The notes beneath the pieces were generated by a model. It ran no database searches and was not told the origin of the DNA. It saw only the letters and a program-made list of their open reading frames with translations. DNA of 64,000 nucleotides from Ilyobacter polytropus DSM 2926 (GTDB lineage Bacteria > Fusobacteriota > Fusobacteriia > Fusobacteriales > Fusobacteriaceae), in NCBI RefSeq assembly GCF_000165505.1, contig NC_014632.1, positions 1-64,000 on the forward strand, in the 5' to 3' direction. Shown here piece after piece: positions 1-64,000 of the stretch (within the stretch, counting starts at the first letter, position 1; every line of letters starts with the position of its first letter). A program made the position numbers and the translations under genes.

Positions 1-23
1 ATCATGTACACATTGGAGGGGTT

Positions 24-1862
24 ATGGCTATTGAAGAAAATAATATGTTAGATAAATTTAGTATTACCTCCAGCGGGTCTTTGATGGATGACATAAAAAA
101 GGTCGATATCAAAATGAATGAAGTTCCTGATATAGAGGTCAGAGAGGTTGTCATCAAAGAAACAGGTAACTTTTTGAACTTAAAGGAAAACATAATAAAT
201 ATTCCAATCGAGATGATTGTTTTCCCATTTTTTACACCTCAAAAGCAAAATAAAAGGGTAAACTTTCAGTATTCATTTGAAGATCTAGGAGTTACAATGT
301 ACTGCACCTTGGTCGCAAAAGATTCTAAGGATGAAATATTTCAACCGTCTATTTTTGAAGAAAAAATATATACTTACCTTATATCAATGTATGAAATGAA
401 AAAAGAGATAAATGATACAGATGAGTATATAGAGTTTGAAATATCAGATTTTATAGTGAATTTTTTGGGAAATAAAATGAACAGGAATTATTATTCTAAA
501 GTTGAACAGGCTTTGAAGAATCTCAAAAATACTGAGTATCAGTTTGTTGTATCAAATCATACAAAGCTTGGAAAATATAAATTTGAAGATGAGGAATTTA
601 AACTTTTAACATATCAAAAGCTGAAAAAAGGTAAAAAGGTATATTATAGAGTAACACTAAATAAAAATATAAGAAAAAAAATCAAGGATAAAAGATACAT
701 AAAATACAATTCAAAGGCACTTTTAGAAATTTTAGCAAAAGATCCAATTGCAGGCAGGATATATAAATATATAAGTAAGATAAGATACGAAAAGGCTGAA
801 GATACTATAAATATAAGAACATTAGCCGCTATAGTTCCACTAAAAACAGAGCAAGTTACAGAAAGATTTAATAAAAATGGTGAAGTAAAGACTTATGTGT
901 TAAGTAGAATGAAGCAGGTGTTAAAAAGAATAGAAAAAGCTTTTAAAGCCTTAAAAGACCTTGGATATGTTGAAAAATACAAAACCTCATATAAAAAAGA
1001 TGAAGATAATTATTATATTCAATATAAATTTAATCCTGAAAAAGACGGTACGTGTCATGTATCTAGCTTCGTAGAATCGGCAAATAAAAAACCAAAAGAA
1101 CTTCTAGACTGGAGTAAAGAACCTGTTGAAAAGAAGAAGATCAAAATTTCTAAAAATGATATAATTGATGCAGAAATAGTTGAAACTGTAAAATCTAAAA
1201 CTGTAAATAGACTTAAAAAATCTCTAAAAGAAGATGAAAAATTTACTTCAGACATCTACGGAGACGTTTCAGACGAGCTTATTGAAAAAATATTAAAAGC
1301 AAAAAGAAACATTTATGTTTCTAAGGCTTGGAATAAAAGGGCAGATAATAAGATTTTAAAAATAGTGCATGAAGACGGGGAAGAATTAGCTTTAGAAATA
1401 CTTAATATTCTTTATAAAAGGCTGAATACCGAGATAAAATCCACACTAGTTCAATATATAAATGGAATAATAAAGAATCTTAGAAAAGATCATATGGAAA
1501 GTATTAAAAAAGCATCAAGGCAAAACTTGACACTTTTTAATCAAGGAAGCAGAGACAAACCTCTTACAAGTAAAAAGAAGATAAATCAATCAAGAAGAAA
1601 ACTCAAAAAACCTACGATTACAAGTGTGAAGGATATTATGGACACTCCTGAATCAGTAAACAATGTTATAAGGGAATTTGACAAATATGATGATTATCAA
1701 AAATTAAAAATAGAGGAAAAAGCTCTTCAAATATGCTCTAAAGAGGAGAAAATAGATGTTAATTTTCTTCTGACTCTAAAATCTAAATCTAAAACAATAT
1801 ATTTAAATACTATCAGAAAGTATATACAGACAGTTCTTGAAGATGGGGAATGGAGGTCTTGA
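24..1862 (+). CDS. RPA-family (plasmid-type) replication initiator protein
   Basis: Protein of 612 residues. Residues about 60-350 resemble the replication initiator protein A (RPA) family: a conserved FPFF-x-PQK start, then IFEEKIYTYLISMYE, a YYSKVEQALKNLKNT helix and a basic winged-helix-like stretch. Such proteins bind iterons and start plasmid replication. The C-terminal half is lysine-rich and I do not recognise it. The ATG at 24 has a GGAGGGG ribosome site just upstream, but the frame stays open to the window edge, so a longer form is not excluded. Its place beside recF-gyrB-gyrA, where dnaA normally sits, suggests a chromosomal role or an integrated plasmid gene. Assignment is by pattern only. 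Confidence 0.6.
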   Translation: MAIEENNMLDKFSITSSGSLMDDIKKVDIKMNEVPDIEVREVVIKETGNFLNLKENIINIPIEMIVFPFFTPQKQNKRVNFQYSFEDLGVTMYCTLVAKDSKDEIFQPSIFEEKIYTYLISMYEMKKEINDTDEYIEFEISDFIVNFLGNKMNRNYYSKVEQALKNLKNTEYQFVVSNHTKLGKYKFEDEEFKLLTYQKLKKGKKVYYRVTLNKNIRKKIKDKRYIKYNSKALLEILAKDPIAGRIYKYISKIRYEKAEDTINIRTLAAIVPLKTEQVTERFNKNGEVKTYVLSRMKQVLKRIEKAFKALKDLGYVEKYKTSYKKDEDNYYIQYKFNPEKDGTCHVSSFVESANKKPKELLDWSKEPVEKKKIKISKNDIIDAEIVETVKSKTVNRLKKSLKEDEKFTSDIYGDVSDELIEKILKAKRNIYVSKAWNKRADNKILKIVHEDGEELALEILNILYKRLNTEIKSTLVQYINGIIKNLRKDHMESIKKASRQNLTLFNQGSRDKPLTSKKKINQSRRKLKKPTITSVKDIMDTPESVNNVIREFDKYDDYQKLKIEEKALQICSKEEKIDVNFLLTLKSKSKTIYLNTIRKYIQTVLEDGEWRS

Positions 1863-1881
1863 TAATAAGGCCTCTTTTTTT
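1853..1881 (+). terminator. Intrinsic terminator overlapping the initiator stop codon
   Basis: GAGGTCTT pairs with AAGGCCTC (one G-U) around a six-base loop and is followed by seven T. The stop codon of the initiator gene lies inside the hairpin. Confidence 0.7.
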
Positions 1882-2033
1882 ATTTTGAGTATAAACCTTT
1901 TGATTTTTAAAGGATAAAAAAAGATATTAGTTTTTTTTATTATTGCTAATGTACATATAATAAAATTGATAAAAGTTTGTATTTATGATATTATTTTAAG
2001 GTGAGCCAAGCTTTTTTTTGAAAGGAGAAATAG

Positions 2034-2240
2034 TTGAAAAAAGTCAAAATAACCAGTGAGTTTATAAAATTAGACCAATTTTTGAAGTGGGCCGATGTGA
2101 CATCTAGCGGAGTAGAAGCAAAATATATGGTCCAAGATGGGGAAGTAACTGTAAACGGAGAACCAGAAGAAAGAAGAGGAAGAAAACTTTATCCTGGAGA
2201 TACGGTAGAAGTTATGGGTAAAAAGTTTATAGTTGAATAG
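2034..2240 (+). CDS. yaaA: S4-domain RNA-binding protein YaaA
   Basis: Protein of 68 residues that is essentially one S4 RNA-binding domain: IKLDQFLKWADVTSSG, then VQDGEVTVNGE and GDTVEVMGK. Members of this family sit between dnaN and recF in many Firmicutes and are linked to ribosome or RNA handling. The TTG start at 2034 has AAAGGAG seven bases upstream. It lies 14 bases before recF, in the same transcription unit, and follows a terminator, so a promoter in 1882-2033 is likely. The name rests on domain and position. Confidence 0.8.
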   Translation: MKKVKITSEFIKLDQFLKWADVTSSGVEAKYMVQDGEVTVNGEPEERRGRKLYPGDTVEVMGKKFIVE

Positions 2241-2254
2241 TTTGAGGTGAGGAT

Positions 2255-3385
2255 TTGCAAATCTCAGAGATTAATTATGTTAATTTTCGAAATCTAAAAG
2301 ATAATAATCTTAAATTTTCATCAAAGTTTAATCTTTTTTTAGGGAAGAACGGCCAAGGAAAAACAAGTATTTTAGAGGCAGTTTATTTTTCTGCAACGGG
2401 AAAAAGTTTTAGGACTCCAAGACAGAATGAGATAATAAATCACAGCAGGGAAAGAACTGGATCCTTTGTTGTTTTTGAAGACTCTATTTCTAAAAAGACC
2501 CTTTCTGTAAAATTGGGAAAAGGTAAGAAGGAATATTCTTATAACAAAAAAAGGGTAAAGTATGATGATTTCCATGGAAAACTTAACATAGTATCTTTTA
2601 TACCGGAGGATATATCCCTTCTAACTGGGGCTCCAGGTGTCAGGAGGTCTTTTTTTGATTATGAGATTTCCCAGGCAAATAAAGAGTACTATCAGGATCT
2701 GAAAAACTATACCAAACTACTTAAATTTAGAAACAAGTATTTAAAAGAAAAAAAGCATAATGACCCTATGTTTGATATTTATCAAAATGAATTTATAAAA
2801 TTTGGGGCTAGAATAATAAAAAAAAGATTAGATTATGTGAGAAATATTTCTATACTTTTAAATCTTAATTATAGAAAATTATTTGATGACAAAAAAGAGC
2901 TTAGATTAAAATATTCCTGTTTTTTAGGGGAATTAAAAAAAGTTGAGACCGCTCAGATAGAAAAATTGATCCAGGAAAAAATAAACCAGGTGTTCTGGCA
3001 GGAAAAAAGATATGGATTTTCCCTGGTAGGACCCCAAAAAGATGATTTTATTTTTTTACTAAATGATAAAGAAGCCAAATCTTATGCATCACAGGGAGAA
3101 AAAAAATCAATAGTTTTTTCAATAAAACTATCTGAGATAGATATGATAATAAAAGAGAAAAAGGAATCACCTATTTTTATTATAGATGATATTTCATCTT
3201 ATTTTGATTCTCTCAGAAAAGAGAGTATAATAAAATACTTTAAAAAAAGAGATATTCAGCTTTTTATAAGTTCTACAACAGACTTGAATATGGCTTCTAA
3301 AAACTTCTATATTGAAAAAGGGGATATTTATGAAGAATATGACCAGTGTAAAAAAGATAATAGAGGAAGCCGTGATCAAAAGTAA
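2255..3385 (+). CDS. recF: DNA replication and repair protein RecF
   Basis: Protein of 376 residues, the usual RecF size. It is an SMC-like ATPase that loads RecA at single-strand gaps with RecO and RecR. Walker A is GKNGQGKTS (about residue 30), the ABC-type signature is ASQGEKKS, and Walker B is IFIIDDISSYFD. The start is TTG after GAGGTGAGG. Its 3' end overlaps the next gene by 56 bases in another frame, so translation is probably coupled. The order S4 protein-recF-(DUF721)-remB-gyrB-gyrA is a standard origin-region arrangement. Confidence 0.95.
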   Translation: MQISEINYVNFRNLKDNNLKFSSKFNLFLGKNGQGKTSILEAVYFSATGKSFRTPRQNEIINHSRERTGSFVVFEDSISKKTLSVKLGKGKKEYSYNKKRVKYDDFHGKLNIVSFIPEDISLLTGAPGVRRSFFDYEISQANKEYYQDLKNYTKLLKFRNKYLKEKKHNDPMFDIYQNEFIKFGARIIKKRLDYVRNISILLNLNYRKLFDDKKELRLKYSCFLGELKKVETAQIEKLIQEKINQVFWQEKRYGFSLVGPQKDDFIFLLNDKEAKSYASQGEKKSIVFSIKLSEIDMIIKEKKESPIFIIDDISSYFDSLRKESIIKYFKKRDIQLFISSTTDLNMASKNFYIEKGDIYEEYDQCKKDNRGSRDQK

Positions 3386-4187
3386 AAAATTAAAAGAGGC
3401 AATTATCCGAGCCAAATGGGATGAAATAGTAGAAGGCCTTTTTTTTAAGAGCTCGCCCCTCTATATAAAGGAGGGCGTTTTGTATGTAACAGTCGAGTCC
3501 TCTGTTTTGCTTCAGCATATGTACATGAACAAAAATAATTATATTAAAAGAATCAATATAATACTAAAAGGAAACTATATCACTGATATGATTTTTAAGG
3601 TGGGGAAAATACCTTTAGAAGAATATTTTAAGGATAACATAGCCAGTGAAAAAGAAAAACCAGACGAAGTAGAGGCGGCATTGTCCCCGGATGAATATAA
3701 AGAACTTCAAAAGAGTGTTGAAAACATAGAAAATAAACAAATAAAAGATAGAGTACTTTCCCTGAAAGTAAAGTCCTTAAAAAGGGAAAAATCCTTGAGG
3801 AAAATAGGATATAAATATTGTAATGAATGTGGAATTTTACATAAAAATTCCGGAGGTCTATGCACAATATGTGAAAACAAACACCACCTAAAAAGAGAGG
3901 AAACTCTTTTGAAACTTTTTAGAGAAAATCCATATACGACTCTGGAAGAAGCTGAAAAAATTATAGATAAGCTCTCTAAAGAGGAGTATGACAAAGGTAA
4001 GGAAAAAAAGCTCGACAAGATATATAAAAGAGCCGAATTTGCAATAAAGGATAGAAATATAGAGGATGCTCGTCTTGATCTGATAGAATATTTTAAACTA
4101 GAAACTGGAGAAAGAGAGATAAAAAGAATAAAAGAAAAAGCGGATAATCTTATTAAATTAATAATAGAAAAACTTCAGAGGAGGTAG
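3330..4187 (+). CDS. DciA-like (DUF721) protein with C-terminal zinc-finger region
   Basis: The first ~100 residues fit the DUF721/DciA family (KLKEAIIRAKWDEIVEG, then YVTVESSVLLQHMYMNKN), which recruits or loads replicative helicase in bacteria lacking DnaC. From about residue 165 a CNEC...CTIC pair looks like a zinc ribbon, followed by a lysine- and glutamate-rich helical tail. At 285 residues it is longer than typical DciA. I chose the ATG at 3330 (AAGGGG upstream) over the in-frame TTG at 3312. It overlaps recF by 56 bases and ends two bases before remB. Confidence 0.75.
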   Translation: MKNMTSVKKIIEEAVIKSKKLKEAIIRAKWDEIVEGLFFKSSPLYIKEGVLYVTVESSVLLQHMYMNKNNYIKRINIILKGNYITDMIFKVGKIPLEEYFKDNIASEKEKPDEVEAALSPDEYKELQKSVENIENKQIKDRVLSLKVKSLKREKSLRKIGYKYCNECGILHKNSGGLCTICENKHHLKREETLLKLFRENPYTTLEEAEKIIDKLSKEEYDKGKEKKLDKIYKRAEFAIKDRNIEDARLDLIEYFKLETGEREIKRIKEKADNLIKLIIEKLQRR

Positions 4188-4189
4188 CT

Positions 4190-4477
4190 TTGTATATTTA
4201 TCTTGAAGATGAATTTTTTATACCTCTAAAGGAGATTGTAGCAGTAGTTGATTACAATAAATTCATGTCTTCTCCAGAGGGAAAGAAATTTTATGATGAA
4301 AATAAAAATAAAATAATAGATCTTTCTGCAAAGGATAGAAGAAGTCTTGTAATAACAGATAAATTTTTTTATATGACCTCATACGTTGTTAGGTCTATTC
4401 AAGATAGAGGAAATGAGTTTGAAAGACTCAAAGCAAAGGGCAAGAGAAATATCAAGAAATATAATGGAGGGCTGTAA
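4190..4477 (+). CDS. remB: RemB-like DUF370 regulator
   Basis: Protein of 95 residues of the DUF370 family ([20 protein letters not shown] at the N-terminus, [19 protein letters not shown] in the middle). In Bacillus the related RemA and RemB act in matrix-gene control and RemA binds DNA; the role here is unknown. It starts with TTG after GAGGAGG, and its stop codon shares one base with the gyrB ATG, so the two are translationally coupled. Position just ahead of gyrB is typical for the family. Confidence 0.85.
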
Positions 4478-6381
4478 TGAGTAATTATCAAGCGGAAAAT
4501 ATTACGGTATTAGAGGGTTTAGAAGCCGTTAGAAAAAGACCGGGAATGTACATAGGTTCCACATCGGCTAGAGGTCTCCACCACTTAGTCTGGGAAATAG
4601 TAGACAACTCTGTGGATGAATCTTTGGCAGGTTACTGTAACAAGATAGAGATAAAAGTCCTAAAGGATAACATTATAGAGGTCAGTGATAATGGAAGAGG
4701 AATACCTGTAGGAATTCATCCAAAACATGGAAAATCAGCACTTGAGATAGTTCTTACTGTTCTCCATGCTGGAGGAAAGTTTGAGAACAGCAACTATAAG
4801 GTTTCTGGAGGTCTTCACGGAGTAGGGGTATCTGTAGTAAATGCTTTATCTGAATGGACTGAGGTTTTTGTAAAAAGAGATGGGAAAATACATAATCAAA
4901 GATATAATAGAGGTGTTCCTGAATTTGATGTAAAAGTTGTGGGAAAAACCAATGAAACTGGTACAACAGTGAGATTTAAGGCTGACAGCGAGATTTTTGA
5001 AACTTTAGAATATGATTTTGATGTTTTAAAGTCAAGACTAAAAGAGATGGCTTATCTCAATAAAGGTCTAGAGATAGTACTAATAGACGAGAGAAAAGAA
5101 GAAATAAAGGAAGAGATATTAAAGTTTGACGGAGGAATAGTCGACTTTATAAAAGAGGTAGAGGAAGGTCAGGCAACATTAATTCCAGAACCTATATATA
5201 TGGCTGGTGAAAGTGAAGATATAATAGTAGAGATAGCAATTCTCTATACAGAAAAGCAGAGGGAAACAATATACTCATTTGTAAATAATATAAATACCCA
5301 TGAAGGGGGAACCCATGTAAGTGGATTTAGAATGGCCCTTACCAGGATAATAAACGAGATGGCCAAATCCCTAGGACTGCTCAAAGAAAGAGATGGAAAT
5401 TTTCAGGGTCAGGACATAAGAGAAGGAGTTACGGCAATCATATCCATAAAGGTTCCTGAACCACAGTTTGAGGGTCAGACAAAGACTAAACTAGGAAATT
5501 CAGAAGTTACGGCAGTGGTGTCATCTATAATGGGACAGTTTCTAAAGATGCATATGGAAGATCATCCTTCTGATGCAAGAAACATAATAGAGAGAATACT
5601 AATGTCTAGAAAAGCCAGAGAGGCAGCTAAAAAAGCCAGAGAACTTGTAATGAGAAAATCTGCCCTTGAAGTTGGATCTCTTCCTGGAAAACTTGCTGAC
5701 TGCTCTTCTAAAAAACCAGAAGAGAGTGAGGTATTTATAGTAGAGGGAGATTCTGCAGGAGGATCTGCAAAACAAGGTAGAGATAGACACACTCAGGCAA
5801 TACTTCCTCTTAGAGGTAAGATAATAAATGTTGAGAAGTCAGGTCTTCATAAAGCCCTTGAAAACAACGAGGTAAGATCAATGGTAACAGCCTTTGGTGC
5901 CAACATAGGTGATGATCTTGAGCTTGAAAAGCTAAGATATCACAAAATAATAATAATGACCGATGCAGACGTAGATGGTGCTCACATAAGAACACTTATC
6001 CTTACCTTCTTTTACAGATATATGGTAGATCTGATTCACGGAGGATATATATATATAGCTCAGCCTCCTCTGTTTAAGGTGACAGCCGGAAGAACGATAC
6101 AGTATGCATATTCAGATAAGCAGCTAAAAGAGATAACAACTGTGATGGATGCTGATAATAAGAGATATACCCTACAGAGATACAAAGGTCTTGGGGAGAT
6201 GAATCCTGATCAACTCTGGGAGACAACTATGAATCACGATACGAGAACTCTTCTTCAGGTAACAATAGATGACGCAAGAGAAGCGGATATATTATTTGAC
6301 AAACTGATGGGAGATAAAGTAGAACCTAGAAGAAACTTTATTGAAGAGCATTCTCACTTTGTAAAAAATCTAGACATATAA
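4477..6381 (+). CDS. gyrB: DNA gyrase subunit B
   Basis: Protein of 634 residues, the short form usual outside gamma-proteobacteria. It is the ATPase subunit of gyrase, which introduces negative supercoils. The GHKL ATPase signatures are [24 protein letters not shown] and [17 protein letters not shown]. The TOPRIM domain carries [20 protein letters not shown] and [12 protein letters not shown] with the metal-binding acidic residues. It overlaps remB by one base and precedes gyrA by 127 bases that contain an unexplained small reading frame. Confidence 0.97.
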
Positions 6382-6383
6382 CT

Positions 6384-6521
6384 CTGGTAATTAACAGGGG
6401 AAAAGAAATATTAAAAATTGACTCAAAAAAAGCAGCTAGCTTTATTCCAGTCAGATTTTATGTAGATAATATAAAATCTAGTGAAATAACGGCAACGGGA
6501 GGAGAATCATGTCTAATATAA
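6384..6521 (+). CDS. Small reading frame between gyrB and gyrA, no canonical start
   Basis: The 127-base gap between gyrB and gyrA is open in one frame and reads [19 protein letters not shown]... for 44 codons, ending at a TAA inside gyrA (13 bases past its ATG). Composition looks protein-like (charged, with hydrophobic spacing). No ATG, GTG or TTG exists in the frame; a CTG at 6384 just after the gyrB stop is the only near-start, and I see no ribosome site. It may be a coupled small protein with an unusual start, a remnant gene, or chance. No family recognised. Confidence 0.3.
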
Positions 6522-8968
6522 ATGTCAGATACATCGAAGAGGAGATGAAGCAGTCTTACTTGGATTATTCCATGAGTGTAATTGTAAGTCGTGCACTTCC
6601 AGATGTAAGAGACGGTCTGAAACCGGTACACAGAAGAATACTTTTTGCCATGAGTGAGATGGGGATGACTCATGACAAACCTTTTAAAAAATCAGCAAGA
6701 ATCGTCGGAGAAGTACTAGGTAAGTACCATCCTCATGGAGATTCTGCAGTATACAATACAATGGTAAGAATGGCTCAGGATTTCAACTTTAGATACCAGC
6801 TTATTGACGGACACGGTAACTTTGGTTCTATAGATGGAGATTCAGCGGCAGCTATGAGATATACAGAAGCAAGAATGGCAAAAATCACTTCGGAACTACT
6901 TGTGGATATAGATAAAAATACCATAGATTACAGAAAAAACTTTGATGATTCACTAGACGAGCCCCAGGTTCTTCCTGCAAAACTACCAAATCTTCTACTA
7001 AACGGAGCAACAGGAATTGCTGTAGGAATGGCAACAAACATACCTCCTCACAATTTAGGGGAGCTTTTAGACGGAGTACTTGCCCTTATTGAAAACAAAG
7101 AAATAACTCCTGAAGAACTTATGGAATATGTAACTGGTCCAGATTTTCCGACAGGTGGAATAATTGACGGAACCAAGGGAATTTATGAGGCTTATACAAC
7201 AGGAAGAGGAAGAGTAAGAGTCCGTGGAAAAGTAGATATTGAAGAGCTTAAAAACGGAAAATCCAACATAATAATAACAGAGATACCTTTTCAGGTAAAC
7301 AAAGCAAGACTTATAGAGAAAATCGCCGAACTTGTAAAAGAGAAAAAAATTACCGGAATAACAGACTTAAGAGATGAATCTTCTGCAAGAGAAGGTATGA
7401 GAATAGTAGTAGAATTAAAAAGAGATGAGGAGCCTGAAATTGTATTGAATAAAATATACAAATACACAGAGCTTCAGAATACTTTCGGGATAATACTTCT
7501 TGCTCTTGTAGACAACATGCCTAAGGTATTAAATCTAAAAGAGATCTTAAGCCATTATATAAATCACAGGTTTGATGTAATAACAAGAAGAACAAAATAT
7601 GATCTTGAAAAATCTGAAAACAGAGCTCATATATTAGAAGGATTCAGAGTGGCTCTTGAAAATATAGACAGAATAATAGAGATAATAAGAGGTTCTAAAG
7701 ACGGTAATACAGCAAGAGAACACTTAATAGAAAAATACAGTTTCTCAGATATCCAGGCTAGATCTATACTAGATATGAAACTTCAGAGACTTACTGGTCT
7801 TGAAAGAGAAAAAGTAGAAAATGAATATACAGCCCTTATGGAACATATAAAGGAACTTAAGGATATTCTCTCAAATGACCAAAGAGTATATGACATCATC
7901 AAAGAAGATTGTGAAGAATTGAAAGAGAAATATAGTGATGAAAGAAGAACTCAAATAGAAGAAGAGAGATTAGATATAAACATAGAAGACCTTATTAAAG
8001 ATGAAAAAGTGATAGTAACCCTTACAAATAAAGGTTATGTAAAAAGAATGAATCTAGATAAGTATAAAGCTCAAAAGAGAGGCGGAAAAGGTGTGTCTAC
8101 CCAAAATACTGTAGAGGGTGATTTCCTAGAGAATATGTATACGGCCTCAAATTTAGATACATTGATGATCTTTACAGATACAGGTAAAGTATACAACCTT
8201 AAGGTATATGAGATACCTGAGTTCTCAAAGCAGTCTAGAGGAAAACTTATAGCTAACCTTATTAATCTCCAAGAGAATGAAAAGGTAAAATCAATAATAA
8301 AAACAAGAGAGTTTAGCGACACTCAGGATCTTTTATTTGTAACGAAAGAAGGACTTGTAAAAAAGACTGTCTTGAGTGAATTTAAAAACCTAAACAGATC
8401 TGGACTGAGAGCTATAAAACTTAAAGACGGAGATGACCTTATATTTGTAGGGCTAGTAGAATCTCCTAACGATCAGGTATTCATAGCAACAAAGAATGGT
8501 TACTCTATAAAGTTCCCACATGAAAATGCAAGAAATATGGGAAGAGCCACTATAGGAGTAAGGGGAATCAATTTGAGAAAAGATGACGATGTGGTCTCTG
8601 CTGTGATAATAAAAAGAGACGACACCACAATCCTTACTGTAACAGAAAACGGTTATGGAAAAAGAACTCGAGAAGACGAATATCCTCTTCAGTCAAGGTC
8701 AGGAAAAGGTGTAATCAATCTAAGATGCAACGAAAAAACTGGAGTTGTCGTAGAAGTTACATCTGTAACAGAAGAAGAGGAGCTTATGGCTATTACTTCT
8801 AATGGAATAGTAATAAGAACTCCTGCAGACACAATCTCTCTCATAGGAAGAGCCACACAAGGGGTTAGAATAATGAGAGTAGAGGAAGATGAGAAATTAG
8901 TAAGTATAGTAAAAGTGATGAAAAATATAGAGGAAAAGATTTTAGAGGAAGAAGAAAAGTCTGAATAG
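6509..8968 (+). CDS. gyrA: DNA gyrase subunit A
   Basis: Protein of 819 residues. This is the DNA-cleaving subunit: the catalytic tyrosine is Tyr118 in [10 protein letters not shown], and the six C-terminal beta-pinwheel blades include the gyrase-specific GyrA box QKRGGKG (QRGGKG type). The quinolone-determining loop is [17 protein letters not shown], with Ser79 kept but Asn at residue 83, the position of Asp87 in E. coli. ATG at 6509 follows GGGAGGAG. A terminator follows directly. gyrB and gyrA are probably co-transcribed. Confidence 0.97.
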
Positions 8969-8996
8969 AAGAGGGGACTAAATGTCCCTTCTTTTT
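8969..8996 (+). terminator. Intrinsic terminator after gyrA
   Basis: GGGAC pairs with GTCCC, extended by AGA/TCT with a bulge, and is followed by TTCTTTTT. Confidence 0.6.
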
Positions 8997-9015
8997 ATAC
9001 AAAAGAGGTGAAAAG

Positions 9016-9444
9016 TTGAAGAGTATAATTCTTTTATTATTGTCTATGTACATGTTTGGATGTACTTCTGTCCCTAAGCAAAAGACGGCAGAGAAGAGAT
9101 CGTATAGTTTTGATAGTCCTGAGGCAGTTATAGAGGTTTATTATACAGCGTTAAAAACCGGGGATGAAGAACTTTTAAACAGCTGTTTCATAGACAAAAA
9201 AAATCTTACAATTGTAGGTAAAATGAGAGATATTCAGTATAAAATAAGGAAGAGCAGGCTTATATCTAAGGATGAGGCGGATTTGAGAAACATCGGGAGC
9301 ACCGCCAGTGTATTAGAAGAGGGAGACGTCGAACTTTTTTTGTATGAAACAATAAAAAACAATAGGGAAGAGATGACCTTTATTCTGAGAAAACAGGGAT
9401 TTGAGTGGCGGATATACAGTCATTCTTTAGGGTATTATGTGTGA
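9016..9444 (+). CDS. Small lipoprotein of unknown function
   Basis: Protein of 142 residues with a lipoprotein signal: a short basic start, hydrophobic IILLLLSMYMFG and a lipobox cysteine at about residue 16. The mature part (SPEAVIEVYYTALKTGD at its start) resembles the small cone-shaped domains of the NTF2/DUF4878 kind, often found in lipoproteins of unknown role. TTG start at 9016 with AGAGGTG upstream. It stands alone between gyrA and a UspA gene. Function unknown. Confidence 0.7.
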   Translation: MKSIILLLLSMYMFGCTSVPKQKTAEKRSYSFDSPEAVIEVYYTALKTGDEELLNSCFIDKKNLTIVGKMRDIQYKIRKSRLISKDEADLRNIGSTASVLEEGDVELFLYETIKNNREEMTFILRKQGFEWRIYSHSLGYYV

Positions 9445-9534
9445 TAAAAAAATCTTTATAAAAACAGCCTTGTTGTGTTAAAATAAAGGGAAGTGGTTTA
9501 GTTTTTATCGCTTTTTTTTGGGAGTGGTGATTTT

Positions 9535-10308
9535 ATGTTGAGAAAGGTAGTAATTCTTTTTGGGAATGAACTAAACACAGAAAATCTTTTAAAAACAGGA
9601 AAAGCACTAAAGGAAAAGTATAATTGCGAAATAAAAGGACTCTATGTAAGAGATCTCAGGAAACATGAAATTATCCCACCATCAGTAGAAGGTTTGGTGG
9701 TAGATCCATCATCTAGGTATATCGTAGAGGAGTGGGAAAAGTTTGAAAGTGAACAGATTACAATTCTTAAAGATAAGTTTAAATCTTATTTTGATGAAAA
9801 TAATCTCATTGTTAAAGACGGGGTAACCCCTGATACAGCTTTAGAGGAACTAAAGGGATTTGATCTTCTTGTTTTGGGAAAAGGTGAGAGAATATCACCA
9901 GATTTAAAGTTTATTTTGAAAAATCATTATAAACCTATTATAATAGTCTCCCAGGAACCTATTAAATTTGATAAAGTAATGATAGCAAATGATAAGAGCT
10001 TTAAAATAAACAAAAGTTTTTTTAGATTCATGTCAATATTTGAAGACATAAAAGAATTTGATTCTTATTCTGTGGGATTAGAGGATGAAGAAGATAATAG
10101 TTTTTCAGAATACCTACAGGGTAGCGACAAGGTAATAAGAACAAAAGAATGTCAAGGCGATGAATTAGAGGTGCTTATAGAGGAAGCTAAAGAACACAAC
10201 CTGTTAATAATGGGAAATCTAACTCATTCATATCTTGTGGAAAAAATTACAGGGCATATAGGGGTAAAACTAATAGAGAGTTTGAAAATACCTATATTTA
10301 TAGCTTAG
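9535..10308 (+). CDS. Universal stress protein (UspA) family, probably two domains
   Basis: Protein of 257 residues. The N-terminal half begins like a Usp fold (KVVILFGNELNTENLLKTGKALKEKY) and contains FDLLVLGKGERIS; the C-terminal half ends with NLLIMGNLTHSYL and GVKLIESLKIPIFIA, matching the usual last strand-helix-strand. The length fits two tandem Usp domains, although the typical G-x2-G-x9-GS nucleotide signature is poorly kept. Such proteins are cytoplasmic and stress-linked; the ligand is not evident. ATG start after GGGAGTG. The phosphodiesterase gene follows after 12 bases. Confidence 0.7.
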   Translation: MLRKVVILFGNELNTENLLKTGKALKEKYNCEIKGLYVRDLRKHEIIPPSVEGLVVDPSSRYIVEEWEKFESEQITILKDKFKSYFDENNLIVKDGVTPDTALEELKGFDLLVLGKGERISPDLKFILKNHYKPIIIVSQEPIKFDKVMIANDKSFKINKSFFRFMSIFEDIKEFDSYSVGLEDEEDNSFSEYLQGSDKVIRTKECQGDELEVLIEEAKEHNLLIMGNLTHSYLVEKITGHIGVKLIESLKIPIFIA

Positions 10309-10320
10309 AAAGAGGAAAAA

Positions 10321-10776
10321 ATGAAAATTTTAGTTGTTTCTGATAGCCATCAGCATCTTGAAAAATTAATAGATATATTTGAGAAGGAAAATCCCGATAT
10401 AGTTATTTCAGCAGGAGATAACAGCAGTGATGTCATAGATCTCTCTAATATAAAAGAAAAAGCAGATTATTATATAGTTAGGGGAAACTGCGACTATTTT
10501 GATTTTAAAACAGATGATATTGAAGAATTTAATATAGCAGGGAAAAAGATATTTCTAACTCATGGACATCTTTATGATGTAAAGTCAGGATATGAAAAAA
10601 TAAAAAATGAGGCCTTAAAAAAACAGGCAGATATCGTTATTTTTGGGCATACACATATACCTTATTTAAATAATGAAACTCCTGTGCTGTTTAATCCTGG
10701 TGCAGCTAAAGATGGGAATTACGGAACAATAGATATATCAGGAGATGAAATTAAATTTTATCATAAAAAACTTTAA
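10321..10776 (+). CDS. YfcE/MJ0936-type metallophosphoesterase
   Basis: Protein of 151 residues with the full calcineurin-like metal-site series in order: SDSH (DxH), AGDN (GDxxD-like), GNCD (GN[HD]-type), LTHGH and GHTH. It belongs to the small YfcE/MJ0936 phosphodiesterase family, which hydrolyses artificial phosphodiesters; physiological substrates are mostly unknown. It lies 12 bases after the UspA gene in the same orientation, so the two are probably co-transcribed, and a strong terminator follows. Confidence 0.85.
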   Translation: MKILVVSDSHQHLEKLIDIFEKENPDIVISAGDNSSDVIDLSNIKEKADYYIVRGNCDYFDFKTDDIEEFNIAGKKIFLTHGHLYDVKSGYEKIKNEALKKQADIVIFGHTHIPYLNNETPVLFNPGAAKDGNYGTIDISGDEIKFYHKKL

Positions 10777-10794
10777 AAAGTAAAACCATAAAAA

Positions 10795-10830
10795 AGAAAG
10801 GCGGCAGGCAGAGCCTGCTTTCTTTCCTTT
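10795..10830 (+). terminator. Intrinsic terminator before pheS
   Basis: GCAGGC pairs with GCCTGC around AGA, extended by GAAAG/CTTTC on the outside, and followed by a T-rich tail. Confidence 0.75.
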
Positions 10831-10876
10831 TATTTTCATATAAAACTTTGGATAAATTAATGAATTGGGAGGAACA

Positions 10877-11893
10877 ATGAGGAACAGAATAGAATCGCTT
10901 AAACTTAGTGCAGAAGAAGCTATCTGCAAAGCAGCATCTTTGAAGGAGCTCGATGAACTAAGAGTGGGAATCCTTGGTAAAAAAGGTGAACTGACAGAGA
11001 TAATGAAGGGCATGAGAGAACTATCTAAAGAGGAAAGACCTGTCATGGGTCAACTGGCAAACGAAGTGAGAGACTCTATAACAGAGGCTCTAGAGAAAAA
11101 AATGATAGAGGTAAAAGAAAAAGAAAAGCAGGAAAGAATATCTTCTGAAAACATAGATATAACTCTTCCTGGAAGAAAATCTTCTTCAGGAAGATACCAC
11201 CCGATAACAGAAACTATGAACATGCTTAAAGAGATATTCATAGAGATGGGGTTTGATGTGGCAGAGGGTCCTGAGATAGAGAAGACAGAATATAATTTTG
11301 ATGCATTGAATATCCCAGAAAATCACCCTTCTAGAGATTTACAGGATACATTTTATATGTCGGATGATGTGGTTCTGAGAACTCATACATCTCCTGTACA
11401 GGTAAGATATATGAAAGATAAAAAACCTCCCTTTAGAATGGTATGTCCTGGAAAAGTGTACAGAAGCGATTATGACGTTTCCCATACACCGATGTTTCAC
11501 CAGATGGAAGGTTTAATGGTAGGAGAGAATATATCATTTGCCAATCTCAAGGCTATATTAACTGAATTTGTAAAAAAAGTTTTCGGTGATACAGAGGTTA
11601 GATTTAGGCCGCACTTTTTTCCATTTACAGAACCTAGTGCTGAGATGGATGTGCAGTGTGTAATTTGTAAGGGAAAAGGCTGCAGACTATGTAAAGACAG
11701 CGGATGGCTGGAAATAATGGGATGCGGAATGGTAGATCCTGAGGTGTTAAAGGCAGTTGGATACAATCACGAAGAGGTCTCAGGTTTTGCATTTGGAATG
11801 GGAATAGAAAGAGTAACAATGCTAAGACACGGAATAGATGACCTGAGGGCATTTTTCGAAAATGATATAAGGTTCCTGAAGCAGTTTAAGTAA
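10877..11893 (+). CDS. pheS: Phenylalanine-tRNA ligase alpha subunit
   Basis: Protein of 338 residues from the ATG at 10877, which has GGGAGGAA upstream; an in-frame TTG at 10865 overlaps that ribosome site and is unlikely. It is the catalytic subunit of the alpha2-beta2 enzyme that charges tRNA-Phe. Class II motif 2 is seen at RMVCPGKVYRSDYDVSHTP, motif 3 at GFAFGMGIERVTML, and the typical cysteine cluster CVICKGKGCRLC lies between them. N-terminal coiled-coil for tRNA binding. pheT follows after 31 bases. Confidence 0.96.
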   Translation: MRNRIESLKLSAEEAICKAASLKELDELRVGILGKKGELTEIMKGMRELSKEERPVMGQLANEVRDSITEALEKKMIEVKEKEKQERISSENIDITLPGRKSSSGRYHPITETMNMLKEIFIEMGFDVAEGPEIEKTEYNFDALNIPENHPSRDLQDTFYMSDDVVLRTHTSPVQVRYMKDKKPPFRMVCPGKVYRSDYDVSHTPMFHQMEGLMVGENISFANLKAILTEFVKKVFGDTEVRFRPHFFPFTEPSAEMDVQCVICKGKGCRLCKDSGWLEIMGCGMVDPEVLKAVGYNHEEVSGFAFGMGIERVTMLRHGIDDLRAFFENDIRFLKQFK

Positions 11894-11924
11894 AAATAAA
11901 AGAAAAAAGACGTTGGAGGAAACG

Positions 11925-14312
11925 ATGTTAATTTCACTAGATTGGTTAAAACAGTATGTGGACATAAAAGAAAATACAAAAGAACTTGAAAATACCCTTA
12001 CTATGATAGGGCAAGAGGTAGAGGCTATAGAGGTTCAAGGAGAAGATCTGGACAATGTAGTTGTGGGGCAGATAGTTGAATACGGAAGACATCCTGAAGC
12101 AGAAAAGCTGTCACTACTCAAGGTAGAAGTTGGAGAAGGGGAACCTCTCCAGATAGTGTGTGGTGCACCGAATCACAAAGACGGAGATAAGGTAGTAGTA
12201 GCTAAATTAGGAGCTGTACTTCCTGGTGAGTTTAAAATAAAAAAAGCCAAGGTAAGAGGAATAGAGTCTTGCGGAATGCTCTGTTCTGAAGTAGAACTAG
12301 GTATAGGAGAAGACGGAGAGGGAATAATAATCCTTCCTGAGGATGCACCTGTAGGAGAGGAATACAGAAAATATATAGGTCTTGATGACACAATATTTGA
12401 ACTAGAAATAACTCCAAACAGGCCAGACTGTCTTTCTCATATAGGTATAGCAAGAGAGGTAGCGGCTTACTATAAGAGAAAAGTAAAATATCCTAAATAT
12501 GAGATGGACGAAGTAATAGAACCTGCTTCTAGCCATATACATGTAAATATAGAGGATAAAGAAAGATGTAAAAGATACTGTACAAGAATCCTAAAGGGAG
12601 TAAAAATACAGGAATCTCCTGAATGGCTCAAAAAAAGATTAAGATCTATAGGTCTAAGGCCTATAAATAATATAGTCGATATAACAAATTTTGTAATGTT
12701 TGAATATAATCACCCTATGCATGCCTTTGACCTAGATAAACTAGATGGCAGTAAGATTATTGTAAGAAAAGCAAAAACAGGGGAAAAGATAGTAACTTTA
12801 GACGAAGAAGAGAGAGAGTTGAATAACGGCGAGTTAGTAATCGCAGATGAAAAAAAACCTGTAGCCATAGCTGGAATAATGGGGGGACTTGATACAAAAG
12901 TTGATGAAGAAACAACTGATATTCTTTTGGAAGTTGCTTATTTCACACCTGAAAACATAAGGAAAACTTCTAAGTCACTGGGGCTTTCTTCTGATTCTTC
13001 ATATAGGTTTGAAAGAGGAATAGACAGGGAAAATTCTATAGAAGTAATAGACAGAGCTGCTAAACTAATGAAGGATATAGCCGGTGGGGAGATTCTGAGT
13101 GGAATAGTAGAAAAATATGTAGAAAAATATGAAAAAATAGAACTTACTCTTGATATAGACAAACTTAACAAATTTGTAGGTAAGGAAATATCTGTTGAGA
13201 CAGTTGGAGAGATATTGAGAAATCTTGGTCTCGAGATAAAAGCTTTGGTTGGAAAAATACTTACAGTGTGTCCTCCTAGTTACAGAAGTGACTTAGTGAG
13301 AACTGCAGATCTTTATGAAGAGGTCATTAGAATGTATGGCTTTGAAAATATAGAGGATGTAATGCCTGAAGCAAATATAAAAGCCGGAGTAAAAGATCCT
13401 GAAACAGAGGCAGTGGATAAAGTTAAACTTGTACTTAAAAAGTTAGGACTTCAAGAGGTTATAAATTACAGTTTTATACCATCCGACGCAGTATCAAAAC
13501 TAAAAATGAATGTAGAAACAATGGCAATTAAAAACCCTATAAACGAAGATCTAGCAGTTATGAGACCTACACTTATTTACGGATTACTTTCAAATATAAG
13601 GGACAACTTCAATAGAAACCAGTTTGATCTTAAATTATTTGAAGTATCTAGAACATTTACATCAAGTGAAGAACTTGCAAATGAAGAAGTAAAAATTGCT
13701 GTTGCAGTATCAGGAAGAGCTGAAAAAGATCTATGGAACTCCAAGCCTGAAGCCTATGATTTCTTTGATATAAAGGGATATGTAGAAGGTTTTCTTGAGT
13801 ATATGGGGATAAACAGATTCCAACTTGCAAGAACAAATAATCCTACTTTCCACCCTGGGAGGTCTGCAGAGATAAGAATGGGTAAGGATGTAATAGGAAG
13901 CTTTGGAGAGATACATCCAGATGTGGCTGAGGCTATGGATATAAAAAAGGAAAGAGCTTATATAGCTGAATTGGATCTTATAAAAATTCTAAAATACGGA
14001 AAGAGTAAAATCAAGTATGAAAGAATTGTAAAGTTTCCAGCTGTGACAAGAGATCTGGCAATTGTACTAGATGGAGATATTCTTGTAGGAGATATGCTAG
14101 GGGATATCAAAAAATCTTCTAAAATAATAGAAAGTGTAGAGCTATTTGACGTTTATCAGGGGGATAAAGTGGAAAGTGGTAAAAAGTCTGTAGCAATAAA
14201 CATAGTTATGAGAAAGTCTAACGGAACCTTGGAAGAAAAAGAGATAACAGAAGGAGTAGAAAAAATACTTCAAACTATAAGAAAAAAATATAAAGGTGAA
14301 ATAAGACAGTAA
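11925..14312 (+). CDS. pheT: Phenylalanine-tRNA ligase beta subunit
   Basis: Protein of 795 residues from the ATG at 11925 (GGAGGAA upstream); the in-frame TTG at 11913 is less likely. The domains run in the normal order: an EMAP-type tRNA-binding domain near the start (VVGQIVEYGRHPEAEKLSLL), the B3/B4 editing domain that clears Tyr-tRNA-Phe, B5 domains, a catalytic-like core, and a C-terminal FDX-ACB anticodon-binding domain (KFPAVTRDLAIVLD). Operon with pheS and ends at a strong terminator. Confidence 0.96.
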   Translation: MLISLDWLKQYVDIKENTKELENTLTMIGQEVEAIEVQGEDLDNVVVGQIVEYGRHPEAEKLSLLKVEVGEGEPLQIVCGAPNHKDGDKVVVAKLGAVLPGEFKIKKAKVRGIESCGMLCSEVELGIGEDGEGIIILPEDAPVGEEYRKYIGLDDTIFELEITPNRPDCLSHIGIAREVAAYYKRKVKYPKYEMDEVIEPASSHIHVNIEDKERCKRYCTRILKGVKIQESPEWLKKRLRSIGLRPINNIVDITNFVMFEYNHPMHAFDLDKLDGSKIIVRKAKTGEKIVTLDEEERELNNGELVIADEKKPVAIAGIMGGLDTKVDEETTDILLEVAYFTPENIRKTSKSLGLSSDSSYRFERGIDRENSIEVIDRAAKLMKDIAGGEILSGIVEKYVEKYEKIELTLDIDKLNKFVGKEISVETVGEILRNLGLEIKALVGKILTVCPPSYRSDLVRTADLYEEVIRMYGFENIEDVMPEANIKAGVKDPETEAVDKVKLVLKKLGLQEVINYSFIPSDAVSKLKMNVETMAIKNPINEDLAVMRPTLIYGLLSNIRDNFNRNQFDLKLFEVSRTFTSSEELANEEVKIAVAVSGRAEKDLWNSKPEAYDFFDIKGYVEGFLEYMGINRFQLARTNNPTFHPGRSAEIRMGKDVIGSFGEIHPDVAEAMDIKKERAYIAELDLIKILKYGKSKIKYERIVKFPAVTRDLAIVLDGDILVGDMLGDIKKSSKIIESVELFDVYQGDKVESGKKSVAINIVMRKSNGTLEEKEITEGVEKILQTIRKKYKGEIRQ

Positions 14313-14313
14313 A

Positions 14314-14347
14314 AATAAAAATAGCGGCTTTTTGCCGCTATTTTTAT
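14314..14347 (+). terminator. Intrinsic terminator after pheT
   Basis: AAAAATAGCGGC pairs perfectly with GCCGCTATTTTT around a TTTTT loop. The symmetry could let it work on both strands. Confidence 0.85.
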
Positions 14348-14447
14348 TGGTTTTATTTAAGTACTATAATTTTAGATTTCCAAAAAAATATTAAAAGTTG
14401 AAAATAAAAGTTTTTAAAGTCATTATTATAGTGTAGGAGGTTAAAAA

Positions 14448-15662
14448 ATGAAAAGAATTTTTTTATTATTGTCAGTATACATAATTTTTAGCTTTATTTC
14501 TTACGGACAGGAGGCAGAGATAAGCTACAACGGAGTTAATTTTTATAAAAAAAATGGAGAAAAAAATGAATTTAGAGGTGTCTGGGTTGCAACAGTTGCC
14601 AATCTGAACTGGCCTAAAAAAAAATCAACTTCTCCTAGAGAACAGAGAAAAGATTTTAAAGAGATACTGAAAGAGATAAAAATAATGAATATGAATGCCA
14701 TAATAATGCAGGTTAGACCTTCAGGAGATGCCGTATATAAATCTAAAATAGTGCCCTGGTCAAGATATATTACAGGAACTCAGGGGAAATACCCTGGATA
14801 TGATCCCCTTAAATTTATGGTAGAAAGGAGCCATAAAATGGGAATAGAATTCCACGCCTGGTTTAACCCCTATAGAGTCGCACTTAATGATGAAGAGTTT
14901 AAAAGTCTAAGTAGTGATAATTTCGCAGTTAAAAATCCTGAAACTGTAATAAAATATGGAAAAAAATATTATTTTGATCCTGGGATTCCTAAGGTTAGGG
15001 AACATCTAATAAAAGTAGTACTAGAAGTAGTTGATAATTATGATATTGACGCTGTGCATATCGATGATTATTTTTATCCGTATACAATTGAAGACCTTGA
15101 TTTTCCAGACCTAGAGACTTATAGAACTTATGGATATGAATTTTCTGAAATAAAGGAATGGAGAAGAGAAAATGTAAACAAATTTATAGAGGAGCTTCAC
15201 AAAGAGATAAAAAAAAGAGATAAAAAAGTGAAATTTGGAATCAGTCCCTTTGGAGTATGGAGAAATCATAGGGATGATGCACGAGGTTCTGATACAGCTG
15301 CTTTTCAGACAAGCTATGACAATCTCTATGCAGATGTGTTAAAGTGGATAGATATGGGATGGATTGATTATGTTATACCCCAGGTATACTGGAATTTTGG
15401 ATTTGCTCCTGCACCTTATGAAAAACTTGTGGACTGGTGGTCAAAAGAAACTTCCGGAAAAAAAGTAAAGCTTTTTATAGGACAGGGAGCTTATAAAGTA
15501 GGAAAGGAAAACTGGGAGAATCCAGATGAACTTATAAATCAGATTTATTATAATAGGAGTAAGGGTATAGAGGGAAGTGCTTTTTTTGACATAAAGTCTT
15601 TAGTGGAAAATCCATATAATCTTAAAGATAGGTTGAAAATAGATGTTTTTAGAGAAAATTAA
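14448..15662 (+). CDS. Secreted GHL10-type (DUF187) glycosidase-like protein
   Basis: Protein of 404 residues with an N-terminal signal peptide (basic start, then IFLLLSVYIIFSFISYG). The mature part begins with FRGVWVATVANLNWP and continues with NAIIMQVRPSGDAVY and EFHAWFNPYRV, hallmarks of the glycosyl-hydrolase-like family 10 (GHL10, YngK/DigH type). E. coli DigH cleaves peptide-free (denuded) glycan strands of peptidoglycan, so an envelope role is plausible. Acidic residues in HIDDYFYPY are candidate catalytic groups. Single gene after a terminator, with AGGAGG upstream of its ATG. Confidence 0.82.
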   Translation: MKRIFLLLSVYIIFSFISYGQEAEISYNGVNFYKKNGEKNEFRGVWVATVANLNWPKKKSTSPREQRKDFKEILKEIKIMNMNAIIMQVRPSGDAVYKSKIVPWSRYITGTQGKYPGYDPLKFMVERSHKMGIEFHAWFNPYRVALNDEEFKSLSSDNFAVKNPETVIKYGKKYYFDPGIPKVREHLIKVVLEVVDNYDIDAVHIDDYFYPYTIEDLDFPDLETYRTYGYEFSEIKEWRRENVNKFIEELHKEIKKRDKKVKFGISPFGVWRNHRDDARGSDTAAFQTSYDNLYADVLKWIDMGWIDYVIPQVYWNFGFAPAPYEKLVDWWSKETSGKKVKLFIGQGAYKVGKENWENPDELINQIYYNRSKGIEGSAFFDIKSLVENPYNLKDRLKIDVFREN

Positions 15663-15698
15663 ACTGTATATTTTTAAAATTTCAAAAAACTAAAAAAA

Positions 15699-15727
15699 TA
15701 GACAAAAAAAAGTTTTAATGATATTAT
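15699..15727 (+). promoter_or_regulatory. Predicted sigma-70 promoter for sdaA
   Basis: TAGACA and TATTAT separated by 17 bases, 86 bases before the serine dehydratase start. Pattern only. Confidence 0.5.
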
Positions 15728-15812
15728 AAAAACAAAATAAATACAAAAAAATGAAAAAAAATAAATTATATTGAAATAATAGTTTTTATATTTTTCTAAA
15801 AAAGGAGAAAAT

Positions 15813-17021
15813 ATGGATTCTTTGAGAGAGTTATTCAAAATTGGAAATGGACCTTCAAGTTCACACACTATGGGACCAGAAAGATCTGCCAAAAAATTTA
15901 AGGTTGACAACCCAGATGCATGCAGTTACAGGGTAGAGCTTTATGGGTCACTTGCAGCAACGGGAAAAGGTCATCTTACAGACTGGATAATCATAGAGAC
16001 CCTAAAGCCAAAGAAAACAGAAATTTTATGGAAATCAGAAGTGAGCTATGAATATCATGCAAACGGTATGAAATTTTTTGCTTTAGATTCTGATGGAAAT
16101 ATATTGAAAGAATGGCTGGTTTTTTCTGTAGGTGGTGGAACAATCATGGAAGACGGTCAGGCAAGACAAGGTGGATCTGATGTATATCCTCTGGGAAAAA
16201 TGACTGAAATCATGGAATGGTGCTCTAAAAATAGAAAAGAACTTTGGGAATACGTAGAAGAAATGGAGGGAAGCTCTATATGGCCTTTCCTTGAAAAAAT
16301 ATGGGAGGCAATGGAAAGCTGTATAAAAACAGGAATTAATAAAACAGGTGTTCTCCCAGGAACATTGAAATATCCAAGGAAGGCTCAGTCTTTTTACAGA
16401 AAGGCCAGAAGGGATAATTCAAGAAATGGATTTATAGGAAAAATATTTGCCTATACCCTCGCTGTATCAGAAGAAAATGGCGGTGGAGGAAGAGTTGTAA
16501 CTGCTCCTACATGCGGTGCTTCAGGAGTAATCCCTGGTCTTTTATATGCACTTAAAGAAGAATACAACCTTTCAGAGGATGAAGTTTTAAAGGGGCTTGC
16601 AATTGCAGGTCTAATAGGAAATATAATAAAGGAAAATGCCACTATATCCGGTGCCGAAGGTGGATGTCAGGCAGAGGTAGGAGCAGCCTGCTCTATGGCA
16701 GCAGGTATGTCTACTTTTTTGCTAGGAGGCTCTCTAAAGCAGATAGAGTATTCAGCAGAGATAGCCTTAGAACATCATCTAGGATTGACATGTGACCCTG
16801 TAGGTGGCTATGTGCAGATACCATGTATAGAAAGAAATGCAGCTGCAGCAGTAAGAGCTCTTGATGCTGCTAACTATTCCCTATATACAGACGGTCAGCA
16901 CGCAGTATCTTTTGATCAGGTGGTTCTCACCATGAAAGAAACTGGAAGAGATCTAAAGTGTGAATACAAGGAGACCTCTCTCGGAGGACTTGCAAAATTT
17001 AATTTTGATGCAGAATGCTAA
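15813..17021 (+). CDS. sdaA: L-serine ammonia-lyase, iron-sulfur type, single chain
   Basis: Protein of 402 residues combining the beta-type domain (N-terminal, GNGPSSSHTMGPERSA) and the alpha-type catalytic domain in one chain. It deaminates L-serine to pyruvate and ammonia. Candidate [4Fe-4S] cysteines lie in APTCGASG, EGGCQAEVGAACSMAAG and LTCDPVGGYVQIPC. The chain is shorter than E. coli SdaA (about 454), with a compact N-terminal part. ATG after AAGGAG and its own promoter and terminator, so it is monocistronic. It feeds pyruvate to fermentation. Confidence 0.92.
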   Translation: MDSLRELFKIGNGPSSSHTMGPERSAKKFKVDNPDACSYRVELYGSLAATGKGHLTDWIIIETLKPKKTEILWKSEVSYEYHANGMKFFALDSDGNILKEWLVFSVGGGTIMEDGQARQGGSDVYPLGKMTEIMEWCSKNRKELWEYVEEMEGSSIWPFLEKIWEAMESCIKTGINKTGVLPGTLKYPRKAQSFYRKARRDNSRNGFIGKIFAYTLAVSEENGGGGRVVTAPTCGASGVIPGLLYALKEEYNLSEDEVLKGLAIAGLIGNIIKENATISGAEGGCQAEVGAACSMAAGMSTFLLGGSLKQIEYSAEIALEHHLGLTCDPVGGYVQIPCIERNAAAAVRALDAANYSLYTDGQHAVSFDQVVLTMKETGRDLKCEYKETSLGGLAKFNFDAEC

Positions 17022-17024
17022 TCT

Positions 17025-17050
17025 GACCGGTTTTTCCGGTCTTTTTATTT
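17025..17050 (+). terminator. Intrinsic terminator after sdaA
   Basis: GACCGG pairs with CCGGTC around a TTTTT loop and is followed by a T-rich tail. Confidence 0.8.
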
Positions 17051-17113
17051 TATTTTTTTCCGTAAAAAACAGATATTTTTAGAATTATTTTGAATTATCT
17101 GAAATTGTTAAAA

Positions 17114-17142
17114 TTGAAACTTCATTTTTTTTTGGATATTAT
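17114..17142 (+). promoter_or_regulatory. Predicted promoter for pth
   Basis: TTGAAA and TATTAT separated by 17 bases, 39 bases before the pth ATG. A second TATAAT follows at once. Pattern only. Confidence 0.5.
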
Positions 17143-17180
17143 GTATAATTTAAAGGATAAATAAAATTTTGGAGGTAGAG

Positions 17181-17750
17181 ATGAAGCTTATTGTTGGACT
17201 AGGGAATCCCGGTGAAAAATATAGTAAGACCAGGCATAATATAGGATTTGAAGTGATAGATATGCTGGCAGAAGATCTTAAGGTATCAGGTTTTAGAGAG
17301 AAGTTTCAAGGTCTGATAGGAGAAACTGTTATAAAGGATGAAAAGGTATTTCTATTAAAGCCCCAGACTTTTATGAATCTCAGCGGAAATTCAATAAATG
17401 AGGTTATAAAATTTTATAAAATAGATCCTGAAGAGGATCTCATAGTAATATATGATGATATGGATCTAGACCTTGGGCAGCTTAAGATAAAGGTGAAGGG
17501 AAGTCCTGCAGGACATAACGGTATAAAATCAATAATATCCCATATAGGGGAAAACTTCTTAAGAGTGAAGTGTGGTATAGGGAAAGCAAAATCTAGAGAA
17601 GAAACGGTGAACTTTGTACTTGGAAGATTTTCTAAAGAGGAATCAAATGAGGTGGACCCTATGATCGAAAATGCATCTAAAGCTGCACAGTCCCTTATCA
17701 CTGCAAAAGATATAAGCAGAGTTATGCAGAAATACAATAAAAAGAAGTAA
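17181..17750 (+). CDS. pth: Peptidyl-tRNA hydrolase
   Basis: Protein of 189 residues from the ATG at 17181 (GGAGGT upstream; the in-frame TTG at 17169 overlaps it). It frees tRNA from peptidyl-tRNA dropped by stalled ribosomes. Family marks are GLGNPGEKYSKTRHNIGF with the catalytic histidine, KPQTFMNLSG, and YDDMDLDLGQLKIKVKGSPA followed by GHNGIKSI. Size is normal. It has its own predicted promoter and the large terminator at 17859 lies downstream. Confidence 0.95.
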   Translation: MKLIVGLGNPGEKYSKTRHNIGFEVIDMLAEDLKVSGFREKFQGLIGETVIKDEKVFLLKPQTFMNLSGNSINEVIKFYKIDPEEDLIVIYDDMDLDLGQLKIKVKGSPAGHNGIKSIISHIGENFLRVKCGIGKAKSREETVNFVLGRFSKEESNEVDPMIENASKAAQSLITAKDISRVMQKYNKKK

Positions 17751-17858
17751 AAAGTTAATTTTATTGAAAAAAACATGTTAAAATCTTCCCATAAAAATAA
17801 AAAAGATGCTTTCTTAAAATTAAAATATCAAATACGACATAAGATCGTAAAAATTCTA

Positions 17859-17916
17859 ATGCCTTGAAATATTTGGTTTGATGTTTAAAAACCGAATATT
17901 ATTGGGCATTTTTTTT
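17859..17916 (+). terminator. Large intrinsic terminator
   Basis: Outer arms ATGCC/GGGCAT enclose a 12-base stem AATATTTGGTTT/AAACCGAATATT (one G-U), followed by eight or more T. It separates pth from the glp operon. Confidence 0.75.
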
Positions 17917-17968
17917 ATATTAGTTTATTTTGTATTATAAGTGAAAAAAATAATTTTAACATGTTTAA

Positions 17969-17997
17969 TTGACAATGTAAATAAAGTGTAATAAGAT
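17969..17997 (+). promoter_or_regulatory. Predicted promoter of the glpF-glpK operon
   Basis: TTGACA and TAAGAT separated by exactly 17 bases. A transcript starting near 18005 would have a leader of about 210 bases before glpF, long enough for the hairpin at 18125. Confidence 0.6.
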
Positions 17998-18124
17998 AAG
18001 AGTGTAGCGAATAACCACAAATTGAACAAAAATAGTTCTAAGGATTTTAAAAAAGTTCTTTAATTTTTTTCAAAGAAAATAAAAATGAAACATATAACAG
18101 AATATAGGTAGTATGAGAATGGAG

Positions 18125-18178
18125 AAACTACATGGTTGAAGTATCGTTGTGATGCTTAACTTTTTGTAGTTTTTTTTA
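18125..18178 (+). promoter_or_regulatory. Attenuator-like terminator hairpin in the glpF leader
   Basis: AAACTACA pairs with TGTAGTTT at the base. An inner stem GTTGA(a)GTATC/GATGCTTAAC closes a GTTGT loop, and eight T follow immediately. The structure lies between the promoter and glpF with no gene upstream, so it can only act on the glp transcript. In Bacillus, glycerol-3-phosphate-bound GlpP antiterminates at a comparable leader hairpin; the same kind of control is inferred here. No glpP gene is in the window. Confidence 0.6.
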
Positions 18179-18215
18179 TTTGGAAAAATACGGATAAAAA
18201 AGAAGGAGTGATGAA

Positions 18216-18935
18216 ATGGGAGTTTATTTGGCAGAGTTTATAGGTACTATGATCCTAATATTACTTGGTAACGGAGTGGTTGCAAATGTGGTTCTAAACA
18301 AGAGTAAGGGTAACAACAGTGGTTGGATAGTTATCACAGCAGGATGGGGATTTGCAGTTGCAGTTGCAGTATACGTTACAGGATGGGTAAGTGGAGCTCA
18401 CATCAACCCTGCGGTGACAATAGCACTTGCAACTATAGGTGCTTTTGACTGGGGAATGGTTCCTGGATACATAGCGGCTCAGGTAGCCGGGGCATTTACA
18501 GGAGGAGTACTTGTATATCTGACATATAAACAGCATTATGACGAGACAGAAGATGCAGACGGTAAATTGGCAACATTTTCTACAGGTCCTGCAATAAGCG
18601 GAGCTAAATGGAATGCAACAACTGAGATAATCGGTTCTGCTATGCTGGTTATTGGAGTATTAGGAATAACAAACGGAAACAACAATGTAGGACCTATGGC
18701 TGCCTTACTTGTAGGTATACTTGTATGGTCACTTGGTCTAAGTCTTGGAGGACCGACAGGATACGCTATAAACCCAGCAAGAGATTTGGGACCTAGAATA
18801 GCTCATGCATTACTTCCTATAAAAGGAAAGAGAGATTCTGACTGGGCTTATGCATGGATTCCTGTAGTGGCTCCTATTGTAGGTGGGATTATAGGGGCAC
18901 AATTATATACTGTATGCCTAAGTGTTTGGAGCTAG
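18216..18935 (+). CDS. glpF: Glycerol facilitator (aquaglyceroporin)
   Basis: Protein of 239 residues, an MIP-family channel for passive entry of glycerol. Both pore motifs are intact: HINPAVTIA in the first half and INPARDLGPR in the second, the latter with the aspartate typical of glycerol-conducting members. Six membrane helices plus two half-helices are apparent. ATG follows AAGGAGTG. glpK lies 176 bases downstream in the same direction with no clear terminator between, consistent with a glpFK operon. Confidence 0.93.
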   Translation: MGVYLAEFIGTMILILLGNGVVANVVLNKSKGNNSGWIVITAGWGFAVAVAVYVTGWVSGAHINPAVTIALATIGAFDWGMVPGYIAAQVAGAFTGGVLVYLTYKQHYDETEDADGKLATFSTGPAISGAKWNATTEIIGSAMLVIGVLGITNGNNNVGPMAALLVGILVWSLGLSLGGPTGYAINPARDLGPRIAHALLPIKGKRDSDWAYAWIPVVAPIVGGIIGAQLYTVCLSVWS

Positions 18936-19111
18936 TAAAATAAAAATACAACTGGATTATTTGAATTAATCTGAAAAAACTGCTAACCTGTCTAAGGTAA
19001 TTGAAATTTATTTTTTTTAATAAAATTATCAGGTTGAGTTTTATGTTAAATATTATATGAGAATATAATTTTGATTTATTTTTAGACTAAAAATTATAGG
19101 AGGTCAATTAA

Positions 19112-20623
<1,512 letters not shown>

Positions 20624-21016
20624 AAAAATATAGGCAAGAGAAAAATGAGAGCCAAGTAACCAGGGGATTTTTAGTATCTCCTGTTTACTTGGTATTTTTA
20701 TTTTTTTGCACTAAATAAAAAAATAACATTCTAATTTTTAATTCTTTTAAATCTTTTTTATCTTTAATCTTCAAAAAGTTTAATTTTGCAGGTTAATTGA
20801 GGTATACTTAAATTGGTGATATTTTGAATTGGAGTTATGAAACATAAAGTATCATTAAACAAAGTGTAAAAATTCACGGTGTAAAATATTGTTTATTTGT
20901 AAAGTATGTGCTAAAATATTAGGAAAACAGAACGTTTTTTTTGTTTGGATTTAATAATTGATTACTAAAATTTTAACATATACTTAACATTATTTTTTAT
21001 TTAAAGGGGTGTATTT
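20624..21016 (+). other. 393-base gap between glpK and rnfC
   Basis: Holds the glpK terminator (20652-20706), then about 300 bases of very AT-rich DNA with no supported coding frame. A direct repeat GTGTAAAA occurs twice near 20867-20885. The rnf promoter should lie here, but I cannot single out one convincing -35/-10 pair. Confidence 0.5.
20652..20706 (+). terminator. Intrinsic terminator after glpK
   Basis: A 16-base stem CCAAGTAACCAGGGGA/TCTCCTGTTTACTTGG with two mismatches, followed by TATTTTTATTTTTTT. Confidence 0.75.
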
Positions 21017-22327
21017 ATGAAACTGTTTACTTTCAGAGGGGGGGTTCATCCACCTGAAAATAAAGCTCAGACAGAAAATAAGGAAATTGAAGTATTTTCT
21101 GTATCTAAGACACTGTATGTACCAATGCTTCAGCACATCGGAGCACCACTAGAGCCAAATGTAAAAGTGGGGGATAGGGTTTTGAAGGGTCAGAAGATTG
21201 CTGACTCTGAAGCTTTTGTTTCTTCACCAGTACATTCTCCAGTGAGTGGAGTAGTAAAAAAAATAGAAGTTATGCCCTTCCCGCTGAGTGGAAAGGTAAA
21301 AACTGTAGTAATCGAAAATGATGAAAAAGAGGAATGGGCTGAGCTTACCAAGATACAAAACTTGGAAAAAGCCACCAAAGAAGAACTTCTGGCAATGGTA
21401 AGAGAAAAAGGTATCGTAGGGGTAGGAGGAGCATGTTTCCCGACACACATAAAATTGAATCCTCCGAAAGATGTGGCCATAGATGTGTTACTTCTAAATG
21501 GTGCAGAGTGTGAGCCGTATCTAAATTCAGACAACAGACTTATGATTGAGGAACCGCATAAGATAGTAGAAGGAATCAAAATTATAAACAAAATTCTCGG
21601 GATAAGCAGAGCAGTCGTCGGTATAGAGGACAATAAAACAGAGGCTATAGAAAAGATGACAAAGGCCTGTGAAGGAACTGGTATAGAGGTTGCAATGCTG
21701 AAAACACAATATCCTCAAGGAGGAGAAAAACAGCTGATAAAAGCTGTTTTAGATAGAGACGTACCTTCTGGAGGTCTTCCTTCTGCAGTTGGTGTTGTAG
21801 TTCAAAATACCGGAACTGCCGGAGCAATATATGAAGGTCTTGTAGAAGGGAAACCTCTTATTGAGAAAATTGTTACAGTTTCTGGTAAGGCTGTAGAAAG
21901 ACCTTCAAACTTAAAGGTAAGAATAGGGACAATGTTTTCAGAAATTTTGGACTATGCTGGAACAAACAGAGAATCTATGGATAAGTTAGTCATGGGGGGA
22001 CCTATGATGGGAATGGCTCAACACACAGAAAATGTTCCTGTAGTAAAAGGTACCTCGGGGCTTTTGGCTCTGACAAAAGAGGAAACTAATCCTTATAAAC
22101 CTAAGTCATGTATATTATGCGGAAAATGTGTAAAGGCATGTCCTATAAATCTTCTTCCAAATATGTATGCAAAATTGGCAAGGTTTAAACAGTGGGAAGA
22201 GATGGGGAAAAATCATCTTATGGATTGCATAGAGTGTGGATCATGTTCATATATCTGTCCTGCAAACAGACCATTAACTGAGGCTATAAAAATTGGAAAA
22301 GCCAAACTTAGAACAATGAAAAAGTAG
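21017..22327 (+). CDS. rnfC: Rnf complex subunit C
   Basis: Protein of 436 residues, the NADH-interacting peripheral subunit of the ferredoxin:NAD+ oxidoreductase. A flavin/NADH-site region GVGGACFPTHIKLNPP and LLNGAECEPYLNSDNRLM precedes two [4Fe-4S] motifs, CILCGKCVKACP and CIECGSCSYICP. Like clostridial forms it is compact and lacks the long C-terminal repeats of E. coli RsxC. First gene of rnfCDGEAB, the order known from Acetobacterium and clostridia. ATG after AAGGGGTG. Confidence 0.95.
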   Translation: MKLFTFRGGVHPPENKAQTENKEIEVFSVSKTLYVPMLQHIGAPLEPNVKVGDRVLKGQKIADSEAFVSSPVHSPVSGVVKKIEVMPFPLSGKVKTVVIENDEKEEWAELTKIQNLEKATKEELLAMVREKGIVGVGGACFPTHIKLNPPKDVAIDVLLLNGAECEPYLNSDNRLMIEEPHKIVEGIKIINKILGISRAVVGIEDNKTEAIEKMTKACEGTGIEVAMLKTQYPQGGEKQLIKAVLDRDVPSGGLPSAVGVVVQNTGTAGAIYEGLVEGKPLIEKIVTVSGKAVERPSNLKVRIGTMFSEILDYAGTNRESMDKLVMGGPMMGMAQHTENVPVVKGTSGLLALTKEETNPYKPKSCILCGKCVKACPINLLPNMYAKLARFKQWEEMGKNHLMDCIECGSCSYICPANRPLTEAIKIGKAKLRTMKK

Positions 22328-22345
22328 TAATCAGGAGGAGAAAAC

Positions 22346-23281
22346 GTGGAAAAGATTTTGAAAATGGGTCCTTCGCCACACATAAGAACCAAAGAGAGAG
22401 TAGAAGATGTAATGTATGATGTTGTGATAGCACTCGTACCGGCTCTTTTGATGGCAGTATATGTTTTTGGAATGAGGGCGTTGACAGTAACGGTAACAGC
22501 AGTTCTTTCTTGTATGGTCACAGAATGGATCTGTCAGAAGGCAATGAAACAAGAGATAGCAATATTTGATGGAAGTGCAATTATTACAGGGATTCTATAT
22601 GCGTTTGTGATTCCTGCATTTATGCCTATCCCTTATATCATAGTAGGATCGGTAGTATCTATAGCATTAGGTAAAATGGTTTTCGGTGGATTAGGGCACA
22701 ACATATTTAACCCAGCTCTTGTGGGAAGAGCTTTTGTACAAGCATCATGGCCTGTGGCAATAACAACTTTTTATTATGACGGAAGTGCAGGAGCCACAGT
22801 TTTAGATGCAATGAAGAGAGGTCTTGATCTAGATACATCTCTTTTACAGGGTGGAAATCCTTATGTACAAGCACTTATAGGAAGAATGGGAGGCTGTCTA
22901 GGTGAGACATCTGCAATAGCTATTCTTATAGGGGGGATTTACCTTATTAAGAAAAAGCAAGTTGATTGGAAAGTACCTGCAATAATAATCGGAACAGTAT
23001 TTCTTCTTACTGCATTAGCAGGAGCCAATCCACTTCTTCACATACTTTCAGGTGGACTTTTCTTAGGGGCTTTTTTCATGGCTACAGATATGGTTACGAG
23101 TCCTTATACGGAAAAAGGTAAGATTTATTATGCTGTTGGGATAGGTATACTTATATCTGCAATCAGATTAAAAGGTGGGTATCCTGAAGGAACGGCATTT
23201 GCAATACTTATTATGAATGGGGTAGTTCCAATCATAAACAGATATACTGCTCCGAAAAAGTTCGGGGAGGTGGCAAAATAA
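22346..23281 (+). CDS. rnfD: Rnf complex subunit D
   Basis: Protein of 311 residues, an integral membrane subunit with about nine to ten helices. The threonine in the GATVLDA stretch (residues about 151-157) matches the site of covalent FMN attachment in RnfD/NqrB. GTG start at 22346 after AGGAGGAG. It shares its last base with the start of rnfG, so translation is coupled. Part of the ion-translocating core. Confidence 0.94.
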   Translation: MEKILKMGPSPHIRTKERVEDVMYDVVIALVPALLMAVYVFGMRALTVTVTAVLSCMVTEWICQKAMKQEIAIFDGSAIITGILYAFVIPAFMPIPYIIVGSVVSIALGKMVFGGLGHNIFNPALVGRAFVQASWPVAITTFYYDGSAGATVLDAMKRGLDLDTSLLQGGNPYVQALIGRMGGCLGETSAIAILIGGIYLIKKKQVDWKVPAIIIGTVFLLTALAGANPLLHILSGGLFLGAFFMATDMVTSPYTEKGKIYYAVGIGILISAIRLKGGYPEGTAFAILIMNGVVPIINRYTAPKKFGEVAK

Positions 23282-23811
23282 TGAATAGATTTATACACTA
23301 TGGACTTGTACTTCTTTCTATAGCAGCCATTTCTGCAGGTATACTGGCATCGGTAAATAATATGACAAAAGATGTAATTGCTGCAAATGCAAAGAAAGCC
23401 GTAAATGAAGCCAGAATAAAAGTTCTTCCAGGGGCGGTTTCCTTTAATGAAGAAGAAAAGAAAAGTGTTGAAGGGCTAGATTATGTGCCAGGTTATAGTG
23501 ATGGTGGAGAAGTAGTTGGTTATGTAGTAACTGTAGCTCAGCCTGGTTATGCTGCGAATATAAATTTTGTTTTAGGTTTTGGATCAGAAGGGGATATAAA
23601 AGGACTTAATATAATTGGACATCAGGAAACACCGGGATTAGGATCTAAGGTATCAGATCCAGACTGGCAGTCCCACTGGATTGGGAAAAAATTAGGATAT
23701 GAGTTCAATAAATCCACAGATGCCTTTGCAGGAGCAACCATTTCTCCTCAAGCGGTTTACACTGGAATGATGAGAGCTCTTTCTACTTATGAAACTGAGG
23801 TGAAGAACTAA
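23281..23811 (+). CDS. rnfG: Rnf complex subunit G
   Basis: Protein of 176 residues with one N-terminal membrane helix (residues about 8-28) and an FMN-binding domain. The GATIS motif within DAFAGATISPQAVYTGM carries the threonine that binds FMN covalently through phosphodiester in RnfG/NqrC. It overlaps both neighbours by one base (TAATG junctions), a tightly coupled operon. Confidence 0.94.
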   Translation: MNRFIHYGLVLLSIAAISAGILASVNNMTKDVIAANAKKAVNEARIKVLPGAVSFNEEEKKSVEGLDYVPGYSDGGEVVGYVVTVAQPGYAANINFVLGFGSEGDIKGLNIIGHQETPGLGSKVSDPDWQSHWIGKKLGYEFNKSTDAFAGATISPQAVYTGMMRALSTYETEVKN

Positions 23812-24437
23812 TGGGTAAAAAAGAGATGAAAATACTCACTCAGGGACTCATAAAAGAGAATCCTGTATTCGTGTTACTTTTAGGATTATGTCCTACACTT
23901 GGAGTCACAAGCTCGGCAATAAACGGTCTGGCAATGGGTCTGGCAACAATGGCTGTACTTGTGTGTTCAAACAGTATAATATCAGCAGTAAAAAAGATTA
24001 TTCCGGACAAGGTAAGAATCCCGGCATATATAATGGTAATAGCTTCACTGGTTACTATAGTAGAGATGGTAATGAAAGCCTATGTACCTGCACTTTATGC
24101 AGTACTTGGACTTTTTATTCCTCTTATAGTTGTTAACTGTATAGTTTTGGGAAGAGCAGAAAGTTTTGCTGCTAAAAATGGAGTTTTTCTATCTTTTCTA
24201 GATGGAGTAGGAACAGGTTTAGGATTTGCTTTAGCACTCACACTTCTTGGAGGAATAAGGGAGATACTTGGAAACGGATCATTGTTTAATATTTCATTTA
24301 TTCCTGAAGGATTTAGTCCTGCACTTATATTCATACTAGCTCCTGGAGCCTTTATAACTATAGGATGTATAATCGCAACACAGAACTATATAAAGATTAG
24401 AAAAAGCGAGAAAATCCAGAATAGTGTGGAGGTGTAA
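23811..24437 (+). CDS. rnfE: Rnf complex subunit E
   Basis: Protein of 208 residues with six membrane helices, one of the paired antiparallel subunits (RnfA/RnfE) that form the membrane ion path. The family segment ENPVFVLLLGLCPTLGVTSS near the start and the cysteine in VNCIVLGRAES are present; in related Nqr/Rnf enzymes such cysteines hold an iron centre between the two subunits. One-base overlap with rnfG and three bases before rnfA. Confidence 0.94.
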   Translation: MGKKEMKILTQGLIKENPVFVLLLGLCPTLGVTSSAINGLAMGLATMAVLVCSNSIISAVKKIIPDKVRIPAYIMVIASLVTIVEMVMKAYVPALYAVLGLFIPLIVVNCIVLGRAESFAAKNGVFLSFLDGVGTGLGFALALTLLGGIREILGNGSLFNISFIPEGFSPALIFILAPGAFITIGCIIATQNYIKIRKSEKIQNSVEV

Positions 24438-24440
24438 TCT

Positions 24441-25025
24441 GTGGATTTAGGAAATTTATTTTCAATAGTTGTTGGTGCAATATTTATAAATAACTTTATC
24501 TTTGCCAAATTCCTAGGTATCTGTCCTTTTATGGGAGTATCTAAAAAAGTAGAATCATCCATAGGAATGGGTATGGCAGTTGCCTTTGTTATGACTCTGG
24601 CCTCTGCAGTTACTTGGATAGTTTATAAGTTTTTATTGGTTCCTTATGGACTTGAGTATTTACAGACGATAGCATTTATTTTGATAATAGCTTCCCTTGT
24701 ACAGTTTGTAGAGATGGCTATTCAAAAGACATCTCCTCATCTGTATAAAGCTCTGGGAGTATTTTTGCCACTTATAACTACAAACTGTGCTGTACTAGGG
24801 GTTGCAATTCTGAATATTCAAGAAGGATTCAACTTTATTGAAACAGTGGTAAACGGTTTTGCAGGTGCAATAGGATTTACTCTTGCTCTTGTTTTGTTGG
24901 CAGGAATAAGAGAAAGACTGGAATATGCTGACGTACCTAGACCTTTTCAAGGAGTACCGATAGCATTTATATCGGCAGGACTTCTTGCAATGGCGTTTAT
25001 GGGATTCAGTGGAATGCAAATCTAG
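24441..25025 (+). CDS. rnfA: Rnf complex subunit A
   Basis: Protein of 194 residues, six membrane helices, the partner of RnfE. It begins with [21 protein letters not shown] and [15 protein letters not shown], and includes [11 protein letters not shown] with the conserved cysteine. GTG start at 24441 after GGAGGTG. rnfB follows after 22 bases. Confidence 0.94.
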
Positions 25026-25047
25026 ATTTTTGGGAGGTTAGTCAAAA

Positions 25048-26052
25048 ATGGAAGCAATATTAATACCAGTTTTGATATTGGGAGGGATAGGACTTTTTAT
25101 GGGACTTTTCCTGGCCTTTGCATCAAAGAAATTTGAGGTAGAAGTCAACCCCAATGTTGAAAAAATAATGGAAGTTCTCCCGGGAATAAACTGTGGAGCA
25201 TGTGGTTTTCCTGGATGTGCAGGTTATGCTGAAGCAATAGCTCTAGAAGGAGCAGAAATAACTTCATGTGCCCCAGGAGGGACGGCAGTTGTAGAGTCTA
25301 TTGGTAAAATAATGGGTCTAACTGCAGATACTGGTGGGGAAAAAATGGTAGCTAGAGTACTCTGTCAGGGTGATAACACAAGAACAAACAAATTATATGA
25401 TTTTGACGTTGAACTTAAAAGTTGTGCAACAGCTATGCTGTATTTTGGAGGAGACAAATCGTGCTGGCACTCATGTTTAGGATATGGAGATTGTGCTGCA
25501 GTATGTCCTGTAGATGCAATAACCATAACAGATAAGGGTGTGGCTGTAATAAATGAAGATAAGTGTGTGTCATGTGAGAAGTGTGTCAAAGAGTGCCCGA
25601 AAAGGGTGATATCTATGACTCCACAAAGTCAAAAGGTCACAGTATTGTGTTCTTCAAGAGAAAAGGGTGCAGTAGCTAGAAAGAACTGTAGCGTAGCTTG
25701 TATAGGGTGCGGTGTATGTGTCAGAGCTTGTCCTGTAGATGCCATAGACTTAAATAACAACCTGGCTAAAATAGATCCTGAAAAATGTATTCAGTGTGGA
25801 CTATGTGCAATTAAGTGTCCAACTAATGCAATAACAAGCGAAGTAAAAGAGATAAAAAAAGCTGAGATAATCGAAGAAAAATGTATTGGCTGTACAGCCT
25901 GTGCAAGAGTGTGTCCTGTCGATGCAATAGAGGGCGAGGTAAAGCAAAAGCACAAGGTAATCGAAGAAAAATGTATTGGGTGTCAGCTTTGCTATGAAAA
26001 ATGTAAATTTGGGGCAATAAAAATAAACGTTACTGAGAAAAAAGATATTTAA
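25048..26052 (+). CDS. rnfB: Rnf complex subunit B, many-cluster form
   Basis: Protein of 334 residues that accepts electrons from reduced ferredoxin. It has one N-terminal membrane helix and then a NCGACGFPGCAGYAEAI cluster motif. After that come six cysteine-rich ferredoxin-like motifs (about residues 137-325; most of the form C-x2-C-x2-C-x3-C). This is the long, multi-cluster clostridial type rather than the roughly 190-residue E. coli form. Last gene of the operon, followed by a terminator shared with the convergent kor operon. Confidence 0.94.
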   Translation: MEAILIPVLILGGIGLFMGLFLAFASKKFEVEVNPNVEKIMEVLPGINCGACGFPGCAGYAEAIALEGAEITSCAPGGTAVVESIGKIMGLTADTGGEKMVARVLCQGDNTRTNKLYDFDVELKSCATAMLYFGGDKSCWHSCLGYGDCAAVCPVDAITITDKGVAVINEDKCVSCEKCVKECPKRVISMTPQSQKVTVLCSSREKGAVARKNCSVACIGCGVCVRACPVDAIDLNNNLAKIDPEKCIQCGLCAIKCPTNAITSEVKEIKKAEIIEEKCIGCTACARVCPVDAIEGEVKQKHKVIEEKCIGCQLCYEKCKFGAIKINVTEKKDI

Positions 26053-26065
26053 ACAAAAAAAGTGA

Positions 26066-26096
26066 AGGCTGCCTTAGGGCAGCCTAATTTTTTTTG
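26066..26096. terminator. Bidirectional terminator between rnfB and korC
   Basis: AGGCTGCC pairs with GGCAGCCT around a short loop. A T run follows on the plus strand and another (ACTTTTTTT) on the minus strand, so it can end both convergent operons. Confidence 0.85.
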
Positions 26097-26100
26097 TTGT

Positions 26101-26643
26101 TTAAATTTTCAAAGATTCAGCTCCCTTTTCAAGAGCTTTTTTATGTAGAGGAATAAGCTTTGCTTTTTCATTGTCAAAAACCTTTGTAAAGGCTTCGATA
26201 ATCTCTTTTTCTTTTATTAAGTTTGTCAACTCTAGATATGCCCCTAACATAACAAGGTTGGAGTCTTTTTCGATACCGCATTCAGATGCGATTTCATTTG
26301 CAGGGATATAATACACCTCTATATCATCTCGGCTAGCCTTGTCAGATATAAGGGAACTGTTTACCAAGAGCCTTCCTCCTGGAACAAGGGAAGACTCAAA
26401 CTTGTCTAGAGAGGGTTTATTCATAACAATAGCAAAGTCTGCATCTCCAGAAACTATAGGGGAACCAATTGGTTTTTCTGAAAGAATGACGTGACAATTG
26501 GCTGTTCCTCCTCTCATCTCGGGACCATAAGATGGCAGCCAGGATACCTGTCTGTCATGGAGCATTCCTGCATATGCTATCAATTTTCCAAGAACCATTA
26601 CACCTTGACCTCCAAAGCCTGCACAGATTATTTTTTCGGTCAT
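26101..26643 (-). CDS. korC: 2-oxoacid:ferredoxin oxidoreductase, gamma subunit
   Basis: Protein of 180 residues of the pyruvate/ketoisovalerate ferredoxin oxidoreductase gamma family: IICAGFGGQGVMVLGKLIA at the start and SWLPSYGPEMRGGTANC. Last gene of a four-gene operon read leftward (ferredoxin, alpha, beta, gamma). The enzyme oxidatively decarboxylates a 2-oxoacid with CoA and reduces ferredoxin. Whether the substrate is 2-oxoglutarate (Kor) or branched-chain oxoacids (Vor) cannot be told from sequence reading alone. Confidence 0.85.
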   Translation of the reverse strand: MTEKIICAGFGGQGVMVLGKLIAYAGMLHDRQVSWLPSYGPEMRGGTANCHVILSEKPIGSPIVSGDADFAIVMNKPSLDKFESSLVPGGRLLVNSSLISDKASRDDIEVYYIPANEIASECGIEKDSNLVMLGAYLELTNLIKEKEIIEAFTKVFDNEKAKLIPLHKKALEKGAESLKI

Positions 26644-26644
26644 T

Positions 26645-27394
26645 TTAATCCTCCTCCTTTTCAGGAGATTTTATAACCCCTAAAGGATAGTAAGGGATCA
26701 TATTATCTTTTAACCAGTCGAGAGCCTCTATAGGGGTCATACCCCAGTTTGTAGGACATGTAGAAAGAACTTCTACAATGGTAAATCCCTCTCCTTTTAT
26801 CTGAAGTTCAAAGGCTTTTTTTATAGCTTTTTTAGCCTCCCTTACGTGCTTGGGATCGTGGACAGAAACTCTCACTACATAGACAGCCCTGTCTAGAGTA
26901 GCTAGAATCTCAGACATCTTGATAGGCATACCGTGTATTGTTTTGTCTCTTCCATAGGGAGAGGTGGTGGATTTTTGATCTATTAGAGTAGTAGGTGCCA
27001 TCTGTCCTCCGGTCATTCCGTAGACAGCGTTATTTACAAAAATTGTTGTAAAGTTCTCACCTCTTAAGGCGGCATGGATTATCTCTGCACACCCGATAGA
27101 TGCCAGATCTCCGTCTCCTTGGTAGGTGAATACAGTACAATCTGAATTGACCCTTTTGATTCCAGTTGCCAGAGCAGGTGCTCTTCCGTGGGGACCAGCC
27201 TGCATATCGCAATTGAAGTATTTGTATGAGAGTGCAGAGCAGCCTACAGAGGCCACCCCTATACTTTTGTCTAATACTCCAAGTTCCTCTAAAACTTCTC
27301 CTACAAGCCGGTGTATAATTCCGTGAGTACATCCAGGACAGTAGTGAGTTACTGCATCTGTTAGCCCTTTTGTCTTTTTGAAAACAATTTCCAT
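26645..27394 (-). CDS. korB: 2-oxoacid:ferredoxin oxidoreductase, beta subunit (TPP)
   Basis: Protein of about 249 residues that binds thiamine pyrophosphate: GDGDLASIGCAEI begins the TPP motif and NNAVYGMTGGQMAPTT ends it. HYCPGCTHGIIHRL supplies the start of the family signature. The stop of the alpha gene and this ATG overlap in TGATG, indicating coupling; a GTG one codon upstream (27397) is the other possible start, with GGAGGTGGG just before it. The GMTGGQMAPTT segment resembles Vor/Kor rather than the pyruvate enzyme. Confidence 0.87.
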   Translation of the reverse strand: MEIVFKKTKGLTDAVTHYCPGCTHGIIHRLVGEVLEELGVLDKSIGVASVGCSALSYKYFNCDMQAGPHGRAPALATGIKRVNSDCTVFTYQGDGDLASIGCAEIIHAALRGENFTTIFVNNAVYGMTGGQMAPTTLIDQKSTTSPYGRDKTIHGMPIKMSEILATLDRAVYVVRVSVHDPKHVREAKKAIKKAFELQIKGEGFTIVEVLSTCPTNWGMTPIEALDWLKDNMIPYYPLGVIKSPEKEED

Positions 27395-28455
27395 CACTGC
27401 CCACCTCCAAGAATCTCATAAACCTTGTCTATTATCTCCTGAGGAGTAGGTATCACTCCTCCTGTCCTTCCGAAAAAATGAACAGGAAGACGTCCATTTA
27501 CACCTAACCTCACATCTTCTACCATCTGCCCGGTACTCATTTCAACTGTTAAGACAGCCTTGACTTTTTCAGGGAGATTTTCTAGCACATGATAAGGGAA
27601 GGGGAAAAGTGTTATAGGTCTTAAAATTCCCACATTTATACCTTCATTTTTTAATTTTTCAACGGCACTTTTCAAAATTCTAGAGGTGGTACCATAAGCT
27701 ACCGCAACAATATCGGCATCTTCTATATTATACTCTTCCCATCTGCACTCTTTTTCACATATAAGATCCATCTTTTTTTTGATTTCCAAAATGTGTTTTT
27801 CCAGCCTATGAGAATCGAGGTCTAAAGATGTGATTATATTGGGTTCCCTTTTTCCCCTTGTACCTGTAGTGGCCCATTTTTTTTCAACAGTAGTCTTTTG
27901 GGGTAAGTCTTTAAACTCAACAGCCTCCATCATCTGTCCGATCATACCGTCTGCCAATAACATGACAGGGGTTCTGTACCTATCGGCCACTTCAAAGGCT
28001 GTAGGGATGAGATCAACAGCTTCTTGGATGCTTGCAGGGGCAAAAACAGGGAGGTGATAATCTCCGTGTCCTCCGCCTTTTACAGCCTGAAAATAGTCGG
28101 CCTGAGCAGGCTGTATTCCACCTAAACCAGGTCCAGCCCTCATAACATTTATGATAAGACAGGGGAGTTCTGCACCGGCAATATAGGATATGCCCTCTTG
28201 TTTTAGAGATATTCCTGGAGAAGAGGAAGATGTCATAACTCTGGCTCCAGAACCGGCAGCCCCATAGACCATGTTTATAGCTGCAATTTCAGACTCTGCC
28301 TGAACAAATGTACCTCCTGCTAAGGGAAGATTTCTTGACATATATTCAGGTATTTCATTTTGCGGTGTGATAGGATATCCGAAAAAGAATTTACACCCTG
28401 CCTTTATAGCTGCTGCAGCCATTGCCTCATTACCTTTCATTAAGACTTTTGACAT
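27394..28455 (-). CDS. korA: 2-oxoacid:ferredoxin oxidoreductase, alpha subunit
   Basis: Protein of 353 residues: GNEAMAAAAIKAGCKFFFGY and PITPQNEIPEYM are the alpha-subunit signature, followed by AGSGARVMTSSSSPGISL and a transketolase-like domain. It pairs with the beta subunit to form the active site. Start ATG after AAGGAGG; 18 bases downstream of the ferredoxin gene. The operon converges on rnf, so its reduced ferredoxin can be used directly by the Rnf complex. Confidence 0.88.
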   Translation of the reverse strand: MSKVLMKGNEAMAAAAIKAGCKFFFGYPITPQNEIPEYMSRNLPLAGGTFVQAESEIAAINMVYGAAGSGARVMTSSSSPGISLKQEGISYIAGAELPCLIINVMRAGPGLGGIQPAQADYFQAVKGGGHGDYHLPVFAPASIQEAVDLIPTAFEVADRYRTPVMLLADGMIGQMMEAVEFKDLPQKTTVEKKWATTGTRGKREPNIITSLDLDSHRLEKHILEIKKKMDLICEKECRWEEYNIEDADIVAVAYGTTSRILKSAVEKLKNEGINVGILRPITLFPFPYHVLENLPEKVKAVLTVEMSTGQMVEDVRLGVNGRLPVHFFGRTGGVIPTPQEIIDKVYEILGGGQ

Positions 28456-28473
28456 GGAAAAACCTCCTTTTGA

Positions 28474-28689
28474 TTAAATTTTCTTTACTCTTATTACAAG
28501 GTCAGGACACATTATTGCACAGTTTCCACATCCGATGCATTTATCAGGGTCAGTTACCCCCGCAGGATTATATCCTTTGGAGTTAATCTTGTTCTTTTGA
28601 AGAAATACAATGTTTACCGGGCAATTTACGGTACAGAGTCCGCATCCTTTACAGCGTTCCTCATTAAAAGTAACGATACCTTTTCCCAT
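28474..28689 (-). CDS. korD: 2-oxoacid:ferredoxin oxidoreductase, ferredoxin (delta) subunit
   Basis: Protein of 71 residues with two [4Fe-4S] motifs, CKGCGLCTVNCP and CIGCGNCAIMCP. It is the 2x[4Fe-4S] subunit that passes electrons from the TPP site to soluble ferredoxin. First gene of the leftward operon; ATG after AAGGAGG. Confidence 0.9.
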   Translation of the reverse strand: MGKGIVTFNEERCKGCGLCTVNCPVNIVFLQKNKINSKGYNPAGVTDPDKCIGCGNCAIMCPDLVIRVKKI

Positions 28690-28871
28690 TTAAAGCCTCC
28701 TTTTCAATGAATATAATTTTTAACAAATGTTTTTACTAGAGTTTTACGCAGAGATTTCTCTCTTCCCTTCTTTAAATTAGATTGGTGGATGTCTTTTGTA
28801 AATCTTTCTATCGGTGAATGATTTGAGATTTTATTAAATTAATTTAAATTGCTACTTGAAAATTGTAAATA

Positions 28872-29425
28872 AATTACTGAATTTATCCAAAAGCTGTGTT
28901 ACTTTCTTTGCTTGCCCAAAGAAAGTAACCAAAGAAAAGGCACCCCTAAAAAATACCTAAAATCCCTTCTGAACTAACTTTCTATTGAAATATAGTCGGT
29001 AAACCTCCTTATTTCAATGAAAGTGGATTTCACAAGATGATTTCTTAACGGTATTTTTTAAAGGGGGAATTCAAAATCTTAAATGATTTTCTTTAAATCT
29101 TTTGAAATTCTTTTGGCCATTGACAAAATCAGCGTTAAGAATAACTGCAGTAAAATCCTTAGAAAAAATCGACTGTCTGAGCGTAGCGAGTAGCCAAAAA
29201 ATAACGAGTTATACGAGTATATTTTCTGGTTCTCAGAAACTTGCTTTCTGAGTATCATTACTTTACTTGGATTTCCGAAGGCATTTAGCTTATTTTTCAC
29301 AGGCTTGAACTTTTGGTTATGCCCTGACAGAAGGGAGGAAATGCCCTTGGGGTGCTTTTCTTTCAAGAGAAAAGTAACGAATCCTTATAAATTCAATAGT
29401 TTAATTTGAAATAAAGGTAGCAACT
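28872..29425. repeat. Interspersed mosaic repeat, copy A
   Basis: Starts like copies B (32151-32657) and C (48213-48709) with TTACTGAATTTA. Its left module is different and contains a perfect 13-base-stem hairpin. The shared core begins at GCCATTGACAAAAT (29116) and ends at AAGAGAAAAGTAAC. An internal CTCAGAAA/TTTCTGAG hairpin and a CTGTCTGAGCG(T/C)AGCGAGT stretch occur in all three copies. The left hairpin and the right end (GGGGTGCTTTTCTTTC) resemble each other in inverted orientation, as in a small non-autonomous element. No transposase inside. Confidence 0.7.
28898..28929. repeat. Perfect 13-base inverted repeat in copy A
   Basis: GTTACTTTCTTTG, loop CTTGCC, CAAAGAAAGTAAC: no mismatches. 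Not followed by a T run, so it is not a normal terminator. Similar hairpins are widespread in bacterial intergenic repeats. Confidence 0.75.
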
Positions 29426-29460
29426 TAGTTTAAATTAAGTAATCTATAGATATCTAAAAG

Positions 29461-29489
29461 AAAAAAGACCGTTTAAAACGGTCTTTTTT
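29461..29489. terminator. Terminator downstream of the nhaC-type gene
   Basis: AAAAAAGACCGTTT pairs with AAACGGTCTTTTTT. Symmetric A/T runs allow function on either strand; it lies 34 bases beyond the 3' end of the leftward antiporter gene. Confidence 0.75.
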
Positions 29490-29522
29490 CGAAGGCTTAT
29501 ATAGAAATCATATCAATAAATT

Positions 29523-30863
29523 TTAAACTATGTTTTCTTTGAGTTTCAATTTATAGTTTTGAAATTTAAATACCAGTAAACTGCTTATTGGCACAAAATA
29601 AAGATAAAATGCATAGGGAATATAAGAATAAAAATTAACTTTTAAAGTCTCCGTTGGCACAAAGGCAGCGATATTCCACGGAATCAGGGGAGCTATCATA
29701 ACTGCTGTATTTTCTATGTCTAAGGCTAATTTTTCCCTGGTGAACCCTAGTTTTTTATAGGCGTCTTTTAAAAATTGTTCTGTGAGTACAATGGATATAG
29801 TTTGACTGCATCCGAATATTCCTGTTAGGACGCTTGTTATAGCTGTGCATGAAAACAGCTGAAATCTATTTTTAGATTTAAGGGATATTTTATTGAATTT
29901 TTCAAGCATTGCTGTTTTGTGGAATATTCCGGCTAAGGAGCAAGAGATGAAAACGACTATTCCTGCCTTTATCATGGAAATTATTCCTCCACGATTTAAA
30001 ATATTTCCTATTTTAACACTGTTTTCTAATTTAAATCCGAAAAAAGAAAAATTTATAACCTCTAAAGGGGTATAGCTTTGGACTAAAATGGATATAAAAA
30101 CAGCTGAAAGGATACTTATACTCATGGATTTTTTAACATTTACTTTTAACAGAGAAGCACCAAAGATTATTGCCGCTGGAATCAGAGGAATCAAACCTAT
30201 GCTGAAAACCTCCCTCATACTTTCGCCTATGTTTTCATGAGTGAAGGCGATAGGGTTGTCTAAGGACAAAATCAAATAAAAAAACGCTGAAGCGATCAGG
30301 GGAAAAATTTCTGTTTTGAGCATATTTTTTATGTTGGTATAGAGGTCTGTTTCTGTGAGATTGGCAACCAAAATAGCACTAGATGACATAGGAGAACATC
30401 TGTCTCCAAAATATGCCCCAGACATAATAGCGCCTGTCACTATTGCGAGATTTATATTGCCGGCTTTTGCCATCACAATTATCGCCATCCCTATCGTGCT
30501 CACAGTACCAAAGGAGGTCTCTAAAAGTAGTGATACAGAGGAGACAATGAAAAAAGTGTAAATAATAAAAAAGTTGGGATTCATAAACTTTATTCCATAA
30601 TAAACAATGGTCGGTATGGTCCCTGCAGATATCCATAGAGAAGTCAGAATACCAATAAGAGAAAAAACCTGGAGAACAATAAATGATTTCTTACCACCGT
30701 CAAAAATCATTTTTAGGACATCCCTTGCACCATATCCCCTTTTAATAGACAGAAGGGAAAAAACAAAAAGAGCTATAAACAGAGGGTATCCGATGAATAT
30801 CTTATTTATAACAGAAAATATCAAAAGTATAAAAATAAAAGCCATACCTAGCAAAATATCCAT
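29523..30863 (-). CDS. NhaC-family sodium/proton antiporter
   Basis: Protein of 446 residues with 11 to 12 predicted membrane helices. The NhaC/ion-transporter signature is seen at LLETSFGTVSTIGMAI and GAIMSGAYFGDRCSPMSSSA, and again near FGCSQTISIVLTEQFL in the second half. It would exchange internal sodium (or an organic anion/amine) for protons; relatives also exchange malate/lactate, so substrate is open. A sodium antiporter fits an organism with an Rnf ion pump. Single gene, ATG after AGGAGG. Confidence 0.8.
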   Translation of the reverse strand: MDILLGMAFIFILLIFSVINKIFIGYPLFIALFVFSLLSIKRGYGARDVLKMIFDGGKKSFIVLQVFSLIGILTSLWISAGTIPTIVYYGIKFMNPNFFIIYTFFIVSSVSLLLETSFGTVSTIGMAIIVMAKAGNINLAIVTGAIMSGAYFGDRCSPMSSSAILVANLTETDLYTNIKNMLKTEIFPLIASAFFYLILSLDNPIAFTHENIGESMREVFSIGLIPLIPAAIIFGASLLKVNVKKSMSISILSAVFISILVQSYTPLEVINFSFFGFKLENSVKIGNILNRGGIISMIKAGIVVFISCSLAGIFHKTAMLEKFNKISLKSKNRFQLFSCTAITSVLTGIFGCSQTISIVLTEQFLKDAYKKLGFTREKLALDIENTAVMIAPLIPWNIAAFVPTETLKVNFYSYIPYAFYLYFVPISSLLVFKFQNYKLKLKENIV

Positions 30864-30919
30864 AGATCCTCCTAAAATTATAATTGTTAAACTGATTTTA
30901 ACTTAAAAAAAATTTTAAT

Positions 30920-30983
30920 CAACTATTATTTGGGGAGCGTATACTGTAAAATAGTTGGCAGGTATCCAGGAATATGTTAGTAT
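30920..30983 (+). promoter_or_regulatory. ridA promoter with adjoining inverted repeat
   Basis: TTGGCA (30955) and TAGTAT (30978) lie 17 bases apart, 50 bases before the ridA ATG. CAACTATT and AATAGTTG (about 30920-30958) form an inverted repeat that touches the -35 box, a possible operator. Confidence 0.4.
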
Positions 30984-31032
30984 TTATATAGCTTAAAATT
31001 AAGAAATGAAAATTTATAGGGGGGAAATTAAA

Positions 31033-31416
31033 ATGGGGAAAAAAGTAATAAACACAGAAAAGGCACCTGCGGCTTTAGGACCGTATTCGCAGGCTATAGA
31101 GGTTAATGGTATGTTGTTTGTATCAGGTCAGATTCCATTTGTTCCAGAAACTATGACTTGTATTTCTGACGATGTACAAGAGCAGACAAAACAAGCTCTA
31201 GAAAACGTAAAGGCTGTTTTAGAAGAAGCTGGATATTCCTTGAAAGATGTTGTAAAAGTAGGAGTTTTTATAAAAAATATGGATGATTTTGCAAAGATAA
31301 ATGAAGTTTATAATGAGTATTTAGGAGATGTAAAACCTGCGAGGGCATGTGTTGAAGTTGCCAGGCTACCTAAAGATGTAAAAGTTGAAATAGAGGTAAT
31401 AGCTGTAAAAGGTTAG
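31033..31416 (+). CDS. ridA: RidA/YjgF-family enamine/imine deaminase
   Basis: Protein of 127 residues from the ATG at 31033 (AGGGGGGAA upstream); the upstream ATG at 31006 has no ribosome site. It hydrolyses reactive enamine/imine intermediates made by PLP enzymes such as serine/threonine dehydratases. [25 protein letters not shown] and [17 protein letters not shown] with the arginine that binds the carboxylate are typical. Monocistronic, with its own terminator. Confidence 0.93.
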
Positions 31417-31440
31417 GGCTGCTTATGCAGCCTTTTTTTT
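31417..31440 (+). terminator. Intrinsic terminator after ridA
   Basis: GGCTGC, loop TTAT, GCAGCC, then eight T. Confidence 0.85.
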
Positions 31441-31543
31441 ACAAAAAATTAGCTCAGATAGTTTAGTTAGAAACTGATACAAAATACCTTTATAAGACCA
31501 AAAATAAAACTTTATTATTGTCTATGTACAAAAGATTCATTTT

Positions 31544-31912
31544 CTATTTTACTTCTAAAGTTTTTGAAAGTTTAACTCTAAAGTCTCTTCCATTGATCTC
31601 TCCCACATAAAGATAAGTTCTGAAATTTTTTGTAGAACGAGGAGAGAGATTGTAAAATGTAGGGGAAGCAACCAATACTTCTCTTCCGTTATTGACTTCA
31701 GAATCTTTAAAATAAATGTCCATTGTTACAGTGAGTTTTTTACTGCTTCTGTTTTCTATAAGCCCTGAAAAGCTTCTGCTCTTATTATTTTTTCTGCTCA
31801 ATTTTGCTTCGGTAATTCGGATTTTTCCAAAGTTAAATGAATATCTTGAGGCCTCTGCTGATGTAAAAGATAAAATAAAAACTAAGGAAAAAAACAATAT
31901 AAACTTTTTCAT
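31544..31912 (-). CDS. Small exported protein of unknown function
   Basis: Protein of 122 residues with a clear signal peptide (KKFILFFSLVFILSFTSAEA) and no lipobox. The mature part has alternating beta-strand character with SFSGLIENRSSKKLTVTMDI, reminiscent of the FxLYD-type domains found in exported proteins. Periplasmic or surface location is inferred. Single gene between ridA and a repeat copy. Function unknown. Confidence 0.65.
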   Translation of the reverse strand: MKKFILFFSLVFILSFTSAEASRYSFNFGKIRITEAKLSRKNNKSRSFSGLIENRSSKKLTVTMDIYFKDSEVNNGREVLVASPTFYNLSPRSTKNFRTYLYVGEINGRDFRVKLSKTLEVK

Positions 31913-32667
31913 ATATTCACCTTCCTTTTGAAAAAACTCTTTTAAAAATTCTGATTATCAAAAATTAAATCTCTTCATTCAAGTAAAGTATAAACGCTAC
32001 TATATTTTTATTTTAAGTTTTAAAAATTCCTTTTTATAAAAAAATCCCGACGATCACAGTAGTCTGCTAAATAGTCAGGATAGTTAAAGATAATTTTTAA
32101 ATGTTAATTTAATCTAATCTAAGTTCCCGCTCGAAATGATTGCTGATCAATTACTGAATTTACAAGAATGTTAGAGTCAAAGGATTTTGTCACGAATGAA
32201 AACCGATAAAAGACAAAAAAAATTAACACGAATAAGGACAAAAGATTTTGGACACAGAGAACACAGAGAAAAAGAGAGAGTTTCACAGAGTTAAGACGAA
32301 AACTAGATACGATTTCTTTTGCGAGAGGTTTTCGATCTTTTTTCTTTGGCCATTGACAAAATCAACGTTAAGAATAACCGCAGTGAAATCCTTAGAAAAA
32401 ATCGACTGTCTGAGCGTAGCGAGTGACCAGAAAATAACGAGTTATACAAGTATATTTTATGGTTCTCAGAAACTTACTTTCTGAGTTTCCTTATTGCTAT
32501 TGAATTTTCAAGGTTATTTAGCTGATTTTTCACAGGCTTGAACTTTTGGTTATGCCCTGACCAGAGGGAGGAAATGCCCTTGGGGTGCTTTTCTTTCAAG
32601 AGAAAAGTAACAGGTTCAAATAAAGTCAGTAGTTTAATTTGAAATAAAAGTAGAAACATGGGTTAAT
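31913..32667. other. 755-base gap containing repeat copy B
   Basis: AT-rich DNA upstream of the exported-protein gene, then repeat copy B (32151-32657). The frames found here (for example 32248-32484 and 32474-32659) follow the repeat and are not conserved as proteins between copies, so I call no gene. Confidence 0.6.
32151..32657. repeat. Interspersed mosaic repeat, copy B
   Basis: Shares with copy C the whole length: ATTTTGTCACGAATGAAAAC, then AACACGAATAAGGACAAA, a CACAGAG-rich stretch, and the core from GCCATTGACAAAAT to AAGAGAAAAGTAAC. It shares only the start and the core with copy A. Confidence 0.75.
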
Positions 32668-33918
32668 TTAAAGAATTAACCCGTATATAAGTGTTGAAAA
32701 TAATGTCAAGGTAAAACCTATTGCAGACTCATATGGGATCAGTTTAAACCTTTCCTCTAGGTTGGTACTGGTACAGCTAGCAGTTGTATGAAAAAATGAT
32801 CCGTGGGGAAGATGATCAAAAACTGTTGCCCCAGCATGGAGCATTGCGGCCCCATAAAGTGATTTTACTCCTGCTGCTACAATAGCTGTTGAAAAAGTCG
32901 CAGACGCTACTGTGGCGGCGGCTGTTGTAGAAGCTGTGGCTGCTGACATCAACGCCCCAGAAATTGGTGCAAGCAAAAATTCAGGGAAACCAGATTTATC
33001 TAAAAGCTCTATGGTGACGTCTTTTAGGGTTGAATGTTTAATTATGCCTGCAACGGTACCGGTACTCAGTAAAAGAATAGCAATTTCTGTCATTTTAGAC
33101 AGACCATATTGAATATATTCCTTAAAATATGACTGTTTACCCATAGCTAAACAGCCTATCGCTCCACCTAGTGGAAGGGCAATTAAGGGATCTACATAAA
33201 TGCCGGTTATAGGACCTAAGGCCAAAAGAATTATTGCTATAACAGGTCCTGTCATTGATGAAAAAAATGATGGAAGCTCTTTTTCCAAATCTTCTTCGCC
33301 TGATTCTAAAATCTGCTCACCTTTTTTTATAAGAGTTTGAGCTAAGAAACAAGTTACTACTACTCCAAATATAGCAGGAATAATATTTGCAGCCATTAAA
33401 GAAGATAAGTCCACTCCGAAATTTTGTGAAGATACTATTGTGTTGGAGTTAGGTGAAATTATGTTTCCGGATTTTCCGCCCCCGATCATAGCCAAAAGTA
33501 TAGACATTTTTGATACCTTCAAACGTTTTGCAATAGTTATTGCAATGGGAGATACTGTGATTACTGCTACAGAAATAAAAACTCCTACAGCTGTAAGGAG
33601 CATCGTAGCCAAAGCTAGGGCAAGTATGGATCTCTTACTACCTAATTTTTCGATAATTGTTTCAGCTATCTTTACTGCAGCTCCTGACTCTATCAATACT
33701 CCTGCCAACACTCCTGCAGTAAGTATTCTAAGAATAGCCGGGGTAATTCCTTTTGCTCCTTCTACCATCAATGACACTGTTTCTGGGAGAGAGGCTCCCC
33801 CTGTAACTCCACCAACAAAAGCACCTAAAATCAGGCTATATACAGGGTTATTCTTTTTTACTATCAATGTTATTGACAAAGCCAATCCTATCAGTGTTCC
33901 CAATGCTGATACTTGCAT
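32668..33918 (-). CDS. GntP-family organic acid transporter
   Basis: Protein of 416 residues with about 12 membrane helices. Family features include a glycine-rich GGGKSGNIISPNSNTIVSS loop and an alanine/serine-rich stretch near LMSAATASTTAAATVASATF, with a conserved HAGATVFDHLPHGSFFH segment late in the chain. GntP members import gluconate, glycerate or related hydroxyacids with protons. The substrate cannot be assigned. Single leftward gene; ATG after AAGGGAGGG. The 294-base upstream gap to 34212 is AT-rich with no gene. Confidence 0.75.
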   Translation of the reverse strand: MQVSALGTLIGLALSITLIVKKNNPVYSLILGAFVGGVTGGASLPETVSLMVEGAKGITPAILRILTAGVLAGVLIESGAAVKIAETIIEKLGSKRSILALALATMLLTAVGVFISVAVITVSPIAITIAKRLKVSKMSILLAMIGGGKSGNIISPNSNTIVSSQNFGVDLSSLMAANIIPAIFGVVVTCFLAQTLIKKGEQILESGEEDLEKELPSFFSSMTGPVIAIILLALGPITGIYVDPLIALPLGGAIGCLAMGKQSYFKEYIQYGLSKMTEIAILLLSTGTVAGIIKHSTLKDVTIELLDKSGFPEFLLAPISGALMSAATASTTAAATVASATFSTAIVAAGVKSLYGAAMLHAGATVFDHLPHGSFFHTTASCTSTNLEERFKLIPYESAIGFTLTLFSTLIYGLIL

Positions 33919-34212
33919 ACTCCCTCCCTTTTAATTAGAAAAATAAGGTGATGTATTCAATACAACACACCACCTCATATCTTTTTTTGTACAAAATTTA
34001 AATTTTTTTGATAAAAAGAATCAGTTAAAGATATAACACTTTTAAATTATACCAATAAACCCTTATAAATTGCAATAATCTCTTCTGTACTAGGTTTATG
34101 ATAAGTATCAGAAAAACTTCTGTTCTTAAAAGTATATTCTGCTATTTTATTTAGAGGAAAAACACTTAAATTGTGTTAAAATAAATATGGATAATTATTT
34201 GAGAGGTGAGTA

Positions 34213-35076
34213 ATGAAAAAATTTATAATAGAACCCCAGTATAGTAACTATAAGATATCTCAGTATCTGAGAGAGGTAAAGGGGTACTCAGGAAGAAGCT
34301 TGAGAAACATAGAGTGTTATCTTGATGGAAAAAGAGTAAAGACAACCAAAAAACTACGAAAACTAAACCGTCTTGTAGTAAAGGAAAAGGATAAAGGTAC
34401 TGACATGAAGCCTATCAAGATGGACTTAAATATAGTATATGAGGACAACAATCTTATCCTTATAGATAAAGAGCCCTATATCATAGTTCATCCCACGCAA
34501 AAGAAGGTGGATAAAACTCTAGCCCACGGAATAATTCATTATATACATGAAAAAACTGGAAAAATTTTGGCTCCTAGATTTTATAACAGGCTGGATATGA
34601 ACACGACCGGAATTATTGTGGTGGCCAAAAATGCTTATACCCAGGCTTTTTTGCAGTATAAGGCAGAGGTCAAGAAATATTATCAAGCTATAGTAAAAGG
34701 TATAATTGAAGAAGATGAAATTATGATAGAAAAGCCTCTTGGAAAAGAAGGGGATGAACTCAGAAGAAAAGTGATGCCGGTGGAAAAAGGCGGACAGGAT
34801 GCCAAAACCTTTGTAAAGGTAATAAAAAGATATCCTGAAAAAGATTTAAGCCTTGTAGAATTAGAACTTTTTACCGGAAGAACACACCAGATAAGAGCAC
34901 ATATGGAATCGTTGGGTCATCCGGTACTTGGAGATGAACTCTACGGTGCCAAAGATGACAGAGCCAGAAGGCAGATGTTGCACTCTTACAAATTAGAATT
35001 CACTAATCCTGACAACTTGCATCAGGAAACAGTAGAAATTGAGCTGCCAGAGGATATGAAAGAGGTTTTAGGATAA
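34213..35076 (+). CDS. RluA-family pseudouridine synthase
   Basis: Protein of 287 residues. A short S4-like N-terminal part (KISQYLREVKGYSGRSLRNI) precedes the RluA/RluD catalytic domain. The catalytic aspartate lies in RFYNRLDMNTTGIIVVAKN, and LELFTGRTHQIRAHMESLGH matches the family C-terminal motif. It isomerises uridines in rRNA or tRNA; the exact site (RluD- or RluC-like) is not clear. ATG after GAGAGGTGAG; monocistronic. Confidence 0.88.
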   Translation: MKKFIIEPQYSNYKISQYLREVKGYSGRSLRNIECYLDGKRVKTTKKLRKLNRLVVKEKDKGTDMKPIKMDLNIVYEDNNLILIDKEPYIIVHPTQKKVDKTLAHGIIHYIHEKTGKILAPRFYNRLDMNTTGIIVVAKNAYTQAFLQYKAEVKKYYQAIVKGIIEEDEIMIEKPLGKEGDELRRKVMPVEKGGQDAKTFVKVIKRYPEKDLSLVELELFTGRTHQIRAHMESLGHPVLGDELYGAKDDRARRQMLHSYKLEFTNPDNLHQETVEIELPEDMKEVLG

Positions 35077-35130
35077 AAAACGGTTATCTATTGACCACAA
35101 AAAAGTTCAATTTTAAACCCTGCGTGATAA

Positions 35131-35159
35131 TTGACAAAGGGTAGAAATTAGTATATAGT
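35131..35159 (+). promoter_or_regulatory. Predicted strong promoter for gap
   Basis: TTGACA (consensus -35) and TATAGT separated by 17 bases, 123 bases before the gap ATG. The long leader between them shows no obvious hairpin. Confidence 0.6.
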
Positions 35160-35281
35160 TTAGGTGTAGGATGTGATCAAAAAGTGTACACAAAAAATGA
35201 GTAATTTACATTCATTGCTTAAAAGCCGACAAAAAAATTTACATAAAACTGAATTTATTATATCAAGGGGGTATTTTTAAA

Positions 35282-36289
35282 ATGGCAGTAAAAGTTGCAA
35301 TTAACGGGTTTGGAAGAATAGGAAGACTAGCGTTCAGATTGATGTTTGATTCACCAGAATTTGAAATCGTAGCAATCAACGACCTTACAGACGCGGAAAC
35401 TCTAGCTTACTTACTAAAATATGATACAGCACAAGGAAGATACAAATCTGATTCAATCGAAGCAATCGAAGGTGGAATCAAAGTAGACGGTAAAGAGTTA
35501 AAAATTTACGCAGAAAGAGATGCTAAAAACTTACCTTGGGGAGACTTAGGAGTAGACGTAGTATTAGAATGTACTGGATTCTACTGTTCTAAAGAAAAAT
35601 CTCAGGCTCATATCGATGCAGGAGCTAAAAAAGTAGTTATATCTGCTCCAGCTTCAGGAGATCTTAAAACAGTTGTATTCAACGTAAATGACAGCGTTTT
35701 AGATGGTTCTGAAACTGTAATCTCAGGAGCTTCTTGTACTACAAACTGCTTAGCACCAGTTGCTAAAGTACTAAACGACAACTTCGGATTAGTAAAGGGA
35801 TTCATGACTACTATCCATGCTTATACAAACGATCAAAATATCTTAGATGCACCACATGCTAAGCCTATATCTGCAAGAAGAGGAAGAGCAGGAGCAGCGA
35901 ACATGGTTCCTACTTCTACAGGAGCAGCTGTAGCTGTTGGTAAAGTACTTCCTGAATTAAACGGAAAATTAGACGGTGGAGCAGTAAGAGTTCCAACTAT
36001 TACTGGATCATGTGTTGACCTAGTAGTAGAATTAGAAAAAGAAGTAACTGCAGAAGCTATTAATGCAGCTATCAAAGCAGCAGCTAACGAAACTTTAGGT
36101 TACACAGAAGACCCAATCGTATCTTCTGATACAATCGGAATGGAGTTCGGATCATTATTTGATGCTGCATGCACAAAGGTAATGACTGTAGACGGAAAGC
36201 AACTTGTAAAATTACTAACTTGGTATGACAACGAGATGTCTTACACTGCTCAATTAGTAAGAACTTGTAAGAAATTTGCTTCTTTATAA
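35282..36289 (+). CDS. gapA: Glyceraldehyde-3-phosphate dehydrogenase
   Basis: Protein of 335 residues. It oxidises glyceraldehyde-3-phosphate to 1,3-bisphosphoglycerate with NAD+. [15 protein letters not shown] is the dinucleotide-binding start and SCTTNCLAP holds the catalytic cysteine. Synonymous-codon choice is strongly biased, as in highly expressed genes. ATG after AAGGGGG. Followed by a UUCG-loop terminator and then pgk, so the two glycolytic genes are neighbours but may be separate or leaky transcripts. Confidence 0.97.
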
Positions 36290-36322
36290 GAAGAAACAAA
36301 ATAAATAGAATCTAAATAGAAT

Positions 36323-36350
36323 AGCGGAACTTTCGAGTTCCGCTTTTTTT
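36323..36350 (+). terminator. UUCG-tetraloop terminator between gap and pgk
   Basis: AGCGGAACT, loop TTCG, AGTTCCGCT, then seven T. A perfect stem with an extra-stable tetraloop. Confidence 0.9.
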
Positions 36351-36399
36351 AAAGACATTATTATTTAAAAAAATTTCAAATATCCAGGGAGGCAGATTA

Positions 36400-37593
36400 A
36401 TGGCAAAGAAAATTGTTACAGATTTAGAATTAAAAGGTAAAAAAGTACTTATGAGAGTAGACTTCAACGTACCACTAAAAGATGGAAAAATAACAAATGA
36501 CAATAGAATCACTGCAGCTCTTCCAACAATACAGTATGTACTAGACCAGGGAGCCAGTGTAATTGCTTTTTCTCATCTAGGAAGAGTAAAAACTGAAGAG
36601 GATAAGGCTGGTAAGTCAATGGCACCAGTTGCAGCAAGATTAACTGAACTATTAGGAAAAGAAGTTAAATTCGTTCCTGAAACAAGAGGGGCGGATCTTG
36701 AAGCGGCTGTATCTGAGATAAAGCCAGGTGAGATCATGATGTTTGAAAATACAAGATTTGAAGATATAGATGGTAAAAAAGAATCTAAAAATGATCCTGA
36801 ATTAGGTAAATACTGGGCTTCCCTTGGAGATGTCTTTGTAAATGACGCATTTGGAACAGCTCACAGAGCTCATGCTTCAAATGTGGGAATAGCATCAAAC
36901 ATCGAAGAATCAGCTGCAGGGTTCCTTATGGAAAAGGAGATTAAATTTATAGGTGGAGCAGTAGACGCTCCTGAAAGACCACTTGTTGCAATTTTAGGTG
37001 GAGCTAAAGTTTCAGACAAAATCGCAGTTATTGAAAATCTTATCGCTAAGGCTGACAAGATTATCGTAGGTGGAGGAATGATGTTTACATTCCTAAAGGC
37101 AAAGGGACTAAGCATAGGAAAATCTCTTTGTGAAGAGGACAAACTTGATCTAGCTAAAGAACTCATGGAAAAAGCTGGAGACAAGCTAATACTTCCAATA
37201 GATACCGTAGCAGCTAAAGCATTTGCAGCTGATGCAGAGCACAGAACAGTTGCAGTAGCAGATATGGCAGAAGATGAGATGGGACTAGATATAGGGGCAG
37301 CGTCTATAGAGCTTTTCACAAAAGCACTAGAAGGTTCAAAAACTGTTGTTTGGAATGGACCTATGGGAGTATTTGAAATGCCTGCTTTTGCAAAAGGGAC
37401 TATAGGAGTTTGTGAGGCAATTGCAAACCTTGATGGAGCAACTACAATAATAGGTGGAGGAGACTCTGCTACAGCAGCAATTGATCTAGGATTTGCTGAT
37501 AAATTTACTCATATCTCAACAGGTGGAGGAGCGTCTCTTGAGTATTTAGAAGGGAAATTACTTCCAGGGGTAGAATCTATTTCTGAGTGTTAA
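36400..37593 (+). CDS. pgk: Phosphoglycerate kinase
   Basis: Protein of 397 residues. It makes ATP from 1,3-bisphosphoglycerate. [16 protein letters not shown] near the start carries the substrate-site arginine and aspartate, SHLGR follows, and GGGDSATAA at the end is the nucleotide-side glycine motif. Start ATG after AGGGAGG. Own terminator downstream. Confidence 0.97.
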
Positions 37594-37615
37594 TTTATTT
37601 ATAAATATATTTTAT

Positions 37616-37650
37616 AAAGTGCGGCTTAGGTCGCACTTTTTTTGTTTTTT
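37616..37650 (+). terminator. Intrinsic terminator after pgk
   Basis: AAAGTGCG pairs with CGCACTTT around an eight-base loop, followed by TTTTGTTTTTTT. Confidence 0.85.
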
Positions 37651-37728
37651 TATTTATAGGGTATATCCATGGAATGTTAATAAAAATAAGTTTTTTGGAT
37701 TAAAATATGCTATAAAAAAATATTTTAC

Positions 37729-37757
37729 TTGAAATTTTATTTTTCAAAGGTTATATT
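37729..37757 (+). promoter_or_regulatory. Predicted promoter for the 5'-nucleotidase gene
   Basis: TTGAAA and TATATT separated by 17 bases, 47 bases before the ATG at 37804. Pattern only. Confidence 0.45.
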
Positions 37758-37803
37758 TAAGGTGATGCAATAAGTCAAAAAAATCATGAAATGGGAGAGA
37801 ATT

Positions 37804-39603
37804 ATGAAAAGAAAATTTTATATGCTTTCAGGAACAGCCTTGTTACTTGCTCTCACAGCATGTAGTAATGGAGATATCAAAGAGGATACAGAATTATCAA
37901 TAAAAAAACCAAAAGATTTTAAACTTGTAGTGGCACATATCAACGACACCCACGGAAGAGTGGAAGAAGGGAAATATGACGGAATGGGTTTTCCTAGAAT
38001 TTCAACGGTGTTAAAGGACCTCAGAAAGGAAAATGACAATGTTCTTTTTCTTGATGCAGGAGACACTATACACGGAACAACATTTGCAACTTTATCTGAA
38101 GGAGAGTCTGTTGTAGAGATATTAAATTATATGAAACTAGATGCAAGTACTCCTGGAAATCATGATTTTAATTATGGGAAAGACAGGCTAAAGGAGATAG
38201 AAAAACTTGCAGATTATGAAATCCTAGGAGCCAATGTGGTTACTGAAAATGGTGGGAAATTTATCGAACCTTATATTATAAAAGATATGAACGGAGTAAG
38301 TATAGGGGTTTTTGGGATAGCTACTCCAGAAACTGCCTATAAGACCAATCCTAAAAATGTAGATGGGATAAAATTTGGTGATCCAGTAGAGTATTCAAAA
38401 AAATCCGTCCAGGAGCTAAAGTCTAAAGGGGCAGACTTTATAATAGCATTGACTCATCTTGGTATGGATGAAAGCACAAAGGACGGACTTAAGAGTACAG
38501 ACATAGCCAAGTCAGTGGAAGGTATTGATCTAATTATAGACGGACACAGTCATACAACGCTAGAAGATGGAATGGTAGTCAATAAAACAACCATTGTACA
38601 GACAGGTGAATATGATAAAAACATGGGGATAGTCCATATAAAGGTAGAAAACGGAGTGACTACCATAAATCCTAGATTGATAAGTAAGGAAGAGGCTCTA
38701 GGTAAAACCATTGAGAGAGAGATAGCAATGGAAATAACTGAAAAGCTGAAGGTCAACGAAGATTATCTTATAAAAGATGGAGACACTCTTTCTGAAATAT
38801 CATATTCTACAAAAGTTCCTGTAGCTGATCTGGCTTCGATAAATGAAATAAGCAATGTAGACTTGATATACAAGGGAAATACAATAATGGTTCCAGTTGA
38901 AAAAAATGTAACTAAGACAGTAACTCAAGTGGAAAAAGTAAAAGTTGGGGGAATAGAAAAGGATCCTCAGCTTGTAAAACTGATTGATAGTATAAAAGGT
39001 GAACAGAAGAAAATAACTCAAGTAAAAATCGGAGAAACTCCTGTGTCTTTAAATGGAGAGAGAAAGTTTGTGAGGACAGGAGAAACTAATCTTGCTAATA
39101 TGATAACCGAGGCCATGCTCTGGAAGACAGGTGCCGATATAGCTCTTACAAACGGTGGAGGTATAAGAGCCTCTATACCAGCAGGAGAGATAACTGTTGG
39201 AGATATAATTTCAGTCCTTCCTTTTGGAAACTATGTAGTTACCAAGGAGATGACGGGAAGTGAGGTTATAGAGGCGCTAGAACACGGTATATCAGACTAC
39301 CCAGCTACCAAGGGTGCATTTCCTCAGATAGCGGGAATGAAGGTGCAATTTGACCCTTCTAAGGCTCCAGGTGAAAGGCTAGTTTCTGTGACAATGAATA
39401 ACGGAGAGGAACTTCTTCCTGACTCAGTTTATCTAGTGGCTACTAACGACTTCATTGCTGCAGGAGGAGATGATTATAAAATGTTTAAAGGTAAAGCTGA
39501 AGCTGGTAATTTTGAGGGACTTGACGAGATTCTTATGGATTATATAAAGGCCAAAGGTATAACAGAGAGGGGAAAAGACAACAGAATAAGTGTAAATAAA
39601 TAA
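37804..39603 (+). CDS. Surface 5'-nucleotidase lipoprotein with inserted LysM domain
   Basis: Protein of 599 residues from the ATG at 37804 (GGGAGAG upstream; ATG at 37786 is less likely). The signal ends in a lipobox LTAC. A calcineurin-like phosphatase domain follows with HINDTHG, DAGDT, GNHDF, THLG and GHSH metal-site motifs. Then a LysM domain at about 321-365 (YLIKDGDTLSEISY at its start), and a C-terminal 5'-nucleotidase domain with NGGGIRASIPAGEITVGD. Family members hydrolyse extracellular nucleotides. The LysM between the two catalytic-fold domains would anchor the enzyme to peptidoglycan, an unusual layout. Confidence 0.88.
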   Translation: MKRKFYMLSGTALLLALTACSNGDIKEDTELSIKKPKDFKLVVAHINDTHGRVEEGKYDGMGFPRISTVLKDLRKENDNVLFLDAGDTIHGTTFATLSEGESVVEILNYMKLDASTPGNHDFNYGKDRLKEIEKLADYEILGANVVTENGGKFIEPYIIKDMNGVSIGVFGIATPETAYKTNPKNVDGIKFGDPVEYSKKSVQELKSKGADFIIALTHLGMDESTKDGLKSTDIAKSVEGIDLIIDGHSHTTLEDGMVVNKTTIVQTGEYDKNMGIVHIKVENGVTTINPRLISKEEALGKTIEREIAMEITEKLKVNEDYLIKDGDTLSEISYSTKVPVADLASINEISNVDLIYKGNTIMVPVEKNVTKTVTQVEKVKVGGIEKDPQLVKLIDSIKGEQKKITQVKIGETPVSLNGERKFVRTGETNLANMITEAMLWKTGADIALTNGGGIRASIPAGEITVGDIISVLPFGNYVVTKEMTGSEVIEALEHGISDYPATKGAFPQIAGMKVQFDPSKAPGERLVSVTMNNGEELLPDSVYLVATNDFIAAGGDDYKMFKGKAEAGNFEGLDEILMDYIKAKGITERGKDNRISVNK

Positions 39604-39610
39604 TTTAAGC

Positions 39611-39650
39611 AGGCTCCGAGTTTTATCGGAGCCTAAACACTTATTTTTTT
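39611..39650 (+). terminator. Terminator after the nucleotidase gene
   Basis: AGGCTCCGA pairs with TCGGAGCCT around GTTTTA; a T run follows a little downstream. Confidence 0.65.
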
Positions 39651-39681
39651 AGAATTTATAATGAAAATTTTAAAAAAATCG

Positions 39682-39710
39682 TTGACTGAGATGTGAAAAT
39701 ATGCTATTAT
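39682..39710 (+). promoter_or_regulatory. Promoter of the six-tRNA operon
   Basis: TTGACT and TATTAT separated by 17 bases, 27 bases before the first tRNA. Confidence 0.7.
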
Positions 39711-39737
39711 TAATCTTGTCCTGAGTAAAAAAAATAA

Positions 39738-39814
39738 CGGAGCATAGCGCAGCCCGGTAGCGCACCTGCCTTGGGAGCAGGGGGTCGCAGGTTCAAATCC
39801 TGCTGTTCCGACCA
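39738..39814 (+). tRNA. tRNA-Pro (UGG)
   Basis: Acceptor CGGAGCA/TGTTCCG, anticodon TGG in CTTGGGA, T loop GTTCAAATC, encoded CCA. First of six tRNAs in one array. Confidence 0.95.
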
Positions 39815-39819
39815 TTTTT

Positions 39820-39895
<76 letters not shown>

Positions 39896-39901
39896 ACAAT
39901 T

Positions 39902-39978
<77 letters not shown>

Positions 39979-40002
39979 TTTAATATTCTGGCAAAAACAT
40001 AT

Positions 40003-40079
40003 GGTGAGCGTAGTTCAGTTGGTAGAGCGCCAGTTTGTGGTACTGGTTGTCGCGGGTTCGAGTCCCGTCGTTCACCCCA
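40003..40079 (+). tRNA. tRNA-His (GUG)
   Basis: Acceptor GTGAGCG/CGTTCAC with the extra 5' G facing C73, anticodon GTG in TTGTGGT, encoded CCA. Confidence 0.95.
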
Positions 40080-40087
40080 TATAATAT

Positions 40088-40163
40088 GCGTCACTAGCTC
40101 AGTTGGTAGAGCACACGACTTTTAATCGTGTTGTCACAGGTTCGATCCCTGTGTGACGCACCA
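40088..40163 (+). tRNA. tRNA-Lys (UUU)
   Basis: Acceptor GCGTCAC/GTGACGC, anticodon TTT in CTTTTAA, encoded CCA. Confidence 0.95.
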
Positions 40164-40170
40164 CTCAAAC

Positions 40171-40254
40171 GCGGGGGTGGCGGAATTGGCAGACGCGCTA
40201 GACTTAGGATCTAGTGTCTTTGACGTGGGAGTTCAAGTCTCCCCCTCCGCACCA
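40171..40254 (+). tRNA. tRNA-Leu (UAG)
   Basis: 84 bases with a long variable arm, acceptor GCGGGGG/CCTCCGC, anticodon TAG in CTTAGGA, encoded CCA. Last tRNA of the array. Confidence 0.95.
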
Positions 40255-40266
40255 TAGAAATTCACG

Positions 40267-40297
40267 AACAGCTTTTAGAAGCTGTTTTTTTATTTTT
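40267..40297 (+). terminator. Terminator of the tRNA array
   Basis: AACAGCTT, loop TTAG, AAGCTGTT, then T7ATTTT. Confidence 0.85.
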
Positions 40298-40357
40298 TGA
40301 AACAAAACAATATAACAAAATTTAGATAAAGGAATATTTTAAAAATTGGTATTACAA

Positions 40358-40387
40358 AAAAATCCGGAAAAACAAGTCCGGATTTTT
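40358..40387 (-). terminator. Terminator of the glycosyltransferase operon
   Basis: AAAAATCCGGA pairs with TCCGGATTTTT. It lies just past the stop codon of the last leftward gene and could act on both strands. Confidence 0.75.
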
Positions 40388-40389
40388 GA

Positions 40390-41403
40390 TTAAATAGTTA
40401 TTTGATTTAGTTTTTCTTCAATTTTTTCCAATACCATAGCAGGTTTCAGATCAAGCATACATTTAAAATGTCCTTTAGGGCATTTTTTTCCTCCGTGAAG
40501 TCCGCAGGGTCTGCAGGGGAGTCCATTATTTTCTATTATCTGGCTGTTTTTAGACCAAGGATAGAATCCGAGTTCTTTAACGGTAGCACCAAAAATAGCA
40601 ATAATATGAGTATTTTTCCAGGCAGAGGCGATATGTATAGGGGAGGAGTCGTTGGTCAAAACCACATGAGATCTCCTTGTAACTTCTGCAACTTCTAAAA
40701 GGGAGGTCTTTCCTATTAAGTTTATGGTTTTATCAGTTTCTTTTATATTAAGGAGAAGTTCTTCCCGTCCCCCTATAAGAATGATGGCCGTATCCTTTCT
40801 TTTGGAAAGGTCATCAATCAGATTGTTAAAATATTCTAAGGGCCACTGTTTGGTAAACCATTTACTTCCAGGAGCAATAGCAACAATTTTTTTGTTTTCT
40901 AGATGATTTTCAGACCAGATTTCGTCTACTCTGATTTTTTCAGCTTTTCCAGGAAAAAGTTCTATTCCGTAATATTTATCATTTTTGTCCTCAACAAAGG
41001 ATAGGAGTTTTTCGACTTCATGCTTGCTCTTGTCATAATGCACTTTTTTATTAAAAAATAATTTACCTGAAGAATTATCATATCCGACTCTAACAGGTGC
41101 ACCTGTTAGCCAAGTTAGAAGTGAACTTCTAAGATATCTATGGGGAGTTATAATCATATCAAAATTTTTATATTTGAGTCTTTTACCTAAAAGAAAAAGT
41201 CCCTTGAGCCCTTTGTGCTCTCCCCTTTTATCATACTCTATTATTTCAGATAAATTGGGATTGTTTCTGAGGATGGATGATCCCACAGGAGTTGTGACAT
41301 AGGTTATGCTGCTGTCTGGATATTTTTCTTTAAGTTTTTTTATGAGAGGTGTAGATAAGACAATGTCCCCTATAAAGGCTGTATGTATAATCAAAATTTT
41401 CAT
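40390..41403 (-). CDS. GT9 heptosyltransferase (WaaF-like)
   Basis: Protein of 337 residues of glycosyltransferase family 9: ILIIHTAFIGDIVLSTPLIK at the start, IAPGSKWFTKQWP, TNDSSPIHIASA and FGATVKELGFYPW. The cysteine-containing tail CRPCGLHGGKKCPKGHFKC is usual in ADP-heptose:LPS heptosyltransferase II. It would add heptose to the lipopolysaccharide inner core on the cytoplasmic face. Overlaps the preceding GT9 gene by four bases. Confidence 0.85.
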   Translation of the reverse strand: MKILIIHTAFIGDIVLSTPLIKKLKEKYPDSSITYVTTPVGSSILRNNPNLSEIIEYDKRGEHKGLKGLFLLGKRLKYKNFDMIITPHRYLRSSLLTWLTGAPVRVGYDNSSGKLFFNKKVHYDKSKHEVEKLLSFVEDKNDKYYGIELFPGKAEKIRVDEIWSENHLENKKIVAIAPGSKWFTKQWPLEYFNNLIDDLSKRKDTAIILIGGREELLLNIKETDKTINLIGKTSLLEVAEVTRRSHVVLTNDSSPIHIASAWKNTHIIAIFGATVKELGFYPWSKNSQIIENNGLPCRPCGLHGGKKCPKGHFKCMLDLKPAMVLEKIEEKLNQITI

Positions 41404-42437
41404 CTATCCACCTCATTTTTCTTTAATTTATCAACAATAATATCCGCAATGGAATTTTTAATTTCGTTATTGTAGCTGTCGAAATATTTGTGAGAGTAGT
41501 CTTCCTTTGGGTTATCTTTGTCTGGTATGATATACTGAGCATTATTCCACCCAAAGACTCCCCATCTGACAGGATGCTGTGTTTTTTTATTTGGATATAT
41601 GGCTACAATATTTCTTTTCATAGACGCAGCTATATGTGTAGGGCCAGTTGATCCTCCAAAATACAAATCAGCTTTTGACATTACCGCTGCAAGATTCAAG
41701 AGGTCACCGCCATTTGCAAATAGAAATATCTTGTCTTCTTTAATTTTTTCAATTATCTTTTCGCCTCTCTCTTCTTCAGATATATGGCATGTAAGAACAA
41801 CATTTAGAGCTGGTATTTTTTTCTTTACTGTTTTTATAAGGTCAGCATAGTCCTCATCAGAAATATTTTTGGCAGAACCTCCCATAAATGGGTTTATCAC
41901 AAGAATTTTACCCTCTATACTGTTTTCTTTTATAAATACCTCTGCTGCTCTTTTATGTCTCTCCTCTAAAAATATAGAGTTATTTATTTCATAATTTTCA
42001 TCGAATAGTTTTCCATCGAGTTTTTTTATAAGATCAAGGTTATATTCAGCCTCATTTTTTATAGACAGAGACCTTCTTTGGCGTATTCCTTTGTTGTATG
42101 CGAAAATAGAACTTAATTTTGATATGGGCCCAATTCTCCATTTAGCCTTACTGGCCTTGGCAAGTTTAGACACAAAACTGTCATTATATAGAGCTATAAA
42201 TACATCTGCTTTAAAATGCTTGATTTTTTCTATCAGTTCCTTTTGCCTGAAATCATCTATTTTTATTACACGATTTATGTAAGGTAGATTTTTTACTATC
42301 TCATAATTATATTTTCTCACGAGAACTGTTATTTCAGCTTGGGGATACATTTTTCTGAGCATATAAAAACTAGGAATGGAAAGAACTAAATCCCCTATTT
42401 TATCCGTTCTAGATACTATTATTCGTTTTATTTCCAC
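41400..42437 (-). CDS. GT9 glycosyltransferase, LPS core type
   Basis: Second family-9 enzyme (about 345 residues), with IIVSRTDKIGDLVLSIPSF at the start and GGSTGPTHIAASMKRNIVAI as the donor-site region. I chose GTG at 42437, which has AAGGGTG at a proper distance; the in-frame GTG at 42446 would overlap that site. It shares only general fold with its neighbour, so it probably adds a different residue to the LPS core. Middle gene of three. Confidence 0.78.
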   Translation of the reverse strand: MEIKRIIVSRTDKIGDLVLSIPSFYMLRKMYPQAEITVLVRKYNYEIVKNLPYINRVIKIDDFRQKELIEKIKHFKADVFIALYNDSFVSKLAKASKAKWRIGPISKLSSIFAYNKGIRQRRSLSIKNEAEYNLDLIKKLDGKLFDENYEINNSIFLEERHKRAAEVFIKENSIEGKILVINPFMGGSAKNISDEDYADLIKTVKKKIPALNVVLTCHISEEERGEKIIEKIKEDKIFLFANGGDLLNLAAVMSKADLYFGGSTGPTHIAASMKRNIVAIYPNKKTQHPVRWGVFGWNNAQYIIPDKDNPKEDYSHKYFDSYNNEIKNSIADIIVDKLKKNEVDR

Positions 42438-42448
42438 AAAAATCACCC

Positions 42449-43225
42449 TTAGCTATTTTTATTTTCCACATAGGCTCCGTTCCGGTATATCTCTCTAAGT
42501 TTAAAATATTTCACCATGGAATACATTGAACTGGTACAGGCTATGACAAATCCCTCTATACCGTCTAAAAATCCCAGCCTTAAAAAATACATTCTGAAAA
42601 ATTTATACATGGGGTTTAAAATTATTTTTAAAATTCCAGATTTTTTCCCTCTTTTGTAATATTCCTCTGCCCCTAAGGTTGTATATCTATTAAATCTGTC
42701 AAAGTAATCTTTCATTGTTATATAGGAGTAGTGGTTTATTTTTTCTTTTATTTTTCCTATTTCACAATCTGTTATATAATCCTCATGAACTAGGTTGTCA
42801 CTTACTTTTACGCTGCCTTTTTTCCAGAGTCTCGTGGCATATTGATTGCTCCATCCGCCATATTTTAGCTCTTTTCCAAAACATATAGAACATCTGTTTA
42901 TCTGGTAGACTTGATAATCATAGATACCATTTTTTATTTTATTTATTTTCTTTATCAGATCCTCAGAGAGTTCTTCGTCAGCATCGATAAGCAGTATCCA
43001 CTCTCCGTTGCATTTTTCAATGACAGAATTTTTTTGAGGACCAAATCCCTTCCACTCTTCGTCGTAGACTTTGGCTCCGAGATTACGGGCTATTTCCACA
43101 GTTCCATCAGAGCTGTTGCTGTCTACAATCACTATCTCATCAGCTACCTTACTGGCAGCTTTTAGAGTTAACGGGAGTATTTTTGCTTCGTTAAATGTTA
43201 TTATTCCAACGGATAGTTTCATCAT
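42449..43225 (-). CDS. GT2 glycosyltransferase (WaaE/KdtX-like)
   Basis: Protein of about 258 residues, a family-2 transferase: LSVGIITFNEAKILPLTL, EIVIVDSNSSDGTVEIA and ILLIDADEEL with the metal-binding acidic pair. The later GGWSNQYATRLWKKG and LVHEDYI segments match the WaaE/KdtX group, which adds glucose to heptose I of the LPS core. The start is one of GTG-ATG-ATG at 43228-43220, with AGGGTGAG upstream. First gene of the leftward LPS operon. Confidence 0.82.
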   Translation of the reverse strand: MMKLSVGIITFNEAKILPLTLKAASKVADEIVIVDSNSSDGTVEIARNLGAKVYDEEWKGFGPQKNSVIEKCNGEWILLIDADEELSEDLIKKINKIKNGIYDYQVYQINRCSICFGKELKYGGWSNQYATRLWKKGSVKVSDNLVHEDYITDCEIGKIKEKINHYSYITMKDYFDRFNRYTTLGAEEYYKRGKKSGILKIILNPMYKFFRMYFLRLGFLDGIEGFVIACTSSMYSMVKYFKLREIYRNGAYVENKNS

Positions 43226-43297
43226 CACTCACCCTATCTTTATTTATCAGCTAATTATAACAACTAAAGTACCTTTTGGCAACTTTACAAAAAACAG

Positions 43298-43328
43298 AAA
43301 AGACCGAGCAGGGTAACTCGGTCTTTTC
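43298..43328 (-). terminator. Terminator of the leftward tRNA-fMet/Met pair
   Basis: AAAAGACCGAG pairs with CTCGGTCTTTT around a short loop; on the minus strand TTTTCTGTTTTTTG follows. Confidence 0.7.
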
Positions 43329-43438
43329 AATAGGTCATTCATGGTTTCTCAAAAGAAACACCTGAGTGGGTAGCCCAGGATTTAATTCATATAGACTTAA
43401 AAAAAGGGGGGGCTTAAGTTCTACATGGAATATATCAA

Positions 43439-43515
43439 TGGTGCCTAGAAGTGGATTCGAACCACCGACCGCACGGGTATGAACCGTGTGCTCTAGCCAA
43501 CTGAGCTATCTAGGC
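43439..43515 (-). tRNA. tRNA-Met (CAU)
   Basis: Minus strand: acceptor GCCTAGA/TCTAGGC, anticodon CAT in TTCATAC, encoded CCA. Probably elongator methionine; an isoleucine-2 (lysidine) identity is not excluded by reading alone. Confidence 0.9.
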
Positions 43516-43520
43516 ATATT

Positions 43521-43597
<77 letters not shown>

Positions 43598-43646
43598 TCA
43601 CTTTTCTTTATAAAAAACATGATTTTTTTCTTTTGGAACAAGATTA

Positions 43647-43675
43647 ATTATATTATACAGATAAAAATAAGTCAA
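43647..43675 (-). promoter_or_regulatory. Promoter of the tRNA-fMet/Met pair
   Basis: Minus strand TTGACT and TATAAT separated by 17 bases, 50 bases before tRNA-fMet. Confidence 0.7.
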
Positions 43676-43724
43676 TATTTTTTTGTAATTTTTTATAAAA
43701 TTTTATAATTTTTTTATTGTTTTT

Positions 43725-44486
43725 TCATTTTTTTATTCCTTTATAGTATTTTTTAACCCTTTTAAGATATTTTGATTCTAGTTTTCCACTATGCTCACTT
43801 TTTAGTTTGGTTACACGACTGGCTCCTAAATTATACGCCATTATCCCATCAGATACATTTGAAAAATAGATAATCTGTTTTAAAAGGTAATAGGCTCCAT
43901 AATAGATATTCCTCTCAATATCTAACAGGTCATTTCTGATTATATTTTTTTTATTCATTTTTTTACCGACATCTTTACCGACATCATATGTAAGCTGCAT
44001 AAGTCCATAAGAAGGGTCTGAGGAAATAATGTCAGGTCTGTAACTACTTTCTACCATGATCATAGCGGCCAATATTTCCCATCCTACTCCAGTTTCGTTG
44101 TGAACATCATAAAGAGCTTTGGCTACGGCCAAAGCTTCTTTTTCATTTATATTTCCCTTGCTTATCTCTTTTACCTTCTCAAGAATGAGCTTAAATTCTT
44201 TAAGTTCTTCAATTTCATTTTTTTGTTTTTCGATGACAGTTTCAGTGTTTTTTAGCTTTTCCATATACTGCATCTCTTTTTCTATGTACTTTTTCTCTTT
44301 TTCCTTTTCATTCAGCTGAATTTGAAGGATCTCATTTTTTAGGCTCTTTATTGCCAACTCTTTTTTGTGAAGGTTAAAGAGGAGAAGCACTGTGAGCACA
44401 AGAAACAATAAAACTGAAATTAATTTCATATTATCCTTATTTGAATTTTTCATATGAGGATATGGATATAGTTTAGTCTTCTCCAT
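43725..44486 (-). CDS. Membrane-anchored lytic transglycosylase (SLT type)
   Basis: Protein of 253 residues. A cytoplasmic stub, one membrane helix (about 21-37), a lysine/glutamate-rich coiled coil (about 42-100) and a C-terminal SLT domain. The catalytic glutamate is in MIMVESSYRPDIIS; SYGLMQLT and AYNLGASRV are the other family motifs. It cleaves glycan strands of peptidoglycan to 1,6-anhydro ends. ATG after GGGAGGAGG. Transcribed alone or behind the upstream rubredoxins despite a terminator between. Confidence 0.85.
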   Translation of the reverse strand: MEKTKLYPYPHMKNSNKDNMKLISVLLFLVLTVLLLFNLHKKELAIKSLKNEILQIQLNEKEKEKKYIEKEMQYMEKLKNTETVIEKQKNEIEELKEFKLILEKVKEISKGNINEKEALAVAKALYDVHNETGVGWEILAAMIMVESSYRPDIISSDPSYGLMQLTYDVGKDVGKKMNKKNIIRNDLLDIERNIYYGAYYLLKQIIYFSNVSDGIMAYNLGASRVTKLKSEHSGKLESKYLKRVKKYYKGIKK

Positions 44487-44536
44487 GCTGTGCCTCCTCC
44501 CTAAAACATCATAGGGTTTCAGAATTTATTTAGTAT

Positions 44537-44561
44537 AAAATCCGGCATGGGCCGGATTTTA
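44537..44561 (-). terminator. Terminator after the rubredoxin genes
   Basis: AAAATCCGGC pairs with GCCGGATTTT and overlaps the stop codon of the last rubredoxin gene. Confidence 0.75.
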
Positions 44562-44717
44562 TGCTTTCTCAAACTGATCTTTTCCAACTCCGCAAAGTGG
44601 ACAAACCCACTCTTCAGGGATATCTTCAAACTTTGTACCAGGTTCTACACCAGAATCAGGATCTCCTACCTCAGGATCGTATACATATCCACATACAACA
44701 CATACCCATTTTTCCAT
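44559..44717 (-). CDS. Rubredoxin 1
   Basis: Protein of 52 residues, too short for most gene callers. It begins [19 protein letters not shown] and has the second iron site CPLCGVG; the four cysteines bind one Fe. It carries electrons to rubrerythrin and similar peroxide-reducing enzymes. Its protein is identical to rubredoxin 2 and its DNA differs from it by one silent base inside the gene. Last gene of the leftward group. Confidence 0.92.
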
Positions 44718-44756
44718 TTATTATTCCTCCTAGATTTTAGTATTTACATTTTTTGA

Positions 44757-44915
44757 TTATGCTTTCTCAAACTGATCTTTTCCAACTCCGCAAAGTGGAC
44801 AAACCCACTCTTCAGGGATATCTTCAAACTTTGTACCAGGTTCTACACCAGAATCAGGATCTCCTACCTCAGGATCATATACATATCCACATACAACACA
44901 TACCCATTTTTCCAT
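44757..44915 (-). CDS. Rubredoxin 2 (tandem copy of rubredoxin 1)
   Basis: Protein of 52 residues identical to rubredoxin 1; the only DNA difference within the gene is TAT for TAC. Repeat unit of about 198 bases. Own AGGAGGAA ribosome site. The near-perfect identity points to recent duplication or gene conversion, since rubredoxin 3 next door has clearly diverged. Confidence 0.92.
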
Positions 44916-44940
44916 TTGCTGTTCCTCCTTATTTTAGTAG

Positions 44941-45099
44941 TTATATTTTTTCAAACTGATCTTTACCCACTCCACAAAGTGGACAAATCCAGTCTTCTGG
45001 AATTTCTTCAAATGCTGTTCCTACCTCTATACCTGCATCAGGATCTCCTATTACAGAGTCATACACGTAGCCACATACAACACATGCCCATTTATCCAT
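44941..45099 (-). CDS. Rubredoxin 3
   Basis: Protein of 52 residues ([19 protein letters not shown]..., CPLCGVG) with both CxxC iron sites. It differs from copies 1 and 2 at 14 of 52 positions, mostly in the middle. It is the first of the three, 17 bases after rubrerythrin, and probably the ancestral partner of that enzyme. GGAGGTC ribosome site. Confidence 0.92.
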
Positions 45100-45116
45100 T
45101 TATTGACCTCCATTTT

Positions 45117-45692
45117 TTAGTAATCAGATTCTTTTAGTTCAAAAAAGGCCTTTGGTGCATTACATACGGGACAAATCTCAAGAGAAAGTTTCCCCTCATG
45201 TACATATCCGCATTTTCTGCATTTCCAACGAACTTTATCTTCTCTTTCAAATACCATATTTTTTTCAATATTACTGGCTAATTTTAAATATCTGTTTTCA
45301 TGTTCTACTTCTACCTTTGAGATAAGTCTAAAAACAGCAGCAACTTCAGGAAATCCTTCTTCTTGAGCTATTTTTCCAAAAGTAGGATAAAGTTCAGAGT
45401 GCTCTTCATGTTCTCCAGCAGCAGCCATTTTTAGATTTTTCAGTGTGTTACCCACATAACCGGCAGGATATGCAGCATCTATTTCCAAGTTATCCCCTCT
45501 GTCTAAAAAAGAGAAAAATCTCCTAGCGTGCTCTTTTTCATTTTCCGCTGTTTCCAAAAAAAGTTCAGCGATTTGTTCATACCCTTCTTCTTTGGCTCTT
45601 TCTGCAAAAAAAGTATACCTCATTCTTGCCTGAGATTCCCCTGCAAAAGCTTTTAAGAGATTTTTTTCAGTTTTTGTTCCTTTGATTGACAT
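45117..45692 (-). CDS. rbr: Rubrerythrin
   Basis: Protein of 191 residues. A four-helix diiron domain with ESQARMRYTFFAERAKEEG and ENEKEHARRFFSFL carries the glutamate/histidine ligands; the C-terminal rubredoxin-like domain has CRKCGYVH and CPVCNAP. It reduces hydrogen peroxide with electrons from rubredoxin, an anaerobe's oxygen defence. Lies between ferritin and three rubredoxins, likely one peroxide-stress unit. Confidence 0.95.
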   Translation of the reverse strand: MSIKGTKTEKNLLKAFAGESQARMRYTFFAERAKEEGYEQIAELFLETAENEKEHARRFFSFLDRGDNLEIDAAYPAGYVGNTLKNLKMAAAGEHEEHSELYPTFGKIAQEEGFPEVAAVFRLISKVEVEHENRYLKLASNIEKNMVFEREDKVRWKCRKCGYVHEGKLSLEICPVCNAPKAFFELKESDY

Positions 45693-45710
45693 TAATGACC
45701 TCCTTTTGAA

Positions 45711-46220
45711 TTATGCTTCTTGAGTAGCATCTACAAATGTTCTCGCCATAAGTTCCCTGTCGATCATAAAAAGACCGGCACCTTTACCATCTATCATTTT
45801 TAATTGTTCTAGCAACCCTTGGACAGTTGATTCTTCTTCAACCTGCTCTTCAATAAACCACTGAAGCATGTTTACTGTAGCGTGATCTCTTTCTTCATAG
45901 CTTATATCTACAATGCTATTTATTGAATCAGTTATAAATTTTTCATGGTCACAAGTTTCTTCAAAGACCTCAATAACGTCATTCCACTCTAATTTGACTT
46001 CATCGATAGGTTTAAGCTTAGCTCTTCCACCTCTTTCCATGATATAGTCGAATATTTTCATTCCGTGACTTACCTCTTCTTGATATTGAACTCTCATAAA
46101 GTTTGCAAAACCGTTTAGATTTTTTTCTGAAAAATAAGAACTCATTGAAAGGTAAAGGTAGGCAGAATAAAATTCTTTGTTGACCTGTTCGTTAAGTGCA
46201 TCTTCTACTCTTTTGTTCAT
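45711..46220 (-). CDS. ftn: Ferritin
   Basis: Protein of 169 residues, a non-heme FtnA-type ferritin: LNEQVNKEFYSAYLYLSM and QYQEEVSHGMKIFDYI carry ferroxidase-centre glutamates and histidine. It stores iron in 24-mers and lowers free Fe2+ under peroxide stress. 18 bases before rubrerythrin and 67 bases after the Fur-family gene. ATG after GGAGGTAA. Confidence 0.94.
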   Translation of the reverse strand: MNKRVEDALNEQVNKEFYSAYLYLSMSSYFSEKNLNGFANFMRVQYQEEVSHGMKIFDYIMERGGRAKLKPIDEVKLEWNDVIEVFEETCDHEKFITDSINSIVDISYEERDHATVNMLQWFIEEQVEEESTVQGLLEQLKMIDGKGAGLFMIDRELMARTFVDATQEA

Positions 46221-46287
46221 TAATATTTACCTCCGTAGTTTTATTTGTTTTTTATACAATCTATAGAAATTATAAATTAAATAATCT

Positions 46288-46707
46288 TTAAGAACTTTTA
46301 AGGCAATTTTCGCATATTCCTTTGAAATAAAGATGGTGCTCATTTATCTGAAACTGATCTAGGCTGCTGATATCTATTTTTTTAGTGTCTATGTCGACGT
46401 CATAGACCTTATTGCATTTTTCACATTTGAAATGCCCGTGGATATCCACATCTGCATCATATCTTGTTTCATTTTCCTCGATAACTATAACTACTGCTAT
46501 ATTTTTTTCTACAAAAAGGTTCAGTGTATTGTAGACAGTTGTTTTAGAGAGAGTAGGTATTTCCTGGGATAAGGACCTATAGATAGTATCCACAGTGGGA
46601 TGGTTTCTATGGGTAATCAGATAGTCGAATATCTTCATTCTTTGATATGAGGGTTTTATCTCATGGCTTTTGAGATATGCCCCTATATCTTCAATATGTA
46701 ATTTCAT
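46288..46707 (-). CDS. perR: Fur-family regulator, probably PerR
   Basis: Protein of 139 residues. N-terminal winged helix (PTLSKTTVYNTLNLF recognition region) and a dimer/metal domain with HGHFKCEKC and CENC, two CxxC pairs for structural zinc. It stands first before ferritin, rubrerythrin and three rubredoxins, which suggests a peroxide-sensing PerR rather than iron-sensing Fur. Both are possible from sequence. I found no clean PerR box upstream. Confidence 0.82.
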   Translation of the reverse strand: MKLHIEDIGAYLKSHEIKPSYQRMKIFDYLITHRNHPTVDTIYRSLSQEIPTLSKTTVYNTLNLFVEKNIAVVIVIEENETRYDADVDIHGHFKCEKCNKVYDVDIDTKKIDISSLDQFQINEHHLYFKGICENCLKSS

Positions 46708-46872
46708 AAAAAACCTCCCTCTTTAAATAAACTAAACCAATCTAGGTATACAAATTTGTAACGATTTCACTATTGATAATATACTAGTTGAAGAAAGATG
46801 TCAAGTAAATATGATCTTCAATAAAACAAACTAGTAAATTATACTATGCTTACATATAATTTCCTTTGTGTA

Positions 46873-47322
46873 TCAGATAATTTTTTTGACCATATATAAT
46901 CGGTCGACTCCCTCTCCGTATTCACTATTTTGGATATTTTCAATTATATACCCCATCTTTTTATAAAGTCCAACAGCACTTTTGTTTTCAGGAGCTACAG
47001 TCAGGCTTATTTTTTCCATGCCTTTTTCTTTGAAATACTGGGTACTTCTTTCCATAAGTTTTTTTGCACAGCCTCTTCCACGGAATTCTTCTCTTGTGGA
47101 GACTCCGAAAAGATATATTTCTTTTGAATCAAATTTATGGATAAACTCTATTGCACTAACTACAACATCATTTTCTAATAGAGCAAAAACCTTACCGTAT
47201 CTCACAAAAGGCTTCAGAGTCCATATATCGATTGCACCATTGTCACCAAAGGCGTTGTTTTCAAGATCCAATATCCCTTTTATTATTTCTCTATCCTCTC
47301 CGTTAACCTCTATAAATTCCAT
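46873..47322 (-). CDS. GNAT-family N-acetyltransferase
   Basis: Protein of 149 residues with the acetyl-CoA motif A, VSTREEFRGRGCAKKLMERS, and motif B, NKSAVGLYKKMGYI. The substrate is not evident; the shape is like RimI-type or small-molecule acetyltransferases. It follows truA by 18 bases on the same strand and may share its transcript. Confidence 0.8.
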   Translation of the reverse strand: MEFIEVNGEDREIIKGILDLENNAFGDNGAIDIWTLKPFVRYGKVFALLENDVVVSAIEFIHKFDSKEIYLFGVSTREEFRGRGCAKKLMERSTQYFKEKGMEKISLTVAPENKSAVGLYKKMGYIIENIQNSEYGEGVDRLYMVKKII

Positions 47323-47340
47323 TCTTCATCCCCTCTCTTT

Positions 47341-48072
47341 TTAATATTCAATATCGCAAAGATAAAGTCCAGAACCATCAGCTACGATTTTTTCGTCCTT
47401 GCTGTCTGGATTTTTTAGTTTATTTATCAGATAGTTTTTAGGTCTTTTTTCAAAATATACGGCAAGGGCTGTTCCCATTATTATTCTTATCTGGGATTTT
47501 AGAAAAGCATTTCCCTTTATATATACAGCCAGTTTATTTTCACCCTTAGGGTAACATCTTATCTCAGAAATATCCCTTACAGGGTTCTTTCCAGAGCAGT
47601 CAGTCAACCGAAATCCTTCAAAATTATGTCTGCCAACAATGGGCTCAAGAATTTTATATAGTTTTTCCGGGTCTACTTTTCCCTTGATACCTGACACATA
47701 TTTTGTCTCAAATGCAGTCCGATCCCATCCCATTATATATTCATACGCCCTTGACTTGGCAGAAAAACGAGCATGAAACTCTTCAGAAACATTCTTCATA
47801 CTGTGTATTTTTATGTCTTCTGGAATTAAATTTTTTACTGCAAATTCAAGTCTGTCTAGTGGAATCTTTGAAGAGGTAAAGAAATTTGATACCTGCATAT
47901 AGGCATGAACTCCTCGGTCTGTTCTTCCAGAAGAGGCAAGATTTATTTCCTCTTTTAAAACGACTTTTAAGGCAGACTCTATCTCTCCCTGGACAGTTCT
48001 TGCAGATGGTTGTCTCTGAAATCCGAAAAAACCGCTTCCGTCATATTCATATTCTATTTTTATATTTTTCAT
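47341..48072 (-). CDS. truA: tRNA pseudouridine(38-40) synthase
   Basis: Protein of 243 residues from the ATG at 48072 (CCGGAGGAAA upstream); an in-frame TTG at 48093 overlaps that site. It makes pseudouridine at tRNA positions 38-40. YDGSGFFGFQRQPSARTVQG and SGRTDRGVHAYMQVSNF with the catalytic aspartate are diagnostic. The GNAT gene follows. Confidence 0.95.
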   Translation of the reverse strand: MKNIKIEYEYDGSGFFGFQRQPSARTVQGEIESALKVVLKEEINLASSGRTDRGVHAYMQVSNFFTSSKIPLDRLEFAVKNLIPEDIKIHSMKNVSEEFHARFSAKSRAYEYIMGWDRTAFETKYVSGIKGKVDPEKLYKILEPIVGRHNFEGFRLTDCSGKNPVRDISEIRCYPKGENKLAVYIKGNAFLKSQIRIIMGTALAVYFEKRPKNYLINKLKNPDSKDEKIVADGSGLYLCDIEY

Positions 48073-48910
48073 TATTTTCCTCCGGAATTTCAAGAAATAT
48101 TCAAAGTTCTGTTAAGAGTTTTTCTATATATTTGAAAATATAAGCCAACACTTCAATGATTTAGAGCCGGTTTTTATATAGCTTAAGTTACTAGTTAAAA
48201 GAAATTCAGATTAATTATTGAATTTACAAGAATATTAAAGTCAAAAGATTTTGTCACGAATGAAAACCGATAAAAGGCAAAAAAAATTAACACGAATAAG
48301 GACAAAGGATTTTGGCCACAGAGCATCATAAAAGTATATGTTGCACAGAGAAAAAGAAAGAGTTTCACAGAATTAAAACCGAAACTATAAACAACTCTCT
48401 TTTGCGAAAGGGTTTTTTTATCCTTTTTCCCTTGCCATTGACAAAATAAGCGTTAAGAATAACCGCAGTGAAATCCTTAGAAAAACTCGACTGTCTGAGC
48501 GCAGCGAGTGACCAGAAAATAACGAGTTATACGAGTATATTTTATGGTTCTCAGAAACTTGCTTTCTGAGTTTCCTTATTGCTATTGGATTTTCAAGGTT
48601 ATTTAGCTGATTTTTCACAGGCTTGAACTTTTGGTTACTTTTCTTTCAAGAGAAAAGTAACGAATCCCGATAAATTCAATACTTTAACCTGAAATAAAAC
48701 CAGCGACTTAAGTTATATATTTAGATTTTTCAAAAAAAATTATTAGTGTCAATATGAATTCATTATAACATATTTTCCAAATCATTTAATTTCCCTTTAA
48801 ATATAAAGTGAAATATAAAATAAATTTATTGTAAAAGTTATATTATTATTAAACTCAGACAAAATTTAGGTGTATAATGTAAAAAAGACTATTATAGAAG
48901 GAGATATTTT
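48073..48910. other. 838-base gap containing repeat copy C
   Basis: No supported gene. Repeat copy C fills 48213-48709. The 48710-48910 part is AT-rich and must hold the fetA promoter: a TATAAT at about 48876 is present but its -35 is poor. The 66-codon frame at 48418-48618 is repeat-derived. Confidence 0.55.
48213..48709. repeat. Interspersed mosaic repeat, copy C
   Basis: Co-linear with copy B (shared ATTTTGTCACGAATGAAAAC and AACACGAATAAGGACAAA). It lacks about 38 bases present in A and B between GGTTA and CTTTTCTTTC (the GGGAGGAAATGCCCTTGGGG part), and has a short insertion in the CACAGAG region. Core begins at 48434. Confidence 0.75.
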
Positions 48911-49561
48911 ATGTACAGGCTAGAAAATGTGAAATATAAAGATATTATATATATAGAAAGCCTAGAGATTTTGCCTCAAAAGATAACCTGCATTTTAGGT
49001 GAAAGCGGTGGAGGGAAGACAACTCTTATAAAGCTATTGAACAAGATGATAAGTCCAACTTCCGGAGATATTTTTTATAAAGAAAAATCTCTCAGAAAAA
49101 TTGATTCGGTTGAACTGAGGAGGGAAGTTGTGATGCTTTCCCAGTCTCCCGGCATCTTTCCAGGAAGTGTGAGAGACAATCTTTTGATAGGACTTAAGTT
49201 TTCGGAAAAAGATCCTGCAGATGACAGTGAACTAGTAGAGATAATGAAAAAAGTCCATCTTTATAAATCCTTAGACGATGTGGCGGAAAATCTATCTGGA
49301 GGTGAAAAGCAGAGGGTGGCCTTAGGAAGAGTTATGCTTATGGACCCGAAGATACTTCTTCTAGATGAACCTTCTTCGGCCCTAGATGAAAAAACAGAGA
49401 AAAATATAATAAAAGAAGTGACTGATTATGTGAAAACTAAAAATAAGACTCTTATTATGGTTACTCATTCAAAAGAGATAGCGAGAGATCATGCAGATGA
49501 GATAATAGAGATGGCCCAAGGCAGAGTCATCGATAAAAAGGTGGGAGATCGTAATGGATAA
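48911..49561 (+). CDS. fetA: FetA-like ABC transporter ATPase
   Basis: Protein of 216 residues with Walker A GESGGGKTT, signature LSGGEKQRVALGR and Walker B ILLLDEPSSALD. Pairing with the UPF0014 permease next door identifies it as FetA (YbbL), the ATPase of an iron exporter known in E. coli for peroxide resistance. ATG after AAGGAG; overlaps fetB by eight bases. Confidence 0.88.
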   Translation: MYRLENVKYKDIIYIESLEILPQKITCILGESGGGKTTLIKLLNKMISPTSGDIFYKEKSLRKIDSVELRREVVMLSQSPGIFPGSVRDNLLIGLKFSEKDPADDSELVEIMKKVHLYKSLDDVAENLSGGEKQRVALGRVMLMDPKILLLDEPSSALDEKTEKNIIKEVTDYVKTKNKTLIMVTHSKEIARDHADEIIEMAQGRVIDKKVGDRNG

Positions 49562-50342
49562 AATTATAGATTTAGAGATATGGCAGGTTGGATCGGCTTT
49601 CGTCTTTATAATAATACTGATGTTTATAGTCAAGGTAAAGGGAATATCCAGAGAAAAAGAGATACTGGTTTCTTCTGTGAGGATGACTCTTCAGCTAATG
49701 TTCACAGGTTATCTTCTTACCTATCTTTTCAAGAGCAAAAATCCATTTTATACACTTTTGGTTCTCGTGATAATGGAGACCTTTGCAGTGAAAAATATTT
49801 TTAAAAGGGTGAAGACCCCACTGTCTTCAAGGTTGAGGAAAATAATAGCTTTTTCAATGGTCTGCGGGACTACAGCCAGCCTGGCATATTTTATACTGGT
49901 GGTTGTAAATCTCTCTCCGTGGTACGAACCAAGGTATGTTATTCCAATAGGAGGAATGATCATCGGAAATTCAATGACGGGAATCTCTCTGGGAGTGACG
50001 AAGCTTGTGGATGGATTTTTTTCAAAAAAACATCTTGTGGAAACCTCCCTTATGCTTGGAGCTACTCCGAAATCAGCTTCTAAGGAGATAGTAGACGGAG
50101 CCTTTGATTCTGCCATACTTCCTACGATAAACTCCATGGTTGGCATGGGGATAGTCTTTCTCCCTGGAATGATGACTGGGCAGATACTTTCTGGTACCTC
50201 GCCACTGACAGCTATTCAATATCAGATAGCTATAATGCTAGGGATAGCAGGAAGTGTCTCTCTTACTGTTATTTTATTTGTTCAGGAAGGTTACAAGACT
50301 TTTTTTAATGATGAACAACAGCTGGTTTTAGAAGAGAGTTAA
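49554..50342 (+). CDS. fetB: FetB-like (UPF0014) ABC permease
   Basis: Protein of 262 residues with about seven membrane helices, UPF0014 family: GGMIIGNSMTGISLGVTKL, LGATPKSASKEI and GMGIVFLPGMMTGQILSG are the family segments. In E. coli FetAB (YbbLM) exports iron. In this window it complements ferritin and the PerR group functionally, though the two loci are separate. The gap to the convergent Crp-type gene is 52 bases. Confidence 0.87.
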   Translation: MDKIIDLEIWQVGSAFVFIIILMFIVKVKGISREKEILVSSVRMTLQLMFTGYLLTYLFKSKNPFYTLLVLVIMETFAVKNIFKRVKTPLSSRLRKIIAFSMVCGTTASLAYFILVVVNLSPWYEPRYVIPIGGMIIGNSMTGISLGVTKLVDGFFSKKHLVETSLMLGATPKSASKEIVDGAFDSAILPTINSMVGMGIVFLPGMMTGQILSGTSPLTAIQYQIAIMLGIAGSVSLTVILFVQEGYKTFFNDEQQLVLEES

Positions 50343-50394
50343 AAGTTCTCAGCTGAATAAATTATAATTTTACTGACGAGTTTTTACTGAGCGA

Positions 50395-51030
50395 TTAATA
50401 CTTATAGGTGTCAAAATATTTTACTAAAGCCTCTCTATTGATTATTTTTATACTATTTTTATATTTTTCTATAATGCCTTCATCGATGAATTGATTGGTA
50501 ATTTTATAAAGAGTGGATTTATTGACATATACTGCTTTAGTTAGCTCTGTATAACTGTCAAAGTGAAAAATATTACTCTCTTTGCAAAAGCAACTTAACA
50601 CATATGCATAGTAGGCAGCGGCACCCCCCTGAGAATCTATATAAAATCCTCTGAGCCCTTGAAAGAGAAGTTTTACACATTTTGGCAAATATTCCTCCGT
50701 AAATAAAGGTGTGCTCAAGATATATTCTTTGAATATAGATTTAGGTATTTCAAATCCAGTAACTTCCTTGCTGTACGCGATAACTTCCCAGTCGCTGCCT
50801 CCTGTAAAATATGCATTAACACCTATAAACTCATCGTCAGAAAATATATAAGGGAACACCTTTTCTCCGTCCTCATCACATCTAATTTTCATTCCTCTAC
50901 CTTTTTTTATATAAAAAACTTTTTCGTCTCCGTCTTCATATATAAACTCTCCTTTTTTATATCTTTTAAATTTAATTTTGTCCCTTACAGACTTAGGTAG
51001 TAGTGTAATTGGAAATTCTGAACTATGCAA
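50395..51030 (-). CDS. Crp/Fnr-family transcriptional regulator
   Basis: Protein of 211 residues: an N-terminal cyclic-nucleotide-binding-like beta-barrel (KFKRYKKGEFIYEDGDE, YIKKGRGMKI) and a C-terminal helix-turn-helix (ELTKAVYVNKSTLYKITNQF). No N-terminal cysteine cluster as in Fnr is apparent, so the effector is unknown. Start TTG at 51030 after AAGGAGG. It is divergent from the HbpS-GRE1 genes across a 335-base gap and is the natural candidate for their local regulator. Confidence 0.8.
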   Translation of the reverse strand: MHSSEFPITLLPKSVRDKIKFKRYKKGEFIYEDGDEKVFYIKKGRGMKIRCDEDGEKVFPYIFSDDEFIGVNAYFTGGSDWEVIAYSKEVTGFEIPKSIFKEYILSTPLFTEEYLPKCVKLLFQGLRGFYIDSQGGAAAYYAYVLSCFCKESNIFHFDSYTELTKAVYVNKSTLYKITNQFIDEGIIEKYKNSIKIINREALVKYFDTYKY

Positions 51031-51365
51031 ATTAATACCTCCTTATCTTTTAAAAACTGAAAAATTTCTATTTTTATATCAGTATATTATATAACATAAA
51101 ATAAATATATCACAAAATTAAGGTTGATTTAGTAGAGTTTAAAAATTTTCTAATATTTTAAAATGCTTATTTCTATACCATGTTTTTAAGCAAAACGAAT
51201 GGAAAGTATGACAAGGAGAAGAAAAAATTAAAAAAAACTAGAAAAAAAAGTAAAATTTTAGTTTAAAGTGTCCTGAAGAGACTCTTTTTTTTTTCATTTA
51301 GTGTACAATATCTTTAAATAAACAAGTTAGTGAAGTTAATAACTTGAATAAGAGAGGGAAATGTT
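51031..51365. other. 335-base divergent control region
   Basis: No gene. Very AT-rich. A run of ten T at about 51285-51294 follows a weak stem (AGTGTC region) and could end a short leader. I see no TGTGA-N6-TCACA site. It should carry the promoters of the Crp-type gene and of hbpS. Confidence 0.45.
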
Positions 51366-51785
51366 ATGTATAAAGAAACAAAGAGAATCACCTTAGCAGC
51401 AGCAAAACTAATGGGAGAGAAAGCTCTTGAAAAATCTGTGGAGATAGGGAAGCCCTTTGTATTTTCAGTGGTGGATGCAGGCGGACACATACTTTACACC
51501 CAGAGAATGGAGGATGCATTTATAACCAGTATTAGCATAGCTATTGATAAAGCATTTACAGCAGCTACAATGAAAAGAGCTACTCATCTGCTAACTGAAA
51601 GAGTGAAGCCTGAGTCAGAGTTATTTGGATTAAACCATACAAATAACGGTAGGATAGTTCCATTTGGAGGAGGATTACCTGTAACTGTAGATGGAGAGGT
51701 AATAGGTGGAGTTGGAGCCAGTGGTGGAACGGTAGAAGAAGATATCCAAGTAGTCACAGCAGCATTAAATGCACTAGGTTTGTAA
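51366..51785 (+). CDS. HbpS/GlcG-family (DUF336) protein
   Basis: Protein of 139 residues of the heme-degrading/GlcG family: RITLAAAKLMGEKALEKS at the start and PFGGGLPVTVDGEVIGGVGA with SGGTVEEDIQVVTAAL near the end. The same fold forms the C-terminal part of PduO. Members are often found next to diol or glycerol dehydratase genes, where their role is unclear. It precedes the GRE1 activase by 230 bases with a strong hairpin between. Confidence 0.88.
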   Translation: MYKETKRITLAAAKLMGEKALEKSVEIGKPFVFSVVDAGGHILYTQRMEDAFITSISIAIDKAFTAATMKRATHLLTERVKPESELFGLNHTNNGRIVPFGGGLPVTVDGEVIGGVGASGGTVEEDIQVVTAALNALGL

Positions 51786-51827
51786 TTTTTTTACAGTAAA
51801 TAGATAAAAAAATAACAAGGTATCTAT

Positions 51828-51852
51828 CGATAATCTTGTTGTAAGATTATCG
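51828..51852 (+). repeat. Perfect 10-base inverted repeat between hbpS and the GRE1 activase
   Basis: CGATAATCTT, loop GTTGT, AAGATTATCG. No T run follows, so it is more likely an operator or an RNA-processing/stabilising hairpin than a strong terminator. Confidence 0.6.
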
Positions 51853-52015
51853 GAAATTAAAAAAACTAGAATTAATAAACTTTAAATCATTTAAATATTT
51901 ATTGGTTAAAAAGAATTTATTTTTATATTCTGAAAAGGTCCAAAGAAAAATATTTTGATTAATTTTTTAGTTTCGGCACTTATTATGAAAATGAATATTC
52001 GGAGGAGGAAATCAG

Positions 52016-52963
52016 TTGTCTCAGAAAGGAATTATTTTCAATATTCAGCATTTTACAATTCATGACGGACCAGGAATCCGTACAGAGTTGTTTTTGAAAG
52101 GCTGCCCATTGAGATGTGACTGGTGTGGTAATCCTGAAAGCTTAAAAGCTCATATAGAACCAGGTGTATATAGCAGTAAGTGTATTTCAAGAGAAAAATG
52201 TGGTGCATGTGAAGAAGTGTGCTCAGATAAGAGTATGCTAAATTTTAAAGACGGAAAATTAGTTTCTATAGATGGTGGGAAATCAACAGATTGGATTGCC
52301 TGTTATAATGAGTGTCCTTCAGATGCAATCAAACAATGGGGAAAATCCATGTCTGTAGAAGAGTGTATGAAAGAGATACTGAAGGATAAGGGCTACTACG
52401 AACGTTCTGGCGGAGGTGTTACTGTTTCAGGGGGAGATCCAATTCTTCAAAGTGACTTTGTCAGGGAACTTTTTAAAGCTTGTAAAGATGAAGATATTCA
52501 TACTTGTTTTGAATCGACTTTTTATGGAGATTGGAAGGAAGTTGAAAAAGTTTTATCTTATACAGATCTTTTTATCTCAGATCTAAAACATATGGATACA
52601 AATATTCATAAAAAGCATACTGGAGTAAATAATGACAAAATTTTAGAAAATCTAAAAAAGTTAACAAATGAAAAAAAGGAACTTATTTTAAGAATTCCAG
52701 TTATTCCAAATGTAAATGATGATATGAAAAATATAAAAGCTACTGCTGATTTTATATTAAATGAACTCGGAGGTCGTGTGAGAACTCTGCAGCTTTTAAG
52801 CTTTATGCGTCTAGGTGAGGAGAAGTATCAATCATTGGGCATGCCTTATAAGATGAAGGATGTCAATATCGACAGAGAGTCATTTCAAAAGCATGTTAGT
52901 AATTTTGCAGATTATTTTAATAGCCGAGGCATTCACTGTCTGGTAGGTACGAAAGAGAAATAA
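52016..52963 (+). CDS. Glycyl radical enzyme activase 1 (radical SAM)
   Basis: Protein of 315 residues. The radical-SAM motif is CPLRCDWC (Cys30, 34, 37). Six more cysteines (56, 62, 65, 69, 96, 100) form the ferredoxin-like insert that carries auxiliary [4Fe-4S] clusters in activases of dehydratase-type GREs. SGGGVTVSGGDPILQ is the SAM-binding part. It generates the glycyl radical on GRE1. Start TTG at 52016 after GGAGGAGG. It differs from activase 2 at only 24 of 315 positions by my count. GRE1 follows after 41 bases. Confidence 0.93.
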   Translation: MSQKGIIFNIQHFTIHDGPGIRTELFLKGCPLRCDWCGNPESLKAHIEPGVYSSKCISREKCGACEEVCSDKSMLNFKDGKLVSIDGGKSTDWIACYNECPSDAIKQWGKSMSVEECMKEILKDKGYYERSGGGVTVSGGDPILQSDFVRELFKACKDEDIHTCFESTFYGDWKEVEKVLSYTDLFISDLKHMDTNIHKKHTGVNNDKILENLKKLTNEKKELILRIPVIPNVNDDMKNIKATADFILNELGGRVRTLQLLSFMRLGEEKYQSLGMPYKMKDVNIDRESFQKHVSNFADYFNSRGIHCLVGTKEK

Positions 52964-53004
52964 TAAAAGAATTTAAACTTTATATTTATAAGGGAGGGAT
53001 TTTA

Positions 53005-55542
53005 ATGAATATTAACGTTACAAGTGCATCAAACACACAAAATCAAGAAAATATTTTATTCAAAGTTTTGATGGGTACAAATGCATGTGGAACAGAGCCT
53101 TTTGACAAGACTTATAGTTTGGGGTATCAGGCTAATCATGAGGATTGGTCTCCATACCCACGTGTAAATTATTTAAGACAAAAATTTTTAGATAGACCAT
53201 ATGACATTGATGTAGAAAGATTAAGATTGGTTACTGAAGCTTATAAGAAACATGAATTGGCACCGCGTAAACTTCAGTGTGCATATGCTTTTGAGAATGT
53301 TTTGTTAAATTCTACGTTGTACATCTATGACCAGGATCTAATTTTAGGTGAGATTGCGGCACCGGCCAAGGCATCCCCTATCTATCCAGAGTTTTCTGTG
53401 GACTGGATCATTGATGAAATATTAAACTCTCCATTTGAAGAACGTTCAAATGATCAATTTTATATTAGAAATGATGAAGAGAGACAAGAAATTTTGGAAC
53501 TTTGCAAATATTGGAAAGGTAAATCTGCTAATGAATTGATAACTGCAAGACTTGATGAGGATCAAAAGAAAGGTTCTCATATGGGGGAAAAGGTATTCCA
53601 AACAAATAACTATCACTTTGCAGGAATAGGTCACTTTGCTATGGATTATAAAAAGCTAATGACCCTTGGATATAATGGAGTAATTCAAGAAGTAAAAGCC
53701 GCTTTTGCTAATTTGAGTAAACAAGACCCAGAGTATGGAGAAAAAAGAGATTACTATAAAGCAACAGTTATTATGCTAGAAGCTTCTAAGAAATATATCA
53801 CTCGTTATGCAAAATTAGCTGAAGATATGGCAGCAGTGGAAACTGATAAAAAGAGAAAGCAGGAGTTCGACTCTATGGCAACTAACTGCCATGCAATAGC
53901 TGGAGATCCGCCAAAAACTTTTTGGCAAGCACTACAGCTTTTCAACTTTGCAACAACTCTTATTCAAATAGAAGGTAATGGTCACTCTATTTCATACGGA
54001 CGTATGGATCAATGGTTATATCCATTTTATGAAGCAGATATGAAAAATAGTAACATCAGCAAAGAGTTTATTCTTGAGCTAATCGAAGTACAATATGTAA
54101 AGATGAACAATCCGACAAAATTAAAAGATAAGGGAACTGTAAAGGTTCGTAACGGACGTGGTTTTGGAGGAGAGAGCCTTACGATCGGTGGAGTAGATAC
54201 ACAGGGTAATGATGCAACTAATGATCTGACAATGTTGATGCTAGAAGGATCTGCACATACACGTATGATGAACCCATGGGTTTGTGTACGTATGCATGAA
54301 AATACTCCTTACGAATTAAAAATAAAAACGACTGAATGTATCAGAGCAGGTTATGGACATCCAAAAATCTTCAATGATGGTCCAGCAATTAAGGCCATGT
54401 TGAGTAAGGGGGTGACCCTCGAAGAGGCAAGAGATTATTGTGTCGTAGGTTGTGTAGAGCCGTCTCTTCCAGGTAAAGAGTTTGGTTGGCAGGACGCAGG
54501 TTATGTGAATACAGCTAAGATGATGGAAATGGTAATCAATGGAGGACGTACATTGATAGAAGGGAAACAACTTGGTCCAGATACTGGTAGTTTAGAGACT
54601 TACAAGAGTTTTGACGATGTTCTTGAAAGCATTGATAAGCAGTTTGCTTACTGGTGTGATCAATTATGTAGCTGTCTAAATATTACAGACGCTGTACATA
54701 GAATGGTTAAACCGACTCCATATGTTTCAGCTTTCTTTGAAGGCTGTATTGAGTCAGGTAAGGATATGACAGAGGGAGGAGCTAAATATAACGGTACTGC
54801 ACCACAGGCGGCAGGTATTGCAACTTGTGCAGATTCTTTATCCACTATTAAGAAGCTGATGTTTGATGATAAGACTCAGACAGGATCAGAATTACTCCAA
54901 GCGGTTAAGGATAACTGGGAGGGACATGAGAAACTTTACGCTCTCGTAAACAGTTCTAAAATACCTCACTACGGAAATGATGATGACTATGCAGATGAAT
55001 TATTTAAGTTTATGTTTGAGTGTTATTGCAGACATATAAAGGGAAGAAAAACTCCTAGAGGTGGAGAATTTAGTCCCGGAGTATATACTGTAAATGCTAA
55101 CGTAGGTATGGGATTATACACTAACGCATCCCTTGACGGTCGTAAAAATAATGAGCCTATCTCTGACAATATGGGACCAGTTCACACTGCTGGTGGCTCA
55201 CATGATATTTCTGGGCCAACTGCTGTTGTAAACTCTGTAGCGAAGGTTGACCATAGTCTTGCAAGTAACGGTACACTTCTAAATTTAAGATTTCCAGAGG
55301 AAGCTGTGGCAGGTATAGAGGGTAGAGACATTCTAGTAAGTTTTATAGAAGAATATATCTATAAGCAAGGAATGCATGTTCAATTTAATGTTATGAGTTC
55401 AGAAACAATGAGGGCAGCTCAAAAGAATCCAGAAAAATATAAGGATATGCTCGTACGTGTGGCAGGATATAGTGCTTACTTTGTAGAGCTTGGTAAACCG
55501 CTACAAGAAGACTTAATTCAACGTACAGAGCTACATTTCTAG
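53005..55542 (+). CDS. Glycyl radical enzyme 1, diol-dehydratase-like (GRE1)
   Basis: Protein of 845 residues. The glycyl radical site is Gly821 in RVAGYSAYF and the thiyl cysteine is Cys483 in GCVEP. His210 (GIGH), His327-Ser328 (GNGHS), Glu485 and Asp497 (GWQD) fall at the spacing of the glycerol dehydratase set His164, His281, Ser282, Glu435, Asp447, which binds the two hydroxyls and removes water. So a B12-independent dehydratase of a vicinal diol is inferred; the substrate may be glycerol, propanediol, dihydroxypropanesulfonate or another. It is about 60 residues longer than the C. butyricum glycerol dehydratase. Frequent CGT arginine codons. Followed by an exporter and an alcohol dehydrogenase. 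Confidence 0.88.
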   Translation: MNINVTSASNTQNQENILFKVLMGTNACGTEPFDKTYSLGYQANHEDWSPYPRVNYLRQKFLDRPYDIDVERLRLVTEAYKKHELAPRKLQCAYAFENVLLNSTLYIYDQDLILGEIAAPAKASPIYPEFSVDWIIDEILNSPFEERSNDQFYIRNDEERQEILELCKYWKGKSANELITARLDEDQKKGSHMGEKVFQTNNYHFAGIGHFAMDYKKLMTLGYNGVIQEVKAAFANLSKQDPEYGEKRDYYKATVIMLEASKKYITRYAKLAEDMAAVETDKKRKQEFDSMATNCHAIAGDPPKTFWQALQLFNFATTLIQIEGNGHSISYGRMDQWLYPFYEADMKNSNISKEFILELIEVQYVKMNNPTKLKDKGTVKVRNGRGFGGESLTIGGVDTQGNDATNDLTMLMLEGSAHTRMMNPWVCVRMHENTPYELKIKTTECIRAGYGHPKIFNDGPAIKAMLSKGVTLEEARDYCVVGCVEPSLPGKEFGWQDAGYVNTAKMMEMVINGGRTLIEGKQLGPDTGSLETYKSFDDVLESIDKQFAYWCDQLCSCLNITDAVHRMVKPTPYVSAFFEGCIESGKDMTEGGAKYNGTAPQAAGIATCADSLSTIKKLMFDDKTQTGSELLQAVKDNWEGHEKLYALVNSSKIPHYGNDDDYADELFKFMFECYCRHIKGRKTPRGGEFSPGVYTVNANVGMGLYTNASLDGRKNNEPISDNMGPVHTAGGSHDISGPTAVVNSVAKVDHSLASNGTLLNLRFPEEAVAGIEGRDILVSFIEEYIYKQGMHVQFNVMSSETMRAAQKNPEKYKDMLVRVAGYSAYFVELGKPLQEDLIQRTELHF

Positions 55543-55574
55543 TTAAGTTTATTCGGTAATTTTAATTAAGTAAT

Positions 55575-55608
55575 AACCTAGATGGATATAGTCATATCCA
55601 TCTGGGTT
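55575..55608 (+). repeat. 15-base-pair intercistronic hairpin between GRE1 and the exporter gene
   Basis: AACCTAGATGGATAT, loop AGTC, ATATCCATCTGGGTT (one G-U pair). No T run follows. Probably protects the 3' end of the abundant GRE1 message or lowers expression of the genes beyond. Confidence 0.65.
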
Positions 55609-55642
55609 AACTATAAAAAATGTATTTAAAGGAGATGAAATT

Positions 55643-56530
55643 ATGGTTTTTGAATTTGGTTTTTTACTTGTTGGTTTAATGCAAATTTTTGCATTCTTTG
55701 TTCAGGGTACAACAGGGTTTGGCGCCACTGTTATCTCTGCTCCAGTTACAAACGGAATATTAGGTATACCTGTGGGAGTACCATACGGTACGATTATCTG
55801 TATTCCATTCCTATATTACCTTGCAATCAAGGGAAGAAAAGATATCTCTTGGAAAGACTTAGCTAGCATTGTAATCGGTTGTGCACCAGGACTTGTTATT
55901 GGACAGAAATTATTTTATAAACTTAGTCCACAGACTGCAAAGATCTCTATCGGTTCTATGATTATCTTAATAGCAGTTATGAATATTTATAAGTATATTA
56001 TTAAGCCTTTGATGTTAAATGGAGCAGAGGAAGCACCAGTTGAAGATACACTGGGTAGAAAAATCTTCCGTTATAGTTGTCTTATATTGGGTGGGATCGT
56101 TCACGGTGCATTTAACATCGGTGGTCCGCTAATCACTGTATATACTCTAGAGGCTGTAAAAGACAAGAAGAAGTTTAGAAATACTATGACAAGCTTATGG
56201 TGTATCCTAAATGTTTGGAACGCATTTAACCAATATAGAAACGGATTATTTGTTCCAAGACTAGGAATGTCTTTACTTGTGGGAATGCCATTTGCTACAG
56301 CCGGATTCTTCCTTGGAATGAGATTCTTAGAGAAGATCAATAAGGCACAATTCTTAAGAATCGTATACTTAATTCTATTTTTCATCGGAGTTAACATGAC
56401 TGTCAGAAATGTACCAGGAATTCCTAAAAACTTCCAAGGTGCTATAATAGTAATTCCAGTCATCTTAGTAGCAGCACTTCTTACAATTCTTGAGAAAAGA
56501 ACAAGAGCAGCAAAGCTAGTAAAAAATTAA
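55643..56530 (+). CDS. TauE/SafE-family membrane exporter
   Basis: Protein of 295 residues with about eight membrane helices, TauE/SafE type: QGTTGFGATVISAPVTNGIL at the start and GIVHGAFNIGGPLITVYTLE in the second half are the paired family motifs. Members export sulfite, sulfoacetate, other sulfonates or related small anions. Between GRE1 and an alcohol dehydrogenase it suggests that the fermentation end-product, or a released anion, is pushed out of the cell. ATG after AAAGGAGA. Confidence 0.85.
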   Translation: MVFEFGFLLVGLMQIFAFFVQGTTGFGATVISAPVTNGILGIPVGVPYGTIICIPFLYYLAIKGRKDISWKDLASIVIGCAPGLVIGQKLFYKLSPQTAKISIGSMIILIAVMNIYKYIIKPLMLNGAEEAPVEDTLGRKIFRYSCLILGGIVHGAFNIGGPLITVYTLEAVKDKKKFRNTMTSLWCILNVWNAFNQYRNGLFVPRLGMSLLVGMPFATAGFFLGMRFLEKINKAQFLRIVYLILFFIGVNMTVRNVPGIPKNFQGAIIVIPVILVAALLTILEKRTRAAKLVKN

Positions 56531-56601
56531 TTATTATTTAGATAAATTTTTAGAAACTCGTATTAAGAGTGTTTCCAATGTTTTTTTAAAAGGAGTGAAT
56601 A

Positions 56602-57750
56602 ATGCAAGATTTCAATTTTAAAATACCACAAAATATAAAGTTTGGAATGGGTAGTTTGAAAAAACTTCCAGAAATATTAAAAGAGAATAATTCAGAACAT
56701 GTTTTTCTGATATCTGACCGTGGTCTGGAAAGTATAGGGGTTGTAAAGAAAGTCCAGGAGATTATTGAAGCTGGAGGAATCAAATGTACAGCTTACCTAG
56801 ATGTAAAACCTAATCCGACAATAGATATCGTAAATGAAGCTACAGTATCTTATAAAGAGTGCGGTGCAACAAGTATTGTAGCCCTCGGAGGGGGAAGTCC
56901 GTTAGATGTATCAAAAACTGTAGGAGTTCTTACTACTCATGGCGGAGATATCAGAGATTACGAAGGAACGGATAAAGTTCCTGGTCCAATTGTACCTATT
57001 ATTGCAATTCCTACAACTGCAGGTACAGGAAGTGAAGTAACAGCTTCGTCTGTAATTACAGATGAATCTAGAAACTACAAGTTTTCAATAGTTAGTTATG
57101 AAACTCTTCCTAAATATGCAGTTTTAGATCCAGAGCTTATTATGACAGCACCGGCATCAATTGCTTCCTCTTGTGGAGTTGATGCTCTGATCCATGCAAT
57201 AGAAGCATATCTTTCAAAAAATGCATCACCTTTTACAGATGCAATGGCAGAAAAAGCAATGGAATTAATCGGAAAAAATTTAAGAAAATTTGTGGCAAAT
57301 AGAAAAGATGAGGAAGCAGCATGTGGAATGATGTCAGGAAGTAATTTTGCGGGAATCTCATTTGCATGGGCAAGACTTGGAAATGTACATGCCATGAGCC
57401 ATCCAGTAAGTGCATTTTGCCACGTTCCACACGGTGTAGCAAACTCTGTTCTTCTTCCGACAGTGATGGAATTTAATGCTCTTGTTGATAACGGTCGTTA
57501 TGAAAAGATTTATAACTATATCCGTGAAGGTAATGAAGAAGTAAGAGACTTTAAACCAGAGATGCTTGTAGAAGCACTTAAAAAGCTAAACGAAGATCTT
57601 GGTATTCCAAAATCACTCTCAGAAGTAGGAGTCAAAGAACATATGATTGAGGATATGGCAAAGGATGCAATGAAAAGTGGTAATGTTCTTGCAAACCCAA
57701 GGGAGACAAGTTTGAACGACATGATTGAACTTTATAAAAAGGCAATATAA
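56602..57750 (+). CDS. Iron-containing alcohol dehydrogenase (group III)
   Basis: Protein of 382 residues, close to 1,3-propanediol dehydrogenase (DhaT) in length. NAD-site GGGSPLDVSK; metal ligands in GVDALIHAIEAY (Asp, His), HAMSHPVSAFCHVPHG (His, His). It would reduce the aldehyde made by GRE1 to an alcohol and regenerate NAD+. The SHPVSAFCHVPHG segment differs from the common HPLGGxYxxPHG, so an unusual substrate is possible. ATG after AAGGAGTG; terminator downstream. Confidence 0.88.
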   Translation: MQDFNFKIPQNIKFGMGSLKKLPEILKENNSEHVFLISDRGLESIGVVKKVQEIIEAGGIKCTAYLDVKPNPTIDIVNEATVSYKECGATSIVALGGGSPLDVSKTVGVLTTHGGDIRDYEGTDKVPGPIVPIIAIPTTAGTGSEVTASSVITDESRNYKFSIVSYETLPKYAVLDPELIMTAPASIASSCGVDALIHAIEAYLSKNASPFTDAMAEKAMELIGKNLRKFVANRKDEEAACGMMSGSNFAGISFAWARLGNVHAMSHPVSAFCHVPHGVANSVLLPTVMEFNALVDNGRYEKIYNYIREGNEEVRDFKPEMLVEALKKLNEDLGIPKSLSEVGVKEHMIEDMAKDAMKSGNVLANPRETSLNDMIELYKKAI

Positions 57751-57782
57751 AAAACAATATAAACAGTTTTTTATAAACAATA

Positions 57783-57830
57783 TCTCAAATGCTTATGGAA
57801 TTTTCAAAGCATTTGGGAGTCTCTTTATTG
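57783..57830 (+). terminator. Terminator after the alcohol dehydrogenase gene
   Basis: CAAATGCTT pairs with AAGCATTTG around a 12-base loop, extended by CTC/GAG with a bulge, then CTCTTTATT. Confidence 0.6.
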
Positions 57831-57874
57831 TAAATAGTTTAACTTGTACAGAAATTAAAAAAGTAATTTCCAAG

Positions 57875-57900
57875 GTATTATGATAGTCATACCATAATAC
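57875..57900. promoter_or_regulatory. Palindromic site upstream of the permease, possible operator
   Basis: GTATTATG and CATAATAC are perfect inverted arms; TATGA/TCATA nests inside. The 26-base dyad lies about 140 bases before the permease start and has the T-N11-A look of LysR sites. Function inferred only. Confidence 0.4.
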
Positions 57901-58041
57901 TTTAGAAGCTACTTAACTTGTGAAGATATTATCTAAAATTTTGAATTTCAGAAACTTTTTTTAATTAAAACTTACACAAGTAGAGCCAATATTGTTAAAC
58001 TTTTATGATATAATACTATAATATTTAAGGAGGAGAGGATT

Positions 58042-59460
58042 ATGAGAATAAAAAGAGAGTATGGAAAAGAAGAGCCTTACATCCCAGCCGGCCCATTTAA
58101 AATTAGACTCCCCTTTGTACATTTAGGGTTTGAAAAACTTGATTTTTATCAGGGCTTGTTATTGTGTGCTGTATGCCTAGGCGCTATTCCTATGCTTCAA
58201 GAATATTTAGGAATGCCTTTTGATGTTGCAATGACCGTTGTTGTTTTAAATGGATTTCTATATTTCCTTCATATATTTTTAGGTGACCCGATTATCCCAG
58301 GGTGGATAACACCAGCGATTCCTATAGTCATGCTTTATGTTAGTCAATACCCAGCTGGAAGTGAAAGGGTTTATGCATTAATAGCATTTCAGTTTTCTCT
58401 GGGACTACTAGCTGTTTTTCTAGGGATTACAGGGCTTGGAAAAAAAGTTACATCCATTGTTCCGAACGCTATGAAGTCGGGTGTTATTATAGGTGCAGGA
58501 ATTGCTGCCGTTAATTCTGTTATGCAAAAGGGTGGACGATTTGAAAAATATCCCATTTCTATTATAATTTGTATGGGGATAGGTTTTTATTTTTTATTTT
58601 CAAGCCATTTTAAAAGCAAAAAGAATCTCAATAAATTCACTAGGCTTCTCGCCGACATGGGATCTCTTCCAATAATTATACTCGCTATAATTTTAGGACC
58701 ATTAGTAGGCGAAGTGACAATATCACATATTGAATGGGGAATTACTACTCTTGCAGTTAAAGAATTAATTACTGAATGGACTATTTTTGGACTGGGTTTA
58801 CCTCCTCTAAAGATGTTTATCAACGGACTCCCCGTTGTAATATCATGTTATATTATACTTTTTGGAGATATGATTCAGGCTCAATCTCTACTGGAAGATG
58901 CTAGTAAAGAAAGACCTGATGAAATAATAGACTATAACGCCAATCGTTCCCACCTGATTTTTGGATTAAGAAATATACTGATGTCTATTTTTGGACCTAA
59001 TATTGCTTTGTGTGGTCCTCTTGCAGCTGCAATGCAGGTAGTTCTTTGTGAAAGATATAAAAATGGTAGAGAGACAATGGACTCTATTCATGGAGGAGCA
59101 GTTTCTTATAGATATGGAACTACTCTTGGATATTTTCTTCTTCCTATTGTTACGTTGGTCAAACCAATACTGGGAATTGCCCTTGCGGCCACTATGCTTA
59201 TTCAAGGGTATGTATCTGTCCGAGTGGGAGTTATGAAATCAAAAACCTCTAATGACTTAGGGATTGCTGGTATCATGGCTGCTGTTATAGCGACTAGGGG
59301 AGCTGCCTGGGGACTTGCAGCTGGCATTCTTCTTTGTGGCTTTATCAATATCGGAAAAAATGAAGAATTTGAATCTCCATTACTTGAGGATTCTAATTCT
59401 GCTGATTTAGTAGTTGGTGAAGAGATAGAGTTGAAAGAAGTGAAGTTAAAAGAAGCATAA
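58042..59460 (+). CDS. NCS2-like (xanthine/uracil permease type) transporter
   Basis: Protein of 472 residues with about 12 to 13 membrane helices, similar in layout to the nucleobase/ascorbate (NCS2, SLC23) transporters: IPGWITPAIPIVMLYV, the GLGKKVTSIVPNAMKSGVII segment, and FGPNIALCGPLAAAMQ in the second half. The usual xanthine/uracil substrates make little sense in this neighbourhood, so it may import the GRE substrate. Acidic C-terminal tail. ATG after AAGGAGGAG; a shared terminator follows. Confidence 0.6.
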   Translation: MRIKREYGKEEPYIPAGPFKIRLPFVHLGFEKLDFYQGLLLCAVCLGAIPMLQEYLGMPFDVAMTVVVLNGFLYFLHIFLGDPIIPGWITPAIPIVMLYVSQYPAGSERVYALIAFQFSLGLLAVFLGITGLGKKVTSIVPNAMKSGVIIGAGIAAVNSVMQKGGRFEKYPISIIICMGIGFYFLFSSHFKSKKNLNKFTRLLADMGSLPIIILAIILGPLVGEVTISHIEWGITTLAVKELITEWTIFGLGLPPLKMFINGLPVVISCYIILFGDMIQAQSLLEDASKERPDEIIDYNANRSHLIFGLRNILMSIFGPNIALCGPLAAAMQVVLCERYKNGRETMDSIHGGAVSYRYGTTLGYFLLPIVTLVKPILGIALAATMLIQGYVSVRVGVMKSKTSNDLGIAGIMAAVIATRGAAWGLAAGILLCGFINIGKNEEFESPLLEDSNSADLVVGEEIELKEVKLKEA

Positions 59461-59505
59461 AGTTTTATAAAGTTAGTTTATAAAAAATTTAAAATCATAT
59501 TCACT

Positions 59506-59535
59506 AAAAAAAGGCCTCCTGATGGAGGTCTTTTT
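59506..59535. terminator. Bidirectional terminator between permease and LysR genes
   Basis: AAAAAGGCCTCC, loop TGAT, GGAGGTCTTTTT (one G-U pair). Serves both convergent genes. Confidence 0.85.
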
Positions 59536-59540
59536 GCATA

Positions 59541-60500
59541 TTATATATTTTGATTAAGGTTAGAGTAGTCAAATGGTAAGTGTGCATACTGATCACCGTA
59601 TATATTTTTGATATGGTCAATAAAACCTTTTAATTCAGGAGAAACAAGTTGATCTCGGTGAAAAACACAGGCAAGAATTCGATAGGCTCGCTGCTTACTT
59701 TGAATATGATAATAATTTATTTTTTCATGTCCTTTTTCAGCAAACCAATATGGAACAATGGAAAGTCCCAGACCATCTTCTACCAAAGAATGGCTACTAT
59801 ACCAGTTAGTACAATTAAATATGATATTTGGATTATAACCAGCCTCATGAAAAAGAGGATCGATGAATTTTTTATAAGCGTTTGCAGATAATGAGATAAA
59901 GGGCATATCTTTTAGATCGGATAAATTTGCATAATCAGTTGGACGATCTTTGTTGATTATTGTATTCGCTACATGATTTTTAGGGACAGCGAGATAGAAT
60001 TCTTCCCGACGGATAGTTGTATAAACCAAGTCAGGATGAAAATATAAAGCAGGTATGATTAAAACATTTAATTTCTTTTGTAGGAGTAATTGAATTAAAG
60101 TTTCTACTAAATTTTCAGTAACTTTAACATTTATTGACTCTAGATTGGATATACTCGACATAATACTATTAAGATATTGTACAGTATAACCCGTTGGCCA
60201 GCCTAATTGAATATTTACAACTTTTGAATCAACGGTATTGTTCATTTTTTTTAGCATAGAGTCATACTGTTCTAGAAGTAACTGACCTTCTTTTAATAAT
60301 ATTTTAGCGGCTTTCGTTGGAACACATTTTCCATTTTCTCTATTGTATAAAGGAAAAGAAAGCACAGACTCTATTCGTTTAATGTACTGAGTTAATGCAG
60401 GCTGACTAATATATAAAACTTCAGCAGCCTTTGAAAAACTTCCTTCTTGTTCAATAGCAAGCATAATTTTTATTGTTTTTAGTTCAACATCTATCGCCAT
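59541..60500 (-). CDS. LysR-family transcriptional regulator
   Basis: Protein of 319 residues. The N-terminal helix-turn-helix IKIMLAIEQEGSFSKAAEVL and YISQPALTQYIKRIESVL is typical, and the rest is a periplasmic-binding-protein-like effector domain. It is divergent from the SDR gene over 352 bases containing a perfect 14-base palindrome, the classical arrangement for a regulator of its neighbour, and convergent with the permease. Effector unknown; probably the growth substrate. Confidence 0.9.
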   Translation of the reverse strand: MAIDVELKTIKIMLAIEQEGSFSKAAEVLYISQPALTQYIKRIESVLSFPLYNRENGKCVPTKAAKILLKEGQLLLEQYDSMLKKMNNTVDSKVVNIQLGWPTGYTVQYLNSIMSSISNLESINVKVTENLVETLIQLLLQKKLNVLIIPALYFHPDLVYTTIRREEFYLAVPKNHVANTIINKDRPTDYANLSDLKDMPFISLSANAYKKFIDPLFHEAGYNPNIIFNCTNWYSSHSLVEDGLGLSIVPYWFAEKGHEKINYYHIQSKQRAYRILACVFHRDQLVSPELKGFIDHIKNIYGDQYAHLPFDYSNLNQNI

Positions 60501-60852
60501 TATAAATCACCTTCTCTAAACTATATAATATTTTGTTATATGTACATATTGTATATTGATATTATTCAAAAATCAATGACTATGTTAAAATTATATCAAT
60601 CAAATTCAAAGCGATCGCTTTTAAATCAAAAGTTCTTATGGGTTGAAATTTTGTTTATATATAAGACGTTTATTGTTCTTTGTGGATGGGTAACAATTGC
60701 GATCCTTTACGAAATTTGAAATGTTTAATTAATGGGTTTTGTGAAATTAATTTTTATTAGAATTTACTTATTGATTATAGATACAAATTATAGAAAGTAC
60801 ATTAGTTATCTATAAAAATATAAATATCAATATAAAATCAGGAGGAGATGCT
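60501..60852. other. 352-base divergent control region of LysR and SDR genes
   Basis: No gene. It contains the palindrome at 60608-60621 and a related half site TTGCGATC at about 60697. AT-rich otherwise. Confidence 0.5.
60608..60621. promoter_or_regulatory. Perfect 14-base palindrome, possible LysR operator
   Basis: AAAGCGATCGCTTT, GC-rich in an otherwise AT-rich gap, about 110 bases before the LysR start codon and 230 before the SDR start. Inferred operator. Confidence 0.4.
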
Positions 60853-61695
60853 ATGAATAACTATGATTTTAATTTAAAAGATAAGGTAGCCGTCATTACA
60901 GGCGGAGGAGGAGTTCTTACAGGTGTTTTTGCTGAGGCTCTATGTACACGAGGTGCAAAAGTTGCACTATTTGATATTAACAAAGAGGCCGCTGATATGG
61001 CAGCAGAAAAATTAATGTCAGCTGGAGGAATTGCTAAAGGTTATAAAGCAGATGTTCTTTCAAAAGAAAGTTTAACCGCCGCTTATGAAGAAGTAAAAAA
61101 AGACTTTGGGACCTGTGATATTCTTTTAAATGGTGCAGGGGTTCATCATCCTTTGGCTACAACTGGACACGAGCAACTTACAAAAGAAAATATGGGTGAC
61201 GGAAGAACTTTCTTTGATTTAGATATAGAGAAAGTAGAGTGGGTATACGACATCGATTTTATGGGGACCTTCCTTCCAACACAAGTTATTTCTAAAGATA
61301 TGGTAGGAAAAACCGGATGTTCAGTTATTAATATTTCATCTATGAATGCAATTAGTCCTACGACTACTGTTCCTATTTATTCTGCAGCAAAAGCAGGGGT
61401 AAATAATTTCACTGCTTGGCTCTCTTCTTACTTTGCTTTAGTAGGTATTCGTGTAAACGCTCTTGCTCCTGGATTCTTTGTTACAAATCTAAATAAAAAT
61501 ATTATGTACAAAGAAGATGGTAACTTAAGTGGTCGTTCTGAAAGGATTATTGCTGGAACACCGATGTCAAGATTTGGTAATCCAGATGAATGTGCAGGAA
61601 CATTACTTTATTTATTAGATCCAAAACTTTCAGGATTTGTAACAGGAGCAGTTATACCAATTGATGGTGGTTTTAGTAATTATTGCGGTGTATAA
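60853..61695 (+). CDS. SDR oxidoreductase, D-mannonate oxidoreductase (YjmF)-like
   Basis: Protein of 280 residues, a classical short-chain dehydrogenase: cofactor loop TGGGGVLTG, NGAG, the catalytic Ser in NISSMNAISP, and YSAAK with Tyr and Lys. The GRTFFDLDIEKVEWVYDIDF insert, APGFFVTNLNK and the IDGGFSNYCGV end closely resemble Bacillus YjmF/UxuB-type fructuronate reductase (D-mannonate oxidoreductase). Here it may oxidise or isomerise a hydroxylated GRE substrate. ATG after AGGAGGAG. Same strand as activase 2 but separated by a terminator. Confidence 0.85.
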   Translation: MNNYDFNLKDKVAVITGGGGVLTGVFAEALCTRGAKVALFDINKEAADMAAEKLMSAGGIAKGYKADVLSKESLTAAYEEVKKDFGTCDILLNGAGVHHPLATTGHEQLTKENMGDGRTFFDLDIEKVEWVYDIDFMGTFLPTQVISKDMVGKTGCSVINISSMNAISPTTTVPIYSAAKAGVNNFTAWLSSYFALVGIRVNALAPGFFVTNLNKNIMYKEDGNLSGRSERIIAGTPMSRFGNPDECAGTLLYLLDPKLSGFVTGAVIPIDGGFSNYCGV

Positions 61696-62060
61696 AAAAT
61701 AGTTTATCACAAAATTAAAACTAAGATCGGTACCCAAAGAGGATATGGACTTGTTGCCATTGATTTTTTGTGACTGGAAAAAGTATTTTGGGTAACTTAA
61801 AACTAAAAAAAGTCCAGTGATCAGAATTTTTAAATTATTAGATTAAAGAGACTTCTACAAGAGAAAGAAGGCGGAGTTTCCATGGAGATTTTAGCCTTCT
61901 TTCTTTTAAAAAGTAGAATAGAAAATAAGAATTAAACTCTTAAAATAACTTAAATTCCAATATACAAATAGTTCTGAAAAAATCATATCAGAGGGTATGA
62001 TTATTCGCTAATAGTGAATTTATTATTTTTTAGAAAAAAGTATTTGGAGGAGGTAATCGA
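61696..62060 (+). other. 365-base gap between SDR and activase 2
   Basis: Contains the SDR terminator (61861-61907) and an AT-rich stretch with short dyads (ATCATA...TATGAT near 61981; ATTCGC...GTGAAT near 62001) that could hold the promoter and operator of the second GRE operon. No gene. Confidence 0.5.
61861..61907 (+). terminator. Terminator after the SDR gene
   Basis: GAAAGAAGGC pairs perfectly with GCCTTCTTTC around a 21-base loop, then TTTTAAA. Confidence 0.65.
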
Positions 62061-63008
62061 TTGTTGAACGGAGGAATTATTTTCAATATTCAGCATTTTA
62101 CAATTCATGACGGACCAGGAATCCGTACAGAGTTGTTTTTGAAGGGATGTCCACTAAGATGTGATTGGTGTGGTAATCCTGAGAGCTTAAAAGCTTATAT
62201 AGAACCAGGTGTATATAGCAGTAAGTGCATAACGCAAGAAAAATGTGGTGCATGTGAAGAAGTGTGTTCAGATAAAAATATGCTCAATTTTAAAGATGGA
62301 AAATTAGTTTCTATAGATGGTGGAAAATCAACAGATTGGATTGCCTGTTATAATGAGTGTCCTTCAGATGCAATCAAACAATGGGGAAAATCCATGTCTG
62401 TAGAAGAGTGTATGAAAGAGATACTAAAAGATAAGGGCTACTACGAACGTTCTGGCGGAGGTGTTACTGTTTCAGGGGGAGATCCAATCCTTCAAATTGA
62501 TTTTGTCAGAGAACTTTTTAAAGCTTGTAAAGGTGAAGATATTCATACTTGTTTTGAATCAACTTTTTATGGAGAGTGGAAGGAAGTTGAGAAAGTTTTA
62601 TCTTATACAGATCTTTTTATCTCAGATTTAAAACATATGGATACAAATATTCATAAAAAACATACTGGAGTGCATAATGAAAAGATATTAGAAAATCTTA
62701 AGAGACTTACAAATGAAGATCGGGAGCTTATTTTAAGAATTCCAGTTATTCCAAATGTAAATGATGATATGGAAAATATAAAAGCGACTGCTGATTTTAT
62801 ATTAAACGATCTCGGTGGTCGTGTGAGAACGCTACAGCTTTTGAGCTTTATGCGTCTAGGTGAGGAGAAATATAAATCATTGGGTATAGCTTATAAAATT
62901 AAGGATGTCAATATTGACAGAGAATCATTTCAAAAGCATGTTAATAAACTTGCAGACTATTTTAATAGCCGAGGCATACACTGTCTGGTAGGTACCAAAG
63001 AAAAATAA
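62061..63008 (+). CDS. Glycyl radical enzyme activase 2 (radical SAM)
   Basis: Protein of 315 residues, about 92% identical to activase 1, with the same CPLRCDWC radical-SAM motif and six insert cysteines. The identity continues into the short downstream gap. It should activate GRE2 but could probably serve both enzymes. TTG start at 62061 after GGAGGAGG (a second TTG follows at once). Substitutions are scattered, with clusters at the extreme N-terminus and residues 205-225. Confidence 0.92.
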   Translation: MLNGGIIFNIQHFTIHDGPGIRTELFLKGCPLRCDWCGNPESLKAYIEPGVYSSKCITQEKCGACEEVCSDKNMLNFKDGKLVSIDGGKSTDWIACYNECPSDAIKQWGKSMSVEECMKEILKDKGYYERSGGGVTVSGGDPILQIDFVRELFKACKGEDIHTCFESTFYGEWKEVEKVLSYTDLFISDLKHMDTNIHKKHTGVHNEKILENLKRLTNEDRELILRIPVIPNVNDDMENIKATADFILNDLGGRVRTLQLLSFMRLGEEKYKSLGIAYKIKDVNIDRESFQKHVNKLADYFNSRGIHCLVGTKEK

Positions 63009-63046
63009 TAAAAAATAAACTTTATATTTATAAGGGAGGAATTTTA

Positions 63047-64000
63047 ATGAATGTTAACGCTACGAGTGTATCACAGGTGGAAGAGTCAAATGATATTTTA
63101 ATCAATTCTTTACAAAATACAAAAGGTGATGGGGTTGCATGTGGAACTGAGCCTTTTGATCATACTTACGGCGTAGGTTACCAGGTTGGCCATGAAGACT
63201 GGTCTCCTTTTCCTAGAGTAAACAAGTTAAGACAAACATTTTTAGACAGAACTTATGAAATTGACGTACAAAGATTAAGGTTGGTCACAGAAGCGTATAA
63301 AAATAATGAAAATGTCCCAAGAATATTACAATGTGCATATGCATTTGATAATGTATTGCGTAATGTTGAGTTAAATGTGTATGATGAAGAGCTTATTTTA
63401 GGAGAGTTAGCAGCTCCGGCAAAAGCTACACCTATCTATCCTGAGTTTTCTGTTGAATGGATCATCGATGAAATTTTGAACTTCCCATTTGAGGAGCGAG
63501 CATATGATCAATTCTACATAAGAAATGATAAAGAGAGACAAGAGATCTTAGATCTTTGTGAGTACTGGAGAGGTAAAACAGTTGCTAGTTTAGCAGATGC
63601 GAGACTAGATCAGGATCAGAGAAAGGGTTCTCAGTTCGGAGAGGATATCTATAAAACCAACTATTACCACTATGCAGGTGTTGGACACATTTCTATTGAT
63701 TATGAAAGATTGATGAAGCTTGGATATGATGGTATTATTGAAAGTGCTGAAAAAGCAAAGGCTAACTTGAATAAAAGAGATTTTGAATATGCAGATAAAA
63801 GAGATTTCTATCAGGCAACATTAATTATGCTAAAGGCTGCAAAGGCTCATATTGCTCGTTATGTACCTCTTGTAAGAGAACATGCAGAAAAAGAAGCAGA
63901 TCCAAAGAGAAAAGAAGAGTTACTAGCTATGGCAGCTAACTGTGAACAAATATCCGGTGGAGCACCTAAAACTTTCTGGCAAGCTATGCAGTTATTCAGC
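63047..64000 (+). CDS. Glycyl radical enzyme 2 (GRE2), N-terminal part, cut by window end
   Basis: The frame is open for 318 codons to the window edge. It aligns without gaps to GRE1 from residue 31 on at roughly 65% identity. It keeps CGTEPFD, AAPAKATPIYPEFSVEWIIDE and GVGH with His214 (His210 of GRE1). In the substrate loop before that histidine it differs: Lys203 for Gln199 and Tyr206 for Asn202. So it is probably a related dehydratase-type GRE with another substrate preference. The cysteine and glycyl sites lie beyond the window. ATG after AAGGGAGG, 38 bases after activase 2. Confidence 0.85.
   Translation, partial: MNVNATSVSQVEESNDILINSLQNTKGDGVACGTEPFDHTYGVGYQVGHEDWSPFPRVNKLRQTFLDRTYEIDVQRLRLVTEAYKNNENVPRILQCAYAFDNVLRNVELNVYDEELILGELAAPAKATPIYPEFSVEWIIDEILNFPFEERAYDQFYIRNDKERQEILDLCEYWRGKTVASLADARLDQDQRKGSQFGEDIYKTNYYHYAGVGHISIDYERLMKLGYDGIIESAEKAKANLNKRDFEYADKRDFYQATLIMLKAAKAHIARYVPLVREHAEKEADPKRKEELLAMAANCEQISGGAPKTFWQAMQLFS

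Follow-up and report, generated by a model that had tools for sequence, protein, structure and literature searches.

2,3-Dihydroxypropane-1-sulfonate (DHPS) is an abundant sulfonate made by phytoplankton and green plants. The original paper on HpfG, the glycyl radical enzyme that dehydrates it, is reportedly that of Liu et al. in PNAS in 2020. The published pathway starts with the dehydration of DHPS to 3-sulfopropionaldehyde by HpfG; HpfD then reduces the aldehyde to 3-hydroxypropanesulfonate, and HpfE exports the product (PMC11489063, PMC12890257). HpfD was identified in Hungatella hathewayi (PMC12890257), and HpfE, the exporter of the sulfonated product, is found in published hpf clusters (PMC11489063). 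The HpfG enzymes of Klebsiella oxytoca, H. hathewayi and Enterococcus gilvus are the closest known system to the locus described here. Further points of comparison are the B12-independent glycerol dehydratase (GD) of Clostridium butyricum (1R8W/1R9D), the 1,2-propanediol dehydratases (Roseburia 5i2a; 9rco), and the C-S lyases IslA/IseG (7kq3, 5ymr) and HpsG (6lon), the last of which acts on DHPS, the same substrate as HpfG.

Ilyobacter polytropus DSM 2926 is a marine anaerobe of the family Fusobacteriaceae. Its genome of 3,132,314 bases lies on three contigs, and the stretch analyzed here (the window) comprises the first 64,000 nucleotides of a contig of 2,046,464 bases. An intact and complete open reading frame of 845 residues on the + strand (53005-55542), referred to as GRE1, very probably encodes an HpfG, a glycyl radical dehydratase of DHPS that leaves the C-S bond intact. 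Oxygen-sensitive radical enzymes of this type are known and GRE1 is an ordinary one in that respect; what the analysis adds is a likely substrate, a rationale for the neighboring exporter, a predicted sulfonate anchor that lends itself to testing and a second lineage of HpfG. The features discussed below are as follows.

52016..52963, + strand: hpfH, radical SAM activase of HpfG (NF048008, 585.9 bits, cut-off 500)
53005..55542, + strand: hpfG (GRE1), predicted DHPS dehydratase, glycyl radical enzyme, 845 aa (NF048009, 1666.6 bits, cut-off 1000)
53632..53634, + strand: His210 codon (= GD His164; Gln in IslA/HpsG)
53983..53988, + strand: His327-Ser328 codons (= GD His281-Ser282; Thr-Thr in IslA)
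54148..54159, + strand: Arg382 to Arg385 codons (invariant HpfG arginines replacing GD Phe333/Tyr336; predicted sulfonate anchor)
54451..54459, + strand: Cys483-Val-Glu485 codons (thiyl radical and CXE motif)
54493..54495, + strand: Asp497 codon (= GD Asp447; Gly in IslA/HpsG)
55465..55467, + strand: Gly821 codon (radical glycine)
55643..56530, + strand: TauE/SafE-family transporter, probable HpfE, exporter of 3-hydroxypropanesulfonate (PF01925, 76 bits)
56602..57750, + strand: hpfD, iron alcohol dehydrogenase, probable 3-sulfopropionaldehyde reductase (PF00465/PF25137)
62061..63008, + strand: hpfH2, second-operon activase (92.4% identical to hpfH)
63047..64000, + strand: hpfG2 (GRE2), start of a second HpfG, which continues to contig position 65605

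Identity of GRE1 and its partner genes

GRE1 scored well above the curated equivalog cut-off of the NCBIfam HpfG model and fell far under those of the other equivalog models (HypD 556 against 1100, CutC 528 against 1050, HpsG 508 against 1000). It is 76% identical to HpfG of H. hathewayi and 79% identical to that of Klebsiella spallanzanii, with an overall range of 76-91% among HpfG proteins. The adjacent gene encodes a dedicated HpfH activase that likewise exceeds its model's cut-off, and an HpfD-type iron alcohol dehydrogenase (ADH) and a TauE-type exporter are linked to it. This set of activase, glycyl radical enzyme (GRE), TauE protein and iron ADH is common to the Ilyobacter, H. hathewayi and K. 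spallanzanii loci; HpfH-HpfG-TauE-iron ADH is also the gene order in H. hathewayi, and TauE and ADH relatives adjoin HpfG in Klebsiella and Enterococcus as well. The TauE proteins of the first and second Ilyobacter operons are 64-68% identical (one value each) to the TauE protein beside Hungatella hpfG, and the hpfD product is 79% identical to the ADH of the Hungatella cluster. The iron ADH exceeded no NCBIfam equivalog cut-off, and the same was true of the Hungatella and Klebsiella cluster ADHs. GRE1 thus resembles the known HpfG enzymes in identity, partners (HpfH, TauE-type HpfE, HpfD) and catalytic residues; it is unlike most of them in having Asn rather than Leu at residue 202 and a second, diverged HpfG 7.5 kb downstream.

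The initial annotation had remarked that the TauE/SafE neighbor alone would suggest a sulfite-releasing lyase. This hint is not in conflict with dehydration, as the published pathway exports a sulfonated product through HpfE, so a TauE/SafE neighbor fits a dehydratase, and in hpf clusters it suits a sulfonate exporter and does not indicate sulfite release.

A shallow look at sulfoquinovose genes, covering GH31 and TAL_FSA, turned up nothing to suggest a local sulfo-TAL pathway. The genome contains no GH31 glycosidase and hence no YihQ-type sulfoquinovosidase, which is consistent with imported DHPS, and the one TAL_FSA transaldolase match is on another replicon. Downstream of hpfD, positions 58042-59460 of the window encode a 472-aa permease whose best Pfam match, to xanthine/uracil permease, is below cut-off at 17 bits and which has no NCBIfam match above cut-off. 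Its orthologues (79-81% identical, in Fusobacteriaceae) adjoin GRE1-type hpfG in three genomes (G053, G056 and G058), and the protein is a candidate DHPS importer. An HbpS/GlcG-like protein (51366-51785) and a cyclic-nucleotide-binding, Crp-like regulator (50395-51030) also accompany GRE1-type operons in other Fusobacteriaceae, where the HbpS-like gene is located at the opposite end, between the ADH and permease genes.

Active-site residues and the type of reaction

Catalytic residues were compared in a MAFFT L-INS-i alignment of GRE1, GRE2, 58 HpfG-like proteins and other eliminases, with the GD, propanediol dehydratase, IslA and HpsG sequences rebuilt from HMMER alignments to PDB chains. GRE1 is 38% identical to GD (1r8w) and 37-38% identical to the propanediol dehydratases. 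The initial annotation had counted six residues of GRE1 as matching the spacing of GD; every position was correct in the translation, and all six align as claimed (H210=H164, H327=H281, S328=S282, C483=C433, E485=E435, D497=D447), as does Gly821 with the radical glycine of GD, Gly763. Judging from its near-complete retention among HpfG relatives, the match is more than chance: H210, H327, S328 and C483 are kept in every relative covering the position, D497 differs in one of the 58 HpfG-like proteins, and all six are found in essentially all relatives examined. Outside the HpfG relatives, the full H-H-S-C-E-D set occurred among the aligned eliminases only in GRE1, GRE2, GD and the propanediol dehydratases. 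HypD-type enzymes have H-D-A/S-C-E-L at these columns, IslA has Q-T-T-C-E-G and HpsG has Q-A-I-C-E-G. GRE1 therefore carries the residues of the glycerol and propanediol dehydratases together with the glycyl radical loop, Cys-X-Glu motif and His/His/Ser/Asp residues expected of HpfG.

The pattern had initially been read as a whole as pointing to dehydration, a reading that holds for part of it. Cys483, Glu485 and Gly821 are also found in the C-S lyases, which share the glycyl radical eliminase fold and the CXE motif with GRE1, so that only H210, H327, S328 and D497 discriminate. At these four positions IslA, IseG and HpsG have Gln, Thr or Ala, Thr or Ile, and Gly, respectively. The sulfonate in IslA is bound by Arg189, Gln193 and Arg678 (PMC8473560), and the corresponding residues of GRE1 are Ala206, His210 and Gly692; HpsG carries the two arginines as well. 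The isethionate-lyase sulfonate-binding residues, named at the outset as what would speak against dehydration, are therefore absent.

A C-S lyase resembling IslA or HpsG, whose sulfite would be exported by the TauE/SafE protein, is extremely improbable as a description of GRE1. In its favor are the TauE/SafE neighbor, the use of DHPS by HpsG, and two sulfite/nitrite reductase-family (PF01077) proteins elsewhere in the genome, by reason of which a missing sulfite reductase is no argument against such a lyase. Opposed to these are the absence of the lyase residues Arg189, Gln193 and Arg678, the presence of Asp497, an identity of about 30% to HpsG-type proteins and a score of 507.8 bits against the cut-off of 1000 for the HpsG equivalog NF048011. 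The discriminating residues, the missing lyase arginines and the decisive HpfG family match support a predicted dehydration rather than C-S cleavage, as the initial annotation had proposed.

An AlphaFold2 model of GRE1 (pLDDT 85, pTM 0.88) was overlaid as a whole chain on known structures. It superimposed on GD (1r8w) with Z 45.7 and 1.8 A over 773 residues and on the propanediol dehydratases with Z 44.5-46.6; values for the C-S lyases IseG, IslA and HpsG were Z about 40 and 2.4-2.6 A. In this comparison, suggested with the initial annotation, the chain as a whole is nearer GD than isethionate lyase, which is not a measurement of the active site. The C-N lyase CutC overlays the model as highly as the dehydratases do. 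The overlays are consistent with placing the modeled GRE1 in the dehydratase group.

Predicted sulfonate binding and a proposed mechanism

The loop on the pocket side that carries Phe333 and Tyr336 in GD has Arg382 and Arg385 in GRE1, with one extra loop residue in the GRE1 comparison. Both arginines are fixed across the HpfG relatives examined and missing from the other eliminases in the comparison; the Arg382 column holds Phe333 in GD and Phe338 in the Roseburia enzyme. The carboxylate of the HypD substrate is hydrogen-bonded by Ser334, the S334A variant is inactive, and GD Phe333 fills the same space according to the HypD authors (PMC7077986). A confirmed HypD in our alignment (L068, 1508.8 bits) has Ser in this column, as expected for Ser334. 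Because Arg382 takes the column of a carboxylate-binding residue, it is the predicted sulfonate anchor of GRE1, with Arg385 perhaps a further contact.

These arginines bear on whether GRE1 might be a glycerol or 1,2-propanediol dehydratase with sulfonate genes nearby by coincidence. The six catalytic residues are the same and the closest PDB sequences are GD and the propanediol dehydratases (37-38%), yet we consider this very unlikely in light of the 76-91% identity to HpfG proteins, the score above the HpfG cut-off, the invariant arginines in place of Phe333 and Tyr336, and the conserved TauE and HpfD partners. The most likely substrate, as read from sequence, is a sulfonated diol (DHPS) rather than glycerol, and the enzyme would be a dehydratase that must also bind a sulfonate.

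Gene identities, residue equivalence and operon conservation were established here, and the reaction, its products and their export are taken from the literature on relatives; we infer the detailed radical steps, the role of Arg382 and the use of the same substrate by the Ilyobacter enzyme. In the proposed mechanism, HpfH (52016-52963) would generate a radical on Gly821, which would pass to Cys483, and Cys483 would abstract hydrogen from the DHPS hydroxymethyl carbon. The sulfonate would probably be held by Arg382, perhaps with Arg385, in place of GD Phe333/Tyr336, while Glu485, His210, His327, Ser328 and Asp497 would help the C2 hydroxyl leave as water. The product would be 3-sulfopropionaldehyde with its C-S bond uncut, which the iron ADH (HpfD) would reduce to 3-hydroxypropanesulfonate with oxidation of NADH, and the TauE/SafE protein (HpfE) would export this compound.

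A second HpfG lineage and its possible significance

A second hpf operon occupies window positions 62061-64000 and positions 64001-67786 of the contig beyond it (locus L007). GRE2 (contig 63047-65605), which begins in the last kilobase of the window, scored 1611.7 bits against the HpfG model, above cut-off. The operons differ in how far each gene pair has diverged: the activases share 92.4% identity and the reductases 93.5%, as against 72.8% for the GREs and 69.4% for the TauE proteins, and DNA identity changes close to gene borders. The near-identity of the activases and reductases has the look of gene conversion at either end of the operon, and selection may be keeping the dehydratase/exporter pairs distinct while activase and reductase are homogenized. 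The second operon is preceded by a short-chain dehydrogenase/reductase (SDR) of the D-mannonate oxidoreductase subfamily (window 60853-61695) and followed by a DASS/CitMHS-type transporter (L007:7930-9342) and a third TauE/SafE protein (L007:9722-10474), all conserved with the operon in a related Fusobacteriaceae genome (G042). A relative of the DASS transporter (28-30%) follows the hpf genes in Hungatella and Enterococcus.

In the tree, GRE1 grouped with Fusobacteriaceae and marine gammaproteobacterial proteins, and GRE2 belonged to a distinct six-member clade (SH-aLRT 99) that also holds proteins of the related Fusobacteriaceae genome, Clostridium, Epulopiscium, Chakrabartyella and Erysipelotrichaceae. 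A single clade (SH-aLRT 99) united the G042 activase with those of the two Ilyobacter operons. G042 has only GRE2-type hpfG, in G053, G056 and G058 hpfG is of the GRE1 type alone, and both lineages are also present in Chakrabartyella piscis (L037) and in one Erysipelotrichaceae MAG (contigs L038 and L051). Among the substitutions of the GRE2 clade are Cys for Gly386 and Ala for Phe387, adjacent to Arg385. Residue 202, in the column of GD Asn156, is Tyr in the three GRE2-type sequences covering the position, as against Asn in GRE1 and its marine relatives or Leu in Klebsiella and Hungatella HpfG. The GRE2 pocket thus appears altered relative to that of GRE1.

Asn202 and the two lineages side by side could also mean that GRE1 itself is an HpfG-family dehydratase preferring a related sulfonated or anionic diol over (S)-DHPS; with the remaining HpfG-specific residues all kept and the usual partner genes in place, this is unlikely, and DHPS remains the likelier substrate. 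As for the tandem operons, they may represent two functionally distinct HpfG lineages, of which the GRE2 type might use another sulfonate, such as the other DHPS enantiomer, each lineage having its own TauE exporter beside a nearly identical activase and reductase; we make this suggestion tentatively and hold it to be less likely than not. Seawater and diatoms contain both enantiomers (PMC11131964), which makes chirality one possible reason for having two lineages.

Whether DHPS is dehydrated anaerobically, with the sulfonate kept and no H2S formed, or cleaved to sulfite and then H2S, decides the fate of its sulfur, and the residue set described here separates dehydration from cleavage by sequence. 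An anchor at Arg382 would explain the acceptance of a sulfonated diol by a GD-type active site. Should the two HpfG lineages prove to have different substrates or chirality, they would represent an extra branch of anaerobic sulfonate metabolism.
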